Source: Magnetospirillum sp. XM-1
GTDB taxonomy: Bacteria; Pseudomonadota; Alphaproteobacteria; Rhodospirillales; Magnetospirillaceae
Length of the DNA stretch: 64,000 nucleotides
NCBI RefSeq assembly: GCF_001511835.1
Contig: NZ_LN997848.1
Location: 186,001-250,000 of the forward strand
Direction of reading: 5' to 3'
Positions 1 to 64,000 of the stretch are shown one piece after another. The translations under genes and the position numbers were made by a program. Numbering within the stretch: position 1 is the first letter of the stretch; every line of letters starts with the position of its first letter. A model generated the notes under the pieces. That model did no database searches and was not told where the DNA came from. It was given only the letters and a program-made list of their open reading frames with translations.

Positions 1-1
1 C

Positions 2-2689
2 AGCAGTCTGACCGCTTCGCAGTTGGGCGTGGTCTCCACCACCAGCCTGGCGACGCTGTCCACCACCCAGTTGGGCGGGTTGTCCTCGGGCGTGCTGGTG
101 GGGATGACCTCCACCCAGCTCTCCAACCTGACGACCTCTCAGATGGCGGGGCTGACGACCGCCCAGACCCGGGGCTTTACCGCTACCCAGTTGGGATCGT
201 TCACCACCACCCAGATTGCGGCGCTGTCCACCACCCAGGTGGCCGGATTGAGCACCACACAGGTCAACGGCCTGTCCACCACCACCCTTGACGCGATGAC
301 CACCACCCAGCTGCGCTCGCTCAGCGTCCTGCAGGTGGCGGCGCTGTCGTCGTCGGGTCTGGCCGGATTGACCACCACCGACCTGACCTCCTTTACCGCC
401 ACCCAGGTGAGCGGGCTGGAAGCCACCGACATCTCGGCACTGGCCGGCACCCAGATCGCGGCGCTGCTGACCACGCAGCTGGCGGCGCTGACCGCAAGCC
501 AGATGAGCGCCATAACGACTTCGGTGGTCGGCGCCCTTTCAACCACCCAGGTCGGCAGCCTTACCATCACCCAGGTCGGGGCGCTGACCACCCCTCAGAT
601 GGCGGTTCTGGACACCACCGATCTGGCCCAGTTGTCCACCACCCAGCTCGGCCGGCTAACCACGGCTGTCGCCGCGTCCCTCAGCACCACTCAGTTGAGC
701 GGCCTGTCGTCGACACAGGTGGGCGGACTGGCCGCCGCTTCGTTTGCCGCCTTGAACACCACCGACCTGGCATCGCTCACCACCACCCAGATCACCGGAA
801 TCGGCGCCTTCCAGCTGGTCGCCCTGACCGCGACCCAGGCGGCCGGGCTGACCACCACGGCACTTTCGACATTTTCCACCACCCAGATGGCCGGGCTGTC
901 CGTCACCGGCCTGGCCGCGCTCTCCTCCACTCAGCTGAACACCGTCGCCTCCACGCAGCTCGCCGCCTTGACCAGCACCCAGACGTCGCGGCTGACCGCG
1001 ACCCAGGTGGCGGCCCTGGACACCACGTCCCTGAGCGCGCTGACCAGCACCCAGGCGGCCGCCCTGACGACCACCCAGGCGGGAGGGCTCACCACCACCG
1101 GCATCGCCAGCCTTTCCACCACCCAGCTGGGCAACCTGCGGGCGACGGTGCTGGGGACACTGGCCACCACCAAGGTCGCGGCACTGTCGACCACTCAGGT
1201 CGCCGGGCTGACCACCACCGCCGTTGCGGCGCTAAGCGCCACCGGCATCGGCGCCTTGACCACCACCCAGTTGGGGAACCTGGCCACCACCCAGCTGGCG
1301 GCGATCAGCGGCGGCAGCATTCGGGGGCTCAGCACCACCGAGTTGGGAGGGCTTTCCACTACCCAGGTGGGAGGATTGACCCCGACCTTGCTCGGCTCGC
1401 TGACAGCCACCCAATTCAACGGGTTGTCCACCACCAACCTGGCGACGCTGTCCTCCACCCAAATGGGCGGACTGATCGGCGTGCAATTGTCCGGCCTGTC
1501 GACGACCATGGTGGGGGGATTGTCCACCACCGGTCTGGTCGGACTGACCACCGTCCAGTTGCGGACCCTGACCACCACCACTCTTGAAACGCTGAGCACG
1601 ACCCAGTCCGCAGCGTTGAGCAGCACTCAGACGGCCGCGCTGAGCGCTACCCAGGTCGGCGGACTGTCCACCACGACCCTGGCAAGCCTGTCCACCACAC
1701 AGATCAACGGCCTGTCCTTGGGCAGCATCACCACCTTGTCCTCCGCCCAGCTCGCCGGCCTGAGCTCCAACGCCCTCGGGGCCTTCAGCACCACGGGCAT
1801 CGGCTCGCTCAGTTCCTCGGCGGTCGGCGGACTGACCACCACCCAGCTCACCGGGCTGACGACCACCCAGCTGGCACGGATCAGCACCACGTCGGTGAAG
1901 TCCCTGTCCACCACAGCCCTATCCAGCCTCAGCACCACCCAGCTGACCGGCTTCGGCGCCACCCAGGTCGCCACCCTGACCACCACCCAGATCGGCGGCC
2001 TGACCTCCACCGAGACGCAGGCGCTGACCACCACCCAGATTTCCGCCCTGACCGCCACCAGCATGGCCGGCCTCAACACCACCCAGTTCTCGGCACTGAC
2101 CACCACGCAGGTGGCGACCCTCAGCGCGGCCCAGGCCCGGGGGCTGGATTCCACGGATTTGGGCACCCTATCCACCACTCAGCTGGGCAGTCTTACCGCC
2201 ACGGTTCTCGGCTCGGTGGTCTCCGCCGCCGTCGCCGGACTTAATTCGGTATCCCTTGCCGCCCTCTCCACGACCCAGGTCAGGGGCTTGGCCGCGACCG
2301 TCATGGCGGTGATCAACACCAGCCAGCTGCAAGGGCTGACCAGCACCCAGGTCGCATCGCTGACCAGCACCCAGATTCGGAGCTTTACCTCGACCGCGAT
2401 CGGCGGATTGTCCTCGACCCAATTGAGCGTGGTGACCTCGGCCCAGCTGAGTGCCCTGACCACGACCCAATTGGCCGTGCTGACGTCGACCAGCGTGGCC
2501 GGTCTCAGCACCACCCAGATCGACGGCCTGACCGCCACCCAGACGGCGTCCATCTCGTCGGCCAACGTTGCGGCGCTGTCCACCACCCAAATCCTGTCGC
2601 TGAGCAGCACGCAGGCCGCCGCGCTCAACGCCACCCAGGTCGCGGCCATGAGCACCACCCAGATCGACAGCCTGGTGTCGCTGTTCTAA
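2..2689 (+). CDS. Giant octapeptide-repeat protein, 5' end outside the window
   Basis: The frame is open from the first bases, so the start and any signal sequence are missing; 895 codons are visible. Essentially the whole visible protein is a run of about 112 octapeptides with consensus L-[ST]-T-T-Q-[VLI]-x-[GAS], a 24-bp period that keeps phase to the last residues. I find no Cys, His, Trp or Tyr, only two Pro, and few charged residues. Copies differ in sequence, so this is not a very recent expansion. A recurring Leu at position 1 and an aliphatic residue at position 6 would suit a solenoid with a hydrophobic ladder (inference). I do not recognise a named family. A large secreted or cell-surface structural protein is the most natural guess, but nothing visible proves export. 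A hairpin terminator follows the stop. Confidence 0.85.
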   Translation, partial: SSLTASQLGVVSTTSLATLSTTQLGGLSSGVLVGMTSTQLSNLTTSQMAGLTTAQTRGFTATQLGSFTTTQIAALSTTQVAGLSTTQVNGLSTTTLDAMTTTQLRSLSVLQVAALSSSGLAGLTTTDLTSFTATQVSGLEATDISALAGTQIAALLTTQLAALTASQMSAITTSVVGALSTTQVGSLTITQVGALTTPQMAVLDTTDLAQLSTTQLGRLTTAVAASLSTTQLSGLSSTQVGGLAAASFAALNTTDLASLTTTQITGIGAFQLVALTATQAAGLTTTALSTFSTTQMAGLSVTGLAALSSTQLNTVASTQLAALTSTQTSRLTATQVAALDTTSLSALTSTQAAALTTTQAGGLTTTGIASLSTTQLGNLRATVLGTLATTKVAALSTTQVAGLTTTAVAALSATGIGALTTTQLGNLATTQLAAISGGSIRGLSTTELGGLSTTQVGGLTPTLLGSLTATQFNGLSTTNLATLSSTQMGGLIGVQLSGLSTTMVGGLSTTGLVGLTTVQLRTLTTTTLETLSTTQSAALSSTQTAALSATQVGGLSTTTLASLSTTQINGLSLGSITTLSSAQLAGLSSNALGAFSTTGIGSLSSSAVGGLTTTQLTGLTTTQLARISTTSVKSLSTTALSSLSTTQLTGFGATQVATLTTTQIGGLTSTETQALTTTQISALTATSMAGLNTTQFSALTTTQVATLSAAQARGLDSTDLGTLSTTQLGSLTATVLGSVVSAAVAGLNSVSLAALSTTQVRGLAATVMAVINTSQLQGLTSTQVASLTSTQIRSFTSTAIGGLSSTQLSVVTSAQLSALTTTQLAVLTSTSVAGLSTTQIDGLTATQTASISSANVAALSTTQILSLSSTQAAALNATQVAAMSTTQIDSLVSLF

Positions 2690-2740
2690 CAGGCTGCGGA
2701 AAAACTCCGCTGCGCGGCCGGGCTATCGCCCGAACCCATT

Positions 2741-2780
2741 CGGAGGCCCAGCCTTCCAAGCCTCCGGTTTCTTTTTATTT
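2741..2780 (+). terminator. Rho-independent terminator of the repeat-protein gene
   Basis: A 7-bp stem CGGAGGC/GCCTCCG (2741-2747 with 2760-2766) has a 12-nt loop and is followed by the T-rich tail GTTTCTTTTTATTT. It lies about 50 nt after the repeat-protein stop codon. Confidence 0.75.
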
Positions 2781-2829
2781 CAACGGAAACTGGCGCAGAT
2801 TTAGGGCCGTTTCCACCCGTCACGATAAA

Positions 2830-2862
2830 GGCCACCCGCCTTTCGACGGGTGGCCCTTTCTA
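2830..2862 (-). terminator. Terminator between recA and the repeat gene, possibly bidirectional
   Basis: A perfect 9-bp stem GGCCACCCG/CGGGTGGCC (2830-2838 with 2847-2855) has an 8-nt loop. It lies about 30 nt past the recA stop and has short T-containing tails on both strands, so it may serve both convergent genes. Confidence 0.7.
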
Positions 2863-2888
2863 TCGCGGCGGACGGATGCCCCTTGGGA

Positions 2889-3968
2889 TTATTCCTCGAC
2901 CGGGGTGCCGTCCAGATCGCCGGGACCGCCGGCCAGGGCCTCGGAAATGAGACCGGCATTCTGGCGGATGACCCCTTCGATCTCGGCGGCCATGGCCGGG
3001 TTGTCGCGCAGGAACTGCTTGGCGTTCTCGCGGCCCTGGCCGATGCGGGTGGAATTGTAGGAGAACCACGCCCCCGACTTCTCCACCACGTTGGCCTTGA
3101 CGCCGAGATCGATGAGCTCGCCCATCTTGGACACGCCCTCGCCGTACATGATGTCGAAATCCACCACCTTGAACGGGGGGGCCAGCTTGTTCTTCACCAC
3201 CTTGACGCGGGTCTGGTTGCCCACCACCTCGTCGCGGTCCTTGATGGCGCCGACCCGGCGGATCTCCATGCGCACCGAGGCGTAGAACTTCAGCGCGTTG
3301 CCGCCGGTGGTGGTTTCCGGGTTGCCGAACATCACGCCGATCTTCATGCGGATCTGGTTGATGAAGATGACGATGGTCTTGGACTTGGACACCGAACCGG
3401 TCAGCTTGCGCAGCGCCTGGCTCATCAGGCGGGCATGCAGGCCCATGTGGTTGTCGCCCATCTCGCCTTCCAGCTCGGCGCGCGGCACCAGGGCGGCGAC
3501 CGAATCCACCACCAGGACGTCGATGGCGCCCGAACGCACCAGGGTATCGGCGATTTCCAGCGCCTGCTCGCCGGCGTCGGGCTGGCTGATCAGCAATTCG
3601 TCCAGATTGACGCCCAGCTTGCGGGCGTAGACGGGGTCGAGCGCATGCTCGGCGTCGACGAAGGCGCAGGTGCCGCCTTTTTTCTGGGCCTCGGCGATGA
3701 CGTGCAGCGCCAGCGTGGTCTTGCCCGAGCTTTCCGGCCCGTAGACCTCGATGATGCGCCCGCGCGGCAGGCCGCCGATGCCAAGGGCCACGTCCAGGCC
3801 CAGCGACCCGGTGGAGATCACCTCGGTCTCGACCACCTGGTCCTTCTGGCCCATCTTCATGATGGAGCCCTTGCCGAACGCCCGCTCGATCTGGCTGACG
3901 GCGGCTTCCAAAGCCTTCTGTCTATCCATGGTATCCTTGTCCACGAGACGCAACGCAGCCTGAGACAT
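2889..3968 (-). CDS. recA: RecA recombinase
   Basis: DNA-dependent ATPase that forms filaments on single-stranded DNA, drives strand exchange and stimulates LexA self-cleavage. At 359 aa it has the usual length. The N-terminus carries the typical RecA start region ([20 protein letters not shown]), followed by the Walker A segment GPESSGKTT, the [10 protein letters not shown] segment and the conserved [18 protein letters not shown] region. The chosen ATG gives 13 extra residues before MDRQKAL. It is preceded by GAAGGGG at good spacing, so it is preferred over the ATG at 3929. It is a single gene with a direct-repeat SOS box about 60 nt upstream and a hairpin terminator downstream. Confidence 0.98.
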
Positions 3969-4018
3969 GGCCGTTCCCCTTCATCTATCCCGAACCGGGC
4001 GGTTCCGCAATGAGGATT

Positions 4019-4046
4019 ACGGTACACGAACGAGATGAGAACGCAA
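4019..4046 (-). promoter_or_regulatory. Alphaproteobacterial LexA (SOS) box in the recA promoter region
   Basis: On the minus strand GTTCTCATCTCGTTC (4028-4042) is an exact GTTC-N7-GTTC direct repeat, the known alphaproteobacterial LexA operator. It sits between a possible -35 TTGCGT (4041-4046) and a weak -10 TACCGT (4019-4024), where a repressor would block transcription; the promoter elements are inferred. A second GTTC pair at 4055-4068 has N6 spacing and reads on the plus strand, so it is probably not an operator. Confidence 0.8.
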
Positions 4047-4091
4047 GGGGAATTGTTCGCGTTTGTTCTTATTGAGTTCCCTGAACGGTTC

Positions 4092-6482
4092 CTACCCCTC
4101 TTCCATCACCTGCTTCACCGCCCCGGCCAGCTGTTTCAGCGAGAAGGGCTTGGGCAGGAAGTGGATGCCGGCATCGGGGTCGATGCCGTCGCGGGCGACG
4201 TCCTCGGAATAGCCGGAGATGAGGATGACCTTGATGGCCGGGCGCTCCATGCGCACGAAGCGGGCCAGCGTCACGCCGTCCATGCCGGGCATGACCACGT
4301 CGGAAATCAGCACGGCGATGGGCTCGCCGCCGTTCAGGACCTCCATGGCCTGTTCGCCCGAGCGGGCCTCGATCACCGTGTAGCCCTTGTTGCGGAGCGC
4401 GCGGGCGCCGAACAGCCGCACGGCGTCCTCGTCCTCGACCAGCAAGATGGTGCCCGAGCCGGTAAGGTCGGCGCCGGAGGCTTCGGCCTGCTGGGTGGGG
4501 CGCCGGGTCTCGGCCGCCGGGTCGGCGTCGATGCGCGGCAGGTAGATGGAGAAGGTGGCGCCCTGGCCGGGCTCGGATTCCACGAAGATGAAGCCGTCGG
4601 TCTGGCGCACGATGCCGTAGACGGTGGACAGGCCCAGACCGGTGCCCGCCCCCACCTCCTTGGTGGAGAAGAACGGCTCGAAAATGCGCGCCAGGTTTTC
4701 CTTGCCGATGCCGGTGCCGGTGTCGATCACCTCGATCAGCACGTAATCGCCGGCCGGCATCAGTTCGGGGCCGCGCTGGACCGGCTGGTCCACGTGGACG
4801 GCGTTGGTGCGGATGGCGAGGGCCCCACCGCCCGGCATGGCGTCGCGGGCGTTGACGGCGAGGTTGATGATGACCTGATCGAACTGGCCGGGATCGACGC
4901 GCACCAGGCCAAGCGCGCGGCCGTGGGTCATGCGCAGTTCGATGGTCTCGCCCAGCAGGCGGCGCAGCAGGTTGGAGAGTTCCGCCAGGGCGTCGGTGAC
5001 GTTCAACAGGCGCGGCTGCAGCGCCTGACGGCGCGAGAAGGCCAGCAGCTGGCGCACCAGCGAGGCGGCACGGTTGGCGTTCTGCTTGACCTGCATGATG
5101 TCGGCGAAGCTGGGATCGCCCGCCCCGTGACGCTGCAGCAGCAGGTCGCAAAAGCCGATCATGGCGGTGAGCAGGTTGTTGAAGTCGTGGGCCACGCCGC
5201 CGGCCAGCTGGCCCATGGCCTGCATCTTCTGGCTCTGGGCGAACTGCATTTCCAGGTTGCGCTGCTCGGTGGCGTCGATGAAGTGGATGACCAGACCCGA
5301 GATGTCGCCGTCCTCGTGGCTGGGGCTGACGAACAGTTGGGCGATGAGGTTGCGCCGCCCTTTCAGCCGCACCTCCAGATGGGTGCCGGGCGTCGAGCCG
5401 GCGATGACCTTGCCCAGCTGTTCCGAGGCGGCGGCGCGATTATCCTCGGCGATGACGTCGATCACCGGACGGCCCACCATGTCGTCGCGGTCGATGCCCA
5501 GCATGGCCTGAAGCGCCAGATTGCAGGCGCCGATGGCCCCGTCCAGGTCCACCAGGGCGATGCCCACCGGCGCGTCGTCGAACAGCCAGCGGAAGCGGCG
5601 CTCGGCGGCGCGCAGCGCCTTTTCCCATTGCTGCTCGGGCACCAGATCGCGCACCACGACCGAGCGGGTGAACATCTCGCCGCCCTCGTCAAACACCGAA
5701 TGGGCGACCAGGGCCTGGAAGACCTCGCCCGACCGGCCGCGCAGGCGCAGTTCGGCGCGCTCCTCCTCGGGATTGGGCACGGTGCCGAACACCTCGGCCA
5801 GATTATGGCCGACGATCTCGTCGCCGCTCTTGCCCAGCCATTCGGCCAGACGCTGGTTGACGTAGCGCACCGTGCCGTCGGCATCCGCCGAATAGCAGCC
5901 CACCGGCAGCAGGTCGACGAAGTCGGAGAGAAGTTCGTTCTCGCGCCGCAGGGTCTCCTCGATGGCGCGGCGCGGACTGATGTCCTCGATGGTCCAGGCC
6001 ACCGCCTGAGCGCTGCCGGCCGGCCGGACCTCCAGCGCGAACCACTCGCGCCCGCCGCCGGCCGAGACCACGCTGACCTCGGTGCGCCGGGGCGCGCCCA
6101 CCGCGGCCGCCGCGTCCAGGCGCTCCAGCTCGGCCAGGGCGCGGTCGTCGTCCGCGGCCCGCGCCTTGAGCGGGGCCAGGGGGTCGGCGGCCCCTCCCAG
6201 CAGGCGGCGCGCCGCCTGATTGCGGTACAGCTCGCGCCCGTCGGAGGCCGCCACCAGCACGGCGCGGCTTTCCGAGTCCAGCGCCCCGGCCAGGACGGAC
6301 GCGTCGCCCGCCGGACGGCGGCGCCGGCGCAGCAGCACCCCCCCCGACACCGCCGAGACCAGGACGCCGGCGGCGATGGAAGGCCAGCCGGCCTCGGCGA
6401 TTCCCAGCAGCGCGGTCCCGGCCACCGAGGCGGCCAGGCTGAGGACCAGCGGGGAGGGAATGAACTCAGTGCGCAATTTCAC
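4092..6482 (-). CDS. cckA: CckA-type hybrid sensor histidine kinase with receiver domain
   Basis: At 796 aa it has two N-terminal membrane segments (about residues 11-29 and 36-52) and PAS-like regions (about 60-170, 180-285 and 290-405). A HisKA helix contains the phospho-acceptor His432 in GGVAHDFNNLL, followed by a HATPase domain with DTGTGIG and GTGLGLST. The C-terminal receiver (about 670-796) has Asp728 in SDVVMPG and the conserved KPF lysine region. This order matches CckA, which in alphaproteobacteria phosphorylates CtrA through ChpT and controls cell cycle and flagellar genes. The gene starts 17 nt inside the end of flhB, so the two are translationally coupled. That coupling supports a role tied to motility. 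The exact phosphorelay partners are not in this window. Confidence 0.88.
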   Translation of the reverse strand: MKLRTEFIPSPLVLSLAASVAGTALLGIAEAGWPSIAAGVLVSAVSGGVLLRRRRRPAGDASVLAGALDSESRAVLVAASDGRELYRNQAARRLLGGAADPLAPLKARAADDDRALAELERLDAAAAVGAPRRTEVSVVSAGGGREWFALEVRPAGSAQAVAWTIEDISPRRAIEETLRRENELLSDFVDLLPVGCYSADADGTVRYVNQRLAEWLGKSGDEIVGHNLAEVFGTVPNPEEERAELRLRGRSGEVFQALVAHSVFDEGGEMFTRSVVVRDLVPEQQWEKALRAAERRFRWLFDDAPVGIALVDLDGAIGACNLALQAMLGIDRDDMVGRPVIDVIAEDNRAAASEQLGKVIAGSTPGTHLEVRLKGRRNLIAQLFVSPSHEDGDISGLVIHFIDATEQRNLEMQFAQSQKMQAMGQLAGGVAHDFNNLLTAMIGFCDLLLQRHGAGDPSFADIMQVKQNANRAASLVRQLLAFSRRQALQPRLLNVTDALAELSNLLRRLLGETIELRMTHGRALGLVRVDPGQFDQVIINLAVNARDAMPGGGALAIRTNAVHVDQPVQRGPELMPAGDYVLIEVIDTGTGIGKENLARIFEPFFSTKEVGAGTGLGLSTVYGIVRQTDGFIFVESEPGQGATFSIYLPRIDADPAAETRRPTQQAEASGADLTGSGTILLVEDEDAVRLFGARALRNKGYTVIEARSGEQAMEVLNGGEPIAVLISDVVMPGMDGVTLARFVRMERPAIKVILISGYSEDVARDGIDPDAGIHFLPKPFSLKQLAGAVKQVMEEG

Positions 6483-7533
6483 CCTTCAGCTTCATGACGT
6501 AGCCGATGATTTCCGCCACCGTCTTGTAGTGCTCCGGGGGGATTTCCTCGTCTAAGTCCACGGTGGCGTAAAGGGCGCGGGCAAGCGGCGGATTCTCGAC
6601 GATGGGCACCTCGTTCTCGGTGGCGAGGTCGCGGATGCGCTTGGCGATCAGGTCGACGCCCTTGGCCACCAGGACGGGAGCCCCCATGGAATCCTGGTCG
6701 TATTGCAGCGCCACGGCGTAATGGGTCGGGTTGGTGACCACCACGCTGGCCTTGGGCACCGCGGCCATCATGCGCTGGCGGGCGCGCTGCATGCGCAACG
6801 CGCGCAGGCGGCCCTTGATCATGGGGTCGCCTTCGGTCTGCTTGTGCTCGTCCTTGATCTCCTGCTTGGTCATCTTCATCTGCTGGTTGAACGACCAGCG
6901 CTGATAGAACCAGTCGGCGGCGGCCAGGGCGAAGACCAGCAGCACCACGATCATGATCATGGCCAGCACCTGATGGCGCAGGTATTCCATCACCGCCATC
7001 AGCTCGAGCGCCGCCAGGCCGGCGTATTCGCTCATATGCGATTTCAGCACCAGGAAGATGACGAAGCCGATGGCGCCGACCTTGAACACGGATTTGACGA
7101 ACTCGACCAGATTGCGGCCGGAGAAAATACGCGTGATGCCCTTCATGGGGCTCAGCTTGGTGAAGTCCATGGTCAGCTTGTCGGGCAGGAACATCAGCCC
7201 GCTCTGGGACATGGCGGCGGCGACGGCCAGGACCATCAGCAGCATCATGGGCATGATCAGGATCTTGATCATGCTGACCGTCACCTCGGCCAGCAACTGC
7301 CCCACGTCGGGCTGTTCCATGGGAAAGGCGTGGGGATGCTCGATGAAGGGGAGCATCAGGCGCTGGACGTCCTGGGCCATATAGGGCGCGAACAGGGCGA
7401 CGATGGTCAGCGAGCCGACCAGACCGGCCCAGATCTTCACCTCCTGGGAGGTGGGAATGTTGCCCTGCTCGCGGGCCTGGCTCAGTTTTCGGTCTGTTGG
7501 CTCTTCTGTTTTGTCTTCGGCGTCGTCGGCCAT
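6466..7533 (-). CDS. flhB: Flagellar export switch protein FlhB
   Basis: 355-aa inner-membrane component of the flagellar type III export gate that switches substrate from rod/hook proteins to filament proteins. The N-terminus has the typical DKTEEPTDRKLSQAREQGNI segment, followed by four hydrophobic segments (about 34-52, 85-108, 150-166 and 187-210). The cytoplasmic domain has the self-cleavage motif NPTH at 268-271. It lies 4 nt downstream of fliR and overlaps cckA by 17 nt, as the sixth gene of the minus-strand flagellar operon. A separate homologue of its C-terminal domain is encoded at 9990-10343. Confidence 0.97.
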   Translation of the reverse strand: MADDAEDKTEEPTDRKLSQAREQGNIPTSQEVKIWAGLVGSLTIVALFAPYMAQDVQRLMLPFIEHPHAFPMEQPDVGQLLAEVTVSMIKILIMPMMLLMVLAVAAAMSQSGLMFLPDKLTMDFTKLSPMKGITRIFSGRNLVEFVKSVFKVGAIGFVIFLVLKSHMSEYAGLAALELMAVMEYLRHQVLAMIMIVVLLVFALAAADWFYQRWSFNQQMKMTKQEIKDEHKQTEGDPMIKGRLRALRMQRARQRMMAAVPKASVVVTNPTHYAVALQYDQDSMGAPVLVAKGVDLIAKRIRDLATENEVPIVENPPLARALYATVDLDEEIPPEHYKTVAEIIGYVMKLKGEIAH

Positions 7534-7537
7534 GCTC

Positions 7538-8302
7538 TCACCTCGGCTGGACGTAAGCCATCAGGCCGGATTCGAAGAAGCGCAGGAACAAGGTGACGAT
7601 CAGCGGCATCGCCACCATGAACAGCCACATTCCGATCATCACCTGCACCGGCATGGCGACGAAGAACACCTGCAACTGGGGCACGAGGCGCGACAGCAGG
7701 CCGAGGCCAGTGTAGAACACCAGCCCGAACACCACCAGGGGCGCGGCGAACTGGGTGCCGACCTTGAAGGTCTCGGTGACCAGATGGCCCAGCGTCTCGG
7801 CGTAATCGCCGAATTGCAGCGGCTGGCCCGGCGGAAACAGGGCGTAGGATTCGAACACCGCCTGGAACATCAGATGATGCAGGTCGGTGGCGAACACCGC
7901 CACCAGCCCGATATTGGACAGGAAACCGGTCAGCAGCTGGCTCTGCTGCTGGGCGATGGGGTCGAACGAGAAGGCGTTGGTGAGACCCGTCTGATAGCCG
8001 ATCATGGAACCGGCCATGTTCAGCGTCGACATGATCACCATCACCACCGTGCCGAGATAGATGCCGATCACCGCCTCGCCGAAGATGGCGAGCAGCATGC
8101 CGCCCACCGAACCCGGCACCCGCGGGAAGGTGACGCCCACCACCGGCAGCATGACGAAGGCCACCGACAGCGCCAGCAGCAGGCGGATGCGGGTCGAGAC
8201 CAGCGAGCCGCCCAGGCCGGGAAACAGCATCAGCGCCGCGCCAATGCGGGTGAACACCAGGAAGAAGCGGAAGATGTCCAGCTGCAGCAGTTCGGTCAGC
8301 AC
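7538..8302 (-). CDS. fliR: Flagellar export gate protein FliR
   Basis: 254-aa integral membrane protein of the FliPQR export gate through which flagellar axial proteins pass. The sequence is almost wholly hydrophobic. It has the family's N-terminal region (FFLVFTRIGAALMLFPG) and a stretch of membrane segments up to about residue 245. It lies 1 nt after fliQ and 4 nt before flhB, the conserved fliQ-fliR-flhB order. Confidence 0.96.
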   Translation of the reverse strand: MLTELLQLDIFRFFLVFTRIGAALMLFPGLGGSLVSTRIRLLLALSVAFVMLPVVGVTFPRVPGSVGGMLLAIFGEAVIGIYLGTVVMVIMSTLNMAGSMIGYQTGLTNAFSFDPIAQQQSQLLTGFLSNIGLVAVFATDLHHLMFQAVFESYALFPPGQPLQFGDYAETLGHLVTETFKVGTQFAAPLVVFGLVFYTGLGLLSRLVPQLQVFFVAMPVQVMIGMWLFMVAMPLIVTLFLRFFESGLMAYVQPR

Positions 8303-8303
8303 G

Positions 8304-8573
8304 TCAACCGCCGCCGGCGATGACGCGGTCCATGATCATTCTCCAGAACTCGGTCAGCGAGTGCAGCATGAACGGCAGGAACAGGATCATCGACGCGAAG
8401 ACCAACAGCATTTTCGGCACGAAGGTCAGGGTCTGTTCCTGAATCTGGGTCAGCGTCTGGAAGATGGAGATTACCAGGCCCACCACCAGGCCGGTCAGCA
8501 GGGTGGGCGCCGCCACCTTCAGCATGACGAGGATGGATTCGCGGGCGATGTCGATGAGTTCGGGTTCGGTCAT
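8304..8573 (-). CDS. fliQ: Flagellar export gate protein FliQ
   Basis: 89 aa, the standard FliQ length, with two hydrophobic helices (about 16-38 and 53-72) around the charged loop TQIQEQTLTFVPK that is typical of the family. FliQ packs around FliP/FliR in the export gate. The minus-strand order fliE-fliQ-fliR supports the call. Confidence 0.96.
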   Translation of the reverse strand: MTEPELIDIARESILVMLKVAAPTLLTGLVVGLVISIFQTLTQIQEQTLTFVPKMLLVFASMILFLPFMLHSLTEFWRMIMDRVIAGGG

Positions 8574-8607
8574 CCTTGCGACGGCCCCACTTTCGGCGGT
8601 CCCTGGC

Positions 8608-8919
8608 TCAGATGGGCATGCGCAGGATTTCGTTGTAGGCGTTGATCACCTTGTCGCGGACGTTGACCACGGTTTCCAGGGTCATTTCCGCGTTGGCCAC
8701 GGCGGCCACCACTTCCCGGATGTCGGCCTTGCCGGCGATGGCGGCCATGGAGGCCTTTTCCGCCGACTTGGCGTCGCCCACCACCACCTTGGCGGCATCC
8801 TTCAGCACGCTGGCGAAATCGGTGCCGTTGCCCTCGGCCTCGGAGGTCTTGCCCACCGATTCGAACGGATTGGCGGCGGTCTTGTAGGCGGAGATGGCGT
8901 CGGTGAGGCGAGAAGTCAT
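8608..8919 (-). CDS. fliE: Flagellar hook-basal body protein FliE
   Basis: 103 aa. FliE links the MS ring or export gate to the proximal rod. The C-terminal half has the family pattern: VVAAVANAEMTLETVVNVRDK followed by NAYNEILRMPI at the end. It follows flgB-flgC with 30 nt between flgC and fliE, as usual. Confidence 0.95.
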   Translation of the reverse strand: MTSRLTDAISAYKTAANPFESVGKTSEAEGNGTDFASVLKDAAKVVVGDAKSAEKASMAAIAGKADIREVVAAVANAEMTLETVVNVRDKVINAYNEILRMPI

Positions 8920-8949
8920 GATGGCGAATCCTTAACCCGGCAACGGAGC

Positions 8950-9360
8950 CTAGCGCAACATCTCGATGGTGCGGCTCAGCAGCGAGCGGGAGGTGTTGAT
9001 GACGTTCATGTTGGCCTCGTAGCTGCGCTGGGCCTCGCGCATGTCCATCATCTCGATCAGCGGATTGACGTTGGGCGCCAGCACGTAGCCGTCGCGATCG
9101 GCGGCCGGATGCTTGGGGTCGTAGCGGCGCTGGAATTCCGACGAATCGCCCCGGACCTTGTCCACCTTGACCGTGGCCACGCCCGTGGCGCGGTCCAGCT
9201 CGTTCTTGAAGGTCATCACCTTGCGGCGATAGGGCAGCCCCTCGGGAGTCTGGGCCAGCGAATCGGCGTTGGCCAGATTCTCCGAGATCAGGCGCAGGCG
9301 CTGGGACTGCACCTTCATGCCCGAAATGGCGGTCTGCGTACTTTTGCTCAGTTCGTCCAT
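8950..9360 (-). CDS. flgC: Flagellar basal-body rod protein FlgC
   Basis: 136 aa, proximal rod subunit. The N-terminal rod motif (MKVQSQRLRLISENLANADS) and the C-terminal helix with MDMREAQRSYEANMNVINTS are both present; these pair as the D0 coiled coil in rod/hook proteins. It is 23 nt downstream of flgB in the same operon. Confidence 0.96.
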   Translation of the reverse strand: MDELSKSTQTAISGMKVQSQRLRLISENLANADSLAQTPEGLPYRRKVMTFKNELDRATGVATVKVDKVRGDSSEFQRRYDPKHPAADRDGYVLAPNVNPLIEMMDMREAQRSYEANMNVINTSRSLLSRTIEMLR

Positions 9361-9383
9361 GGCGGTCTCTTCGACTTACCCGG

Positions 9384-9785
9384 TTACCGGCTGCCGGAGG
9401 CGGTCTTGATCATCTTCTGGTACTTCTGGAACAGCGAGGCGGCGGCGTTGTAGCGGGAATTGGCCTCGCCCATCTTGGCCATCTGCTCTTCCAGGATGAC
9501 GGCGTTGCCGTCGGGCGTGGATTCGTAGGTGCGGCGCTGGGTCACGGCCTTGAACGGGCTGGGCGCCATCTCGGGCACAATGTGCTTGGCGTTGGTGGCG
9601 GCGGCGCCGACCTCGGGCTGGGAGGTTCCGGCCAGGACCTCCTTGAAGTTCAGCGGCTTGATGTCCTTGGGCAGGTAGCGCGGCGTGTTGGCGTTGGCGA
9701 TGTTGCCGGCCAGCACCTCCTGGCGCTGGGCGATCCAGTCCATCTGAGCCTTGGCCATCTTGAAAATGCCGAGATCGTCGTACAT
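9384..9785 (-). CDS. flgB: Flagellar basal-body rod protein FlgB
   Basis: 133 aa, proximal rod subunit and first gene of the minus-strand flagellar operon. The N-terminal region has the rod signature RQEVLAGNIANANTPRYLP, with the C-terminal helix NSRYNAAASLFQKYQKMIKT. The roughly 200-nt divergent space upstream should hold its promoter, but I could not find a convincing sigma-54 (GG-N10-GC) element. Confidence 0.95.
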   Translation of the reverse strand: MYDDLGIFKMAKAQMDWIAQRQEVLAGNIANANTPRYLPKDIKPLNFKEVLAGTSQPEVGAAATNAKHIVPEMAPSPFKAVTQRRTYESTPDGNAVILEEQMAKMGEANSRYNAAASLFQKYQKMIKTASGSR

Positions 9786-9923
9786 TCGCGCGAAACCTTA
9801 CGCCTGCAGCAATGATGGGCGAGCGGAGCCTTTCTCGCCAAGTTCACTATCCGCCCGGCCCCTTTAAGATTCCGTAAAGTCCGAGTCGCGACGCGGGTTT
9901 GCGGGCCGCCCGGCCCGCCCCCG

Positions 9924-9942
9924 GCTTAAACGAATTTTAAGC
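9924..9942. promoter_or_regulatory. AT-rich inverted repeat in the divergent flagellar intergenic region
   Basis: GCTTAAA-CGAAT-TTTAAGC is a perfect 7-bp inverted repeat in an otherwise GC-rich spacer between flgB (minus) and flhX-like (plus). Its position about 48 nt before the chosen flhX start suggests an operator, but no regulator can be assigned. Confidence 0.35.
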
Positions 9943-9989
9943 GCGCCGGAGCCATTGTGGAGGCTGACGCCCCCTTTGGGAAGCCGCCG

Positions 9990-10343
9990 ATGGGCAACAG
10001 GGACATTTGGGACGAAGAGGCGGAGAGCGAGCGGGCCAAGGCCGCCGCCCAACCCCGGCGCCGTCAGGTCGCCGTGGCGCTGGCCGACGACCCCGACAAT
10101 CCCGGCATGCCCACCGTCACCGCCTCGGGTCGCGGCGCGGTGGCCGAACAGATTCTGCAACTGGCCTTCGCCCATGGGGTGAAGGTCCGCACCGATCCCG
10201 ATCTGGCCGAGGTGCTGGCCGCCGTCGAGGTGGACACCGTCATTCCGGTGGAGGCCTTCGTCGCCGTGGCCGAGATCCTGGCCTATGTCTACCGCGCCAA
10301 CGCCGCCATGGGCGCGACGGCGGCTCCGGGAGGCAGCGCATGA
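9990..10343 (+). CDS. FlhB C-terminal-domain homologue (FlhX-like)
   Basis: About 117 aa. Residues from NPGMPTVTASGRG through AYVYRAN resemble the cytoplasmic domain of FlhB after its cleavage site: AVAEQILQLAFAHGVKVRTD corresponds to the FlhB stretch with KRIRDLATENEVPIVEN. No membrane part and no NPTH motif is present. Such stand-alone domains are known in several flagellated bacteria and can partly replace the cleaved FlhB fragment (family knowledge). The ATG at 9990 was chosen; a GTG at 9957 would add 11 residues. The stop overlaps the next start (ATGA), opening a four-gene plus-strand operon with fliO and fliP. Confidence 0.82.
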   Translation: MGNRDIWDEEAESERAKAAAQPRRRQVAVALADDPDNPGMPTVTASGRGAVAEQILQLAFAHGVKVRTDPDLAEVLAAVEVDTVIPVEAFVAVAEILAYVYRANAAMGATAAPGGSA

Positions 10344-10606
10344 GCGAACAGTCCGAAACCGTCCGCCAGGAACTGGAAAAGGCCGCCACCCTGGTGGGAA
10401 CCGCCCGGCGCCTGCTCGCCACCGGCACCGAGGTGGACCTGGCCGCCCTGGAAGGCCGGGTGAAGTTCGTCTGCGGCGCCGTCCTCGGCCTGGAGCGCAC
10501 CGAGGGTGCCGCCTTCCGCCCCGGCCTCGAGGCCCTGGTCGAGGATCTCGACCGGCTGGCCGCCGCGCTGACCCAGCGCCACAATCCGACATCCCTGGAC
10601 GCCTGA
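10340..10606 (+). CDS. Small conserved-looking flagellar-operon protein, function unknown
   Basis: 88 aa, mostly helical and acidic, with Leu/Ala-rich helices (VRQELEKAATLVGTARRLL and LEALVEDLDRLAAALTQR). It has no signal peptide or membrane segment. It overlaps flhX-like by 4 nt and ends 2 nt before fliO, so it is certainly cotranscribed with export-gate genes. The size and helical character would suit an export chaperone (inference). I do not recognise a family. Confidence 0.75.
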   Translation: MSEQSETVRQELEKAATLVGTARRLLATGTEVDLAALEGRVKFVCGAVLGLERTEGAAFRPGLEALVEDLDRLAAALTQRHNPTSLDA

Positions 10607-10608
10607 GC

Positions 10609-10938
10609 ATGGATTCAGCCAATTACCTGCGCTTCATCCTGTCGCTCGTGGCGGTGCTGGGACTGATCTTCGCCGTGGTTTGGGTGGTGCGGAGCCGCCT
10701 GCCCGGCGTCATGGCCGGCCGCAACGCCACCGGACGGCGCCTCGGCATCGTCGAATCCTTGACCCTGGACGTGAAACATCGTCTTGTCCTGGTGCGCCGC
10801 GACGACCGCGAGCATCTGCTGGTCCTGGGCGGTGCGCAGCCCGTGGTGGTGGAGGCCGATTGTCCCCGGGCCGCCTTCGCCCTGTCCAAGCCCGAGGCCT
10901 CGTGGCCCGACGCCCCCAAGCCGGAGACCGGATCATGA
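10609..10938 (+). CDS. fliO: Flagellar biosynthesis protein FliO
   Basis: 109 aa with one N-terminal membrane helix (about 8-27, FILSLVAVLGLIFAVVWVV). A small soluble domain follows, with the pattern GRRLGIVESLTLDVKHRLVLVRRDDREHLLVLGG that is characteristic of FliO. FliO helps stabilise and assemble the FliP ring. Its stop overlaps the fliP start by 4 nt (ATGA). Confidence 0.9.
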   Translation: MDSANYLRFILSLVAVLGLIFAVVWVVRSRLPGVMAGRNATGRRLGIVESLTLDVKHRLVLVRRDDREHLLVLGGAQPVVVEADCPRAAFALSKPEASWPDAPKPETGS

Positions 10939-11690
10939 CCCGCCTGCCGATGTCCCGCCCCCGGCTGATCCTGGCCATCGCCGCCGGCATCATGACCGCC
11001 CTGGCGGCGGGACCGGTCCTGGCCCAGTCGCTGAACATCGACTTAGGCGGCCCCCAGGCCTCCGCCACCTCGCGCATCATCCAGCTGATCGCGCTGACCA
11101 CCGTGCTTTCGGTGGCGCCAAGCATCCTGGTGATGGTGACGTCGTTCACCCGCTTCGTGGTGGTGCTGGGCTTCCTGCGTCAGGCGCTGGGCACCCAGCA
11201 GAGCCCGCCCAACACGGTGATGGTCAGCCTGGCCATGTTCCTCACCGCCTTCGTCATGGCGCCCACCTTTGAGAAGGCCTGGACCGACGGCATCCAGCCG
11301 GTGATGGACGGCCACCTGGACGAGCTGGAGGGCTTCGAGAAGGCCGTCAGGCCGTTTCACGCCTTCATGAGCAGGCATGTCCGCGCCCAGGACCTGAAGC
11401 TGTTCATGGACCTGTCGCGCTCCAAGGACGTGGTGAAGGCCGAGGACGTGCCCCTGAAGGCCCTGGTTCCCGCCTTCATGATCAGCGAGCTGCGCCGGGC
11501 GTTCGAGATCGGCTTCCTGGTCTTCCTGCCCTTCCTGATCATCGACATGGTCATCGCCTCGGTGCTGATGAGCATGGGCATGATGATGATTCCGCCGGCC
11601 ATGATCTCACTTCCGTTTAAGCTGATCTTCTTCGTCATGGTGGACGGGTGGTATCTCGTCGTAGGGTCCCTGGTGCAGAGTTACGGGTAA
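10935..11690 (+). CDS. fliP: Flagellar export gate protein FliP
   Basis: 251 aa. An N-terminal signal sequence ending near LAAGPVLAQS is followed by the FliP core: RIIQLIALTTVLSVAPSILVM, SFTRFVVVLGFLRQALGTQQ, and the C-terminal membrane block around SMGMMMIPPAMISLPFKLIFF. FliP forms the core of the export gate with FliQ/FliR, which are encoded on the opposite arm of this locus. The start lies inside the end of fliO. Confidence 0.97.
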   Translation: MTRLPMSRPRLILAIAAGIMTALAAGPVLAQSLNIDLGGPQASATSRIIQLIALTTVLSVAPSILVMVTSFTRFVVVLGFLRQALGTQQSPPNTVMVSLAMFLTAFVMAPTFEKAWTDGIQPVMDGHLDELEGFEKAVRPFHAFMSRHVRAQDLKLFMDLSRSKDVVKAEDVPLKALVPAFMISELRRAFEIGFLVFLPFLIIDMVIASVLMSMGMMMIPPAMISLPFKLIFFVMVDGWYLVVGSLVQSYG

Positions 11691-11839
11691 GGACCTACTA
11701 CCGAATAGAGAAGTGACGACACATTTCGCATTGGTTTAAATTCAGTTAACCAAGAGCGCGAACTGTGTTGACCGATCTTTGACATACTTCGCGCATAGCC
11801 AATGCCTGGACTAAATCCAGCCGAAGGAAACGCCGAAGA

Positions 11840-11971
11840 ATGCCCTTCAATCTCGACACCTTTCGCGCCGGTTTCGGCGCCACCATGGCCCAGATCAGGG
11901 ACAATCTGCGCGAGTTGAGCCGCGCCCAGGAGGAGATGCACCGGCGCATCGAAGCGTTCGGCGTCCGCTGA
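11840..11971 (+). CDS. Small 43-aa protein downstream of fliP
   Basis: ATG at 11840 with AAGGAAA about 10 nt upstream; 43 codons of normal high-GC composition; no signal or membrane segment. The peptide starts MPFNLDTFRAGFGATMAQI and is predicted helical with alternating charges (REL-RAQEEMHRRIE). A strong terminator begins 14 nt after the stop, which supports a real transcription unit. It is either the last gene of the fliP operon, 149 nt away, or monocistronic. Function unknown. Confidence 0.6.
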   Translation: MPFNLDTFRAGFGATMAQIRDNLRELSRAQEEMHRRIEAFGVR

Positions 11972-11985
11972 CCCGGACCAAAAGA

Positions 11986-12024
11986 AACCCCGCCGACGCA
12001 TTGGCCTCGGCGGGGTTCTTTTTT
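11986..12024 (+). terminator. Strong terminator after the 43-aa gene
   Basis: An 11-bp perfect stem AACCCCGCCGA/TCGGCGGGGTT (11986-11996 with 12007-12017) has a 10-nt loop and is followed by CTTTTTT. A T-rich tail also exists on the minus strand, so it may also back up icd termination. Confidence 0.9.
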
Positions 12025-12033
12025 GACCGGTTT

Positions 12034-12094
12034 GCGGGCGAGACGCCCGCGCTCCAGAGGTCGGTCCGTCGTGGAGCGCGGCCGTCCCGGCCGC
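12034..12094. repeat. Imperfect palindromic GC-rich intergenic element
   Basis: GCGGGCGAGACGCCCGCGCTCC at the left is mirrored by GGAGCGCGGCCGTCCCGGCCGC at the right around a short centre. Read on the plus strand the left arm would encode AGETPAL, a phrase I associate with interspersed palindromic elements in other genomes (recollection, unverified). It fills the space between the two convergent genes. Confidence 0.5.
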
Positions 12095-12108
12095 CCCCCC
12101 TCGGAGGA

Positions 12109-13326
12109 TCAGGCCAGACCCATCCGCTTCTTCAGGTTCTCGTCCAGCTTGTCCAGGAACTGCTGGGTGGTCAGCCACGACTGGCCGGGGCCGATCAGGA
12201 TGGCCAGGTCCTTGGTCATGAAGCCGGATTCCACCGTTTCCACGCACACTTCCTCGAGGGACTGGGCGAACTTCGCCACCTCGGGGGTGTTGTCGAACTG
12301 GGCGCGATAGAACAGGCCGCGGGTCCAGGCGAAGATCGACGCGATCGGATTGGTCGAGGTCTCCTTGCCCTTCTGGTGCTCGCGGTAGTGCCGCGTCACC
12401 GTGCCGTGGGCGGCCTCGGCCTCGACGACCTTGCCGTCGGGGCTCATCAGCACCGAGGTCATCAGGCCCAGTGAGCCGAAGCCCTGGGCCACGGTGTCGG
12501 ACTGCACGTCGCCGTCGTAGTTCTTGCAGGCCCAGACGAACTCGCCCGACCACTTCAAGGCGGACGCCACCATGTCGTCGATCAGGCGGTGCTCGTAGGT
12601 GATGCCCAGCTTGTCGAACTCGACCTTGAACTCCTTATCGAACACTTCCTGGAAGATGTCCTTGAAGCGGCCGTCATAGGCCTTGAGGATGGTGTTCTTG
12701 GTCGACAGGTACACCGGCCACTTCTTCTGCAGGCCGTAATTCATGCAGGCCCGGGCGAAGCCGTAGATGGACTCGTCCAGGTTGTACATGCCCATGGCCA
12801 CGCCGGCGCCGGGGAAGTCGAACACTTCGTGCTCGATGGTCTCGCCGTTGGTGCCGACGAACTTGATGGTCAGCTTGCCGGGGCCGGGGACGGTGAAGTC
12901 GGTGGCCTTGTATTGGTCGCCGAAGGCGTGGCGGCCGATGACGATGGGCTTGGTCCAGCCGGGCACCAGGCGCGGCACGTTCTTGCAGATGATCGGCTCG
13001 CGGAACACGGTGCCGTCAAGAATGTTGCGGATGGTGCCGTTGGGCGACTTCCACATCTTCTTCAGGTTGAATTCCTTCACCCGCGCCTCGTCGGGGGTGA
13101 TGGTGGCGCACTTGACGCCGACGCCGTACTTCTTGATGGCCTCCGAGGCCTCGATCGTCACCTTGTCGTCGGTCTTGTCGCGGTATTCGATGCCCAGATC
13201 GTAATATTTCAGATCCACGTCCAGGTAGGGCAGGATCAGCTTGTCCTTGATGAACTTCCAGATGATCCGGGTCATCTCGTCGCCGTCCAGCTCGACGATC
13301 GGGTTTGCGACTTTGATCTTCTTCAT
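12109..13326 (-). CDS. icd: NADP-dependent isocitrate dehydrogenase, homodimeric type
   Basis: 405 aa, converting isocitrate to 2-oxoglutarate and CO2 with NADP+ in the TCA cycle. The N-terminus [20 protein letters not shown] and the substrate-binding segment [19 protein letters not shown] are typical of the eukaryote-like (subfamily II) dimeric enzyme; metal-binding aspartates lie in the later DDMVA segment. ATG at 13326 was chosen because GAGGAA precedes it; the frame stays open further upstream without family similarity. A second, unrelated isocitrate dehydrogenase lies directly upstream on the same strand. Confidence 0.97.
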
Positions 13327-13448
13327 TGACGGTGTTCCTCGGGGTGCGAAAGGCCCAATAACTGCTTGTCTCAAGCGGCCCGCCCCACGAGCCTGTTCGC
13401 CAGGCGTTTGGATGAGGCGGCCCACCAACTCAAACTGTGGCGGACCGG

Positions 13449-13482
13449 AACGAAAGCGGCGGGAGTTCGCATCTCCCGCCGC
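13449..13482 (-). terminator. Terminator between the two isocitrate dehydrogenase genes
   Basis: A perfect 10-bp stem GCGGCGGGAG/CTCCCGCCGC (13456-13482, 7-nt loop) is followed on the minus strand by TTTCGTT. It lies 13 nt past the stop of the monomeric enzyme gene, so icd probably has its own promoter. Confidence 0.7.
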
Positions 13483-13494
13483 CGCCGTACCGTA

Positions 13495-15726
<2,232 letters not shown>

Positions 15727-15908
15727 TCATCCCTTCGCTGGAAGCCCATGCCGTCGATTGCCCGTGAAATCCCGCCACGCGGCAAACGCGGGACGATAGC
15801 ATTCGAGACGCCAAACGCAAGACTCAATCCTACTCGTTGGGAGGGGAAACGGGCGGGTAGGCCCCACCCGAAACCCATGAAACGCACCGGAATGATGGAT
15901 TCCCGCCC

Positions 15909-16919
15909 GTGACACTGGCGGAATTTAGAGCTAGGGTAGCGACCGCAAATTCTTCCGCCACCACCTCGCGAGGCGCCTTGAACCGGCCTACGCTCATCGC
16001 CCTGATCGGACTTGCCGTCGCGGTTGTCGCCATCGTGCTTGCCATGCTCAGCCAGCGTGACGACACCAAGGAGATGGTCGTCCAGACCCTGCCGCCGCCC
16101 GGCGCGGCGGCCCCCGCCGCCGTGGCCGACGCGAACGAGCCGACCTTCGACGTGGTCCGCATCGATTCCGGCGGCGACGCGGTCATCGCCGGGCGCGCCA
16201 AGCCCGGAGCGCGGGTCGTCATCATCGACGGCGGCAAGGAACTGGGCCAGGTCACCGCCGACCAGCGCGGCGAGTGGGTGTTCCTGCCCTCCGGCCCGCT
16301 GGCTCCCGGCTCGCGGGAACTGCGGCTGAGGGCCGTCAATCCCGACGGCAGCACGGTGGAGTCCGGCGAGTCCGTCGTCCTGGTGGTGCCGCCCCGCGGC
16401 CAGGGCTCGGCGCTGGCCATCAAGTCGGGCCGCGACGGCAGCAGCCGCATCCTGCAGGGCCCCGCCAACGGCGCTCCGGGCGCCCTTTCGCTCGACATCG
16501 TCGACCACGACGACAAGGGCCGCATGGCGGTCAGCGGCCGCGCGCCCTCCGGGGCCAAGGTCAACGTCTACATGGACAACCGGCTGCTGGGCCGCACCAC
16601 CGCCGACGCGGACGGCAACTGGCGGGTGAACTCGACCTTAGCGCCGGGCAAGGGCAGCCATACGCTGCGCGCCGACCAGGTGGACGACAAGGGCAAGGTG
16701 CTGGCCCGGGTGGAATTCCCGTGGATTCTGGGCGACAACGTCGCGCCTTCGGGCGGCTCGAGCGTGACGGTGCTGCAGGGTAACTCGCTGTGGCGCATCG
16801 CCCGGCGGCTTTACGGCCAGGGCGTCGCCTACACGGTGATCTTCGAGGCCAACCGCGACAGCATCAAGAACCCCGACCTCATCTATCCCGGTCAGGTGTT
16901 CAGCGTTCCCGCGAAGTAG
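15909..16919 (+). CDS. LysM-domain protein with N-terminal membrane anchor
   Basis: 336 aa. One membrane helix lies near residues 28-46 (TLIALIGLAVAVVAIVLAM). An Ala/Pro linker and two immunoglobulin- or carboxypeptidase-like beta regions follow (about 80-150 and 180-275; AGRAKPGARVVIIDGGKELG is typical). A C-terminal LysM domain (about 285-336) carries SLWRIARRLYGQG and NPDLIYPGQVFSVP. LysM binds peptidoglycan, so an inner-membrane-anchored periplasmic role is likely. The start is uncertain: GTG at 15909, or TTG near 15978 just before the helix. The stop codon lies in a 13-bp tandem repeat. Confidence 0.85.
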   Translation: MTLAEFRARVATANSSATTSRGALNRPTLIALIGLAVAVVAIVLAMLSQRDDTKEMVVQTLPPPGAAAPAAVADANEPTFDVVRIDSGGDAVIAGRAKPGARVVIIDGGKELGQVTADQRGEWVFLPSGPLAPGSRELRLRAVNPDGSTVESGESVVLVVPPRGQGSALAIKSGRDGSSRILQGPANGAPGALSLDIVDHDDKGRMAVSGRAPSGAKVNVYMDNRLLGRTTADADGNWRVNSTLAPGKGSHTLRADQVDDKGKVLARVEFPWILGDNVAPSGGSSVTVLQGNSLWRIARRLYGQGVAYTVIFEANRDSIKNPDLIYPGQVFSVPAK

Positions 16920-16946
16920 GGCCGCGAAGTAGGCCCGCGAAGTAGG
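16910..16946 (+). repeat. 13-bp tandem repeat built on the stop codon of the LysM gene
   Basis: Three copies of CGCGAAGTAGG (16910-16920, 16923-16933, 16936-16946) at exact 13-bp spacing. The first copy contains the gene's TAG (16917-16919). Because 13 is not a multiple of 3, the TAGs at 16917, 16930 and 16943 fall in three different frames. Confidence 0.95.
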
Positions 16947-16955
16947 AAAGAGGCG

Positions 16956-17471
16956 CTAACGTCCCCGGGACTTGGCCCGGCGCCATTCCGGACGCACGGC
17001 GCTTTCGCCCGGACGGGCCGGGGCCAGCGGCGGGCGCACATACATGGCGATCAGCTCCATGTAGGGAACGGCCGGAGCCAGGAAGCGGATCACCGCCGAA
17101 ACCAGACGGACCGCCGAGACCGGCGTGGGCACTGAAAGCTCGCCCCCCAGCAGGATGCGTCCCTGGTTGATGCGGAAGCTTCCCCCGCCCAGAACGGCGT
17201 TGCCCGCGTCGACGATCCGGGCCAGCCCGGCACGGGCCGCCGGCGATTCCGCCGAGAAGGGCATGGGGCCCAGATCGCCCACCAGCTTGAGCAGGACCGA
17301 GGACCCGGCCTGTTCCAGACGGCCGGCGAAGCGGACGAAGCGGAAACCGAAATCGAAGGCCACCGGGCCATCGCCCAGGGCCAGGGGCGGAGCCTCAGCG
17401 CCTTCGAGCACCGCGTCGATATCCAACGGCAAGGCCATGCCACCCAAAGAAAACGCATTCGACTTGGACAT
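16956..17471 (-). CDS. Hypothetical protein, 171 aa
   Basis: No family recognised with confidence. The predicted protein is acidic to neutral and hydrophobic-rich, with no signal peptide. It contains GPVAFDFGFRFVRFAG, a central segment with SVLLKLVGDLGPMPFSAESP, a helix ARAGLARIVDAGNAVLGGG and a basic tail. The overall strand-strand-helix pattern resembles small chaperone-like (YbjN or type III secretion chaperone) folds, but that is only an impression. ATG at 17471 was chosen; ATGs at 17537 and 17438 are alternatives without better ribosome binding sites. It lies convergent to the LysM gene and divergent from psd. Confidence 0.65.
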   Translation of the reverse strand: MSKSNAFSLGGMALPLDIDAVLEGAEAPPLALGDGPVAFDFGFRFVRFAGRLEQAGSSVLLKLVGDLGPMPFSAESPAARAGLARIVDAGNAVLGGGSFRINQGRILLGGELSVPTPVSAVRLVSAVIRFLAPAVPYMELIAMYVRPPLAPARPGESAVRPEWRRAKSRGR

Positions 17472-17627
17472 GCCGACGCCGCCCGATCCTCGACGAAATT
17501 CATGGTAGGAACTTAGGTTCCTCCACACTAGTATCATGCCGCCGACCGGGATGAAAATCCAAAAGGCCGGCCTTGCCCAAGGACATCGCCCCGACTAATG
17601 GAGGGGGCGGCCATTCGGAGGTGACGC

Positions 17628-18335
17628 GTGCAGGCTCAGCAGATTTCCCTGACCAAGTATCTCTGGTTCCCCATCAACCGCGAGGGGTGGCCCTTCGTCG
17701 GCCTGTTCGCGCTGGGAGCCCTGCTGCTGGGCCAGGTCTGGGGACCGCTGGGCTGGGTTGGAGCGCTGCTCACCTGCTGGTGCGCCTGGTTCTTCCGCGA
17801 TCCCGACCGCGTCACGCCGACCCGCGACGGCCTGGTGATCAGCCCCGCCGACGGCGTGGTGCAGATGGTGGGCATGGTCGCCCCGCCGCCCGAGCTCGAG
17901 ATGGGCGACGAACCCCGCATGCGCATCTCGGTGTTCATGAGCGTGTTCTCGGTCCACATCAACCGCTGCCCGGTGGACGGCGCCATCGTCAAGTGCTCGT
18001 ACCGTCCCGGCAAGTTCCTCGACGCCTCGCTGGACAAGGCCAGCGCCGACAACGAGCGCATGAGCGTGCGCATGAGCCGCGCCGACGGCCGCGAGATCGC
18101 CTTCGTGCAGATCGCCGGGCTGGTGGCGCGTCGAATCAAGTGCGACCTGAAGGAAGGCCAGCAGGTCCGGGCCGGCCAGCGCTTCGGCCTGATCCGCTTC
18201 GGCTCGCGCGTCGACGTCTATCTGCCCGACGGCGTCGCCCCCCTGGTCAGCCTGGGACAAAGCATCATCGCCGGCGAGACCGTGCTGGCCGACCTGGATT
18301 CGGCGGAAGGCGCCCGTCAGGGGGAAATCCGCTGA
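17628..18335 (+). CDS. psd: Phosphatidylserine decarboxylase proenzyme
   Basis: 235 aa, short alphaproteobacterial type. It makes phosphatidylethanolamine from phosphatidylserine. N-terminal hydrophobic helices (about 23-53) anchor it to the membrane. Catalytic motifs are SPADG (72-76), SVH near 110, and the self-cleavage site FGS at Gly192-Ser193, where Ser becomes the pyruvoyl cofactor. The GTG start is set by the strong Shine-Dalgarno GGAGGTGA 4-5 nt upstream. Its stop overlaps pssA (TGATG), so substrate-making and substrate-using enzymes are cotranscribed. Confidence 0.96.
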
Positions 18336-19129
18336 TGTTCCGCCCCAAGCGCCCGCCCCGCATCCGAGGGTTGTCGATCAACAAGCTGATCCCCAACATC
18401 CTGACGATGCTGGCGCTGTGCGCGGGGCTGACCTCCATCCGCTTCGCCGTCCACGGCATGTGGAAGGAGGCGGTGATGTCCACCGTGCTGGCCGCCATCC
18501 TGGACGGGCTGGACGGTCGGGTGGCCCGCCTGCTGCAGGGCACGTCGAAGTTCGGCGCCGAGCTGGATTCCCTGTCCGACTTCGTCAGCTTCGGCGTGGC
18601 GCCGGCCATGGTGCTGTATTTCTGGACCATGCAGGGCGCGGGGGCCTATGGCTGGGCCATGGTGCTGCTGTTCTCGGTGTGCTGCGCGCTGCGCCTGGCG
18701 CGCTTCAACACCATGATCGGCGAGCCCGATTTGCCACCCTACGCCTACAACTTCTTCACCGGCGTCCCCGCCCCGGCGGCGGCCGGACTGGTGCTGATGC
18801 CGCTGGTGTTCACCATCCAGTTCGGCGGCGGATTCTTCGACCAGCCGGTGGTGGTCTCGGTCTTCCTGATGGGCGTGTCGTTCCTGATGGTCAGCAAGAT
18901 CCCCACCTTCTCGTTCAAGAAGGTCCGCGTGCCCCACAAATGGGTGCTGCCCATCCTGCTGGTCATCGGACTGGCCGCCGCCTTCCTGGTCACCGAGCCG
19001 TGGCTGACCCTGTCGCTGCTGGGCACGCTCTATCTCGGGATGATTCCGCTCAGCGTGCGCTCGTTCGCACGCCTTAAGGCACAGGCAGAGTCCACCCCCC
19101 CAGACGAACCGGCTACGACCTCCGCGTAA
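18335..19129 (+). CDS. pssA: CDP-diacylglycerol-serine O-phosphatidyltransferase
   Basis: 264 aa, polytopic membrane enzyme that joins CDP-diacylglycerol and serine to make phosphatidylserine. The CDP-alcohol phosphotransferase signature is complete: DGRVAR, then G-x3-D-x3-D in GAELDSLSD, followed by FVSFGVAP. About eight hydrophobic segments continue to the C-terminus. Start overlaps the psd stop by 1 nt. Confidence 0.96.
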   Translation: MFRPKRPPRIRGLSINKLIPNILTMLALCAGLTSIRFAVHGMWKEAVMSTVLAAILDGLDGRVARLLQGTSKFGAELDSLSDFVSFGVAPAMVLYFWTMQGAGAYGWAMVLLFSVCCALRLARFNTMIGEPDLPPYAYNFFTGVPAPAAAGLVLMPLVFTIQFGGGFFDQPVVVSVFLMGVSFLMVSKIPTFSFKKVRVPHKWVLPILLVIGLAAAFLVTEPWLTLSLLGTLYLGMIPLSVRSFARLKAQAESTPPDEPATTSA

Positions 19130-19264
19130 CACTGTGGCTTTTACGCAACAGGCGCCGAAGATCGTGCCGCAGCGCGGCGCGGCCGTCTTGCCGCCCTCAG
19201 CCACCGGCTGTACATATGGGGGCAGATTCACAACGCCTCGCACCCTCTTGGGAAGGTAAAAACC

Positions 19265-20290
19265 ATGCGCAGCATCAAGTCCCTCCTCGCCGCGGCCGTC
19301 GTCGCCGGCGCCCTGGCCCCGGTGGCCGCCCAGGCCCAGTGGTATGTCGGCCTCGACGCCGGCGCCCAGTTCCTGCAGGATTCCAAGAACAGCGGCGTCT
19401 CCGGCCTCAAGTCCGAGTCCGAGGTCGGCTGGCTGACCCAGGGCGTGGTGGGCTACGGCTTCGGCCAGTGGCGCGTTGAAGGCGAACTGTCCTATCGCGA
19501 CAGCGGCATCGACAAGGTCGGCGGCGCGTCGGGCAGCGGCAGCACCACCGCGCTGGCCCCGATGATCAACGGCGTCTACGAGTTCCTGCCCCAGTCCAAG
19601 TGGCATCCCTTCGTCGGCCTGGGTATCGGTACCGCCTATGTGGACAACGGCAAGGTCAAGAAGAGCGGCGCCGACGCCTATAACGGCAGCGACTGGCAGT
19701 TCGCCTACCAGGGCTTCGCCGGCGTGGGCTACGACGTCACCGACAATGTCGAGCTGAAGGCCCAGTATCGCTACTTCGCCACCCTGGACTACGAGACCAA
19801 GTCCGCCGCCGGCACCAAGCTGGATTCCGAGTATCGCGACCACGGCGTGATGCTGGGCTTCGTCTACAAGTTCAACGCGCCGAAGGCCGCTCCGGCCCCC
19901 GCTCCGGCTCCGGTCGCCGCCCCGGCTCCGGCCCCGGCGCCCAAGCCCATGGCCCAGGTGCAGAAGAACTACATCGTGTTCTTCGACTTCGACAAGGCGC
20001 AGATCACCCCGGAAGCCGCCCGCGTCCTGCAGCAGGCCGCCGGCGCCGCCAAGTCGGCCGGTTCGGCCCGCATCGACCTGTCGGCCCATACCGACCTGTC
20101 GGGCAGCGCCAAGTACAACCAGGCCCTGTCCGAGAAGCGCGGCGCCGCCGTCAAGGCGCAGTTGGAGCAGCTGGGCATCCCGGGCAGCCAGATCGTCGTG
20201 GTCGCCAAGGGCAAGTCCTCGCCCATGGTCCCGACCCCCGACGGCGTGCGCGAGCCGCAGAACCGCCGCGTCGAGATCGTCCTGCCCTAA
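19265..20290 (+). CDS. OmpA-family outer-membrane protein
   Basis: 341 aa. A signal peptide is cleaved near PVAAQA-QW. An 8-stranded barrel domain (about 24-203) contains alternating aromatic strands such as WYVGLDAGAQF and FAYQGFAGVGYDV. An Ala/Pro linker (about 205-225) follows, then the OmpA peptidoglycan-binding domain (about 232-341) with FFDFDKAQITPEA, LSAHTDLSGS and the terminal NRRVEIVL. The protein ties the outer membrane to the cell wall. It is monocistronic, with GGAAGG upstream and a terminator 27 nt downstream. Confidence 0.95.
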   Translation: MRSIKSLLAAAVVAGALAPVAAQAQWYVGLDAGAQFLQDSKNSGVSGLKSESEVGWLTQGVVGYGFGQWRVEGELSYRDSGIDKVGGASGSGSTTALAPMINGVYEFLPQSKWHPFVGLGIGTAYVDNGKVKKSGADAYNGSDWQFAYQGFAGVGYDVTDNVELKAQYRYFATLDYETKSAAGTKLDSEYRDHGVMLGFVYKFNAPKAAPAPAPAPVAAPAPAPAPKPMAQVQKNYIVFFDFDKAQITPEAARVLQQAAGAAKSAGSARIDLSAHTDLSGSAKYNQALSEKRGAAVKAQLEQLGIPGSQIVVVAKGKSSPMVPTPDGVREPQNRRVEIVLP

Positions 20291-20316
20291 TCGGCGACGT
20301 CGAAGCAGTTTCGGAA

Positions 20317-20345
20317 GGGCTCGGCCGCAAGGCCGGGCCCTTTTC
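20317..20345 (+). terminator. Terminator of the OmpA-like gene
   Basis: A 10-bp stem GGGCTCGGCC/GGCCGGGCCC (one G-T pair) around the stable tetraloop GCAA is followed by TTTT. Confidence 0.88.
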
Positions 20346-20407
20346 GATTCCCATTCCCGTCTTTGACGGCTATTAAGATTCCAGATGCCAGCCGAGGATT
20401 CCTGCCC

Positions 20408-20926
20408 ATGATCGCCCGTTCGCTCATCATCGCCGCCGCCGTCTTCGCATCCACCGGCACGGCCCTCGCCGCCGACGCCACCAAGCGCCTGGGCAAGTTC
20501 GGCGAGTGGGAGGCCTTCTCCTACACCGAGGGCAAGGCCGCCACCTGCTATCTGGCCGCCACCGCCGGCAAGGTCACCGGCGGCGAGAAGGGCAAGCCCA
20601 CCACCACCTACCTGATCGTCACCCATCGCCCCGGCGCCAAGAGCAGCGACGAGGTCAGCATCAACGGCGTCTATGGGTTCAAGAAGGACTCCAAGGTCGA
20701 ACTGCAGGTGGGCGCCATGAAGCACTCGCTGTTCACCAAGGGCGACCGCGCCTGGGCCGACGATTCCAAGGCCGACAAGGCCATCGTCACCAGCCTGCAG
20801 AGGGGCAAGGAAGCCATCCTGCACGCCAGCCCGGCCAAGGGAACCGACGTGGCCGCCGCCTTCCCGCTGTCGGGCTTCTCCGACGCCCTGTCCGCCGCCG
20901 ACAAGGCCTGCGGAGTCAAGCGGTAG
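20408..20926 (+). CDS. IalB-family (invasion-associated locus B) periplasmic protein
   Basis: 172 aa with a signal peptide (MIARSLIIAAAVFASTGTA, cut after ALA-A). The mature part has the family pattern GKFGEWEAFSY, a Cys in ATCYLAA, VTHRPGAKSSDEVSI and FPLSGFSDAL with a second Cys near the end (ACGVKR). These proteins are widespread in alphaproteobacteria; apart from the Bartonella member their role is unclear. ATG at 20408 follows GAGGA. The 3' end overlaps the convergent methyltransferase-like gene by 11 nt. Confidence 0.88.
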   Translation: MIARSLIIAAAVFASTGTALAADATKRLGKFGEWEAFSYTEGKAATCYLAATAGKVTGGEKGKPTTTYLIVTHRPGAKSSDEVSINGVYGFKKDSKVELQVGAMKHSLFTKGDRAWADDSKADKAIVTSLQRGKEAILHASPAKGTDVAAAFPLSGFSDALSAADKACGVKR

Positions 20927-21488
20927 GAATCCGCCCCCGCCACGGCACGAAGGCGGGCACCCTGGCCCGATAGGCGGCGTAATCCTCGCCATAGCGGGCC
21001 AGCAGGCGGCGCTCCTCGCAATAGGTGCCCACCAGCAGGTAAAGGCTTCCCCACAATGCTGTGGCGAGGCCCAGCGGCGAAGCCGCCGCCCCCCACAGGA
21101 TCAGGAAGGCCCCGGCATACAGGGGATGACGCACCCAGGCGTGGGGGCCGTCCAGGCGAAGCGACTCGTCTTGCGGCTGGTCGGGATGGCGCAGCTGGCT
21201 CAATCCCCCCAGCCGCCCCAGGTCGTAATAGCGGGCCGACAGCAGCATCACCGCCCAGCCGGCCAGATGCACCGCCCCCAGCCCCAGCCTGGCCCAGAGC
21301 GGCAGATCGAAGGCGGGCTCGCCCCCCAGCGCCCGGGCTCCCACCCCGCCCACGGCGAGGAAGGCGGCGACGGCGATGATATTGTATACAATGCGCGACC
21401 AGCGCCCGGCGAGATCGCGTCCGGCCAGCGCGCTGTGGGACAGGCCGAAGGCGATCCAGGCCAGAAGATAGGCGAGATGGCCGCTCAT
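20916..21488 (-). CDS. Isoprenylcysteine/phospholipid methyltransferase-like membrane protein (NnrU-related)
   Basis: 190 aa with five or six membrane segments. The C-terminal half has the family signature: [20 protein letters not shown], then [19 protein letters not shown] and VPAFVPW. The HP and EE pairs form the SAM pocket in related methyltransferases. The substrate is unknown. Its ATG overlaps the tgt stop by 4 nt, so it is cotranscribed with tRNA queuosine genes; whether that is functional is unclear. Confidence 0.82.
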
Positions 21489-22612
21489 AGCGGCGGAATG
21501 TCCCCCATCTCTTCCAGTGCCGCCGCCTCCGCCGCGAACTGGGCGAAGCGGCCTTCGGCGATGGCCGCGCGCAAGCCCGCCGTCAGGGTCTGGTAGGCCT
21601 GGATGTTATGCCAGGTCAGCAGCATGGGCCCCAATATCTCCTCGGACCGGATCAGGTGGTGGAGATAGGCTCGGCTGTGGTCGCGGCAGGCCGGACAGGG
21701 GCAGCCCTCTTCCAGCGGCCGGGGATCGTCCTGGTGCCGGGCGTTGCGCAGATTGACGGTGCCGCGCCGGGTGAAGGCTTGGGCGGTGCGGCCCGAGCGG
21801 GTGGGCATGACGCAATCGAACATGTCGATGCCGCGCCCCACCGCGCCGATGATGTCCGACGGGCGGCCCACCCCCATCAGGTAGCGGGGCTTATCGGCGG
21901 GCAACAAGGGCGTGGTGACGTCCAGCGTGGCGAACATGGCGTCCTGGCCCTCGCCCACCGCCAGCCCGCCCACGGCATAGCCCTCGAAGCCGATCTCCAG
22001 CAGGGCCTTGGCCGATTCCGCCCGCAGGTCCGGGTAAACGCCGCCCTGGACGATGCCGAACAGGCCATAGCCCTCCCGCGCCACGAACGCCTCCTTGGAG
22101 CGGCGCGCCCAGCGCATGGACAGACGCATGCTCTCTTCCGCCTGTTCATGGGTGGCGGGAAAGGGGGTGCATTCGTCGAAGGCCATGGTGATGTCGGCGT
22201 CCAGCAGGCGCTGGATCTCCATGGAGCTTTCCGGCGTCAGGCGGTGCTTCGAGCCGTCATGGTGCGACTGGAAGGTGACGCCGTCGGCGTCCATCTTCCG
22301 GAGCTTGGCCAGACTCATCACCTGGAACCCGCCGGAATCGGTGAGGATCGGTCCCGGCCAGTTCATGAACTTGTGCAACCCGCCTAAGCGCGCCACCCGC
22401 TCGGCCCCCGGGCGCAGCATCAGGTGATAGGTGTTGCCCAGCACGATCTGTGCGCCGGTGGCGGCCACCGAAGCCGGCAGCATGGCCTTGACCGTGCCGG
22501 CCGTGCCCACCGGCATGAAGGCCGGGGTGTCGATGGGACCGTGGGCGGTCTGCACGCGGCCCCGCCGAGCGGCGCCATCGGTGGCCAGGAGTTCGAAGGA
22601 GAATTCGGTCAT
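21485..22612 (-). CDS. tgt: Queuine/preQ1 tRNA-guanine transglycosylase
   Basis: 375 aa. It exchanges guanine-34 of GUN-anticodon tRNAs for preQ1, the entry step of queuosine formation on tRNA. Visible motifs are [16 protein letters not shown], the base-binding [12 protein letters not shown], the catalytic [10 protein letters not shown], and the C-terminal zinc site CPCPAC...H within [15 protein letters not shown]. queA, which modifies the inserted base, lies upstream on the same strand, separated by a palindromic repeat. Confidence 0.97.
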
Positions 22613-22632
22613 GAGGCGCTCTCAACTTTTCT

Positions 22633-22728
22633 CGTCATGGCCGGACTTGTTCCGGCCACCCACGTCCGACCGGCGGCACGATGCCAAACGGACACACGTG
22701 GATACGCGGGTCAAGCCCGCGCATGACG
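22633..22728. repeat. Palindromic interspersed element between queA and tgt
   Basis: The element begins CGTCATG and ends CATGACG, with internal arms GGCCGGACTTGTTCCGGCC and GCGGGTCAAGCCCGC flanked by CCACG and CGTGG. It could fold into a long two-hairpin cruciform. Its translation contains MAGLVPATH, a phrase that recurs in alphaproteobacterial intergenic repeats (recollection). It separates tgt from queA and contains no gene. Confidence 0.7.
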
Positions 22729-22738
22729 GGACTAACGA

Positions 22739-23773
22739 TCAAGTCTTCCTCTCCAGCAGGCAGCAATCGCCGTAGGAGTAGAAGCGGTAGCCCGCCGCCT
22801 TGGCATGCTCGTAGGCCGCCTTCATGCGTGGAAGGCCGCACAGGGCCGAAACCAGCATGAACAGGGTCGAGCGCGGCAGGTGGAAATTGGTGAGCAGCAC
22901 GTCCACCAGCCGGAAGGCGTGGCCCGGCGTGATGAAGATGTCGGTGGCGCCATCGAAGGGCCGCAGCGTGCCCAGCGGATCGGCGGCGCTTTCCAGCAGA
23001 CGGGCCGAGGTGGTGCCCACCGCCACCACGCGTCCGCCCGCCGTCTTGGCGGCGTTGATGGCGGCGGCGGCCTCGGGGGTCACCACGCCGATTTCCTGAT
23101 GCATGCGGTGGTCGTCGGTATCATCCACCTTGACCGGCAGGAAGGTCCCCGCCCCCACATGCAAGGTGACGGTGACGCGACGGATGCCGCGCGCGTCCAA
23201 GGCCGCCAGCAGTTCCGGCGTGAAGTGCAGCCCGGCGGTGGGCGCGGCCACCGCCCCCTTCTGGCGGGCGAAGACGGTCTGGTAATCGCCCCGGTCACGC
23301 TCGTCGGCCTCGCCCTGGCGGATATAGGGCGGCAGCGGCAGGCGGCCGTGGGCTTCCAGCGCCGCCATCAGATCCTCGCCCGAACGGTCGAAATCCAGCG
23401 TCACCTCGCCCATCTCGCCCTTTTCGGCGACGGAGGCGAAGAACCCCTCGGCGAAGTCCACCCGGTCGCCGGGCCGAAGCTTCTTGGCCGGGCGGGCGAA
23501 GGCCTTCCACTGGGCCAGGCCGGTGCGCTGGTGCAGCGTCACCTCGACCCCCGCCAGCCCCCGTTTACCGAACAGGCGGGCGGGAATCACCCTGGTGTCG
23601 TTGAACACCAGGATGTCGCCGGGCGCCAGCAGCGACGGCAGGTCGCGGATGCCGAGGTCCACCAGACCGCCATTAGCGGGAACATGCAGCAGCCGCGCCG
23701 CATCCCGTGGGCAGGCGGGACGTTCGGCGATCATCTCGCGCGGCAGGTCGAAGTCGAAATCGTCCACTTTCAT
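22739..23773 (-). CDS. queA: S-adenosylmethionine:tRNA ribosyltransferase-isomerase
   Basis: 344 aa. It transfers the ribosyl part of SAM to preQ1 in tRNA to give epoxyqueuosine. The N-terminus [19 protein letters not shown], the [17 protein letters not shown] segment and [14 protein letters not shown] are diagnostic. The start lies about 95 nt from the divergent pip gene. Confidence 0.97.
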
Positions 23774-23868
23774 GAGGGCGGGTTTAGGCCGTGCGAATAC
23801 CTACCGTCAAGCACTCGCAGGCCGACGGCGCCCGTGCCATATTGGAAACAAGCGAAAGAGGAGATTCC

Positions 23869-24810
23869 ATGGAGCTGTTTGCCCCGTTCGAGTCCCACGC
23901 CTCGGGCATGCTGGCCGTGGGGGACGGCCACAGTCTTTACTGGGAGGTGTCGGGCAATCCCGACGGCCCGGTGGCGGTCTTCGTCCATGGGGGGCCGGGG
24001 GCGGGCACGGCGCCCACCTATCGCCGCTTCTTCGACCCCTCGTTCTGGCGCATCGTGCTGTTCGACCAGCGCGGCAGCGGGCGCTCGCGCCCTGTCGCCT
24101 CGGTGGAGGCCAACACCACCGCCCATCTGGTAGCCGACCTGGAAGCGCTGCGCCACCACCTGGGCGTGGATCGCTGGCTGCTGTTCGGCGGCTCGTGGGG
24201 CAGCACGCTGGCGCTGGCCTATGGCGAGGCCTTCCCTGAGCGCTGCACCGGCTTCGTCATGCGCGGCGTCTTCCTGTTCCGGCCGGAAGAGGTGGAGTGG
24301 TTCATGAACGGCATGGGCCATTTCTTTCCCGAGGCGCGGCGCCAGTTCATCACCTTCCTGCCCGAGGCCGAGCGCGACCATCCGCTTGCCTCCTATCTCC
24401 GGCGGCTCAACCACCCCGACCCCATGATCCATATGCCCGCCGCCCGCACGTGGTGCGCCTACGAGGAGGCCTGCGCCCGCCTGCTGCCCCGTGACGAGAA
24501 CGGGATGGGCGACGGCCCCACCACCCTGGCCCTGGCCCGCATCGAGGCCCATTACATGGCCCATGACGGCTTCATGCGCCCCAATCAGCTTTTGGCGGAC
24601 CTCGACAGAATCCGCCATCTGCCGGCCATCATCGTCCAGGGCCGCTACGACATGGTCTGCCCGCCCAGTTCAGCCGACGACCTGGCGCGGGCCTGGGGCA
24701 ATTGCGAGCTGCGCATCATTCCCGACGCCGGCCACTCGGCCATGGAGCCCGGCACCCGCGCCGGCCTGGTCGACGCGGTCGAGCGCATGAAGATGAGGAT
24801 CAGACGGTAA
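23869..24810 (+). CDS. pip: Proline iminopeptidase (alpha/beta hydrolase, S33 family)
   Basis: 313 aa. It removes N-terminal proline from peptides. The oxyanion-hole motif HGGPGAG, the DQRGSGRS signature and the nucleophile elbow GGSWGSTLA are all present; the catalytic His is near the C-terminus in DAGHSAME. ATG at 23869 is preceded by AAAGAGGAG. It is monocistronic and divergent from queA. Confidence 0.93.
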   Translation: MELFAPFESHASGMLAVGDGHSLYWEVSGNPDGPVAVFVHGGPGAGTAPTYRRFFDPSFWRIVLFDQRGSGRSRPVASVEANTTAHLVADLEALRHHLGVDRWLLFGGSWGSTLALAYGEAFPERCTGFVMRGVFLFRPEEVEWFMNGMGHFFPEARRQFITFLPEAERDHPLASYLRRLNHPDPMIHMPAARTWCAYEEACARLLPRDENGMGDGPTTLALARIEAHYMAHDGFMRPNQLLADLDRIRHLPAIIVQGRYDMVCPPSSADDLARAWGNCELRIIPDAGHSAMEPGTRAGLVDAVERMKMRIRR

Positions 24811-24873
24811 CTTGCGGGCCTTCCCGTCCCGGCCTATAAGAGTCGCGGACAATTCCCAGTCGCGGAGCGCCCC

Positions 24874-25860
24874 ATGATCCTCGTCACCGGCGGAGCCGGC
24901 TTCATCGGTTCCAACATCCTGGCGGCCCTCGAGGAGCGGGGGGCGGGCAAGCTGGTGGTGTGCGACCGCCTGCGCTCGGGCACCAAGTGGCAGAACATCG
25001 CCAAGCGCGAGCTGGCCGACATCGTCCACCCCGAGCAGATCTTCGACTTCCTGGAAGCCAACGCCAAGCACATGGAGATGGTGATCCACATGGGCGCCAT
25101 CTCGGCCACCACCGAGACCGACGCCGACAAGATCCTGGCCAACAACTTCTCGCTGTCGCTGGCGCTGTGGAAGTGGTGCGCGCTGCACAACGTACGCTTC
25201 ATCTACGCTTCCTCAGCCGCCACCTATGGCGACGGCACGGTGGGCTTCGACGACGACAGCACCATGGAGCACCTGGCGAAACTGCGCCCCTTGAACGCCT
25301 ACGGCTGGTCCAAGCACCTGTTCGACCGCCGGGTGGCGCGCAAGGTGTGGGCCGGCTCGCGCAAGCCGCCGCAATGGGCGGGCCTCAAGTTCTTCAACGT
25401 CTACGGCCCCAACGAGTACCACAAGGGCGGCCAGCAGAGCGTGGTGGCCCAGGTCTATCCCCACGCCGAGAAGAACGCCGCCTATCAGCTGTTCAAGTCC
25501 CACAATCCCAAGTACCCCGATGGCGGCCAGCTGCGCGACTTCATCTGGGTCGGCGACGTGGTGGACGTGATCATGTGGCTGATCGAGAACCCCAAGGTCA
25601 GCGGCCTGTTCAACGTGGGCACCGGCAAGGCGCGCTCGTTCCTCGACCTCGCCAACGCCGTCTACCGCGCCGTGGGCCGCGAGCCGCAGATCAAGTTCCG
25701 CGACACCCCCATCGAGATCAGGGACAAGTACCAGTACTTCACCCAGGCCAAGATGGAACGCTTGCACCGTGCCGGCTATTCCAAGCCCTTCACCTCGCTG
25801 GAGGACGGCGTCGAGATGTACGTGAAGCGCTTCCTAGCCTCTGCGGACCCGTACCGCTGA
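24874..25860 (+). CDS. hldD: ADP-L-glycero-D-manno-heptose 6-epimerase
   Basis: 328 aa short-chain dehydrogenase/epimerase making the heptose donor for lipopolysaccharide inner core. The NAD(P) motif TGGAGFIGSN is near the start, followed by RSGTKWQNI, HMGAISATTETD and the catalytic Tyr/Lys pair in NAYGWSKHLFD. It is the first gene of a five-gene overlapping run; its stop overlaps lgt by 1 nt. Confidence 0.96.
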   Translation: MILVTGGAGFIGSNILAALEERGAGKLVVCDRLRSGTKWQNIAKRELADIVHPEQIFDFLEANAKHMEMVIHMGAISATTETDADKILANNFSLSLALWKWCALHNVRFIYASSAATYGDGTVGFDDDSTMEHLAKLRPLNAYGWSKHLFDRRVARKVWAGSRKPPQWAGLKFFNVYGPNEYHKGGQQSVVAQVYPHAEKNAAYQLFKSHNPKYPDGGQLRDFIWVGDVVDVIMWLIENPKVSGLFNVGTGKARSFLDLANAVYRAVGREPQIKFRDTPIEIRDKYQYFTQAKMERLHRAGYSKPFTSLEDGVEMYVKRFLASADPYR

Positions 25861-26669
25861 TGACCCTCGCGCTGGCCTATCCCCAGATCGATCCCATCGC
25901 GCTGCAGCTGGGGCCGTTCGCCATCCGCTGGTACGCGCTGGCCTATATCGCCGGGCTGATGCTGGGCTGGCGCTACGTCAAGTTCCTGGTGTCCCGCCCG
26001 CCCAATGCCATGACCGAGGAAGAGGTCGACGACTTCCTGGTCTGGGCCACCATGGGCGTGGTGCTGGGCGGCCGGCTGGGCTACGTGCTGTTCTACAAGC
26101 CGCTCCACTATCTCGCCAACCCGCTGGAGATTCCCATGGTCTGGCAGGGCGGCATGTCGTTCCACGGCGGCGCGCTGGGCGTGATCATCGGCATCATCGC
26201 CTTTTCCCACTTCCGCAAGCGCAACCTGTTCCAGGTGGGCGACGTCATCTGCTGCGCCGTGCCCATCGGCCTGTTCTTCGGCCGCATCGCCAATTTCGTC
26301 AACGGCGAGCTGTTCGGGCGGCCCGCCCTCGACGTGGAATGGGCCATGGTCTTCCCCGGCGGCGGGCCGCTGCCGCGCCACCCCAGCCAGCTGTACGAGG
26401 CCGGGCTGGAAGGCGCGCTGCTGTTTCTGGTCATGTTCGGCCTGTGGAAGCTCACCGACATCCGCTTCCGCGCCGGCGCGTTGTCCGGCGTATTCCTGGC
26501 CGGCTACGGACTGGGCCGCATTACGGCCGAGTTCTTCCGCCAGCCCGACGCCCATCTGGGCTTCCTGTGGGGCGGTGCCACCATGGGCCAGCTGCTGTCC
26601 ATCCCCCAGGTGCTGGTCGGCTTGGGCCTGCTGGTCTGGGCGTGGCGGCGCGGACCGAAGACCGCTTGA
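25860..26669 (+). CDS. lgt: Prolipoprotein diacylglyceryl transferase
   Basis: 269 aa polytopic inner-membrane enzyme that adds diacylglycerol to the lipobox cysteine of prolipoproteins. Conserved features are IRWYALAYIAG, the HGG motif in MSFHGGALG, and the Lgt signature GRIANFVNGELFGR. Start and stop both overlap neighbours as TGATG. A predicted lipoprotein is encoded three genes downstream in the same run. Confidence 0.97.
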   Translation: MTLALAYPQIDPIALQLGPFAIRWYALAYIAGLMLGWRYVKFLVSRPPNAMTEEEVDDFLVWATMGVVLGGRLGYVLFYKPLHYLANPLEIPMVWQGGMSFHGGALGVIIGIIAFSHFRKRNLFQVGDVICCAVPIGLFFGRIANFVNGELFGRPALDVEWAMVFPGGGPLPRHPSQLYEAGLEGALLFLVMFGLWKLTDIRFRAGALSGVFLAGYGLGRITAEFFRQPDAHLGFLWGGATMGQLLSIPQVLVGLGLLVWAWRRGPKTA

Positions 26670-27742
26670 TGCCTCTCTCGGGAATTCTCGCCGAACGCAT
26701 TCGGGCGACGGGGCCGATTTCCGTCGAGACCTTCATGGCCGAGGCGCTGGGCCACCCTGAGCATGGCTATTACATGGGCCGCGACCCGTTCGGCATGGCC
26801 GGCGACTTCATCACCGCGCCGGAAGTCAGCCAGATGTTCGGCGAGCTGATCGGCCTGTGGTGCGCCCTGGTCTGGCAGAGCATGGGTGCGCCCGAGCGCG
26901 TGGTGCTGGCCGAGATGGGGCCGGGGCGCGGCACCCTGATGGCCGACCTGCTGCGCGCCGCAAGCGCCCTGCCGCCGTTTGCCAAGGCTCTGGAGGTGCA
27001 TCTGGTCGAGACCAGCCCGGCCCTGGCCAACCGCCAGCGCCAGACCCTGACGGGGCGGAACGTCACCTGGCACCAGCGTTTCGAGGACCTGCCCGACGGG
27101 CCGCTGCTGCTGGTGGCCAACGAGCTGTTCGACGCCCTGCCCATCCGCCAACTGGAAAAGGCCGACGGCCGTTGGCACGAGCGGATGGTGGGCCTGGACG
27201 AGACCGGGGCCTTCGCCTTCGCCCTTGGCCCGGCGGTGGTCGAGCCGCCCCTGGCGCCCGCCGTGCTGGCCGCCCCCGACGGCGCCCTGGCCGAGATCTG
27301 CCCCCAGGGCCGCGATCTGGCCCGCGCCATCGCCAAACGGCTGGCCCATCAGGGCGGCGCGGCCCTGATCGTCGATTACGGCTACGAGAAAAGCGCCGCC
27401 GGCGATTCGCTCCAGGCCTTGAAGGCCCACAAGCATCACCCGGTGCTGTCCCAGCCGGGCCATGCCGACATCACCGCCCATGTGGACTTCCAGGCCCTGG
27501 CCGAGGCCGCCCAGGGCCTCGCCAAGGCCCATGGCCCGGTGCCCCAGGGCCGCTTCCTGGCCAGCTTGGGGCTCGAGGAACGGGCCCGCATGCTGATGAC
27601 CAACGCCACCACGGAGCAGGCCACCGAACTGGCCCGTGGCGCACGGCGCTTGATCGATCCCGGCGAAATGGGCACCCTGTTCAAGGTCCTGGCGCTCGCC
27701 GCCCCCCTTCTGCCCGTCCCCCCCGGCCTGGAATCCGCCTAA
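26669..27742 (+). CDS. SAM-dependent methyltransferase of the MidA/NDUFAF7 family
   Basis: 357 aa. The N-terminus has the family pattern ISVETFMAEALGHPEHGYY, then GDFITAPEVSQMFGELIG and the SAM-binding loop LAEMGPGRGTLMADLL; VANELFDALPIRQ follows. The mitochondrial homologue methylates an arginine of complex I subunit NDUFS2; the bacterial target is not established. It starts at TGATG with lgt and ends directly against pgeF. Confidence 0.92.
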   Translation: MPLSGILAERIRATGPISVETFMAEALGHPEHGYYMGRDPFGMAGDFITAPEVSQMFGELIGLWCALVWQSMGAPERVVLAEMGPGRGTLMADLLRAASALPPFAKALEVHLVETSPALANRQRQTLTGRNVTWHQRFEDLPDGPLLLVANELFDALPIRQLEKADGRWHERMVGLDETGAFAFALGPAVVEPPLAPAVLAAPDGALAEICPQGRDLARAIAKRLAHQGGAALIVDYGYEKSAAGDSLQALKAHKHHPVLSQPGHADITAHVDFQALAEAAQGLAKAHGPVPQGRFLASLGLEERARMLMTNATTEQATELARGARRLIDPGEMGTLFKVLALAAPLLPVPPGLESA

Positions 27743-28513
27743 ATGATCACCCTGTCGGCCCTCAACGAGTTCGTCCGCATCCGCCACGGCTTCTTCACCC
27801 GCGAGGGCGGCGTATCCGAAGGATTGTACGCCTCGCTCAATTGCGGCCCGGGATCCAGCGACAAGCCCGACGCGGTCAGGGAAAACCGCCGCCGCGCCAT
27901 GGCGCTGCTGGACCTGCCGGAAGAGGCCCTGGTCACCCTCTACCAGACCCATTCCAGCGACGTGGTGAAGGTGAAGACGCCGTGGGAGCCGGGCGACGCT
28001 CCCAAGGCCGACGCCCTGGTCACCGACCAGCCGGGCGTGGCGCTGGGCATCCTCACCGCCGATTGCGCCCCGGTGCTGTTCGCCGACGGCAAGTCGGGCA
28101 TCATCGGCGCGGCCCATGCCGGCTGGAAGGGCGCCCTGGGCGGCGTGCTGGAGAACACCGTCGCCACCATGGTCGAGATGGGCGCCAGGAAGCCCAAGAT
28201 CGTCGCCGCCATCGGGCCGTGCATCGGGCACCGCAATTACGAGGTCGGGCCGGAATTCCCCGCCCCCTTCCTGGCCGAGGCGGCCGAGAACGCCGATTTC
28301 TTCGCCCCCTCGCCGGCCAAGCCCGGCCACCACCTGTTCGACCTGCCGGGTTACATCTCGCGCAAGCTGTCCCGGCTGGGCGTCCACGAGGTGACCCGCG
28401 TGCCTGCCGACACGCTGCGCGACGAGGCCCGCTTCTTCAGCTATCGCCGCGCCACCCTCAGGGGCGAGGCCGATTACGGCCGCCAGCTCTCGGTGATCAT
28501 GCTGGACCGATGA
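27743..28513 (+). CDS. pgeF: Peptidoglycan editing factor PgeF (multicopper oxidase-like, DUF152)
   Basis: 256 aa. Family motifs are FFTREGGVSEG, the QTHSSDV segment, TADCAPVLFAD and HAGWKGALGG, supplying the His/Cys ligands of the active site, and IGPCIGHRNYEVG. PgeF removes wrongly incorporated residues from cell-wall precursors in E. coli and has purine nucleosidase or laccase-like activity in homologues. The ATG directly follows the TAA of midA. Confidence 0.93.
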   Translation: MITLSALNEFVRIRHGFFTREGGVSEGLYASLNCGPGSSDKPDAVRENRRRAMALLDLPEEALVTLYQTHSSDVVKVKTPWEPGDAPKADALVTDQPGVALGILTADCAPVLFADGKSGIIGAAHAGWKGALGGVLENTVATMVEMGARKPKIVAAIGPCIGHRNYEVGPEFPAPFLAEAAENADFFAPSPAKPGHHLFDLPGYISRKLSRLGVHEVTRVPADTLRDEARFFSYRRATLRGEADYGRQLSVIMLDR

Positions 28514-29325
28514 GGCTTCTTTCCGTCCTGCTTGTGCTGCTCGTCGCCGCCTGCGGCGACCTGCCCCAGCCGTTCCGCCACGACGGAATCAACGCGGCGG
28601 TGGCCCCGCCGGGGCCCCGTGGCGTGGTGGTGCGCCCGCCGGGCGACGGCCCCAGCGACCAGGCCCTGGTCCGCGCCATCATCAAACGCCTGACGGACCA
28701 GGACATCCCCGCCTCGACGCGCAACGCCGCCAGCGGCAGCTGGGTGCTGGACGCCGCCACCGAGACCACCATCGCCGCCAAGACGCTCCGCTGGCGCCTG
28801 ATCGCGCCCGATGGCGACACCCCGGTGGAATTCACCCAAACCGTCCCCAGCGCGCTGTGGGACAAGGCCGGCCCGGCCACCATCGACCGGCTGGCCGACG
28901 AGCTGGTGGCCCGCTACGCCGCGACTCTGCACGGCGAAACGGCGGAGGCCTCCGCCGCCCCGCCCCGCGTGCCCACCATCCGGATCGAAAAGCTGGGCGG
29001 GCTGCCCGGCGATGGCGATTCCGCCCTGCCCAAGGCCCTGGGCATCGCGCTTCGGCGCTTGGGGCTGGTGCTGGCCGGGGCCGAGGCGGAACTGATCGTC
29101 AGGGGGCGCGTCACCCTGGTGCCGGGCCGTCCCGGCGAGGAGGTTCTCGACGTCGCCTGGATCGTCCTGGACGCCCGCACCGGCGAGGAACTGGGCAAGG
29201 CCGCCCAGCAGGGCGCGCTGCCCAAGGGGCGGCTGTCCGGCCCCTGGGGCGCGCTGGCCGGCGATATCGCCGCCGGTGGCGCCGAGGGCATCGCCGACAT
29301 CATAGCCGCCATACCTCAGAAATAA
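28510..29325 (+). CDS. Predicted lipoprotein of unknown function
   Basis: 271 aa. The signal peptide MRLLSVLLVLLVAAC ends in a lipobox (LVAAC), so Cys15 should be lipidated. The mature part has two similar-looking halves, about residues 35-140 and 150-265. Each pairs a predicted nucleotide- or substrate-binding-like stretch with VRGRVTLVPGRPGEEVLDVAWIV-type strands, but no family is recognised. It overlaps pgeF by 4 nt and is the last gene of the hldD-lgt-midA-pgeF run. Confidence 0.8.
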   Translation: MRLLSVLLVLLVAACGDLPQPFRHDGINAAVAPPGPRGVVVRPPGDGPSDQALVRAIIKRLTDQDIPASTRNAASGSWVLDAATETTIAAKTLRWRLIAPDGDTPVEFTQTVPSALWDKAGPATIDRLADELVARYAATLHGETAEASAAPPRVPTIRIEKLGGLPGDGDSALPKALGIALRRLGLVLAGAEAELIVRGRVTLVPGRPGEEVLDVAWIVLDARTGEELGKAAQQGALPKGRLSGPWGALAGDIAAGGAEGIADIIAAIPQK

Positions 29326-29346
29326 TCGGCCGGTCATAGGCATCAG

Positions 29347-29376
29347 TTTACAGGACGGGTATCCGGCTGTTATACG
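29347..29376 (+). promoter_or_regulatory. Probable sigma-70 promoter of prs
   Basis: -35 TTTACA (29347-29352) and -10 TATACG (29371-29376) with an 18-bp spacer, ending about 51 nt before the prs start. These give 5/6 and 4/6 matches to the E. coli consensus. Confidence 0.5.
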
Positions 29377-29427
29377 GGTGCCGGTTTCACGTCAGCGCGG
29401 CAGCGCGCTAACCCGGCGGTATCCAAC

Positions 29428-30360
29428 ATGAAAATCCTCGCTTGCAACAGCAACCGGCCTCTCGCGGAAGCGATCGCCGAATATCTCACTATGTCCATCA
29501 CCAAGGCGGTGATCCGCCGGTTCTCGGACAACGAGGTGTTCGTCGAAATTCACGAGAACGTGCGTGGCGAGGATGTCTTCGTCATCCAGTCCACCTGCTA
29601 TCCCGCCAACGATAACCTGATGGAGCTGCTGGTCACGCTCGACGCGCTGCGTCGCGGGTCGGCCCGGCGCGTCACGGCGGTGATCCCCTATTTCGGCTAT
29701 GCCCGCCAGGACCGCAAGTCGTCGCCCCGCTCGCCCATCTCGGCCAAGCTGGTGGCCAACCTGATCACCACCGCCGGCGCCGACCGCGTGGTGACGCTGG
29801 ACCTCCACTCGGGCCAGATCCAGGGTTTCTTCGACATTCCGCTGGATAACCTCTACGCCGCCCCGGTGTTCACCAACGACATCCGCGCCCGCTATCAGGG
29901 CGACGACGTCATGGTGGTGTCGCCCGACGTGGGCGGCGTGGTGCGGGCGCGGGCCATCGCCAGCCGCATCGACGCCGACCTGGCCATCATCGACAAGCGG
30001 CGCGAGCGCGCCGGCGTGTCCGAGGTGATGAACATCATCGGCGACGTCAAGGGCCGCCGCTGCATCATGGTGGACGACATCGTCGATTCCGCCGGCACGC
30101 TGTGCAACGCCGCCGAGGCGCTGATGAAGGCCGGAGCCGTGTCGGTGGCCGCCTTCGTCACCCATGGCGTGCTGTCGGGCAAGGCGGTGGAACGCGTCAC
30201 CAACTCGCCGCTGGAAGAACTGGTGATCACCGATTCCATCCCCGCCACCGAGGCGGTGAAGATGGCCCGCAACATCCGCCAGGTCACCATCGCCCCCCTG
30301 ATGGCCGAGTCCATCTCGCGCATCAGCGAGGAGCGTTCGGTCTCCAGCCTGTTCGACTGA
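29428..30360 (+). CDS. prs: Ribose-phosphate pyrophosphokinase
   Basis: 310 aa. It makes PRPP from ribose 5-phosphate and ATP for nucleotide, His, Trp and NAD synthesis. Conserved regions are the N-terminal [40 protein letters not shown], the metal/ATP region [11 protein letters not shown] and the PRPP loop [17 protein letters not shown]. It is monocistronic; the next gene is convergent, 6 nt away. Confidence 0.98.
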
Positions 30361-30366
30361 GCCGCC

Positions 30367-31134
30367 TTACAGCTTGGCGATCTGCCCGCTCAGCCTGTCG
30401 ACCGCCGTGTCGATGGCCATGCGCCGGTACGCCCGGAAGGCGTTCATGTTGGCGTCGGTAAAGCACTCCACGTAGTCGATGAAGTCCTGCGGCGCGGCGC
30501 CATAGGCGACGGCGATCCCCGAAGCGGTGCGGGTCAGAACCTGGACCGTAAGCCCGCTGATCTCGCGGATACGGTTGACGCCGTCCACGAGGCTGCAGTT
30601 GATCACGTCGTGGAACAGCCAGACGACATCGTTCGAGGCGACGGCGCGGCAGGCCAGGAAATCCTCGACGATAGCCTCGTTGGTATGTACCGCGTCGACC
30701 AGGACCAGATCGGGCTTGCCGCTCAGATGCCCGGCCACCACCGGCGCGACCGCCTGGGGCGAATAGCCCTCGACCGCCCGCATGTTCAGGCCATTGGCCG
30801 CCGCGATCCGGTTGGTCAGCGCGTTGCCGTCCACGCCGGGATCGATGGCGACCACCTTGGCCTGCGGAAAGATCATGGACAGCGCCACGGTGCTCCAGCC
30901 ATGGGCGTTGCCGATGACCAGGATGTTCCTTGGCGACAGCACCCCGCCGAGCGCTTCCAGGAACATGATTTCCTGCAACGCCAGCCCGAGAAAGCCGACC
31001 AGTTGCTTATCCTGGTTCAGGAATTGGGTGAACGGGGCATCAGAAAAGCCGTTGAAGTGGGCCGGATTATAGCCGGTCAACGGGTTCAGGCCCTGATCGC
31101 GGTACGCCTTCATCAACTTCGGCAGAATGCTCAT
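30367..31134 (-). CDS. Class I SAM-dependent methyltransferase-like protein
   Basis: 255 aa from the ATG at 31134; an upstream GTG at 31161 would add nine residues. The core has a Rossmann-type start NILVIGNAHGWSTVALSMIF and then KVVAIDPG. DLVLVDAVHTNEAIVEDF is like the Methyltransf_24 / class I group. The usual glycine-rich loop is altered (GNAHGWS instead of GxGxG), so SAM binding is not certain. It follows oxyR on the same strand with 75 nt between them. Substrate unknown. Confidence 0.7.
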   Translation of the reverse strand: MSILPKLMKAYRDQGLNPLTGYNPAHFNGFSDAPFTQFLNQDKQLVGFLGLALQEIMFLEALGGVLSPRNILVIGNAHGWSTVALSMIFPQAKVVAIDPGVDGNALTNRIAAANGLNMRAVEGYSPQAVAPVVAGHLSGKPDLVLVDAVHTNEAIVEDFLACRAVASNDVVWLFHDVINCSLVDGVNRIREISGLTVQVLTRTASGIAVAYGAAPQDFIDYVECFTDANMNAFRAYRRMAIDTAVDRLSGQIAKL

Positions 31135-31209
31135 CTCGGTCACTAACCCTTCAAGAGGCACGGCGACTGGCCGTCACCGGGGCCGCGAAGACTACCAAAT
31201 GACATGCGC

Positions 31210-32100
31210 TCATGAAAACAGCGCTTCCCCCAACAAGCGAAATTCGTCCTTCCTGGCGCTGGACTTGCGCCAGGCCAGGCCCAGCAGGCGGGCGCCGCCG
31301 CCGATCAGGGGCCGGGTGACCAGATCGGTCCCCGCCAGGATGCCCGCCTCCACCGCCAATCGGGGCAGCAGCGTCACCCCCATGCCGGTGGCAACCATCT
31401 GCACCAGGGTGCCGAGCGAGGTGCCCAGCATGCCCTCACCCCGCTTGGGCGCCGGCAGGGAGCAGGCGGCCAAGGCATGGTCGCGCAGGCAATGCCCCTC
31501 CTCCAGCAGCAACAGGTCCGCGTCGGCCAGATCGGCGCCGCCGACGCTGTCCTTGGCCGCCAGGGGGTGGCCGGACGGACAGGCCAGCACGAAGGGATCG
31601 GTGAACAGCGCCTCCATCTCCATCTCGGGAGCGTCGTAGGGCAGGGCGAGAACCGCCGCGTCCAGGTCGCCGGCCGCCAGCCGCTCCAGCAGGCGCGCCG
31701 TCAGGTCCTCGCGCAGGACCAGCTTCAGCTCGGGATAGAGGCGGCGCAGCCCCGGCAGGGCGCGGGGCAGCAGGAACGGGGCGATGGTGGGAATCACCCC
31801 CAGGCGCAGGCGCCCGGACAGCGGCTTGCCGTGGGCGCGGGCCAGATCGGCGATGTCCTCGGCGCCCCGCAGCAATTCACGCCCACGGGCCGCCACCTCC
31901 TCGCCCAGCGGCGTCATCAGCACCTTGCGCTTGGTGCGTTCCACCAGGGTGACGCCCAGCAGGTTCTCCAGTTCCTGCAATCCCGCCGACAGCGTGCTCT
32001 GGGTGGCGAGGCAGGCTTCGGCCGCCCGGCCGAAATGGCGGTGCTCGTCGATGGCGACCAGATAGCGCAATTGCCGGAGCGTCGGCAGATAGGACGACAT
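31210..32100 (-). CDS. oxyR: LysR-family peroxide sensor OxyR
   Basis: 296 aa. It has an N-terminal winged helix (LRQLRYLVAIDEHRHFGRAAEACLA) and a C-terminal LysR substrate domain. The redox pair of OxyR is conserved: Cys204 in EEGHCLRDHALAAC and Cys213, nine residues apart as in E. coli OxyR (199/208). Peroxide would form the disulfide and activate defence genes. Its start overlaps the stop of the ABC ATPase gene (TGATG), an unusual partner. No catalase or peroxidase gene is nearby. Confidence 0.9.
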   Translation of the reverse strand: MSSYLPTLRQLRYLVAIDEHRHFGRAAEACLATQSTLSAGLQELENLLGVTLVERTKRKVLMTPLGEEVAARGRELLRGAEDIADLARAHGKPLSGRLRLGVIPTIAPFLLPRALPGLRRLYPELKLVLREDLTARLLERLAAGDLDAAVLALPYDAPEMEMEALFTDPFVLACPSGHPLAAKDSVGGADLADADLLLLEEGHCLRDHALAACSLPAPKRGEGMLGTSLGTLVQMVATGMGVTLLPRLAVEAGILAGTDLVTRPLIGGGARLLGLAWRKSSARKDEFRLLGEALFS

Positions 32101-32918
32101 CAGCCGTGTTCCCCCTGGTGCAGCACCGGCATCAACTCGAAATAGGGCCGGATGATAGGCGAGTCCGAGGCCTCGAATTCCTCGAACGGCCCATCGAACG
32201 ACACCCGTCCCTCATGCAGCATCACCACCCGCGGCCGCAGCCGGTACAAAAGGTCCTTGTCGTGGGTCACGACGATGGTGGTGAGCGCCCGCCCGTCGCT
32301 TTCGTCCACATGGGTGGACAGCAGCAGGTCCTGGATCTGCGAGGCGGTGACCGGGTCCAGACCGGTGGTCGGCTCGTCGAAGAACATGCAACGGGGCTTC
32401 ATGGCCAAGGCGCGGGCGATGGCGATGCGCTTGGCCATGCCGCCCGACAGGGATTCCACCCTTCCCTCCAGAAACTCGGGACTGCCGGGCAGGCCCACCG
32501 CCGCCAGCACCCGTTGCGCCACCCGCTCGATGTCGCCCTGGCCCATATGGCCGACCTCTTCCAGCCACAGGCCGATATTGTCCAGCACCGTGCCCGAGAA
32601 CAGGGCGTTGCGCTGGAACACCACGCCCCAATGGACGTGGATGTCGGCCATGCGGTCGGCATCCAGGGCGGCAAGGTCGAGCAGAGTGCCGTCGGTTCGT
32701 TCGGGATCGGCCACCAGCACCCGCCCGCCATCGGGCTGCATCAGGCCGAGAACATGGTTGAGCAGCACGCTCTTGCCGCAACCCGATCCCCCCACCACCG
32801 CGATGAAGGCGCCGGCATGGATGTCGAGGTCGACGCCGCGCAGCACCTGATGGCCATCGAACGCCTTGGTCAGGCCTTCGATACGGATTTCCACCGGTTC
32901 TGAGGTCGTCTGGTTCAT
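32100..32918 (-). CDS. ABC transporter ATP-binding protein, MlaF-like
   Basis: 272 aa from the ATG at 32918. It carries Walker A GGSGCGKS, a Q-loop region (VVFQRNALFSGT), the signature LSGGMAKRIAIARAL and Walker B CMFFDEPTTGLDP. The GMAKR variant and the VVFQRNALFSGTVLDNI region resemble the MlaF/Ttg2A class that powers phospholipid transport. No permease or MCE-domain gene is adjacent, though MlaC and MlaA homologues are encoded at the right end of the window. It is cotranscribed with oxyR. Confidence 0.82.
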   Translation of the reverse strand: MNQTTSEPVEIRIEGLTKAFDGHQVLRGVDLDIHAGAFIAVVGGSGCGKSVLLNHVLGLMQPDGGRVLVADPERTDGTLLDLAALDADRMADIHVHWGVVFQRNALFSGTVLDNIGLWLEEVGHMGQGDIERVAQRVLAAVGLPGSPEFLEGRVESLSGGMAKRIAIARALAMKPRCMFFDEPTTGLDPVTASQIQDLLLSTHVDESDGRALTTIVVTHDKDLLYRLRPRVVMLHEGRVSFDGPFEEFEASDSPIIRPYFELMPVLHQGEHG

Positions 32919-32944
32919 GGGAACAGGATAGACCGCCTGCCCCC

Positions 32945-32976
32945 AAAAGCAAACGGCCACCCTGGTGGGGTGGCCG
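32945..32976 (-). terminator. Terminator of asd
   Basis: A perfect 9-bp stem CGGCCACCC/GGGTGGCCG (32954-32962 with 32968-32976) has a 5-nt loop and is followed on the minus strand by TTTGCTTTT. It lies 24 nt past the asd stop. Confidence 0.85.
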
Positions 32977-32999
32977 CTCGTCGCGTATGCCGGGAAGAC

Positions 33000-34019
33000 C
33001 TACTTCTTCAGATGATCGCGGATCAGCACCTCGGCGATCTGCACGGCGTTCAAGGCCGCGCCCTTCCTGAGGTTGTCGGCGACGCACCAGAAGGACAGGC
33101 CGTTCTTGACGGTGGGGTCCTTGCGGATGCGGCTGACATAGACCGGATCCTCGCCCGAGGTCTCGAGCGGGGTGATGTAGCCGCCGGGCTCGCGGGTGTC
33201 GAGAACCACCACGCCTTCGGCTTCGGACAGGGCCTTGGTGGCCTCCTCGACGCTGACCGGGCGCTCGAATTCCACGTTGATGGATTCCGAGTGGCTGACG
33301 AACACCGGCACGCGCACGCAGGTGGCGTTCACCGCGATGTCGGGGTCGAGGATCTTGTGGGTCTCCACCACCATCTTCCACTCTTCCTTGGTCGAGCCGT
33401 CTTCCATGAAGACGTCGATCTGGGGAATCAGGTTGAAGGCGATCTGCTTGGCGAACTTCTGCGGCTTGACCGCGTCATGGACCAGCACGCCCTTGGTCTG
33501 GTCGTAGAGCTCGTCCATGCCTTCCTTGCCGGCGCCCGACACCGACTGGTAGGTCGAGACGACCACGCGCTTGATCTTGCCCAGCTTGTGCAGGGGCTTC
33601 AGCGCCACCACCATCTGGATGGTCGAGCAATTGGGGTTGGCGATGATGCCGCGCTTCTTGTAACCGGCGATGGCTTCCGGGTTGACCTCGGGCACCACCA
33701 GCGGCACGTCGGGGTCCATGCGGAAATGCGAGGTGTTGTCGATCACCACGGCCCCGGCGGCGGCGGCGCGCGGGGAGTGGATGGCCGAGACCTTGGCGCC
33801 CGGCGACGACAGGGCGATGTCGATGCCCTTGAAGTCGAAGGTGGCCAGGTCCTTGCACTTCAGAATCTTGTCGTCGCCGAACGAGACCTCGCGGCCGACC
33901 GAGCGCTCGGAGGCCAGGGCCACCACCTCGTCCGCCGGGAACTTGCGGTCCGCCAGGATTTGAAGCATCGCCCGGCCCACATTGCCGGTAGCGCCGATCA
34001 CAGCAACCTTGTAACCCAT
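33000..34019 (-). CDS. asd: Aspartate-semialdehyde dehydrogenase
   Basis: 339 aa. It reduces aspartyl phosphate to the semialdehyde, the branch point to Lys/diaminopimelate, Met and Thr. It has the NADP-binding GATGNVGRAML near the start, the catalytic Cys131 in NPNCSTIQM, and the YQSVSGAGKEGMDEL segment. It is monocistronic, bounded by hairpin terminators on both sides. Confidence 0.97.
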   Translation of the reverse strand: MGYKVAVIGATGNVGRAMLQILADRKFPADEVVALASERSVGREVSFGDDKILKCKDLATFDFKGIDIALSSPGAKVSAIHSPRAAAAGAVVIDNTSHFRMDPDVPLVVPEVNPEAIAGYKKRGIIANPNCSTIQMVVALKPLHKLGKIKRVVVSTYQSVSGAGKEGMDELYDQTKGVLVHDAVKPQKFAKQIAFNLIPQIDVFMEDGSTKEEWKMVVETHKILDPDIAVNATCVRVPVFVSHSESINVEFERPVSVEEATKALSEAEGVVVLDTREPGGYITPLETSGEDPVYVSRIRKDPTVKNGLSFWCVADNLRKGAALNAVQIAEVLIRDHLKK

Positions 34020-34074
34020 CTTGTCCTCTCCGTTTTCCTAAGCCCTTGGTTCCCAGGCGCCTGATCGAGATGCG

Positions 34075-34109
34075 AAAAGGCCCGCGGGAAGCTTTCCGCG
34101 GGCCTTTTT
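34075..34109 (-). terminator. Strong, near-palindromic bidirectional terminator
   Basis: The stem GGCCCGCGG/CCGCGGGCC (34079-34087 with 34096-34104) extends inward by further A-T and G-T pairs. It is flanked by AAAA on one side and TTTTT on the other, so it can act on both strands. On the minus strand it ends the transcript carrying the 33-aa ORF. Confidence 0.85.
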
Positions 34110-34135
34110 CGTGCAATCGTGACGAACCGGCCCGC

Positions 34136-34237
34136 TCAAGCGGTCTTGGTGGTGCCGGTTTTGGTAGTGACGAAGGCCGCCGCCGAGGCCGAGCCCCGGA
34201 CGCGAAATGCGTTTGCCTTGGACAAGCAGACGAACAT
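34136..34237 (-). CDS. Small 33-aa ORF with strong but sequestered Shine-Dalgarno
   Basis: ATG at 34237 sits 5 nt after a perfect GGAGG. The 33-residue peptide begins MFVCLSKANAFRVRG and ends in a Thr/Lys-rich tail. A strong terminator follows 26 nt after the stop, and the chemoreceptor gene ends 67 nt upstream on the same strand. No family recognised. The translation signals and terminator are seen directly; that the peptide is made is inference. It may be a leader or regulatory peptide, or the last gene of the PAS-chemoreceptor unit. Confidence 0.55.
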   Translation of the reverse strand: MFVCLSKANAFRVRGSASAAAFVTTKTGTTKTA

Positions 34238-34242
34238 GGTTT

Positions 34243-34255
34243 CCTCCATCGGAGG
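34243..34255 (-). promoter_or_regulatory. Hairpin hiding the ribosome binding site of the 33-aa ORF
   Basis: On the minus strand CCTCC-GAT-GGAGG forms a perfect 5-bp stem whose 3' arm is the Shine-Dalgarno itself. Such a stem could limit translation or act as a thermosensor; the effect is inferred. Confidence 0.45.
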
Positions 34256-34304
34256 CGTAGCTTTAACGGAAGCGCCGGGCGGGCGCAAGGGGAAAGGAAA
34301 GGGC

Positions 34305-35615
34305 TTAAGCCCCCTTGATGCCCGAGCACACCCGCGAGACGAAGGAATCGATGTCGTCGTTCATGCTGACCGTACGGCTGGCCAGATCGCCGGCGGCGAT
34401 CAGCACCTGGCCGGCGGCGTCGGTGGCGGTGCCGGCAGTCGAGGCCACCTCGCCGATGGTGTCGGCCACCGTCTGCACGTCGGCGGCGACGGTGCGGATG
34501 GAGCGGCTCATCTCGGCCACCGCCGCGCTCTGCTGCTCGGTGGTGGCGGCGATGCCGGTGGCGTTGTCGTTGATCTCGCGGATCTTGCCGGCGATGTTAC
34601 GCACCGCGCCCACCGCCTGGCCGGTGGCCTGGCGCATGCCGTCAATCTGGCTGGAGATCTCGTCGGTGGCGCGCGCCGTCTGGTTGGCCAGATGCTTGAC
34701 CTCGTTGGCGACGACGGCGAAACCCTTGCCCGCCTCGCCGGCCCGCGCCGCCTCGATGGTGGCGTTCAAGGCCAAGAGGTTGGTCTGGCTGGCGATCTCG
34801 GTGATCAGGTTGACCACCTCGCCGATCTTCTGCGCCGCGGCGTTGAGGCCGTTGATGGCCTCGTCCGTCTCGGTGGCGACCCGCACCGTCTCCTGCGCCA
34901 TGCGGGCCGAGTTCTGAATCCGCTCGGCCACATCGCGAATGCCCGACGACACCTGCTCGGCGGCGGCGGCCACCGCCTCCACATGGGTGTAGGCGTCCTC
35001 GGCGGCGCCTGCCACCCGGGTGGATTGCTCGCTGGTCTGGGACGCGATGTCCGACATCTGCTGGGCGGTGGCTTCCAGCTCGGTGGCGGTGGCGGCCACC
35101 ACGCCGGTCACATGCTTGATGGTGTTGCCCACGCCCGTGGCCTCGGCGCTGAAGGCCTGGGCGCGCTTTTCCATTTCGGACAGCGCCTTGTTGATCAGGC
35201 GGGCATGGTCGGCGAATTCGCCCACCAGGCCGTCGGTGAGGATATGGCGGAAATAGCGGCCCTCGGAGGTCAGCGCCATGGCGGCGTCGGCCTCCTTGGT
35301 GAAAACCTCGGTAAGGTCCAGCAGACGGTTGATCGACTTGTCCAACTGGCCGAGCACGCCGCCCTCGGTGATGCCGACCACGCGCACGTCCAGGCGGCCG
35401 GCTCCGGCCTCGGCCAGGACCGAGCAGGCCCGGTTGACGCTGCCCCGCGCCTTGTTGACGTAGAACAGCACGGCAAGGGCGCCCAGCGCCGCCAGCGCCA
35501 TGGCGCCCGAATCGAGCAGCGCGCCGCGGGTGGCGGCGATCACCGCGCCGACGCCGCACAGAGCCGCGGCCAGGACCGCGGCGGCCAGAGCCCTAGAGAG
35601 AGAAGACGAATTCAT
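34305..35615 (-). CDS. Methyl-accepting chemotaxis protein with N-terminal membrane hairpin
   Basis: 436 aa from the ATG at 35615. Two adjacent hydrophobic segments (about 8-27 and 33-52) have almost no periplasmic loop between them, so there is no external sensor domain. A HAMP-like linker follows, then the signalling domain with the hairpin tip [22 protein letters not shown] and the EVKHLANQT region. The layout matches the membrane and signalling part of Aer. The gene starts 23 nt inside the end of a PAS gene, suggesting that the PAS protein supplies the sensor. Confidence 0.9.
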
Positions 35616-36117
35616 CGTAGGGCACTCCCGCGCCTTGCAGTTTGGCGACCACGGCCTGGAAGGCCGTCTCCATGCCGACCTTGCGGTCGTCGTGGCCATT
35701 CTCGATGGCGAGCAGTTCCTGGTAGAGGGCTTCGGCCTTGGCCACCGCGTCGCGCCGGGGCGACCGGCGGTTGGAATGGTAGCTGACGATCTTGCCCGAC
35801 TTGTCGAAGGTGGGGGTCACATGGGCCAGCACCCAGTAATGATCGCCGTTTTTCGAGCGGTTCTTCACGTAGGCGAAGATTTCCTTGCCCGTCTCGATGG
35901 TGTCCCACAGCAGCTTGAAGACGCAGCGCGGCATGTCGGGATGACGAATGATGCTGTGCGGCTGATTGAGAATCTCGCCCTCGGTGAAGCCCGCCATCCG
36001 CAGGAAGACCTCGTTGGCGTAGATGATCCGCCCCTTGGTGTCGGTCTTGCTGACGATGATCTCGTCAGCGCCGAACGTGCGCTCCACCCCGGACAAGTAT
36101 ACACCAGGACGCGACAT
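35593..36117 (-). CDS. PAS-domain protein, Aer-like redox/oxygen sensor module
   Basis: 174 aa from the ATG at 36117. The PAS core has [20 protein letters not shown], the [11 protein letters not shown] segment and [17 protein letters not shown], which is the pattern of the FAD-binding PAS of the aerotaxis receptor Aer. A helical C-terminal tail follows. No membrane segment is present. It overlaps the downstream chemoreceptor gene by 23 nt. FAD binding is inferred from family resemblance. Confidence 0.85.
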
Positions 36118-36530
36118 AACCTTATCCCCGCGCAAGCAGAAGTCGGGTAGCTACCCGAACAATGCAGTTCCGCCCCCTTCCAAGAGGCTCTTCGACAGCA
36201 GACATTACACCATACTCATTGGGAAAAGATGAAGAAGGATGTATCAAATTGTGTCTGTATTGGGGATGAATAGAGTCATTACCCTACGAACTCAGTCGTT
36301 CGACGACATCATCCCATGAGGCTTTTGCTTCTCCTGAGGCACCACCCACTCTATTCGAAGGTCATACCACTTATTGCTTTGGGATGAGGCGCCGCCTCTC
36401 GGATACAACACGTCTCGTATTTTTAATTATTATAATTATTTCACCTCAGCCGCCGCGACATTCCCTTTGCAGGCGGGCGGCGGCGGCCTATGCTCCCGCC
36501 GCCTGGACGACTGAGCCGCGAGAGCAGGGA
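36118..36530. other. Long AT-richer intergenic region between the PAS gene and rlmJ
   Basis: 413 nt with no gene I can support. The middle (about 36180-36450) is clearly lower in GC than its surroundings and includes the run TTTTTAATTATTATAATTAT (36420-36439), in a place suited to the rlmJ promoter. The only structured element is the palindrome at 36143-36158. A 14-codon frame at 36229-36273 is too short to support. It may be a remnant of transferred DNA or a divergent control region. Confidence 0.6.
36143..36158. promoter_or_regulatory. 16-bp perfect palindrome upstream of the PAS gene
   Basis: TCGGGTAGCTACCCGA is a perfect palindrome 26 nt before the PAS start codon. A dimeric repressor site is the simplest reading; the regulator is unknown. 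Confidence 0.4.
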
Positions 36531-37382
36531 ATGAACTACCGTCACGCCTATCATGCCGGAAACTTCGCCGACGTGATGAAGCACGCCACCCTGGCCCTGG
36601 CCATCGCGGCGCTGAAGCGCAAGGACACGCCGTTCTTCGTGCTCGACACCCATGCCGGCATCGGCGCCTACGACCTCGAGGCCCCCCAGGCCGACAAGAC
36701 CGGGGAATACCTGAACGGCATCGCCCGGGTGCTGGACGCCGACGACCCGCCCGCCGAACTGGAGCCCTATCTGGCGGTGGTGCGGTCGTGGAACGCCGGC
36801 GGCCTGCTGCGCCGCTATCCCGGCTCGCCCGAACTGGTGCGCGGCCTGATGCGCCCCCAGGACCGCATGGCCCTGGTGGAACTGCACCCCGAGGATGTTG
36901 AGACGCTGCGCGCGCGCTTTCACGGCGACCGCCGGGTGGGCGTCCACCATCTGGACGGCTACACCGCCGCCAAGGGTCTGCTGCCGCCGGCCGAGCGGCG
37001 CGGCCTGGTGCTGATGGATCCGCCCTTCGAGGTAAAGAACGAGTTCGAGCGCCTGCTGGCGGCACTGCGCCGCGCCCGCAAGCTGTGGCCCACCGGAATT
37101 TACATGGCCTGGTACCCCATCAAGGGCCGCGAACCGGTGGACGCCTTCCTGCAGGCCATCGCCGGCCAGGGCGGGGCGGAGGCCCTGGCGGTCGAGCTGT
37201 TGCTGCGCCCGGCCGTCGATCCCTTCAAGCTCAACGGCAGCGGCCTGCTGGTCGTCAACCCGCCCTGGCAGCTGCGCGAGAACCTGGAGCGGATCCTGCC
37301 CTGGCTGACCGGCCTCGTGGCGCCGGACACCGGCGCATGGGAGATCCGCCAGCTGATCGCCGAGAAGACCATCGGGTCGTGA
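36531..37382 (+). CDS. rlmJ: 23S rRNA (adenine-2030-N6)-methyltransferase RlmJ
   Basis: 283 aa. It methylates A2030 of 23S rRNA. The start MNYRHAYHAGNFADVMKH is nearly invariant in the family; VLDTHAGIGAYDL is the SAM motif and LMDPPFEVKNEF contains the catalytic DPPF. ATG at 36531 follows GCAGGGA. The frame is open further upstream, but that part has no family similarity. Confidence 0.95.
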   Translation: MNYRHAYHAGNFADVMKHATLALAIAALKRKDTPFFVLDTHAGIGAYDLEAPQADKTGEYLNGIARVLDADDPPAELEPYLAVVRSWNAGGLLRRYPGSPELVRGLMRPQDRMALVELHPEDVETLRARFHGDRRVGVHHLDGYTAAKGLLPPAERRGLVLMDPPFEVKNEFERLLAALRRARKLWPTGIYMAWYPIKGREPVDAFLQAIAGQGGAEALAVELLLRPAVDPFKLNGSGLLVVNPPWQLRENLERILPWLTGLVAPDTGAWEIRQLIAEKTIGS

Positions 37383-37507
37383 CCCGATGGTGCAGTGCAA
37401 AACTGCAACACTCGCGAGGAATCAGAGCCTTCGCGTCCCCCGGGGTCTTCCCCATGGCCCGGCGCTCTCCTATATCTTCCTGAAGCGATACAGCTTTTTC
37501 GTTTCCG

Positions 37508-38140
37508 ATGATGACCTGCGCCCGCCTCGTCCTGTCCGCCGTCCTGGCGCTGCCCCTGTGGGCGGCGGGCGTGGCGGATTCGGCGGAGCTGTCGCCCACC
37601 GCCCGGCTGGTTCCCGGCGGCGGCGCGGTCCCTTCGGACGCCCCCGCCGTAAGCCTCGGCGAAACCCGCCTGCCCCTGGTCTCGGCCGGAAAGCTGTCGG
37701 CCGGCGCCGTGTCGGCCCCCAGCAGGTCTCCCCTGCCCTTCGGCCAGCCGGGCAGCCCCCTGGCGGTGGGCGGCTATGTGGCCTACGGCAACGGCCCGGC
37801 CCAACTGAGTTCGTCACTGCGCAGCGACGGGACCACCAGCGGCGCCAACGTCTCGGCCTCGTGGGGCAATGACAGCCGGGCGGCGCTCAGCCTGGGGGTC
37901 AACCGCACCGATTGGAGCCGTATCAGCCCCAATTCCCAGCACCCGGCCCTGACCCTGGCCGATCCCTATCGCAGCATCCCCAATGGCGGCGGCAGCGAAG
38001 TGAACATGTCGCTCAGCCTGACCCATCAGGTCAGCCCGTCGTTCAGCGTCGGCGGCATGGCCGGCGCCAACCGGACCGGCGGCAGCGAATCCCCCGGAAC
38101 CGGCCTGTCGGTCGGCGCCGGTCTGGGATATCGCTTCTAG
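37508..38140 (+). CDS. Probable outer-membrane or periplasmic protein, function unknown
   Basis: 210 aa. A signal peptide is likely cleaved near ADSAELS. A Pro/Ala/Gly-rich region follows, then a C-terminal half of alternating residues (LAVGGYVAYGNG, ANVSASWGNDSRAALSLGV, VNMSLSLTHQVSPSFSVGG). The protein ends in GLGYRF, the aromatic C-terminus typical of outer-membrane beta-barrels. No family recognised. It converges on the SPOR lipoprotein gene with only 3 nt between stops. Confidence 0.7.
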   Translation: MMTCARLVLSAVLALPLWAAGVADSAELSPTARLVPGGGAVPSDAPAVSLGETRLPLVSAGKLSAGAVSAPSRSPLPFGQPGSPLAVGGYVAYGNGPAQLSSSLRSDGTTSGANVSASWGNDSRAALSLGVNRTDWSRISPNSQHPALTLADPYRSIPNGGGSEVNMSLSLTHQVSPSFSVGGMAGANRTGGSESPGTGLSVGAGLGYRF

Positions 38141-38143
38141 ATT

Positions 38144-38941
38144 CTACTCCCGTCCGGCCACGCCGCATTCGGCGACGGCCTTGCCCAGTTCCTTGCAGAT
38201 GGCCTTGGCGGCGGCGTCATCCTTGGCGGCGGCGAACAGGCGGACGAAACGTCCCTTGTCCTTGAGGTCGACCGTCTTCATCACCGGCTCGGCCGCCTTC
38301 AGCCCGGCGGAGTGCCCGGCCAGGATGCCCCAGCCCTTTTTCGCCCAGTCCTCGGTCTTGTAGGAGGCGAGGTAGACCAGCTTGCGCGGCCCGGCGGCGG
38401 GCGCCGGCGCGGCGGCCGGCGGCGGCGGCGCGGCCGGGGCCAAGGCCGCCACGTCCATGGGCGGAGCCGTCGGCTCGGCCATCATGGGGGCGGGATTGGC
38501 GGCCAGCTTCTCGCCATGTTCCAGGCGCAGCACCCAGGGCCCATAACGGGTCAGCAGGGCGCCATCGCCCATCACCGCATAGGAGGCGAAGGGCTTGCCG
38601 GCGCACTCCACCTGCAGGATGGCGACCTTTTCCCCCATGCCCGGCCAATCGGGAGCGGCGGCGCCGATCACCGACGCCAGCGGCGCCCGGTCCCGGCCAT
38701 AGCGCGGCGACGCACAGACACGGCCGGCGGCATCGCCGGCCCGGGCGGCCTCCATGGGCACCGATTGCCCGCGCGGAGCGGAATTGACGTCGGCCACCGG
38801 ACCGGACGCGAAGGCGTCGGTGACGATCCAGGTGCCAAACTGCCAGGCGCTTCCATCCATGGGTTGGGGCGAGGCGGCGCAGCCTCCCAGCAGGGCCAGG
38901 CCCCCCAGGGCTGAAAGCGTGAGCGAGAGACGACGGGTCAT
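38144..38941 (-). CDS. SPOR-domain lipoprotein
   Basis: 265 aa from the ATG at 38941, preceded by GAGGTG. The signal peptide ends in the lipobox LLGGC. A Cys-containing middle region and an Ala/Pro linker (about 170-190) lead to a C-terminal SPOR-like domain (about 190-262, KLVYLASYKTEDWAKKGW and GRFVRLFAAAKDDAAAKAIC). SPOR domains bind glycan strands lacking stem peptides. It lies 7 nt downstream of the carbonic anhydrase gene, likely cotranscribed. Confidence 0.8.
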   Translation of the reverse strand: MTRRLSLTLSALGGLALLGGCAASPQPMDGSAWQFGTWIVTDAFASGPVADVNSAPRGQSVPMEAARAGDAAGRVCASPRYGRDRAPLASVIGAAAPDWPGMGEKVAILQVECAGKPFASYAVMGDGALLTRYGPWVLRLEHGEKLAANPAPMMAEPTAPPMDVAALAPAAPPPPAAAPAPAAGPRKLVYLASYKTEDWAKKGWGILAGHSAGLKAAEPVMKTVDLKDKGRFVRLFAAAKDDAAAKAICKELGKAVAECGVAGRE

Positions 38942-38948
38942 CACCACC

Positions 38949-39719
38949 TCACATCACGTCGAGCAGCAGCTTGCGGCGGTTGAGCGGCTGGACAGGACGG
39001 GCGTTGTTGGGAAACAGCTTGGCGAAGGCGGCCAGTTGCTCGGCCGAGGCGGTGACGGCCTGGCGATAGACCACCCACTGCACCACTTCCGAGCAGGGCG
39101 GCGTGGTCAGCGATCCGGCATAGCGGAAGGTCACCGGGTCCTTGGGCAGCAGCATGGAGGGATCGAGCATGGACGACGCCGTGGCGCTTTCGCCGCCCTT
39201 GGACGGCATGACCTGCCAGATGGCCTCCAGCGCCGGATTGGCGCCGCCCTTGGCGATCATCACGCCCAGCACCGCCAGGCCGCCATCGGCCGCCTTGTGG
39301 ACGAAGTGGCACTCCATGTCGAAGAAGGCCCCGTCGACCGTATGCTCGCTGGGATGATGGAAGTGGAACTGCAGCAGGTCGTAGGACTTGCCGTCCAGCA
39401 TCAGGTTGCCGCCCCCGGCGCAATCCACCTGGATGGTGTGGCCGTTGTTCTGGACCCTGAGCGGCACCGGCCGCCAGGCGGTCATGGGGTCGCCGATGAT
39501 GGCGGCGATGGGCTTGGTGAGATCCACCGGCGATTGCTCGCGCCCCATGGAGCAGGCGGCGTATTCCGGCGACAGCATGCCCCATTCCTTGGGCCCGCCA
39601 TGTCCCTCGTAGGCCCAGTGGGCGCCCTCGGCGGCCACCGCATTGGCGATGGAACCGCCGCAGGTTCCGCACAGACAGGCGGCGCCGGTGGCCCCCTTGA
39701 GGAATGAACGACGATCCAT
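38949..39719 (-). CDS. Periplasmic alpha-type carbonic anhydrase, Tat-exported
   Basis: 256 aa from the ATG at 39719. A twin-arginine signal (DRRSFLKGA) with a Cys-containing hydrophobic stretch starts the protein. The alpha-class zinc ligands are visible as His119 and His121 in LLQFHFHHPSEH and His138 in ECHFVH; GSLTTPPCSEVVQW is the class signature. It interconverts CO2 and bicarbonate in the periplasm. Tat export implies folding before transport. Its downstream partner is the SPOR lipoprotein. Confidence 0.93.
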   Translation of the reverse strand: MDRRSFLKGATGAACLCGTCGGSIANAVAAEGAHWAYEGHGGPKEWGMLSPEYAACSMGREQSPVDLTKPIAAIIGDPMTAWRPVPLRVQNNGHTIQVDCAGGGNLMLDGKSYDLLQFHFHHPSEHTVDGAFFDMECHFVHKAADGGLAVLGVMIAKGGANPALEAIWQVMPSKGGESATASSMLDPSMLLPKDPVTFRYAGSLTTPPCSEVVQWVVYRQAVTASAEQLAAFAKLFPNNARPVQPLNRRKLLLDVM

Positions 39720-39777
39720 GGCAACCCCTCCCCGCAAGCGACTAGGAGGAAAAGGCTATCGCCAAAGTCGGTCGCCG

Positions 39778-41733
<1,956 letters not shown>

Positions 41734-41910
41734 GCTACCTCCAGCCTTTACGATCACTCGTTCGTTTTACCGCGAAGATGCGGGTTCGCCAAGGCGATAT
41801 TGGTGTAACTACTTACAGATACGACACAATTTGCCTGAATCAATCCCTGGAGCGGCGAACCAAGTCGTAGCATACTCGACCGCTATCAAATCGAGGAATT
41901 CGGGTTTCAC

Positions 41911-42213
41911 ATGAATGTTTCCATCTCCCACCAGGACGATACCCTGACCGTCCGCCTCGACGGGACCATGGACTATACCGCCACCAGCCTGATGAACGGG
42001 TTGATCTCCGATATCAATTCGATCTCGGCGTCGCGGGTCGTCTTCGATCTGGCCAAGGTGGCGCGGGTGGATTCCGTCGGCCTGGGAATGCTGCACCTGG
42101 CCAAGGACGAGATCGTCGGCAAGGGCCGCCACCTCACCTTGCGCGGCGCCGCCGGAAACGTGCGGCGCCTGTTCGAGCTGACCGACGGCGGCGCCAGCTT
42201 CGACTTCGAATAG
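41911..42213 (+). CDS. STAS-domain protein (anti-sigma factor antagonist type)
   Basis: 100 aa, single STAS domain. It has the switch motif ARVDSVGLGML with the usual phosphorylatable Ser in DSxG, and the N-terminal strands VSISHQDDTLTVRLDG. Such proteins relay partner switching with Ser kinases/phosphatases; none is adjacent. The start follows an ATCGAGGAATT sequence. The next gene begins 9 nt after its stop. Confidence 0.88.
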   Translation: MNVSISHQDDTLTVRLDGTMDYTATSLMNGLISDINSISASRVVFDLAKVARVDSVGLGMLHLAKDEIVGKGRHLTLRGAAGNVRRLFELTDGGASFDFE

Positions 42214-42222
42214 TTTCCGGCC

Positions 42223-42708
42223 ATGGCACTGCGCCTTCTTCTGGCGGTCGGCGGGCTGCTCGCCCTGTGGTGGGCGCTGCGCTGGTGGTCGAAGGCTCCG
42301 CCTGACAAGGCGAAAAAGGCGCTGATCGGCGCCATCCTCGCCGCCCTGGTGATCGGCGGCGTCGCCCTGGTGGTCACCGGCAAGCTGGCCGGGCTGTTCG
42401 CCATCCTCGCCGGCCTGTCGCCGTGGATCGGCCGGGCCATGCGGCTGCACCAGCTGTGGCAGGGTTTGCGCCGGATGACCGGGCGCGACGCCCCTGCCGC
42501 CGGGGGCTCGGCGCCGCCCCCGCCCCCCGCCGACACCGCCATGACCCCAGCCCAGGCCTACGACGTTCTGGGCCTCGCCCCCGGCGCCACGCCAGACGAA
42601 ATCCGCGAGGCCCATCGCCGCCTGATGCGCGCCAACCATCCCGACACCGGCGGCTCCACCTGGATCGCGGCGCGCCTCAACCAGGCCCGCGACGTCCTTC
42701 TGGGATAA
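42223..42708 (+). CDS. Membrane-anchored J-domain protein (DjlA/Pam18-like topology)
   Basis: 161 aa. Two N-terminal hydrophobic segments (about 3-21 and 34-66) precede a Pro-rich linker. A C-terminal J-like domain (about 107-161) carries AYDVLGLAPGATPDEIREAHRRL and the HPD motif in NHPDTGGS. Such proteins recruit and stimulate DnaK at a membrane. The short C-terminal J-domain resembles mitochondrial Pam18/Tim14. It is probably cotranscribed with the STAS gene. Confidence 0.88.
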   Translation: MALRLLLAVGGLLALWWALRWWSKAPPDKAKKALIGAILAALVIGGVALVVTGKLAGLFAILAGLSPWIGRAMRLHQLWQGLRRMTGRDAPAAGGSAPPPPPADTAMTPAQAYDVLGLAPGATPDEIREAHRRLMRANHPDTGGSTWIAARLNQARDVLLG

Positions 42709-42823
42709 ATATCCAAGGGCAAACCGTTGCTTCCGCCGCGCGGGCGTGGCAAAACATGCCGCGACCGAAACAAGGCGCGGCTGCGCGCGCCGATGGGTCG
42801 AGACAAAGCTTCAGGAGTGATCG

Positions 42824-43696
42824 ATGACTCGTCGAGTCCGCAAAGCCGTGTTCCCCGTGGGTGGCATGGGCACCCGCTTCCTGCCCGCCACCAAGGCGAT
42901 GCCCAAGGAAATGCTGCCGGTGGTGGACAAGCCGCTGATCCAGTACGCGGTGGAAGAGGCGGCGGCGGCCGGCTGCGAGCACTTCATCTTCGTCACCGGG
43001 CGGGGCAAGAACGCGCTGGAGGACCATTTCGACCACAACCCCGAGCTGGAGCGCATCCTCAAGGATCGCGGCAAGTTCGACCTGGTCGAGGCGGTGACCT
43101 CGTGGATGCCCAAGTCGGGCCAGATCTCCTATACCCGGCAAAGCGAGCCCCTGGGCCTGGGCCACGCCGTGTGGTGCGCCCGCGACCTGGTGGCGGACGA
43201 ACCCTTCGCCGTGCTGCTGCCCGACGACCTGATCCTGTCCAAGACCGCCTGCCTGAAGCAGATGGCCGCCGTTCACACCGAAGTGGGCGGCCACGTGGTC
43301 GCCGTCTCCGACGTGCCGCGCGAGCACACCAAGCGCTACGGCATCCTGGACGTGGAGAACGACAACGGCCGCCTGGCCCGCGCCAAGGGTCTGGTGGAAA
43401 AGCCCGACCCGGCGGTGGCGCCCTCGACGCTGTCCATCATCGGCCGCTACATCCTGCACCCGGCGGTGTTCGACGTGCTGGACAAGAAGGAAAAGGGCGC
43501 CGGCGGCGAGATCCAGCTGACCGACGCCATCAGCCAGACCATCGGCATGGTCCCCTTCCACGGCCTGCGCTTCGAGGGAACCCGCTACGATTGCGGCGAC
43601 AAAGTGGGCTGGCTGGAAGCCAATCTGGCCTTCGCCCTGGCCCGCGAGGACACCGCCGAGGCCGCCCGGGACCTGATCACCCGCTTTCACGGCTAA
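42824..43696 (+). CDS. galU: UTP-glucose-1-phosphate uridylyltransferase
   Basis: 290 aa. It makes UDP-glucose from UTP and glucose 1-phosphate. The N-terminus KAVFPVGGMGTRFLPATKAM is the nucleotide loop, with PKEMLPVVDKPLIQYAVEEA and FVTGRGKNALEDHFD following. It lies 13 nt upstream of ugd, which uses its product. Confidence 0.97.
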   Translation: MTRRVRKAVFPVGGMGTRFLPATKAMPKEMLPVVDKPLIQYAVEEAAAAGCEHFIFVTGRGKNALEDHFDHNPELERILKDRGKFDLVEAVTSWMPKSGQISYTRQSEPLGLGHAVWCARDLVADEPFAVLLPDDLILSKTACLKQMAAVHTEVGGHVVAVSDVPREHTKRYGILDVENDNGRLARAKGLVEKPDPAVAPSTLSIIGRYILHPAVFDVLDKKEKGAGGEIQLTDAISQTIGMVPFHGLRFEGTRYDCGDKVGWLEANLAFALAREDTAEAARDLITRFHG

Positions 43697-43709
43697 GGAC
43701 TAGAGCCTC

Positions 43710-45017
43710 ATGCGCATCGCCATGATCGGCACCGGCTATGTCGGCCTGGTGTCGGGGACCTGCTTCTCGGAATTCGGCATCGACGTGGTTTGCGTCGACA
43801 AGGACGCCGCCAAGATTGAGAAGCTGCACCAGAACGTCATGCCCATCTACGAGCCGGGCCTGGACGACATGGTCGCCGCCAACGTGGAAGCCGGCCGCCT
43901 GTCCTTCACCACCGACCTGAAGGCGGCGGTCAAGGACGCCGACGCGGTGTTCATCGCCGTGGGCACGCCGTCTCGTCGCGGCGACGGCCATGCCGATCTC
44001 TCCTATGTTTACGCGGCGGCGGAAGAGATCGCCGACGCCATGACCGGCTATACCGTGGTGGTCACCAAGTCCACCGTGCCGGTGGGCACCGGCGACGAGG
44101 TCGAGGCCATCATCAGGAAGCGCCGTCCCGACGCCCAATTCGACGTGGTGTCCAATCCGGAATTCCTGCGCGAAGGCTCGGCCATCAACGACTTCATGCG
44201 CCCCGACCGCGTGGTGATCGGCACCGAATCCGACGCCGCCCGCAAGGTGATGAAGCAGCTCTACCGCGTGCTGTACCTGATCGAGACGCCCATCGTCTTC
44301 ACGTCGCGGCGCACCTCCGAGCTGATCAAGTACGCCGGCAACACCTTCCTGGCCACCAAGATCACCTTCATCAACGAGATCGCCGATCTGTGCGAGAAGG
44401 TGGGCGCCGACGTCCACGACGTGGCCAAGGGCATCGGCCTGGACGGCCGCATCGGCAAGAAGTTCCTGCATCCCGGTCCCGGCTACGGCGGCTCGTGCTT
44501 CCCCAAGGACACGCTGGCCCTGGTCAAGACCGCACGGGATTTCGGCGCGCCGCTGCGCATCGTGGAATCGGTGGTCGCCGTCAACGACCAGCGCAAGAAG
44601 CAGATGGCCGAGCGCGTCACCAAGGCCTGCGGCGGCTCGGTCAAGGGCAAGGCCATCGCGGTGCTGGGCCTGACCTTCAAGCCCAACACCGACGACATGC
44701 GCGATTCGCCCTCGCTCGACATCGTCAAGGCCCTGATCGAGGCGGGCGCCACCGTCAAGGCCTTCGACCCCGAGGGCATGGAAGAGGCCAAGAAGCTGCT
44801 GCCGGCGTCGGTCGAATACTGCAAGGACGCCTACGCCACCATGCCGGGCGCCCATTGCGCGGTGATCATCACCGAATGGAACGAGTTCCGGGCGCTGGAC
44901 CTCAAGAAGGTCAAGTCGCTGCTGGCCGCCCCCGCCATCGTCGACCTGCGCAACGTCTACGCGCCGGACGAGATGGCCGAACTGGGCTTCGCCTACACCA
45001 GCATCGGCCGACCGTAG
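43710..45017 (+). CDS. ugd: UDP-glucose 6-dehydrogenase
   Basis: 435 aa. It oxidises UDP-glucose to UDP-glucuronate for surface polysaccharides. NAD-binding MRIAMIGTGYVGLVSG is at the start; the catalytic Cys263 is in GPGYGGSCFPKDTLAL; the C-terminal domain carries GLTFKPNTDDMRDSPS. It is followed by a strong terminator, so the galU-ugd unit ends before the island downstream. Confidence 0.97.
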   Translation: MRIAMIGTGYVGLVSGTCFSEFGIDVVCVDKDAAKIEKLHQNVMPIYEPGLDDMVAANVEAGRLSFTTDLKAAVKDADAVFIAVGTPSRRGDGHADLSYVYAAAEEIADAMTGYTVVVTKSTVPVGTGDEVEAIIRKRRPDAQFDVVSNPEFLREGSAINDFMRPDRVVIGTESDAARKVMKQLYRVLYLIETPIVFTSRRTSELIKYAGNTFLATKITFINEIADLCEKVGADVHDVAKGIGLDGRIGKKFLHPGPGYGGSCFPKDTLALVKTARDFGAPLRIVESVVAVNDQRKKQMAERVTKACGGSVKGKAIAVLGLTFKPNTDDMRDSPSLDIVKALIEAGATVKAFDPEGMEEAKKLLPASVEYCKDAYATMPGAHCAVIITEWNEFRALDLKKVKSLLAAPAIVDLRNVYAPDEMAELGFAYTSIGRP

Positions 45018-45046
45018 CCGTCTTCTTGACAGTTCATGAACGACGG

Positions 45047-45080
45047 GAATGCGGGCACATGTTGCCCGCATTCTTGTTTT
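45047..45080 (+). terminator. Terminator of the galU-ugd unit
   Basis: An 11-bp perfect stem GAATGCGGGCA/TGCCCGCATTC (45047-45057 with 45063-45073) has a 5-nt loop and is followed by TTGTTTT. Confidence 0.92.
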
Positions 45081-45120
45081 CGCCGATCATTCGTCTGAGT
45101 TGTGGCCGACGCTGGTTGGC

Positions 45121-45162
45121 AACACGGATGGACGCGGATTGGCACGGATGAACACGGATGGG
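45121..45162 (+). repeat. Left copy of inverted CACGGATG-rich repeat
   Basis: Contains AACACGGATGGACGCGGAT and then two more CACGGATG words. The first 19 nt are an exact inverted copy of 46070-46088. The start codon of the broken DUF2971 gene (45158) lies in the last word of this repeat. Confidence 0.85.
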
Positions 45163-46048
45163 CGACGAACCAAATCCCCCCGACATTCTCTATCACTACT
45201 GCAGTAACGCCGCCTTCCTCTCGATCGTCGAGAGCGACTCCATCCGGCTGTCCGACCTCAGCCTGTCCAATGACAGCCAGGAAGGACGGTGGGTCAGGAA
45301 GGTGTTCGAGGAATATTGCACCTCACATGGTGTGACGCGGGGCCATCTCGATACGGCATTATAAGATTTAGATTGGACCATAGAGATGATTGGTGCCGCA
45401 GGCTTCTGTATGGCCGAGCGGGACGACACCCTGAGCCAATGGCGGGCATATGCCGATGATGGCTTTGGAGTGGCTATCGGATTTTCTGCAAAACATTTTA
45501 TCGATGTCAGTGATATCGGCCCCAAAGATGGCTGGGGCTTTCGCCTGAGGAATATCTTGTATGAGGCGGGAGAGCAGGCCGCAGCGATATCCGAGACAGC
45601 AGATAAAATAATATCATATATAAATCAAGGCGCCCTCAAACAACAATCCAGGGGTCTGCTGGCATTTACAACAGACGCTGAATTATTAGCGACAAACACG
45701 CTTCGCCAATCAATGTGGCGAACAAACATATTTTTCCTTGGCAGCCTATACACCGTTAAAAATCCCGCATTTTCCGAAGAGGCTGAGTGGCGTCTCATCT
45801 CCATAATCGTGGGCAGAGGGGCGGAGTGGGAGCCATCATCAGACCTAAAATCCATGGAATTCCGAGCACTGCGAGATAGGATCGTCCCATTCCGGCCCCT
45901 CCCCCTTCGCCACGAGGGCCAATCGCCCATCAAACGGGTCGTTCTCGGCCCCCGCAACATCACCCCCATTCCCGTGATCAAGGGCTTTCTCGCCAAGCAC
46001 GGCCACGAGAACGTCGATGTGGTTCTATCCAAGGCATCCTATCGTTAA
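45158..46048 (+). pseudogene. DUF2971-family gene interrupted by one in-frame stop
   Basis: The first part (45158-45361, 68 codons) contains ILYHYCSNAAFLSIVESDSI and LSLSNDSQEG. The second, in the same frame (45365-46048), contains GFCMAERDDTLSQWRAYADD and GVAIGFSAKHF. Together they match the DUF2971 order: YHY, NDxxE, CFxExxDxxxQW-Y, GFS. A single TAA at 45362-45364 separates them, with no shift in frame, so this is a nonsense mutation, a sequencing error or readthrough. The biochemical role of the family is unknown to me. The region from about 45360 to 45870 is AT-richer than its neighbours, suggesting transfer. Inverted repeats flank the gene. Confidence 0.8.
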
Positions 46049-46056
46049 TCATCCCC

Positions 46057-46089
46057 TTCATCCGTGAACATCCGCGTCCATCCGTGTTA
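46057..46089 (-). repeat. Right copy of inverted CACGGATG-rich repeat
   Basis: On the minus strand it reads TAACACGGATGGACGCGGAT followed by GTTCACGGATGAA. It is a near-exact inverted partner of 45121-45152, with three mismatched bases in the centre. It lies between the broken DUF2971 gene and the GxxExxY gene. Confidence 0.85.
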
Positions 46090-46157
46090 CCCCCATCCCC
46101 GCCGTCCGCACCTCTGCATGCCGCAGAAGCAACACGGAGGCCTGAACAGGACGTCCC

Positions 46158-46544
46158 ATGCTCTCCGAAGCCGAGCCCGGCCTGAATGCACTGACCGAAC
46201 GCATCATCGGCGCGGCCTTTGCCGTGGCGAATGCCTTGGGCCATGGCTTCCTGGAGATCGTCTACCGCAACGCCCTGTTCGAGGAATTGAGCCTGACCGG
46301 TCTTGCCGTCAGGAAGGAGCAGCCCTTCCCGGTTCATTACCGGGACCGCCAGGTCGGCTTGTATGTGGCCGATCTGGAGGTGGAAGACAGGGTGATCGTG
46401 GAATTGAAGACCACCGACGGATTGGCCCAGGCCCACGCGGCGCAGGTTCTCAACTACCTCAAGGCCAGCGGCCTGCCGGTAGGCCTGCTGCTGAATTTCG
46501 GACGGCCAAAGCTGGAAATCCGCCGGGTGGTGTTGGCTAAATGA
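46158..46544 (+). CDS. GxxExxY-family protein (PD-(D/E)XK nuclease-like)
   Basis: 128 aa. It carries the family name motif in GHGFLEIVY and a nuclease-like core: Asp in VADLEVEDR, the E-x-K motif in VELKTTDG, and Q-x3-Y in AQVLNYLKASG. These residues fit the PD-(D/E)XK fold, but no cellular role is established. It is closely linked to CACGGATG-type repeats, which lie 70 nt upstream and again 1 kb upstream. The start follows AGGACGTCCC. The next gene, pgm, begins 63 nt later. Confidence 0.88.
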   Translation: MLSEAEPGLNALTERIIGAAFAVANALGHGFLEIVYRNALFEELSLTGLAVRKEQPFPVHYRDRQVGLYVADLEVEDRVIVELKTTDGLAQAHAAQVLNYLKASGLPVGLLLNFGRPKLEIRRVVLAK

Positions 46545-48236
<1,692 letters not shown>

Positions 48237-48237
48237 C

Positions 48238-49623
48238 ATGACCTCCCACACCTTCCACCCCACCATCCTGCGCGAATACGACATCCGCGGCATCGTGGGC
48301 GAGACATTGTTCGCTGCGGATGCCGAGGCCATCGGCCGGGCCTTCGGCACAAGGGTGCGCCGCAATGGCGGCCACGTGGTTGCCCTTGGCTGGGACGGGC
48401 GGCTGTCGAGCCCCGAGATGGCCGAGGCGCTGACCAAGGGCCTGATGGCTTCGGGCTGCACCGTGCGGCGCATCGGACGCGGCCCCACCCCCATGCTGTA
48501 CTTCGCCGCCAAGGTGAGGGAGGCCGACGGCGGCATCATGGTCACCGGCAGCCACAACCCGCCCACCCATAACGGCTTCAAGATGGTGCTGGCCGGCAAG
48601 CCGTTCTTCGGCCCCGACATCCAGTCGCTGGGGACCATCGCCGCCAAGGGCGACTTCGCCACCGGCGAGGGCAAGGCGGTCGAGGATTCGGTGTTCGACG
48701 AGTACGTCACCCGCCTGGCCGAGGATTACGACGGCGAGCGCGACCTGCGGGTGGTGTGGGATTGCGGCAACGGCGCCACCGGCGAGGCGCTGCACGCCCT
48801 GGTCAAGCGTCTGCCCGGCACCCATACCGTGCTGTTCGGCGAGATCGACGGCCGCTTCCCCAATCACCACCCCGACCCCACCGAGCCCCACAATCTGGTG
48901 GCGCTGCAAGACAAGGTGCTGGCCGAATCCGCCCATCTGGGCATCGCCTTCGACGGCGACGGCGACCGCATCGGCGTGGTGGACGCGGAAGGCCGCATCC
49001 TCTACGGCGACCAGATCCTGGTGATCCTGGCCGAGGACCTGCTGAAGTCGCGGCCGGGCGCCACCATCATCGCCGACGTCAAGGCGTCGAAGGTGTTCTT
49101 CGACGAAGTGCGGCGCATGGGCGGCAACGCCGTCATGGGCCGCACCGGCCACTCGCTGATCAAGACCCAGATGGCCGAGACCGGCGCGCCGCTGGCCGGC
49201 GAGATGAGCGGCCACATCTTCTTCGCCGACCGTTATTACGGCTTCGACGACGCCCTTTACGCCGCCATCCGCCTGCTGGGCATCGTGGCCCGCTGGGATC
49301 GCCAGACCATCGGCCAGCGCCGTGACAAGCTGCCCCACATGGTCAACACCCCGGAACTGCGCTTCGACTGCCCGGAGGAGCGCAAGTTCGCCGTGGTGGC
49401 CGAGGTCCGGGCGCGCCTCGAGGCGGCGGGCGCCAATTTCTCCGCCATCGACGGCGTGCGGGTGGACACGGCCGACGGCTGGTGGCTGCTGCGCGCCTCC
49501 AACACCCAGGCGGTGCTGGTGGCCCGCTGCGAGGCGGCCAGCGCCGAGGGGTTGAAGCGGCTGCGCCAGACCCTCTCGGAGCAGTTGGCGGCCAGCGGCG
49601 TCAGCCTTGGGACTACCCACTGA
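48238..49623 (+). CDS. Phosphomannomutase/phosphoglucomutase (AlgC/ManB type)
   Basis: 461 aa. It interconverts hexose 1- and 6-phosphates, giving mannose 1-phosphate for GDP-sugars. The start [19 protein letters not shown] is characteristic, the active Ser105 is in [15 protein letters not shown], and the metal loop [12 protein letters not shown] follows. It is cotranscribed with pgm. Substrate preference cannot be read from the sequence. Confidence 0.93.
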
Positions 49624-49739
49624 TGGCGGCTTGAATTTCTTCGGCTTAGGTTCCAGACTGATATCATTCGAAGGTAGGGGGTCTGGGACCGGCCACCCCT
49701 TGCGCAAGAACAATATCCGTCAGATCAAGGGGGACCAGT

Positions 49740-50171
49740 ATGTCCGTTGAATCCATCCTGAAGACCAAGGGCAACGTCGTCTTCACCATCCGCCCCGAGC
49801 ATTCGGTGGCCGACGCCGCCGCGCTGCTGACCAACAAGAAGGTCGGCGTGGCCGTGGTCTGCGACGCCAAGGGCAAGCTGCAGGGCGTGCTGTCCGAGCG
49901 CGACATCGTCAAGGGCCTGTCCCAGTACGGCAAGGCCGCCCTGGAAATGCCGGTGCGCAACGTCATGTCCAGCCCGGTGGTCACCTGCTCGCCCGGCGAC
50001 AGCGTCAAGACCATCATGGGCGTGATGACCGAACGCCGCATCCGCCACCTGCCGGTGGTGGAAAAGGACGAGCTGATCGGCATCGTCTCCATCGGCGACG
50101 CGGTCAACTTCCGCCTGACCGAGGCCCAGATGGAGATGAACGTGCTGCGCGACGTCGCCGCCACGCGCTGA
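49740..50171 (+). CDS. CBS-domain pair protein
   Basis: 143 aa, two CBS motifs (about 10-66 and 72-130) with the typical GVLSERDIVKGL and GIVSIGDAVNFRL ends. CBS pairs bind adenosyl nucleotides and act as energy sensors. No effector domain is attached. A strong terminator follows 11 nt after the stop. Confidence 0.92.
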   Translation: MSVESILKTKGNVVFTIRPEHSVADAAALLTNKKVGVAVVCDAKGKLQGVLSERDIVKGLSQYGKAALEMPVRNVMSSPVVTCSPGDSVKTIMGVMTERRIRHLPVVEKDELIGIVSIGDAVNFRLTEAQMEMNVLRDVAATR

Positions 50172-50182
50172 TCTTCACTTTC

Positions 50183-50226
50183 AACGCCCCCGGAATCCCA
50201 GGATTCCGGGGGCGTTTGCATTTTTG
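50183..50226 (+). terminator. Strong terminator of the CBS-domain gene
   Basis: A perfect 16-bp stem AACGCCCCCGGAATCC/GGATTCCGGGGGCGTT (50183-50198 with 50201-50216) has a 2-nt apparent loop (4 nt if the closing pair opens) and a tail TTGCATTTTTGC. Confidence 0.92.
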
Positions 50227-50252
50227 CAGCCCCTCCATGCGCGACAATTATG

Positions 50253-50319
50253 TTGCAGCGCAAAAATCATGTTGCGCTGCAACACGATTCTGTTAGATTA
50301 GCCTCATGTTGCAGCGCAC
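50253..50319 (+). promoter_or_regulatory. Triple TTGCAGCGCAA operator at the phasin promoter
   Basis: TTGCAGCGCAA (50253-50263) and its exact inverse TTGCGCTGCAA (50272-50282) form an inverted repeat with an 8-nt spacer. A third copy, TTGCAGCGCAC, lies at 50309-50319. A possible -35 TTGCGC lies in the second copy, with a -10 TAGATT at 50294-50299 (16-bp spacer). Repression of phasin genes by PhaR at TGC-rich sites is known in other bacteria, so a PhaR operator is the likely meaning (inference). Confidence 0.6.
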
Positions 50320-50352
50320 AACGCGCCTCACCCTTTGAAAAGGATCATGGTC

Positions 50353-50703
50353 ATGACCATCAAGATCGACGGTTTCGAGAAGTTCGTCGCCCTGGGCAAG
50401 GAAAACGCCGACGCTTTCGCCAAGTCCGGCGCCGCCACCGTCAAGGCTTTCGAAGAGATCGCCAAGGCCCAGCAGGCCCTGATCGCCGAGAACGTCAAGA
50501 AGGCCGACGCCGCCGTCAAGGCGCTGTTCTCCGTCAAGAGCCCGGCCGAGCTGGCCGATCTGCAGGGCAAGCTGGCCCGCGAGGCCCTCGAGGGCGCCAT
50601 CGCCGACGGCCGCAAGCTGGCCGAGCTGTCGACCACTGCGCTGACCGCCGCGGTCGAGCCGATCCAGGCCCGTTTCGCCGCGCTGACCAAGGTTGCCGCC
50701 TAA
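50353..50703 (+). CDS. Phasin-family protein
   Basis: 116 aa from the ATG at 50353, which has AAGGA 8 nt upstream; ATG at 50347 is an alternative. The predicted protein is all-helical and Ala/Lys/Glu-rich. It carries the phasin pattern FEKFVALGKENADAFAKSG and SPAELADLQGKLAREALEGA, ending in an Ala-rich helix. Phasins coat polyhydroxyalkanoate granules. The promoter region has a triple TTGCAGCGCA element and the gene has its own terminator. Confidence 0.88.
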   Translation: MTIKIDGFEKFVALGKENADAFAKSGAATVKAFEEIAKAQQALIAENVKKADAAVKALFSVKSPAELADLQGKLAREALEGAIADGRKLAELSTTALTAAVEPIQARFAALTKVAA

Positions 50704-50840
50704 CTTCGATCCGCAAGCCCGGCGAGGTCTCTCCTCCCACCTCGCCCGGGTCTGGATCGAAATGACCGCCGCCGCTTTTTGAACGTCCGGGGCTCTCCCC
50801 CCCATCCCGCTGCTTCCGGACATTCGCGACGACGGCCACG

Positions 50841-50878
50841 AAGCCCCGGCCTTCCTCCCAAGGCCGGGGCTTTTTCTT
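50841..50878 (+). terminator. Terminator of the phasin gene
   Basis: A perfect 13-bp stem AAGCCCCGGCCTT/AAGGCCGGGGCTT (50841-50853 with 50860-50872) has a 6-nt loop and a TTTCTTT tail. It lies 137 nt past the stop; nothing else is seen in that spacer. Confidence 0.92.
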
Positions 50879-50953
50879 TGCCCGATTTAAATCGGCATTC
50901 CTTGACCGAATTGCCCGAGGCTCCTACCTTTCTTGCCAAGAAGGAGTGAGCCG

Positions 50954-51798
<845 letters not shown>

Positions 51799-51799
<1 letters not shown>

Positions 51800-52188
51800 T
51801 GACCGTCATCTCGTGGACCGAGGCCATGAGCGTGGGAAACTCCGCCCTGGACAAGGACCACCAGAAGCTGATCGGCATGATCAACGACCTCGACCAGTCG
51901 GCTCCCGACTTCCTGGAGCTGTTCAACGCGGTGCTGGACTACACCACCGGCCATTTCGAGCGTGAGGAGGCCCACCTGGAAGCCATCGGCTTTCCCGGTC
52001 TGGACGCCCACCGGGTCCAGCACGACGACTTCGCTGACCAGGTGGCGGCCATGCTGAAGCAGTACCGCACCCAGGCCTTCGAGGACGACGACACCCGGCT
52101 GAAGGACTTCCTGTGGTCGTGGCTGAAGGGCCACATCCTGATCGAGGACCAGCGCTACGCCGCCTGGACCCGGGCGAAGGGCGGTTGA
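51799..52188 (+). CDS. Bacteriohemerythrin
   Basis: 129 aa single-domain hemerythrin. All seven diiron ligands can be placed: His21, His52, Glu56, His71, His75, His112 and Asp117. The motifs are LDKDHQKL, TTGHFEREEAHL, HRVQHDDF and KGHILIEDQ. It should bind O2 reversibly, or sense it. It starts inside the MoxR stop (TGATG) and ends 7 nt before the VWA gene, so it is the middle gene of a three-gene operon. Confidence 0.95.
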
Positions 52189-52195
52189 GTCCACC

Positions 52196-53401
52196 ATGTT
52201 CCTGACCCTGTTCCTCGAACTGCGCGACGCCAAGGTGCCGGTCACCTTGAAGGAATACCTCACCCTGCTCGAGGCCCTGGCCGAGGGCGTCGCCGAGATG
52301 AGCGTCGACACCTTCTACTACCTGACCCGGGCCTGCCTGGTGAAGGACGAGCGCAACCTGGACAAGTTCGACCGGGTGTTCGGCCGCGTCTTCAACGGTA
52401 TCGTCGGATCGGGCGACGAGCTGGCCGCCGCGCTCAAAGCCGCCATCCCCGAGGAATGGCTGCGTAAGCTGGCGGAAAAGCACCTGACGCCGGAAGAGAT
52501 GGAGCAAATCCAGTCGGCGGGCGGCTTCGAAAAGCTGATGGAGACGTTGCGCAAGCGCCTGGAGGAGCAGAAGGAGCGCCACCAGGGCGGCTCCAAGTGG
52601 ATCGGCACCGCCGGCACCTCGCCCTTCGGCGCCTACGGCTACAACCCCGAGGGCGTGCGCATCGGCCAGAACGAATCCCGGCACCGCCGCGCGGTCAAGG
52701 TGTGGGACGAGCGGGTCTACCGCAATCTCGACGACGGCATCGAACTGGGCACGCGGAACTTCCGCATGGCCCTGCGACGGCTGCGCCGCTTCGCCCGCGA
52801 GGGCGCCGCCACCGAACTGGACCTGCCCGGCACCATCACCTCGACGGCGCGGGCCGGCGGCTGGCTCGACCTCAAGATGCGGCCCGAGCGCCACAACAAG
52901 GTCAAGCTGCTGCTGCTGCTCGACATCGGCGGCTCCATGGACGAGCACGTGCGCACCTGCGAGGAGCTGTTCTCGGCGGTGCGCTCCGAGTTCAAGCACC
53001 TGGAGTACTACTACTTCCACAACTGCCCCTATGGCGGGCTGTGGAAGGACAACCGCCGCCGCCACCAGGACGTCACCCACACGCTGGACGTCATCCATAC
53101 CTACCCGTCGGACTACAAACTGATCTTCGTCGGCGACGCCGCCATGAGCCCCTACGAGATCACCATGCCGGGCGGCGCCGTGGAGGAATGGAACGAGGAG
53201 CCCGGCCATGTGTGGATGCGCCGCCTGCTCGACCAGTGGCCCAGTGCCGTCTGGCTCAATCCGGCCCCCCCGGCGCGCTGGCAGTGGACCCATTCCACCC
53301 AGATGATCCAGCAGCTGATGGGCGGGCGCATGCATCCCCTGACGCTGGAGGGCCTGGACCAGGCCATGCGCGATCTCAATCGGGGCACGCCCCATCCGTA
53401 A
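52196..53401 (+). CDS. VWA-domain protein, CoxE-like
   Basis: 401 aa. A helical N-terminal half (about 1-230) leads to a VWA domain with the MIDAS motif LLLLDIGGSMDEHV, and later the Thr/Asp region in KLIFVGDAAMSPYE. These proteins pair with MoxR ATPases, in CO dehydrogenase and related maturation systems among others. It is the third gene of the operon MoxR-hemerythrin-VWA. The stop codon lies in the first unit of an 18-bp tandem repeat. Confidence 0.92.
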   Translation: MFLTLFLELRDAKVPVTLKEYLTLLEALAEGVAEMSVDTFYYLTRACLVKDERNLDKFDRVFGRVFNGIVGSGDELAAALKAAIPEEWLRKLAEKHLTPEEMEQIQSAGGFEKLMETLRKRLEEQKERHQGGSKWIGTAGTSPFGAYGYNPEGVRIGQNESRHRRAVKVWDERVYRNLDDGIELGTRNFRMALRRLRRFAREGAATELDLPGTITSTARAGGWLDLKMRPERHNKVKLLLLLDIGGSMDEHVRTCEELFSAVRSEFKHLEYYYFHNCPYGGLWKDNRRRHQDVTHTLDVIHTYPSDYKLIFVGDAAMSPYEITMPGGAVEEWNEEPGHVWMRRLLDQWPSAVWLNPAPPARWQWTHSTQMIQQLMGGRMHPLTLEGLDQAMRDLNRGTPHP

Positions 53402-53479
53402 TGTCGGCCCCGTCCGTAATGTCGGCCCCCTCCGTAATGTCGGCCCCCTCCGTAATGTCGGCCCCCTCCGTAATGTCGG
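53395..53479 (+). repeat. 18-bp tandem repeat beginning at the stop codon of the VWA gene
   Basis: Four full copies of TCCGTAATGTCGGCCCCC (the first ends in G) and a fifth of 13 nt, at exact 18-bp steps from 53395. Each copy contains TAA in the same frame (53399, 53417, 53435, 53453, 53471); the first TAA is the gene's stop. Confidence 0.97.
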
Positions 53480-53559
53480 ATTGCCGGTATTGGTTTGAGC
53501 GCGCCATATGATAGCCTTCCGCTTGGCATGAATGTCTCTTTGGGGGGAAACGGGACCGA

Positions 53560-55755
53560 ATGGCGGAGGGGGGCAAACGGACCCTGACCTGGCTGGGCGG
53601 AGCGCAGGGCCACCTGTTCCAGGTGGTGATGCTCGGCCTCATCCCCTGCATTTTCCTCGGCACCCTGGCGGTGATCGTCCATCTGGCCGAATCCCTGTCG
53701 CTGCAGGCGGCGGGCGCCCAGATCGAGACCCTGGCGCGCATGGCCGCCGCCATCCACGACCGTGGGCTGGAAAGCTCGCGCGAGGCGCTGGCCGCCCTGG
53801 CCACCGACCCCGAGGATGACGAGTGCGGCAACCATTACCGCCACTTCCTGCTGGCCATCGAGGGGCATGCGGGTTTCATGCGTACCGACGCCTCGGGGCA
53901 GGTGAAGTGCAGCATCGGCCAGGGCTCCGACATTTCCTGGCTCGCCAAGGGCGCCCACATCGAGCGGGCCCTGGAAACGGGAAGCATCGCCACCGCCCCC
54001 TATCACTTGCTCGACGACGGCCGCACCGCCCTGCCCATCGCCTATCCCATCCTGGACTGGCTGGGCACGCCGCGCGGCGTGGTGGCCACCGCCCGTTCCC
54101 TGGACCACCTGGCCAGGGCAGTCGCCCCGCCCATCCTGCCCGAAGGAGCGCGCCTGCTGGTACTGCGAAAGGACGGGACGATCCTGGCCCGGGTGCCCGC
54201 CCTGCCCGAACCCGCGCCCCAGGTCACCCCGGTGCCGGAACTGAAGGACGCGGCGGTGCGGGGCGCCAGCGGCTCGTTCATCGCCACCGCCATCACCGGC
54301 GAGACGTCCATGTTCGGCATCGCGCCCTTGGGCAATCTGGCCCCCGATACCATGGTCGCGGTGACCGTCCCGGTGGAAATGCTGGGCGGGGCCGAGCGCC
54401 AGTTCCTGCGCATGGCGGTGATCGCCTTCGCCGTGGCGGGCACCGGCGCCGTCCTGCTGCTGTGGTTTTCCAGCCGCCGGCTGCTATTCGCCCCGCTCGG
54501 CCGGCTGGCCGGGGCCATGCGCCGGGTACGGAGCGGCGACATGAATGCCCGCACAGGCGGCGGCCTGGGCGAGGTGGGCGAGATGTGCGCCACCTTCGAC
54601 ACCATGCTGGGCGCGCTGAACGAGCGCGAGGTCTGGCTGAAGGACAGCGAGGACCGCTTCCGCGCCACCTTCGAGCAGGCCGCCGTCGGCATGAGCCACG
54701 CCAGTCCCGACCGCCGTTTCATCCGGGTCAACCGCCGCTTCGCCGCCATGCTGGGCTACGAGCCCGAGGAACTGATCGGCCGACCGACCCTGGACATCAC
54801 CCACCCCGACGACCGGGCGCTGGGCGGGGACGAGATCGCCAGCATGATCCGCGGCGAGTGCCAGAGCTTCGCCATGGAAAAGCGCTACATCCGCAAGGAC
54901 GGCTCCATCGCCTGGATCAACCTGACCCTGTCGGCCCTGTGGCGCGAGGGCCGCATCGAATACCTGATCGGCGTCACCGAGGATATCGAGCGGCGCAAGC
55001 TGGCCGAGGCCCAGATGCTGGCCGCCAAGGAACAGGCCGAAAGCGCCAGCCGCGCCAAAAGCGACTTCCTGGCCGGCATGAGCCATGAACTGCGCACGCC
55101 CTTGAACGCCATCATCGGCTTCGCCGAGACCATGTATTCCCAGGTCCTGGGCCCCATGCCCGACCGCTACCGGGAATATGCCGGCGACATCTCCGCCTCG
55201 GGCCGCCATCTGCTCAGCATCATCACCGACATCCTGGACCTGGCCAAGATCGAGGCCGGCAAGATGGAGCTGGACGACCGCCCCATGGAGGTCCGTCCGC
55301 TGGTCGAGGCCGCCATCCGCCTGATGCGCGACCGCGCCGCCGGATTGGACCTGATCGCCGACCTTCCCGCCGACCTGCCGCAGGTCATGGCGGACGAGCG
55401 GCGCATCCGGCAGGTGCTGATCAATCTCATGGCCAATGCCGTCAAGTTCACCCCCCATGGCGGAACGGTGAGGATCTCCGCCACAATCCCGCCGCACGGG
55501 GGGCTTGAACTGCATGTGGCCGACAGCGGCATCGGCATGACCGGCGACGAAATCGCCCAGGCCATGGAGCCCTTCGTCCAGGTGGACGCCCGCATCGCCC
55601 GGCGTCACGAGGGAACCGGCCTGGGACTGCCCATGGTGGTGGCCATCATGGAGATGCACGGCGGCTCGGTCAGCATCCACAGCCAGCCCGATCAGGGCAC
55701 CCGGGTGACGGTCGCCTTCCCCCCGTCCCGCCTGTTCAGCGCGGCGGCGGACTGA
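53560..55755 (+). CDS. Membrane sensor histidine kinase with HAMP and PAS domains
   Basis: 731 aa. A membrane helix (about 22-45) and a second near 285-308 (RMAVIAFAVAGTGAVLLLWF) enclose a periplasmic sensor region of about 240 residues that looks like a double-Cache-type domain. HAMP (about 310-360), PAS with PAC (about 365-490), HisKA with His509 in GMSHELRTPLNAIIGF, and a HATPase domain with DSGIGMTGDE and GTGLGLPM follow. No receiver domain or response regulator gene is adjacent, so partner and stimulus are unknown. Confidence 0.93.
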   Translation: MAEGGKRTLTWLGGAQGHLFQVVMLGLIPCIFLGTLAVIVHLAESLSLQAAGAQIETLARMAAAIHDRGLESSREALAALATDPEDDECGNHYRHFLLAIEGHAGFMRTDASGQVKCSIGQGSDISWLAKGAHIERALETGSIATAPYHLLDDGRTALPIAYPILDWLGTPRGVVATARSLDHLARAVAPPILPEGARLLVLRKDGTILARVPALPEPAPQVTPVPELKDAAVRGASGSFIATAITGETSMFGIAPLGNLAPDTMVAVTVPVEMLGGAERQFLRMAVIAFAVAGTGAVLLLWFSSRRLLFAPLGRLAGAMRRVRSGDMNARTGGGLGEVGEMCATFDTMLGALNEREVWLKDSEDRFRATFEQAAVGMSHASPDRRFIRVNRRFAAMLGYEPEELIGRPTLDITHPDDRALGGDEIASMIRGECQSFAMEKRYIRKDGSIAWINLTLSALWREGRIEYLIGVTEDIERRKLAEAQMLAAKEQAESASRAKSDFLAGMSHELRTPLNAIIGFAETMYSQVLGPMPDRYREYAGDISASGRHLLSIITDILDLAKIEAGKMELDDRPMEVRPLVEAAIRLMRDRAAGLDLIADLPADLPQVMADERRIRQVLINLMANAVKFTPHGGTVRISATIPPHGGLELHVADSGIGMTGDEIAQAMEPFVQVDARIARRHEGTGLGLPMVVAIMEMHGGSVSIHSQPDQGTRVTVAFPPSRLFSAAAD

Positions 55756-55884
55756 TACCGGGATGCGGCGATCGAAACCGATCCCCGCATCGCCCTCAAT
55801 CGCCGGGCGCCGCCTGTGGCGGCTTGGCTTCCGCCGCATAGGCGGCGCGGCCCCTTGGGCCTACCCACCCCGCGACGAGCAGGC

Positions 55885-56712
55885 TCATCGCGGGCTGGTG
55901 TGGGTCATGAATTCGGCCATGGCGGCGACCACCTCGTCCTCGCGGCCGAAGAAGCCGTGGGGCGACATGGCCTGACAGGCGGCCGAGCGCGCCGGGGCGC
56001 CGCCGTCGACCATCAGCAGCCGTCGCCGGGGCGAGTTGGCCAGACTCTCCAGCAGCCCGGCGGCGTCGCCGGGCGGCGTGACCTCGCAGGAATCGCCCGA
56101 ATGGGCGACGACCATGGCCGGCACGCCGACGCCCCCCAATCCCAGGCCGAACACGCCGTCGGCGGGATAGGCGTATTTGCGGTGCCCCCGGGTGATGGAC
56201 GAGGTGAGGATCACGCCGTCCACCTGGGCGCCCAGCCGGACCGCCACGTTGGCCGCCGACAACGTCCCCATGCTGGTGCCCACCAGCCAGACCGGCAGGC
56301 CGCCGCTCCGGCGCTTAAGCCAGGCGGCCAGGGCGGCGATGTCGTCGGCGTGCTCCTGGGAAAGGCGGAATTGCGCCGTCAGGGAGCGCCCCTGATCCGA
56401 CGGCGCGTCCATGGTCATCGCCAGGACGCCGTGACCGGCGAGAAGCCCCCGGGTCCGGACCAGGAAATTGCCGCGCCCGAAGGCGACGGGCGCGTCCACG
56501 GTTTCGCCGGGACGTACCCCGACGCTGCCATCACCGCCGGCCAGCAGGATGGCGGCGACGACGGGCGGGCGCGCCGGCTCGGTCAGGTAGAAGGCGGTGG
56601 ACACCCCCGGGCGGGTTTCGATCTCCAGCGCCTGCTCGCCGCGGATGGCTTCAGCCGCCCAGGTTGCGTGTCCAAACAGCAACAGCGGCAGTGCCATCAG
56701 CCATCCACGCAT
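55885..56712 (-). CDS. Secreted alpha/beta hydrolase-like protein
   Basis: 275 aa from the ATG at 56712. A signal peptide (MRGWLMALPLLLFGHATWAA) precedes a hydrolase fold with strand VVAAILLAGGDGSVG, a nucleophile elbow VWLVGTSMGTLSAANVA (G-x-S-x-G), and an acid/His region near HSGDSCEV and SPHGFFG. Resembles dienelactone-hydrolase-like or dipeptidyl-peptidase-like esterases; substrate unknown. Convergent to the kinase gene and divergent from the soxYZ group. Confidence 0.8.
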   Translation of the reverse strand: MRGWLMALPLLLFGHATWAAEAIRGEQALEIETRPGVSTAFYLTEPARPPVVAAILLAGGDGSVGVRPGETVDAPVAFGRGNFLVRTRGLLAGHGVLAMTMDAPSDQGRSLTAQFRLSQEHADDIAALAAWLKRRSGGLPVWLVGTSMGTLSAANVAVRLGAQVDGVILTSSITRGHRKYAYPADGVFGLGLGGVGVPAMVVAHSGDSCEVTPPGDAAGLLESLANSPRRRLLMVDGGAPARSAACQAMSPHGFFGREDEVVAAMAEFMTHTSPR

Positions 56713-56798
56713 CACCCATTCTCCCATGCCGCTTGGCCCCGATGCCTCCATCATGGCACAGTACGGCGTCGGCAACATCCAGGACCGCTCCCCGCCTC

Positions 56799-57323
56799 AT
56801 GGTCAGCGAGCTGCTACGCCCCGATTCCGAGTTCTCCCGAGCCGTCTACAAGGAAATCCGCCCGGCCATTCCCCGTGCCCATTGGCCGGTGGAGGCCTTG
56901 CGCGCCACCTTCACGCCCAGCAGCGACGGCCTGTCGCTGATCGCCGGTTTCGAGGGCCTGCCTCCGAACTACGCCGCCTTGGCCGCCCAGGTCGTGCTGA
57001 ACGCCAAGGTGGACCTGGTGCTGGTGTCGCCGGTGGCGGCCCTGGCCTCGGCGGTGGTCTACGCCAAGCGCTGGCGCGACACCTTCCTTTACGCGCTGCT
57101 GCCGCTGCTGTTCGCCATTCCCCTGCTGGCCCCCCTGGGCAACGTCGCCATGCGGGTCAGCATCGTCCTGTTCGCGCTGAATTGCGCCGCGCTGCTGCTG
57201 TGCCACGCCCGCCTGCTGCAGCGGCGTTCCGCCCTGCAGCAAGGGCGCTTCATCGCCGAAATTCCGACGCCGGGCCTCAGGATCAAGGTGCCCCAGGGCA
57301 CGCCGATCCACCATCAGGAATGA
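56799..57323 (+). CDS. Small membrane protein upstream of soxYZ, function unknown
   Basis: 174 aa from the ATG at 56799. A soluble N-terminal third is followed by two or three hydrophobic segments (about 68-90, 95-116 and 118-139) and a polar tail. No family recognised. It ends 12 nt before soxY, so it is very likely cotranscribed and may serve the sulfur-oxidation carrier. Confidence 0.65.
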   Translation: MVSELLRPDSEFSRAVYKEIRPAIPRAHWPVEALRATFTPSSDGLSLIAGFEGLPPNYAALAAQVVLNAKVDLVLVSPVAALASAVVYAKRWRDTFLYALLPLLFAIPLLAPLGNVAMRVSIVLFALNCAALLLCHARLLQRRSALQQGRFIAEIPTPGLRIKVPQGTPIHHQE

Positions 57324-57334
57324 AAAGGAGCATC

Positions 57335-57790
57335 ATGCCCCCGGTTTCCCTCCAGCGCCGCGCCCTGGTTCTCGGATTGCCCGTGGCGGGCTGCGCCCTC
57401 GCCCTGGCCCCCGGCGCCGCCATGGCCAGCCGGGCCGAGGCGGACGAGGCGGCGGCGCGCCTGCTCGGCGGCGTCAGGCCCCAGGCGGGCAAGGTCCACC
57501 TGAAGCTTCCCGAGATCGCCGACAACGGCGCCACCGTGCCGTTCACCGTCTCGGTGGACCACCCCATGGCGCCGAACAATTACGTCAGGGAAATCCACAT
57601 CCTGGCCCACGACAATCCCGCCCCCCAGGTGGCCAGCTTCCACTTCACCCCCACCGGCAAGGCGGAGGTGTCGGGACGGCTGCGTCTGGCCCGCAGCCAG
57701 GAGGTGCGCGCCATCGCACTCTTGTCCGACGGCAGCGCCTGGGAGACGCGGCGCGAGGTCAAGGTCACCGTCGGCGGCTGCGGAGGCTGA
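57335..57790 (+). CDS. soxY: Thiosulfate-oxidation carrier protein SoxY
   Basis: 151 aa. A twin-arginine-like signal (SLQRRALVLGLP) directs it to the periplasm. The mature domain is Ig-like, and the protein ends in VTVGGCGG: the C-terminal GGCGG arm whose Cys carries the sulfur substrate is intact. ATG at 57335 follows AAAAGGAG. soxZ lies 5 nt downstream. Confidence 0.94.
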   Translation: MPPVSLQRRALVLGLPVAGCALALAPGAAMASRAEADEAAARLLGGVRPQAGKVHLKLPEIADNGATVPFTVSVDHPMAPNNYVREIHILAHDNPAPQVASFHFTPTGKAEVSGRLRLARSQEVRAIALLSDGSAWETRREVKVTVGGCGG

Positions 57791-57795
57791 CGGAC

Positions 57796-58116
57796 ATGCC
57801 CACCCCCAAGGTCAAATTCCCCGAAAGCGCCGCCAAGGGCGAGATCATCGAGATCAAGACCCTGATCGACCACGACATGGAATCGGGACAGCGCAAGGAC
57901 ATGAACGGCGTGCTGCTGCCGCGCCGGATCATCAACCGCTTCACCTGCGCGCTCAACGGCCGCATCGTGTTCGCGGCCGACCTTCATCCGGGCATCTCGG
58001 CCAATCCGGGATTGAGCTTCTTCATCACCGCAGCCGAAAGCGGCGCCCTGGACTTCACCTGGTTCGACGACGACGGCAGCCGCTACACCCTGTCGCGGCC
58101 GCTGACGGTGAAGTGA
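57796..58116 (+). CDS. soxZ: Thiosulfate-oxidation carrier partner SoxZ
   Basis: 106 aa Ig-like partner that forms the SoxYZ heterodimer. Typical segments are PKVKFPESAAKGEIIEIKTL, the IINRF core and FTWFDDDGSRYTLSRPLTV. It ends directly against the convergent binding-protein gene, with adjacent stop codons in TGATCA. No other sox gene (soxXA, soxB, soxCD) is in the window. Confidence 0.94.
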   Translation: MPTPKVKFPESAAKGEIIEIKTLIDHDMESGQRKDMNGVLLPRRIINRFTCALNGRIVFAADLHPGISANPGLSFFITAAESGALDFTWFDDDGSRYTLSRPLTVK

Positions 58117-59163
58117 TCACCGCCGGGCGGAAGACGGACGCGCCCGCGCCTTGATCTCCGCCCAGACGGCTTCGTGCCGGCGCTGGATCACGTCCGGGCA
58201 GGACGGCAGGAACCCCACCTTGGCCGGCCAGGGCGCCACCATTTCGGGCGCGCCGAGCACGGTCGGCGCCAGGAATTTCTCGCTGCCGCGGATCATGTTG
58301 GCATAGCCGTTGAAATTCGAATCCAGGGCGGCGTTCTCGGGCTTCAGCATGAAGGTCAGGAACTTCATGGCGTTGGCGCGGTTGGGAGGATTTTTCGGCA
58401 CCACCACCACGTCGGTCCACACCAGATTGCCTTCGCGCGGATAGGCATAGGCCAGGCTGGGGCGCTTTTCCCGCGCCCGCATGGCGTCGCCGTTCCATGA
58501 CACCGCTAGCACGATGGATGGGTCCGCCAGGGCCGCCATCGCCTTCTCGGCGGGCACCAGCCGGTTGCGGGCCAGCAGCGGCTCGAGCAGGCGGGCGGCC
58601 TTTTCCAGCTTGCCCTCGTCGTCGGCGCAGCGCGCCTCGCCCGCATAGATCAGCGCCAGCTGGACCATGTCGCCCTCGTCCAGCAGGGCGATGCGGCCGT
58701 CCACCTCGGGCGGCGGCTCGAACAGCAGACGCAGCGAATCGATGTCGCCGCGATGGATGGAGGTGTCCACCGCGAAGGCGGTGGTCCCCCACTGATGGGG
58801 AATGGTGTACTCGTTGCGCGGATCGAACGAGCGCGACCGCCAGGGGTCCTCGACGTTCCAGAAGCCGTTCAGGCGGTCGGCCAGCACCCGCTCGATCAGC
58901 CCGCCCCCGATCAGCCCGCCCACGTGGTAATCGGGAAAGAAGGCGATGTCGAAGCCCGAGCGGCCGCCCTGCAGGCGGCTGCTCACCTGATCGTGGTCGG
59001 CCACCACGGTGAGCGCCACGCTGATTCCGGTTTCGCGTTCGAACTTGCGCAGCAATTCGGGCGACAGATAGGACGACCGGGTCAGAACCCGCAACTCGCT
59101 GGCCATGGCCCCGGTGGCCGCCACCAGGAGCAGAACGGCGAGCAGGAGCGCCCGGGCTCGCAT
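58117..59163 (-). CDS. Periplasmic solute-binding protein, polyamine (PotD/PotF)-like
   Basis: 348 aa with a signal peptide (MRARALLLAVLLLVAATGAMA). The two-lobed type II binding fold is suggested by LRVLTRSSYLSPELLRKFE, FDIAFFPDYHVGGLI, IPHQWGTTAFAVDTS and DVVVVPKNPPNRANAMKF, all usual for spermidine/putrescine-binding proteins. No permease or ATPase of such a transporter is adjacent. The start overlaps the Lon-like protease stop (TGATG), so the gene is coupled to a protease operon, which is unusual. Confidence 0.82.
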   Translation of the reverse strand: MRARALLLAVLLLVAATGAMASELRVLTRSSYLSPELLRKFERETGISVALTVVADHDQVSSRLQGGRSGFDIAFFPDYHVGGLIGGGLIERVLADRLNGFWNVEDPWRSRSFDPRNEYTIPHQWGTTAFAVDTSIHRGDIDSLRLLFEPPPEVDGRIALLDEGDMVQLALIYAGEARCADDEGKLEKAARLLEPLLARNRLVPAEKAMAALADPSIVLAVSWNGDAMRAREKRPSLAYAYPREGNLVWTDVVVVPKNPPNRANAMKFLTFMLKPENAALDSNFNGYANMIRGSEKFLAPTVLGAPEMVAPWPAKVGFLPSCPDVIQRRHEAVWAEIKARARPSSARR

Positions 59164-61622
59164 CACCCGCCGTTCCCGTTGCGCCCCATGCCGACGGGCG
59201 GCCGCGGCAACGCCAGGTCCTCGGCGCGGCGCATGAAGGCGCCCAGGCGGGCCGCGACCCTTCGGTTGATGGAGCCGGTCGGAAACTTGCCGTCGGCGTC
59301 GCGTTCGCCGGCCGGCACCCCGGTCAGCAGCGTCATGCCCTGGTCGACGGTTTCCACCGGATAGACGGAGAACAGGCCGGCCCTGGCGGCCTCGACCACG
59401 TCCTCGCGCAGCATCAGGTGCCGAACATTGGCGGCGGGAATCAGCACGCCGTGGCTGCCGTCCAGCCCCCTGGCCCGGCACAGGTCGAAGAAGCCCTCGA
59501 TCTTCTCGTTGACCCCGCCGATGGCCTGGATGCGCCCGAACTGGTCGATGGAGCCGGTCACCGCCAGATTCTGGCGGATGGGCAGGTCGGCCAGGGCCGA
59601 CAACAGGGCGTAAAGCTCGGTGGACGAGGCCGAATCGCCTTCGATGCCACCGTAGGATTGCTCGAACACCAGGGTGGCCGACAGCGCCATGGGCAACTCG
59701 GTGGCATAGCGCGACGCCAGATAGGACGACAGGATCATCACCCCCTTGCCATGGATGGGGCCGCCCAGCTGGACCTCGCGCTCGATATCCACCACGTCGC
59801 CCTTGCCGAAGCGCACCCTGGCCGTCACGCGGGTGGGACGGCCGAAGGAGAAGCGTCCCAGCTCAAGCACCGCCAGACCGTTGATCTGGCCCACCGCCTC
59901 GCCCTCGGTATTGATGTGGACGGTGCCGGCCAGCATTTCCTCCTGGACGTTGTCGCGCACCCGGTCCAGGCGGCGCACCGAGGCCGCCACCGCGCGGGCC
60001 ACATGGGCGGCGGACACGTGGGCGGCGCCATCCTCGCCTGCCCAGTAATCGGCCTCGCGCACCAGATCGGCCAGGCTGGCCATGTGGGTGGACAGCCGCG
60101 AGGAATCGCCCACCTCGCGCGAGGCCTGCTCGACGATGCGGGCCACGGCGCCGCGTTCGAGCGGCCTTAAGCCCTCCTTGCGGGCAAGTCCGGCCACCGA
60201 GCGGGCCAGCAGGACGGTATTGGCCTCGCTTCTGTCCATGCGCCAGTCGAAATCCGCCGAGACCTTGAACAGCTCGCTGAATTCCGGGTCGTTGTGGCTG
60301 AGCAGGTAGTACAGCATGGGGTCGCCGACCAGCACCACCTTCACGTCCAAGGGAATGGGCTGGGGCTCCAGCGACAGGGTGCTGATCAGGCCCATGGCCT
60401 GGCCCGGGGATTCGATGCGGATCTCGCGATCCCGAAGCGCCCGCTTCAGATCCTCCCAGGCGAAGGGATGCATCAGCAGCTTCAGCGCGTCCAGCACCAG
60501 ATAGCCGCCATTGGCCCGATGCAGGCTGCCCGCCTTGATCAGGTTGAAATCGGTGATCAGGGTGCCGTACTGGGCGATGTGCTCCACCCGGCCGATGATG
60601 TTGGGCTGGGTGGGATAGGTTTCCATCACCACCGGCGCGCCGGTCTCGCCCTCGCGGCAGACCAGGACGTTGACCCGGTATTTGCGGAAACGGCCGTCGG
60701 GGCCGCGCGGGCGACCTTCCCGGCGTTCCGCGTCATCGGCTTCGGGCAGGAAATCCTGGGCGTTGAGCGCCACGTCGCCGGCCACCTCGTCGAGATAGGC
60801 CAGCACCTCGGGCAGGTCGGCCCAGTCGCCCTTGAGGTCGTCCATCAGATGGGCGATGGCGTGGCCGACGGCCTCGCGCTCCAGCTCACGCAGACGGGTC
60901 CGCGTGTCACGCTCCCAGCGCGGCACCTGCTTGATGGTGGATTCCAGGCGCTCCTGCAGCCGCTCCATCTCGGCCCGCAGCCGGGTCTGGACCTCGTCCG
61001 GCAATTGCTTGAACTCGTCGGGCGGCAGCACCTCGTCGCCCTTGGACGGCGCCAGACCCAGCCCCATGGGGGTGCGGATCAGGGCGATGCCGTGGGCTTC
61101 GGCGTCTTGCTGGATGGCGGAAAAGGCCTCTTCCCGCTGCTGCTTGGCTTCGGTCTCCACCATCTGGCGGCGCGCCCGGTACTCCTCGGCCTCGAAGGCG
61201 GCCGGCAGGGCGTGGCCCAGCTCTTCCACCAGATGGGCCATGTCGCGCTCCAGCGCCCGGGCCCGCCCGGCGGGCAGGCGCAGCGCCCGCGGCCGGGCGG
61301 CCTCGGCGAAATTCTCCACATAGCCCCAGTCGTCGGAGGGCGGACGGGCGGCGGCGGCCTCGCGCAGATGTCCGAGGATCAAGTTGCGCCGCCCGGTTCC
61401 CTCCTCGCCCAGGGCGAACAGGTTGAAGCCGCGATGGCGCATGCCGATGGCGAAGCGGATCGCCTCGACGGCGCGGTCCTGGCCCAGTGCCGGCCCGGGC
61501 TCGTCAGCCTCGTCGGGCAGGTCGGCGGTGGTGGCGAAGTCGAAGAGCGCCGGGTCGCACACCCGGTAAAGGGCTTCGGGCGACAACGGAACGGGGTGGG
61601 CGGCAGGCTTGCGTTTACTCAC
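59163..61622 (-). CDS. Lon-like ATP-dependent protease (LonB/YcbZ-type)
   Basis: 819 aa. The N-terminal AAA part has an altered P-loop-like segment (LFALGEEGTGRRNLIL), a long helical insertion (about 130-270), a HRANGGYLVLDALKLL region, and a C-terminal Lon protease domain. The catalytic dyad is Ser664 in EGDSASS and Lys707 in GGVNEKIEG, 43 residues apart as in E. coli Lon. Such proteins are widespread, but their substrates are poorly known. It overlaps a zincin gene by 4 nt upstream and a binding-protein gene downstream. Confidence 0.92.
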   Translation of the reverse strand: MSKRKPAAHPVPLSPEALYRVCDPALFDFATTADLPDEADEPGPALGQDRAVEAIRFAIGMRHRGFNLFALGEEGTGRRNLILGHLREAAAARPPSDDWGYVENFAEAARPRALRLPAGRARALERDMAHLVEELGHALPAAFEAEEYRARRQMVETEAKQQREEAFSAIQQDAEAHGIALIRTPMGLGLAPSKGDEVLPPDEFKQLPDEVQTRLRAEMERLQERLESTIKQVPRWERDTRTRLRELEREAVGHAIAHLMDDLKGDWADLPEVLAYLDEVAGDVALNAQDFLPEADDAERREGRPRGPDGRFRKYRVNVLVCREGETGAPVVMETYPTQPNIIGRVEHIAQYGTLITDFNLIKAGSLHRANGGYLVLDALKLLMHPFAWEDLKRALRDREIRIESPGQAMGLISTLSLEPQPIPLDVKVVLVGDPMLYYLLSHNDPEFSELFKVSADFDWRMDRSEANTVLLARSVAGLARKEGLRPLERGAVARIVEQASREVGDSSRLSTHMASLADLVREADYWAGEDGAAHVSAAHVARAVAASVRRLDRVRDNVQEEMLAGTVHINTEGEAVGQINGLAVLELGRFSFGRPTRVTARVRFGKGDVVDIEREVQLGGPIHGKGVMILSSYLASRYATELPMALSATLVFEQSYGGIEGDSASSTELYALLSALADLPIRQNLAVTGSIDQFGRIQAIGGVNEKIEGFFDLCRARGLDGSHGVLIPAANVRHLMLREDVVEAARAGLFSVYPVETVDQGMTLLTGVPAGERDADGKFPTGSINRRVAARLGAFMRRAEDLALPRPPVGMGRNGNGG

Positions 61623-62026
61623 GCTTCATCCTCGATGCGCTGCATGTCGTCGTCGGACAGGCCGAAATGATGACCGATCTCGTGAATCAGCACGTGCTTG
61701 ACCAGGGTGGACAGGTCCTCGCCCGTCTCGCACCAATAGTCCAGGATGGGCCGGCGATAGAGGAAGATCATGTCCACGTCGCCCGGCGCGCCGCCGAAGG
61801 CGTGGATGTCCATGGCCGATCCGCGATACAGCCCCAGCAGGTCGAAGGGGCTTTCCAGGTCCATCTCGCGCTCCACCTCCTCGTCGGGGAAGTCATCGAC
61901 GCGGATCACCACGTCGGCGGCGTAGCGGCGCAATTCCTCGGGAATGTCGGCGAAGGCGGCCTGGGCGATGGTCTCCAGGTCGGCCAGGCCGGGTGGGGTG
62001 CTGTGGTGGGGCATCACTCTGCTCAT
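61619..62026 (-). CDS. Zincin-like metallopeptidase (DUF1025 type)
   Basis: 135 aa from the ATG at 62026; the ATG at 62014 is an alternative. It has the family pattern [35 protein letters not shown] and the zinc motif [14 protein letters not shown] (HExxH plus Asp). Substrate unknown. Its stop overlaps the Lon-like protease start by 4 nt, so the two proteases are cotranscribed. Confidence 0.88.
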
Positions 62027-62108
62027 GATCTTTAAGAATCTACCCTGTCCTTGCGGCCCGCACCAGGGGTCCCCACTCTCTGAGACAGACTTCCGGCGAG
62101 GTGCCTCG

Positions 62109-62414
62109 ATGAGCGCGAAACTGACGGCGGACGACAGGGCCCGCGCCCTGGCGGAACTGAGCGGCTGGAGCGAGGCGGAGGGGCGCGACGCCATCCGGCG
62201 CACCCTGCGCTTCGCCGATTTCGGCGAAGCCTTCGGCTTCATGGCCCGGGTGGCCCTGGCCGCCGAGAAGATGAATCACCATCCCGAATGGTTCAATGTC
62301 TGGAATCGGGTCGACATCACCTTGTCCACCCACGATGCCGGCGGCGTGACGCGCAAGGACATCGACCTGGCCCGGGCCATCGACGCGGCGGCGGGCGGGG
62401 CCAAACCGGGCTGA
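62109..62414 (+). CDS. Pterin-4a-carbinolamine dehydratase
   Basis: 101 aa. It recycles the 4a-hydroxy pterin cofactor. The family motif [20 protein letters not shown], with the active-site His pair, and [17 protein letters not shown] are intact. ATG at 62109 follows GAGGTG. No phenylalanine hydroxylase is in the window, so the cofactor user is elsewhere or the role differs. Confidence 0.94.
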
Positions 62415-62433
62415 AGCGACGCCTTGAACGCGA

Positions 62434-62458
62434 AAGGCCGGGACATGGCCCCGGCCTT
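62434..62458. terminator. Hairpin between convergent pterin dehydratase and mlaC genes
   Basis: A 9-bp stem AAGGCCGGG/CCCGGCCTT (62434-62442 with 62450-62458) has a 7-nt loop. T-tails are short on both sides, so it is a moderate bidirectional terminator. Confidence 0.6.
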
Positions 62459-62484
62459 GGCGATCAGCGTCGTTCCCGCAGGGC

Positions 62485-63114
62485 TCAGTTGGCCTTGCTG
62501 TTCGCCTGCAGTTCGGCGACCTTGGTGCGCATGGCGCCCAACAGCCCGTCGATCTTGCCGCCATTGGCCTGGATCACCGACGAATATTCGTTGCGGTAGG
62601 TGATGGCCATGGAGGCGCCCTCGACCACCAGGTCGACGACGCGAAGGTCGGCCTCGCCCTTCCGCAGCTTCCACTGCAGATTGATCGGGCTCTGGTGGTC
62701 GCGCTCCACCTTGGACTCGACGACGATGGCGCGCTCGCCATCGGAGACGGCGCCGGTCACCACATGGCGCAGGTCGCCGCCGTAATCCTTGAAGCGGGTC
62801 GCCCAGGTCAGCACCACGATGTCCTCGAAGGCCCTCAGGAATTCCTGCTGCTGCTCCGGGGTGGCGGCGCGCCAGTGGCGGCCCAGCACGAACTTGCCGA
62901 TCTCAGGCAAGTCGACGTCGGTGGTGAACTGGGTGCGGAAGCGCTGATTGCGCTCGACATCGGATATTCCCTTGGCGGTCATGGTCTCCATGGCCTTGCC
63001 GGCCAGTTGGGAGACGAAGACCTTGGGGTCGGCCTCGGCGGCGGCAATGGGATTGAAGGCGAGGCCGAGAAACAGCCCTGCCAGCACGGCGAGAAGGAAA
63101 CGACGGGAAATCAT
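62485..63114 (-). CDS. mlaC: Periplasmic phospholipid-transport protein MlaC (Ttg2D family)
   Basis: 209 aa with a signal peptide (ISRRFLLAVLAGLFLGLA...AAAEA). The mature part follows MlaC: ADPKVFVSQLAGKAMETM, FVLGRHWRAATPEQQQEF, a YGGDLRHVV region and LVVEGASMAITYRNEY. It shuttles phospholipid between MlaA at the outer membrane and an inner-membrane MCE transporter. mlaA lies 23 nt upstream on the same strand. Confidence 0.93.
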   Translation of the reverse strand: MISRRFLLAVLAGLFLGLAFNPIAAAEADPKVFVSQLAGKAMETMTAKGISDVERNQRFRTQFTTDVDLPEIGKFVLGRHWRAATPEQQQEFLRAFEDIVVLTWATRFKDYGGDLRHVVTGAVSDGERAIVVESKVERDHQSPINLQWKLRKGEADLRVVDLVVEGASMAITYRNEYSSVIQANGGKIDGLLGAMRTKVAELQANSKAN

Positions 63115-63137
63115 TGTTTTGTCCGGCCTATGGATTG

Positions 63138-63950
63138 TCACTGCGCCGACTGGGAAAGCTCTTCGGACTTGGAGGTGCCCGACAGCCCCGGAGCCGGGAT
63201 CTTCTCTCCGCCGCCGCGGCCGTTCTTGATCTCGGAGGCGCGATGCTGGCGATAGAGCGAGCGCAGCGAGGCATAGTAGTCCAGCGACGTCCGCTCGATC
63301 TCGTCCAAAGTGTCGATCAGCGCCTCGCGCTTGTCCAGGCCGGTCATGCCCATGCGGGTATAGGAGATGTATTCCTTGCCGATATTGGCCATGGCCAGGT
63401 CGAAGGGATCGGCGAAGATCTCGGCCACCAGACCGGCGGTGTCGCGGGGATTGGACGGCCCGAAGATGGGCAGCATCAGGAAGGGGCCTTCGCCCACGCC
63501 CCACACCGCCAGGGTCTGGCCCAGGTCTTCCTCGTGCGGGGGGATGCCCGCCGGGGTGGCGATGTCGATGAAGCCGGCCAGGCCGAAGGTGCTGTTGAGC
63601 ATGGCGCGGAAGAAGGTCTGCACCGCGCGGTCCGTCTCGCCCTGCAGCACGTCGTTGGCGAAGGTCAACGGGCTGTTCAGGTTGCTCAGGATGTTGTGCA
63701 CGCGCTCGCGCCCGAATTTCGGCATCACGGCGCGATAGCCCTCGGCGGCCGGCTTGATGGCGTATTTGTCGGCGGCGCGGTTGAAGTCGAAGATCGCCCG
63801 GTTCATGGGCTCCAGCGGGTCGTTGACCTGCTCCCATTCGGCGACGGCTTCCTTGTCGTCGGCCGGGGGCGGCGTGGCGCAGCCAGCCACCAGTGCCAGA
63901 GCAAGCACGGGGGCGACGAGGCGGGCGATGGTCCGGCGCGAGGCGTTCAT
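63138..63950 (-). CDS. mlaA: Outer-membrane lipoprotein MlaA (VacJ family)
   Basis: 270 aa. The signal peptide ends in the lipobox LVAGC. It has the VacJ core VNDPLEPMNRAIFDFN, FFRAMLNSTFGLAGFIDIAT, AVWGVGEGPFLMLPIFGPSN and ALIDTLDEIERTSLDYYASLR. MlaA removes misplaced phospholipid from the outer leaflet. It is transcribed with mlaC. The promoter lies within or beyond the last 50 nt of the window. Confidence 0.95.
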   Translation of the reverse strand: MNASRRTIARLVAPVLALALVAGCATPPPADDKEAVAEWEQVNDPLEPMNRAIFDFNRAADKYAIKPAAEGYRAVMPKFGRERVHNILSNLNSPLTFANDVLQGETDRAVQTFFRAMLNSTFGLAGFIDIATPAGIPPHEEDLGQTLAVWGVGEGPFLMLPIFGPSNPRDTAGLVAEIFADPFDLAMANIGKEYISYTRMGMTGLDKREALIDTLDEIERTSLDYYASLRSLYRQHRASEIKNGRGGGEKIPAPGLSGTSKSEELSQSAQ

Positions 63951-64000
63951 GGCTGCGTACCTTCTGTACCTTCGGTCTCAGGGATATGGGCGCGCCGGGG

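Follow-up and report, generated by a model that had tools for sequence, protein, structure and literature searches.

The ugd-pgm interval

The locus lies in a 64,000-nt stretch of DNA (the window; C1:186001-250000) from the 4.99-Mb genome of Magnetospirillum sp. XM-1 (G000, two contigs), where the interval between ugd and pgm holds two iteron arrays in inverted orientation, a DUF2971 frame and a gene of the GxxExxY family (Table 1). The arms, at 45118-45152 and 46057-46091, match as inverted copies at 31 of 35 positions, and their longest exact run is 19 nt, AACACGGATGGACGCGGAT, which bears out an earlier, sequence-only reading of a 19-nt exact inverted repeat with about 10 further matching bases. 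That reading also described the bracketed DNA as lower in GC and the DUF2971 gene as broken and adjacent to a GxxExxY gene, and we observe the same: GC content is 53.3% between the arms (45153-46056) versus 66.8% in the window, the DUF2971 frame contains an in-frame stop, downstream of which it matches PF11185 (E 4.3e-11), and profile matches identify both genes. As for its suggestion that the repeat supplies the DUF2971 start codon, the ATG at 45158-45160 falls within the third CACGGATG of the left array, and the repeat can thus supply a start codon, although as a start this ATG is a candidate only.

Table 1. Features of the ugd-pgm interval, in window coordinates.
Feature	Position	Strand	Remark
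ugd, UDP-glucose 6-dehydrogenase-type gene	43710..45017	+	left neighbour
Left iteron array	45118..45164	+	includes 35-nt left arm, 45118-45152
Iterons of left array	CACGGATG at 45123-45130, 45143-45150, 45153-45160; CGCGGAT at 45133-45139	+	
DUF2971 frame	45158..46048	+	one in-frame stop, pseudogene-like
Right iteron array	46057..46091	-	inverted
Iterons of right array	CACGGATG at 46059-46066, 46079-46086; CGCGGAT at 46070-46076	-	
Likely remnant of a further iteron unit	46129..46157	+	just 5' of the nuclease gene; by-eye comparison with G104
GxxExxY gene (TIGR04256 / PF13366)	46158..46544	+	128 aa; profile matches, PD-(D/E)XK fold
pgm, phosphoglucomutase gene	46608..48236	+	right neighbour

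Every one of the five copies of CACGGATG in the window lies inside the two arms. Their count alone is unremarkable (5 versus 4.1 expected in the window), but their clustering and pairing are unusual. Across the genome, the 18-mer CACGGATGNACNCGGATG has 86 matches with up to 3 mismatches, compared to 11 for its reversed control. No Rfam match was found at the gathering threshold in the window or in five loci.

Among congeners, the island between ugd and pgm is present in 2 of 17 genomes, G000 and G104, so that the check for empty sites proposed with the sequence-only reading finds an island that is not fixed, in favour of that reading. The site could be read from both sides in 12 relatives, of which G104 has the island, 4 have approximately 30-130 bp and 7 have other DNA of 0.8-1.4 kb, while in the remaining 4 congeners ugd and pgm were not together in the matches. 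The interval (window 45018-46607) is a variable site, occupied by the island, short intergenic sequence or unrelated DNA depending on the genome. Both window arms are retained in G104, which by eye also has a fuller F...R iteron pair 5' of the nuclease gene; the window appears to retain part of such a pair as a remnant. The DUF2971 copies of the two genomes each have an in-frame stop, at different places, and this cargo is thus decaying. Part of the window copy (45386-46048) matches phrog_1762 (E 1.9e-11) and bears a weak likeness to the PADLOC candidate phage-defence family PDC-S31 (E 0.0021).

The GxxExxY protein

The window protein is a clear member of its family by sequence, scoring 138.9 bits against TIGR04256 (cut-off 35) and 132.3 bits against PF13366 (PDDEXK_3; cut-off 22), which is its sole Pfam domain; no HuH (Y1) domain was found. 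Among the 128 GxxExxY proteins aligned, E33, D72 and E82 are conserved in all, and K84 and Q96 in 127. The best match among solved folds is 4ic1; by sequence, none of the solved structures is clearly related (best E 0.29). By its residues and fold the protein belongs to the PD-(D/E)XK superfamily, and nuclease activity is predicted.

Two GxxExxY genes are present in the window's genome. The window gene begins after a 66-nt gap from the right array and has no bracket of its own, the 300 nt on either side being free of iteron arrays in the usual orientation. Relatives in its subclade carry CACGGAT or CGCGGAT arrays, and the genes of L045 and L058, whose proteins are 72 and 71% identical to that of the window, are both bracketed. 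The second gene sits on C1 in the accD-trpA interval within a 435-bp unit (L001 1460-1897) that ends in perfect inverted arrays of 28 nt, CACAGATGAACACAGATAAACACAGATG.

Inverted arrays often bracket GxxExxY genes

Of the 150 genomes searched in the order, 30 have TIGR04256. Our set of 132 loci combines the order matches with 16 further stretches, 80 named loci (the best 80 of at least 550 confirmed) and five more loci from the genus; three partial fragments among the 50 order matches (two in G073, one in G049) and L212, which is cut by a contig end, are not part of it. Loci from the same genus are not independent data points. For 127 of the 132 loci, the other five having too short a flank, we searched motif-blind for inverted arms in up to 250 nt on each side, with positions shifted by 1 kb within the same loci as controls. 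Arms scoring at least 13 are found at 83 of 127 genes versus 3 of 233 shifted positions, and at a score of at least 18 the counts are 52 and 0, respectively. The remaining 44 loci score below 13 and have no clear arms. The bracketing, together with the 86 versus 11 genome matches above, rejects a chance origin of the repeats.

The arms consist of arrays of 2-4 iterons of the form C[AG]C-N-[AG]-A-[GT], mostly 8-11 nt apart. With a regular expression for this iteron, which was built after part of the data had been seen, arrays in the expected orientation occur on both sides of 64 of 132 loci, compared to 1 of 232 shifted positions and, in the opposite orientation, 4 of 132 loci. Of the 64, 35 are named loci, and the 34 with a resolved phylum span 12 phyla. 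At least one side has an array in 101 of 132 loci, and neither side does within 300 nt in 31, including the window gene. A C precedes the outermost iteron of 88 of 128 arrays versus 14 of 232 inner iterons, which indicates that the arrays have a defined outer end. The sequence-only reading had stated that CACGGATG-like repeats often lie near GxxExxY genes; the enrichment of inverted repeats is borne out, but the motif varies by lineage. As to placement, the arms normally hug the nuclease gene, whereas here they enclose DUF2971.

The upstream array usually ends near the GxxExxY start codon. Such a position would suit iterons that act as operator or protection sites, through which the nuclease would regulate its gene or mark or guard DNA, with the dispersed copies spread only by unrelated MITEs and recombination. 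An operator would not require an inverted downstream copy, which accompanies the upstream array at 64 of 132 loci, and we consider this explanation unlikely.

The window locus is a decayed, atypical member of this wide association. Its most fitting interpretation is an iteron unit that carries cargo at a variable intergenic site, with an iteron pair of the type seen in related genes around a decaying DUF2971. The arms could instead be leftovers of two separate iteron units that landed on either side of DUF2971, which would then not be the cargo of one unit. Iteron units do cluster near GxxExxY genes (L049, L065 and L050 of G104), a second pair lies next to this one in G104, and the site is variable; however, the 31/35 match is in the orientation typical of one unit, and G104 keeps both arms. 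We regard a two-unit origin as possible but doubtful.

The iteron motif follows the protein lineage

We compared motif and phylogeny on a tree of 128 proteins, 98 of which have a motif label, leaving out four short proteins (L051, L057, L108 and L117). Resolution of this tree is poor in parts, with 52 of 125 inner branches open. The final iteron base, which is T in 25 and G in 73 of the labelled proteins, changes 3 times on it, versus a mean of 22.2 and a minimum of 18 in 200 shuffles. The period changes 23 times versus 45.8 when shuffled, and the fifth base 17 times versus 27.7.

Different motifs also occur within a single genome. G119 has four GxxExxY genes, with CACGAAG, CACAGAT, CACCAAG (on the upstream side only) and CACGAAT arrays. 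Within the genus, the relatives of each gene share its motif, with the exception of CACTAAG in place of CACCAAG in G137, and its neighbours, with the exception of the CACGAAT gene of G137, which is located elsewhere. The motif thus goes with the gene lineage and not with the host.

Gene-less units are dispersed in the genomes

Palindromic units of both kinds, CACGGATG and CACAGATG, are dispersed in the window's own genome. With the genes' own arms included, as they also are in the presence counts for CACAGAT, CACSAAG and CACRGATGNACACRGATR below, CACGAAT iteron pairs occur in only 3 of 17 congeners, which are exactly those holding that gene lineage (G119 with 12 matches, G154 with 5 and G137 with 35, of which 4, 3 and 3, respectively, adjoin the gene itself), and the reversed control gives 0 everywhere. 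CACAGAT pairs occur in all 4 congeners with the corresponding lineage and in 4 of 13 without it (G104, G153, G157 and G096; reversed control 0). For CACSAAG pairs, the five genomes that have a CACGAAG/CACCAAG-group gene (the own array being CACTAAG in G137) have 117, 67, 59, 31 and 5 matches, compared to 0-9 in the other twelve congeners except G054, with 33 (controls at most 1; Mann-Whitney p 0.005 for genomes with versus without the gene). On the scale of the order, CACRGATGNACACRGATR is found in 15 of 30 genomes with TIGR04256 versus 8 of the 120 others (control: none in 150). Among 22 named genomes of other groups, classed by the focal gene alone, the tendency is the same with one clear exception: the 14 whose focal gene is of CRCAGAG type have 3-257 CRCAGAG matches and the 8 others 0-103, with reversed controls at 0-11 per genome. 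The highest of these 8, G176 (the genome of L128), runs against the trend with 103 matches and ACAGGAT-like arms at its focal gene.

Several genomes have units without a detectable gene. The 33 CACSAAG matches of G054 are accompanied by no TIGR04256 match at all and are perhaps relics after gene loss, and G083, G092 and G108 have many T-type matches and no TIGR04256 match. Many CACGGATG iterons are seen in G083 and G092, several of them in everted pairs (reverse then forward, 84 bp apart). Genomes of this kind, the existence of gene-less units and the enclosure of DUF2971 rather than the nuclease by the window arms are what one would expect if the arrays were the ends of an unknown transposon, moved in trans by another enzyme and with GxxExxY merely as frequent cargo. 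The motif, however, tracks GxxExxY phylogeny, and cargo would leave unexplained why different GxxExxY genes of one genome have different arrays; we therefore give this reading little credence.

To group the dispersed units by their flanks, we used 47 loci from G000, G119 and G131, of which four are one-sided and were left ungrouped. Of the 43 two-armed units, 27 share a larger flanking repeat. Many copies thus travel within other MITE-like repeats, and the iteron system is less active than raw copy numbers would imply. The shared repeats fit the spread by unrelated MITEs that goes with the operator or protection reading, but the other 16 units fall into 15 separate groups with unrelated flanks, and four G131 units are bare, 69-76 bp long and in unrelated intergenic places, which speaks against it. 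L276 (G119 C1:397-1562) is an iteron unit nested in another: by eye, the inner one lies within a larger repeat whose outer ends resemble CCACTGCTGTCCGGTTTAAATT, with a possible direct repeat GCTTGTC around it. Similar outer ends surround several G000 units.

Genes stay in place while units turn over

GxxExxY genes are single-copy within each lineage. In the 11 genomes compared, paralogs of the same genome are at most 62% identical and no near-identical copies are present, and multi-copy spread of the gene is therefore rejected for these genomes. For three lineages the neighbours are the same in every genus genome compared, for the CACGAAT lineage in 2 of 3, and the window lineage keeps its own in G104. 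With the L001 protein as query, the family is rare on plasmids (8 of 72,556 records), and viral contigs hardly contain it, with 1 locus; carriage by phages and plasmids thus looks minor.

The accD-trpA unit is found with its gene in 4 of 17 genomes (G000, G158, G147 and G119). In G137, a gene-less CACGAAT unit occupies the site in place of the gene-bearing one, and the unit is absent in the other 12 genomes, including G096, whose left flank is 96% identical. The GxxExxY genes at this site are 61-82% identical versus 82-92% for their neighbours, which makes repeated arrival at one site possible.

Six sites were queried for filled and empty MITE junctions, and five could be aligned. Three of the units are present only in G000 among the relatives shown, a fourth is common to G000 and G054 and missing in G158 and G153, and at the fifth, G000 has a unit of CACGGAT type whereas the one in G158 and G054 is of CACGAAG type. 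No target-site duplication was seen at the five aligned sites, where filled sites bring extra DNA and the element boundaries are not clean; this, too, would be in line with iterons as operator or protection sites.

A proposed role for the nuclease

The reading we favour, with moderate confidence, is that GxxExxY is a small, stationary, Cas4-like nuclease that recognises lineage-specific tandem iterons and spreads or maintains the units in trans. The iterons flank the GxxExxY gene as inverted arrays, and they also lie at the two ends of short palindromic units that carry no gene. The nuclease would bind arrays of its own lineage's iterons, would nick or trim them where they end on the outside, usually at CCAC, and may thereby propagate or maintain the units in trans, in the way proposed for RAYT transposases and REPINs. 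The sequence-only reading had proposed an unrecognised mobile or domesticated unit in which the nuclease acts on the repeats, an idea that is partly supported and proves right in outline and wrong in detail.

A bolder version, which we put forward only tentatively, is that GxxExxY is the sole protein of an ancient and widespread form of minimal selfish DNA, with the 435-bp unit in the window's own genome as an example, in which the nuclease reads the iterons of its lineage by means of an evolving protein-DNA code and causes scattered palindromes of CACAGAG, CACGAAG and CACAGATG type to spread; such elements would stand apart from DDE transposons and HuH REP systems. If true, the favoured reading would assign a function to an orphan nuclease family that occurs in many phyla, would explain short intergenic repeats for which the literature searched holds no description, and would offer many natural nuclease-repeat pairs for reading and testing a DNA recognition code.

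Comparison with known systems

The families TIGR04256 and PF13366 are defined by protein sequence only. We found no description of flanking repeats for the GxxExxY/PDDEXK_3 family in the open-licence papers searched, PMC8934634 among them. Open-licence matches to longer iteron-repeat strings are unrelated by title, and the literature search with CACGGATG was little informative.

Cas4 is defined by four cysteines that hold an iron-sulphur cluster. Compared with Cas4 and RecB-type nucleases, the window protein contains no cysteine and thus has no Cas4-type cluster, and the scans identified no CRISPR genes at the window locus.

Like MITEs and insertion sequences, the iteron units are short intergenic elements with inverted repeats, and the 435-bp unit consists of one gene with inverted ends. 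They differ in that the GxxExxY gene never occurs in several near-identical copies in the genomes compared and in that the window protein has no known transposase domain. As noted, no target-site duplication was seen at the five aligned sites, where element boundaries are unclear.

The closest likeness is to the REPtrons formed by RAYT (TnpA-REP) and REPINs, which, as described in PMC3116915 and PMC8266576, combine a stationary gene with dispersed, short, palindromic, non-autonomous units and co-evolution of repeat and protein. GxxExxY similarly is a stationary gene with matching palindromic units dispersed between genes, and cognate palindromes both beside the gene and dispersed are an analogous feature across the family, with the bracket missing at the window gene. 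The differences lie in the enzyme, a predicted PD-(D/E)XK nuclease rather than the HuH (Y1) enzyme of RAYT, and in the units, where 2-4 tandem iterons with an outer CCAC form inverted arrays in place of GTAG-tagged hairpins. As a nuclease of another superfamily, GxxExxY is not a member of the RAYT-REPIN system; if the proposed mechanism holds, GxxExxY and its iterons would work like one by analogy.
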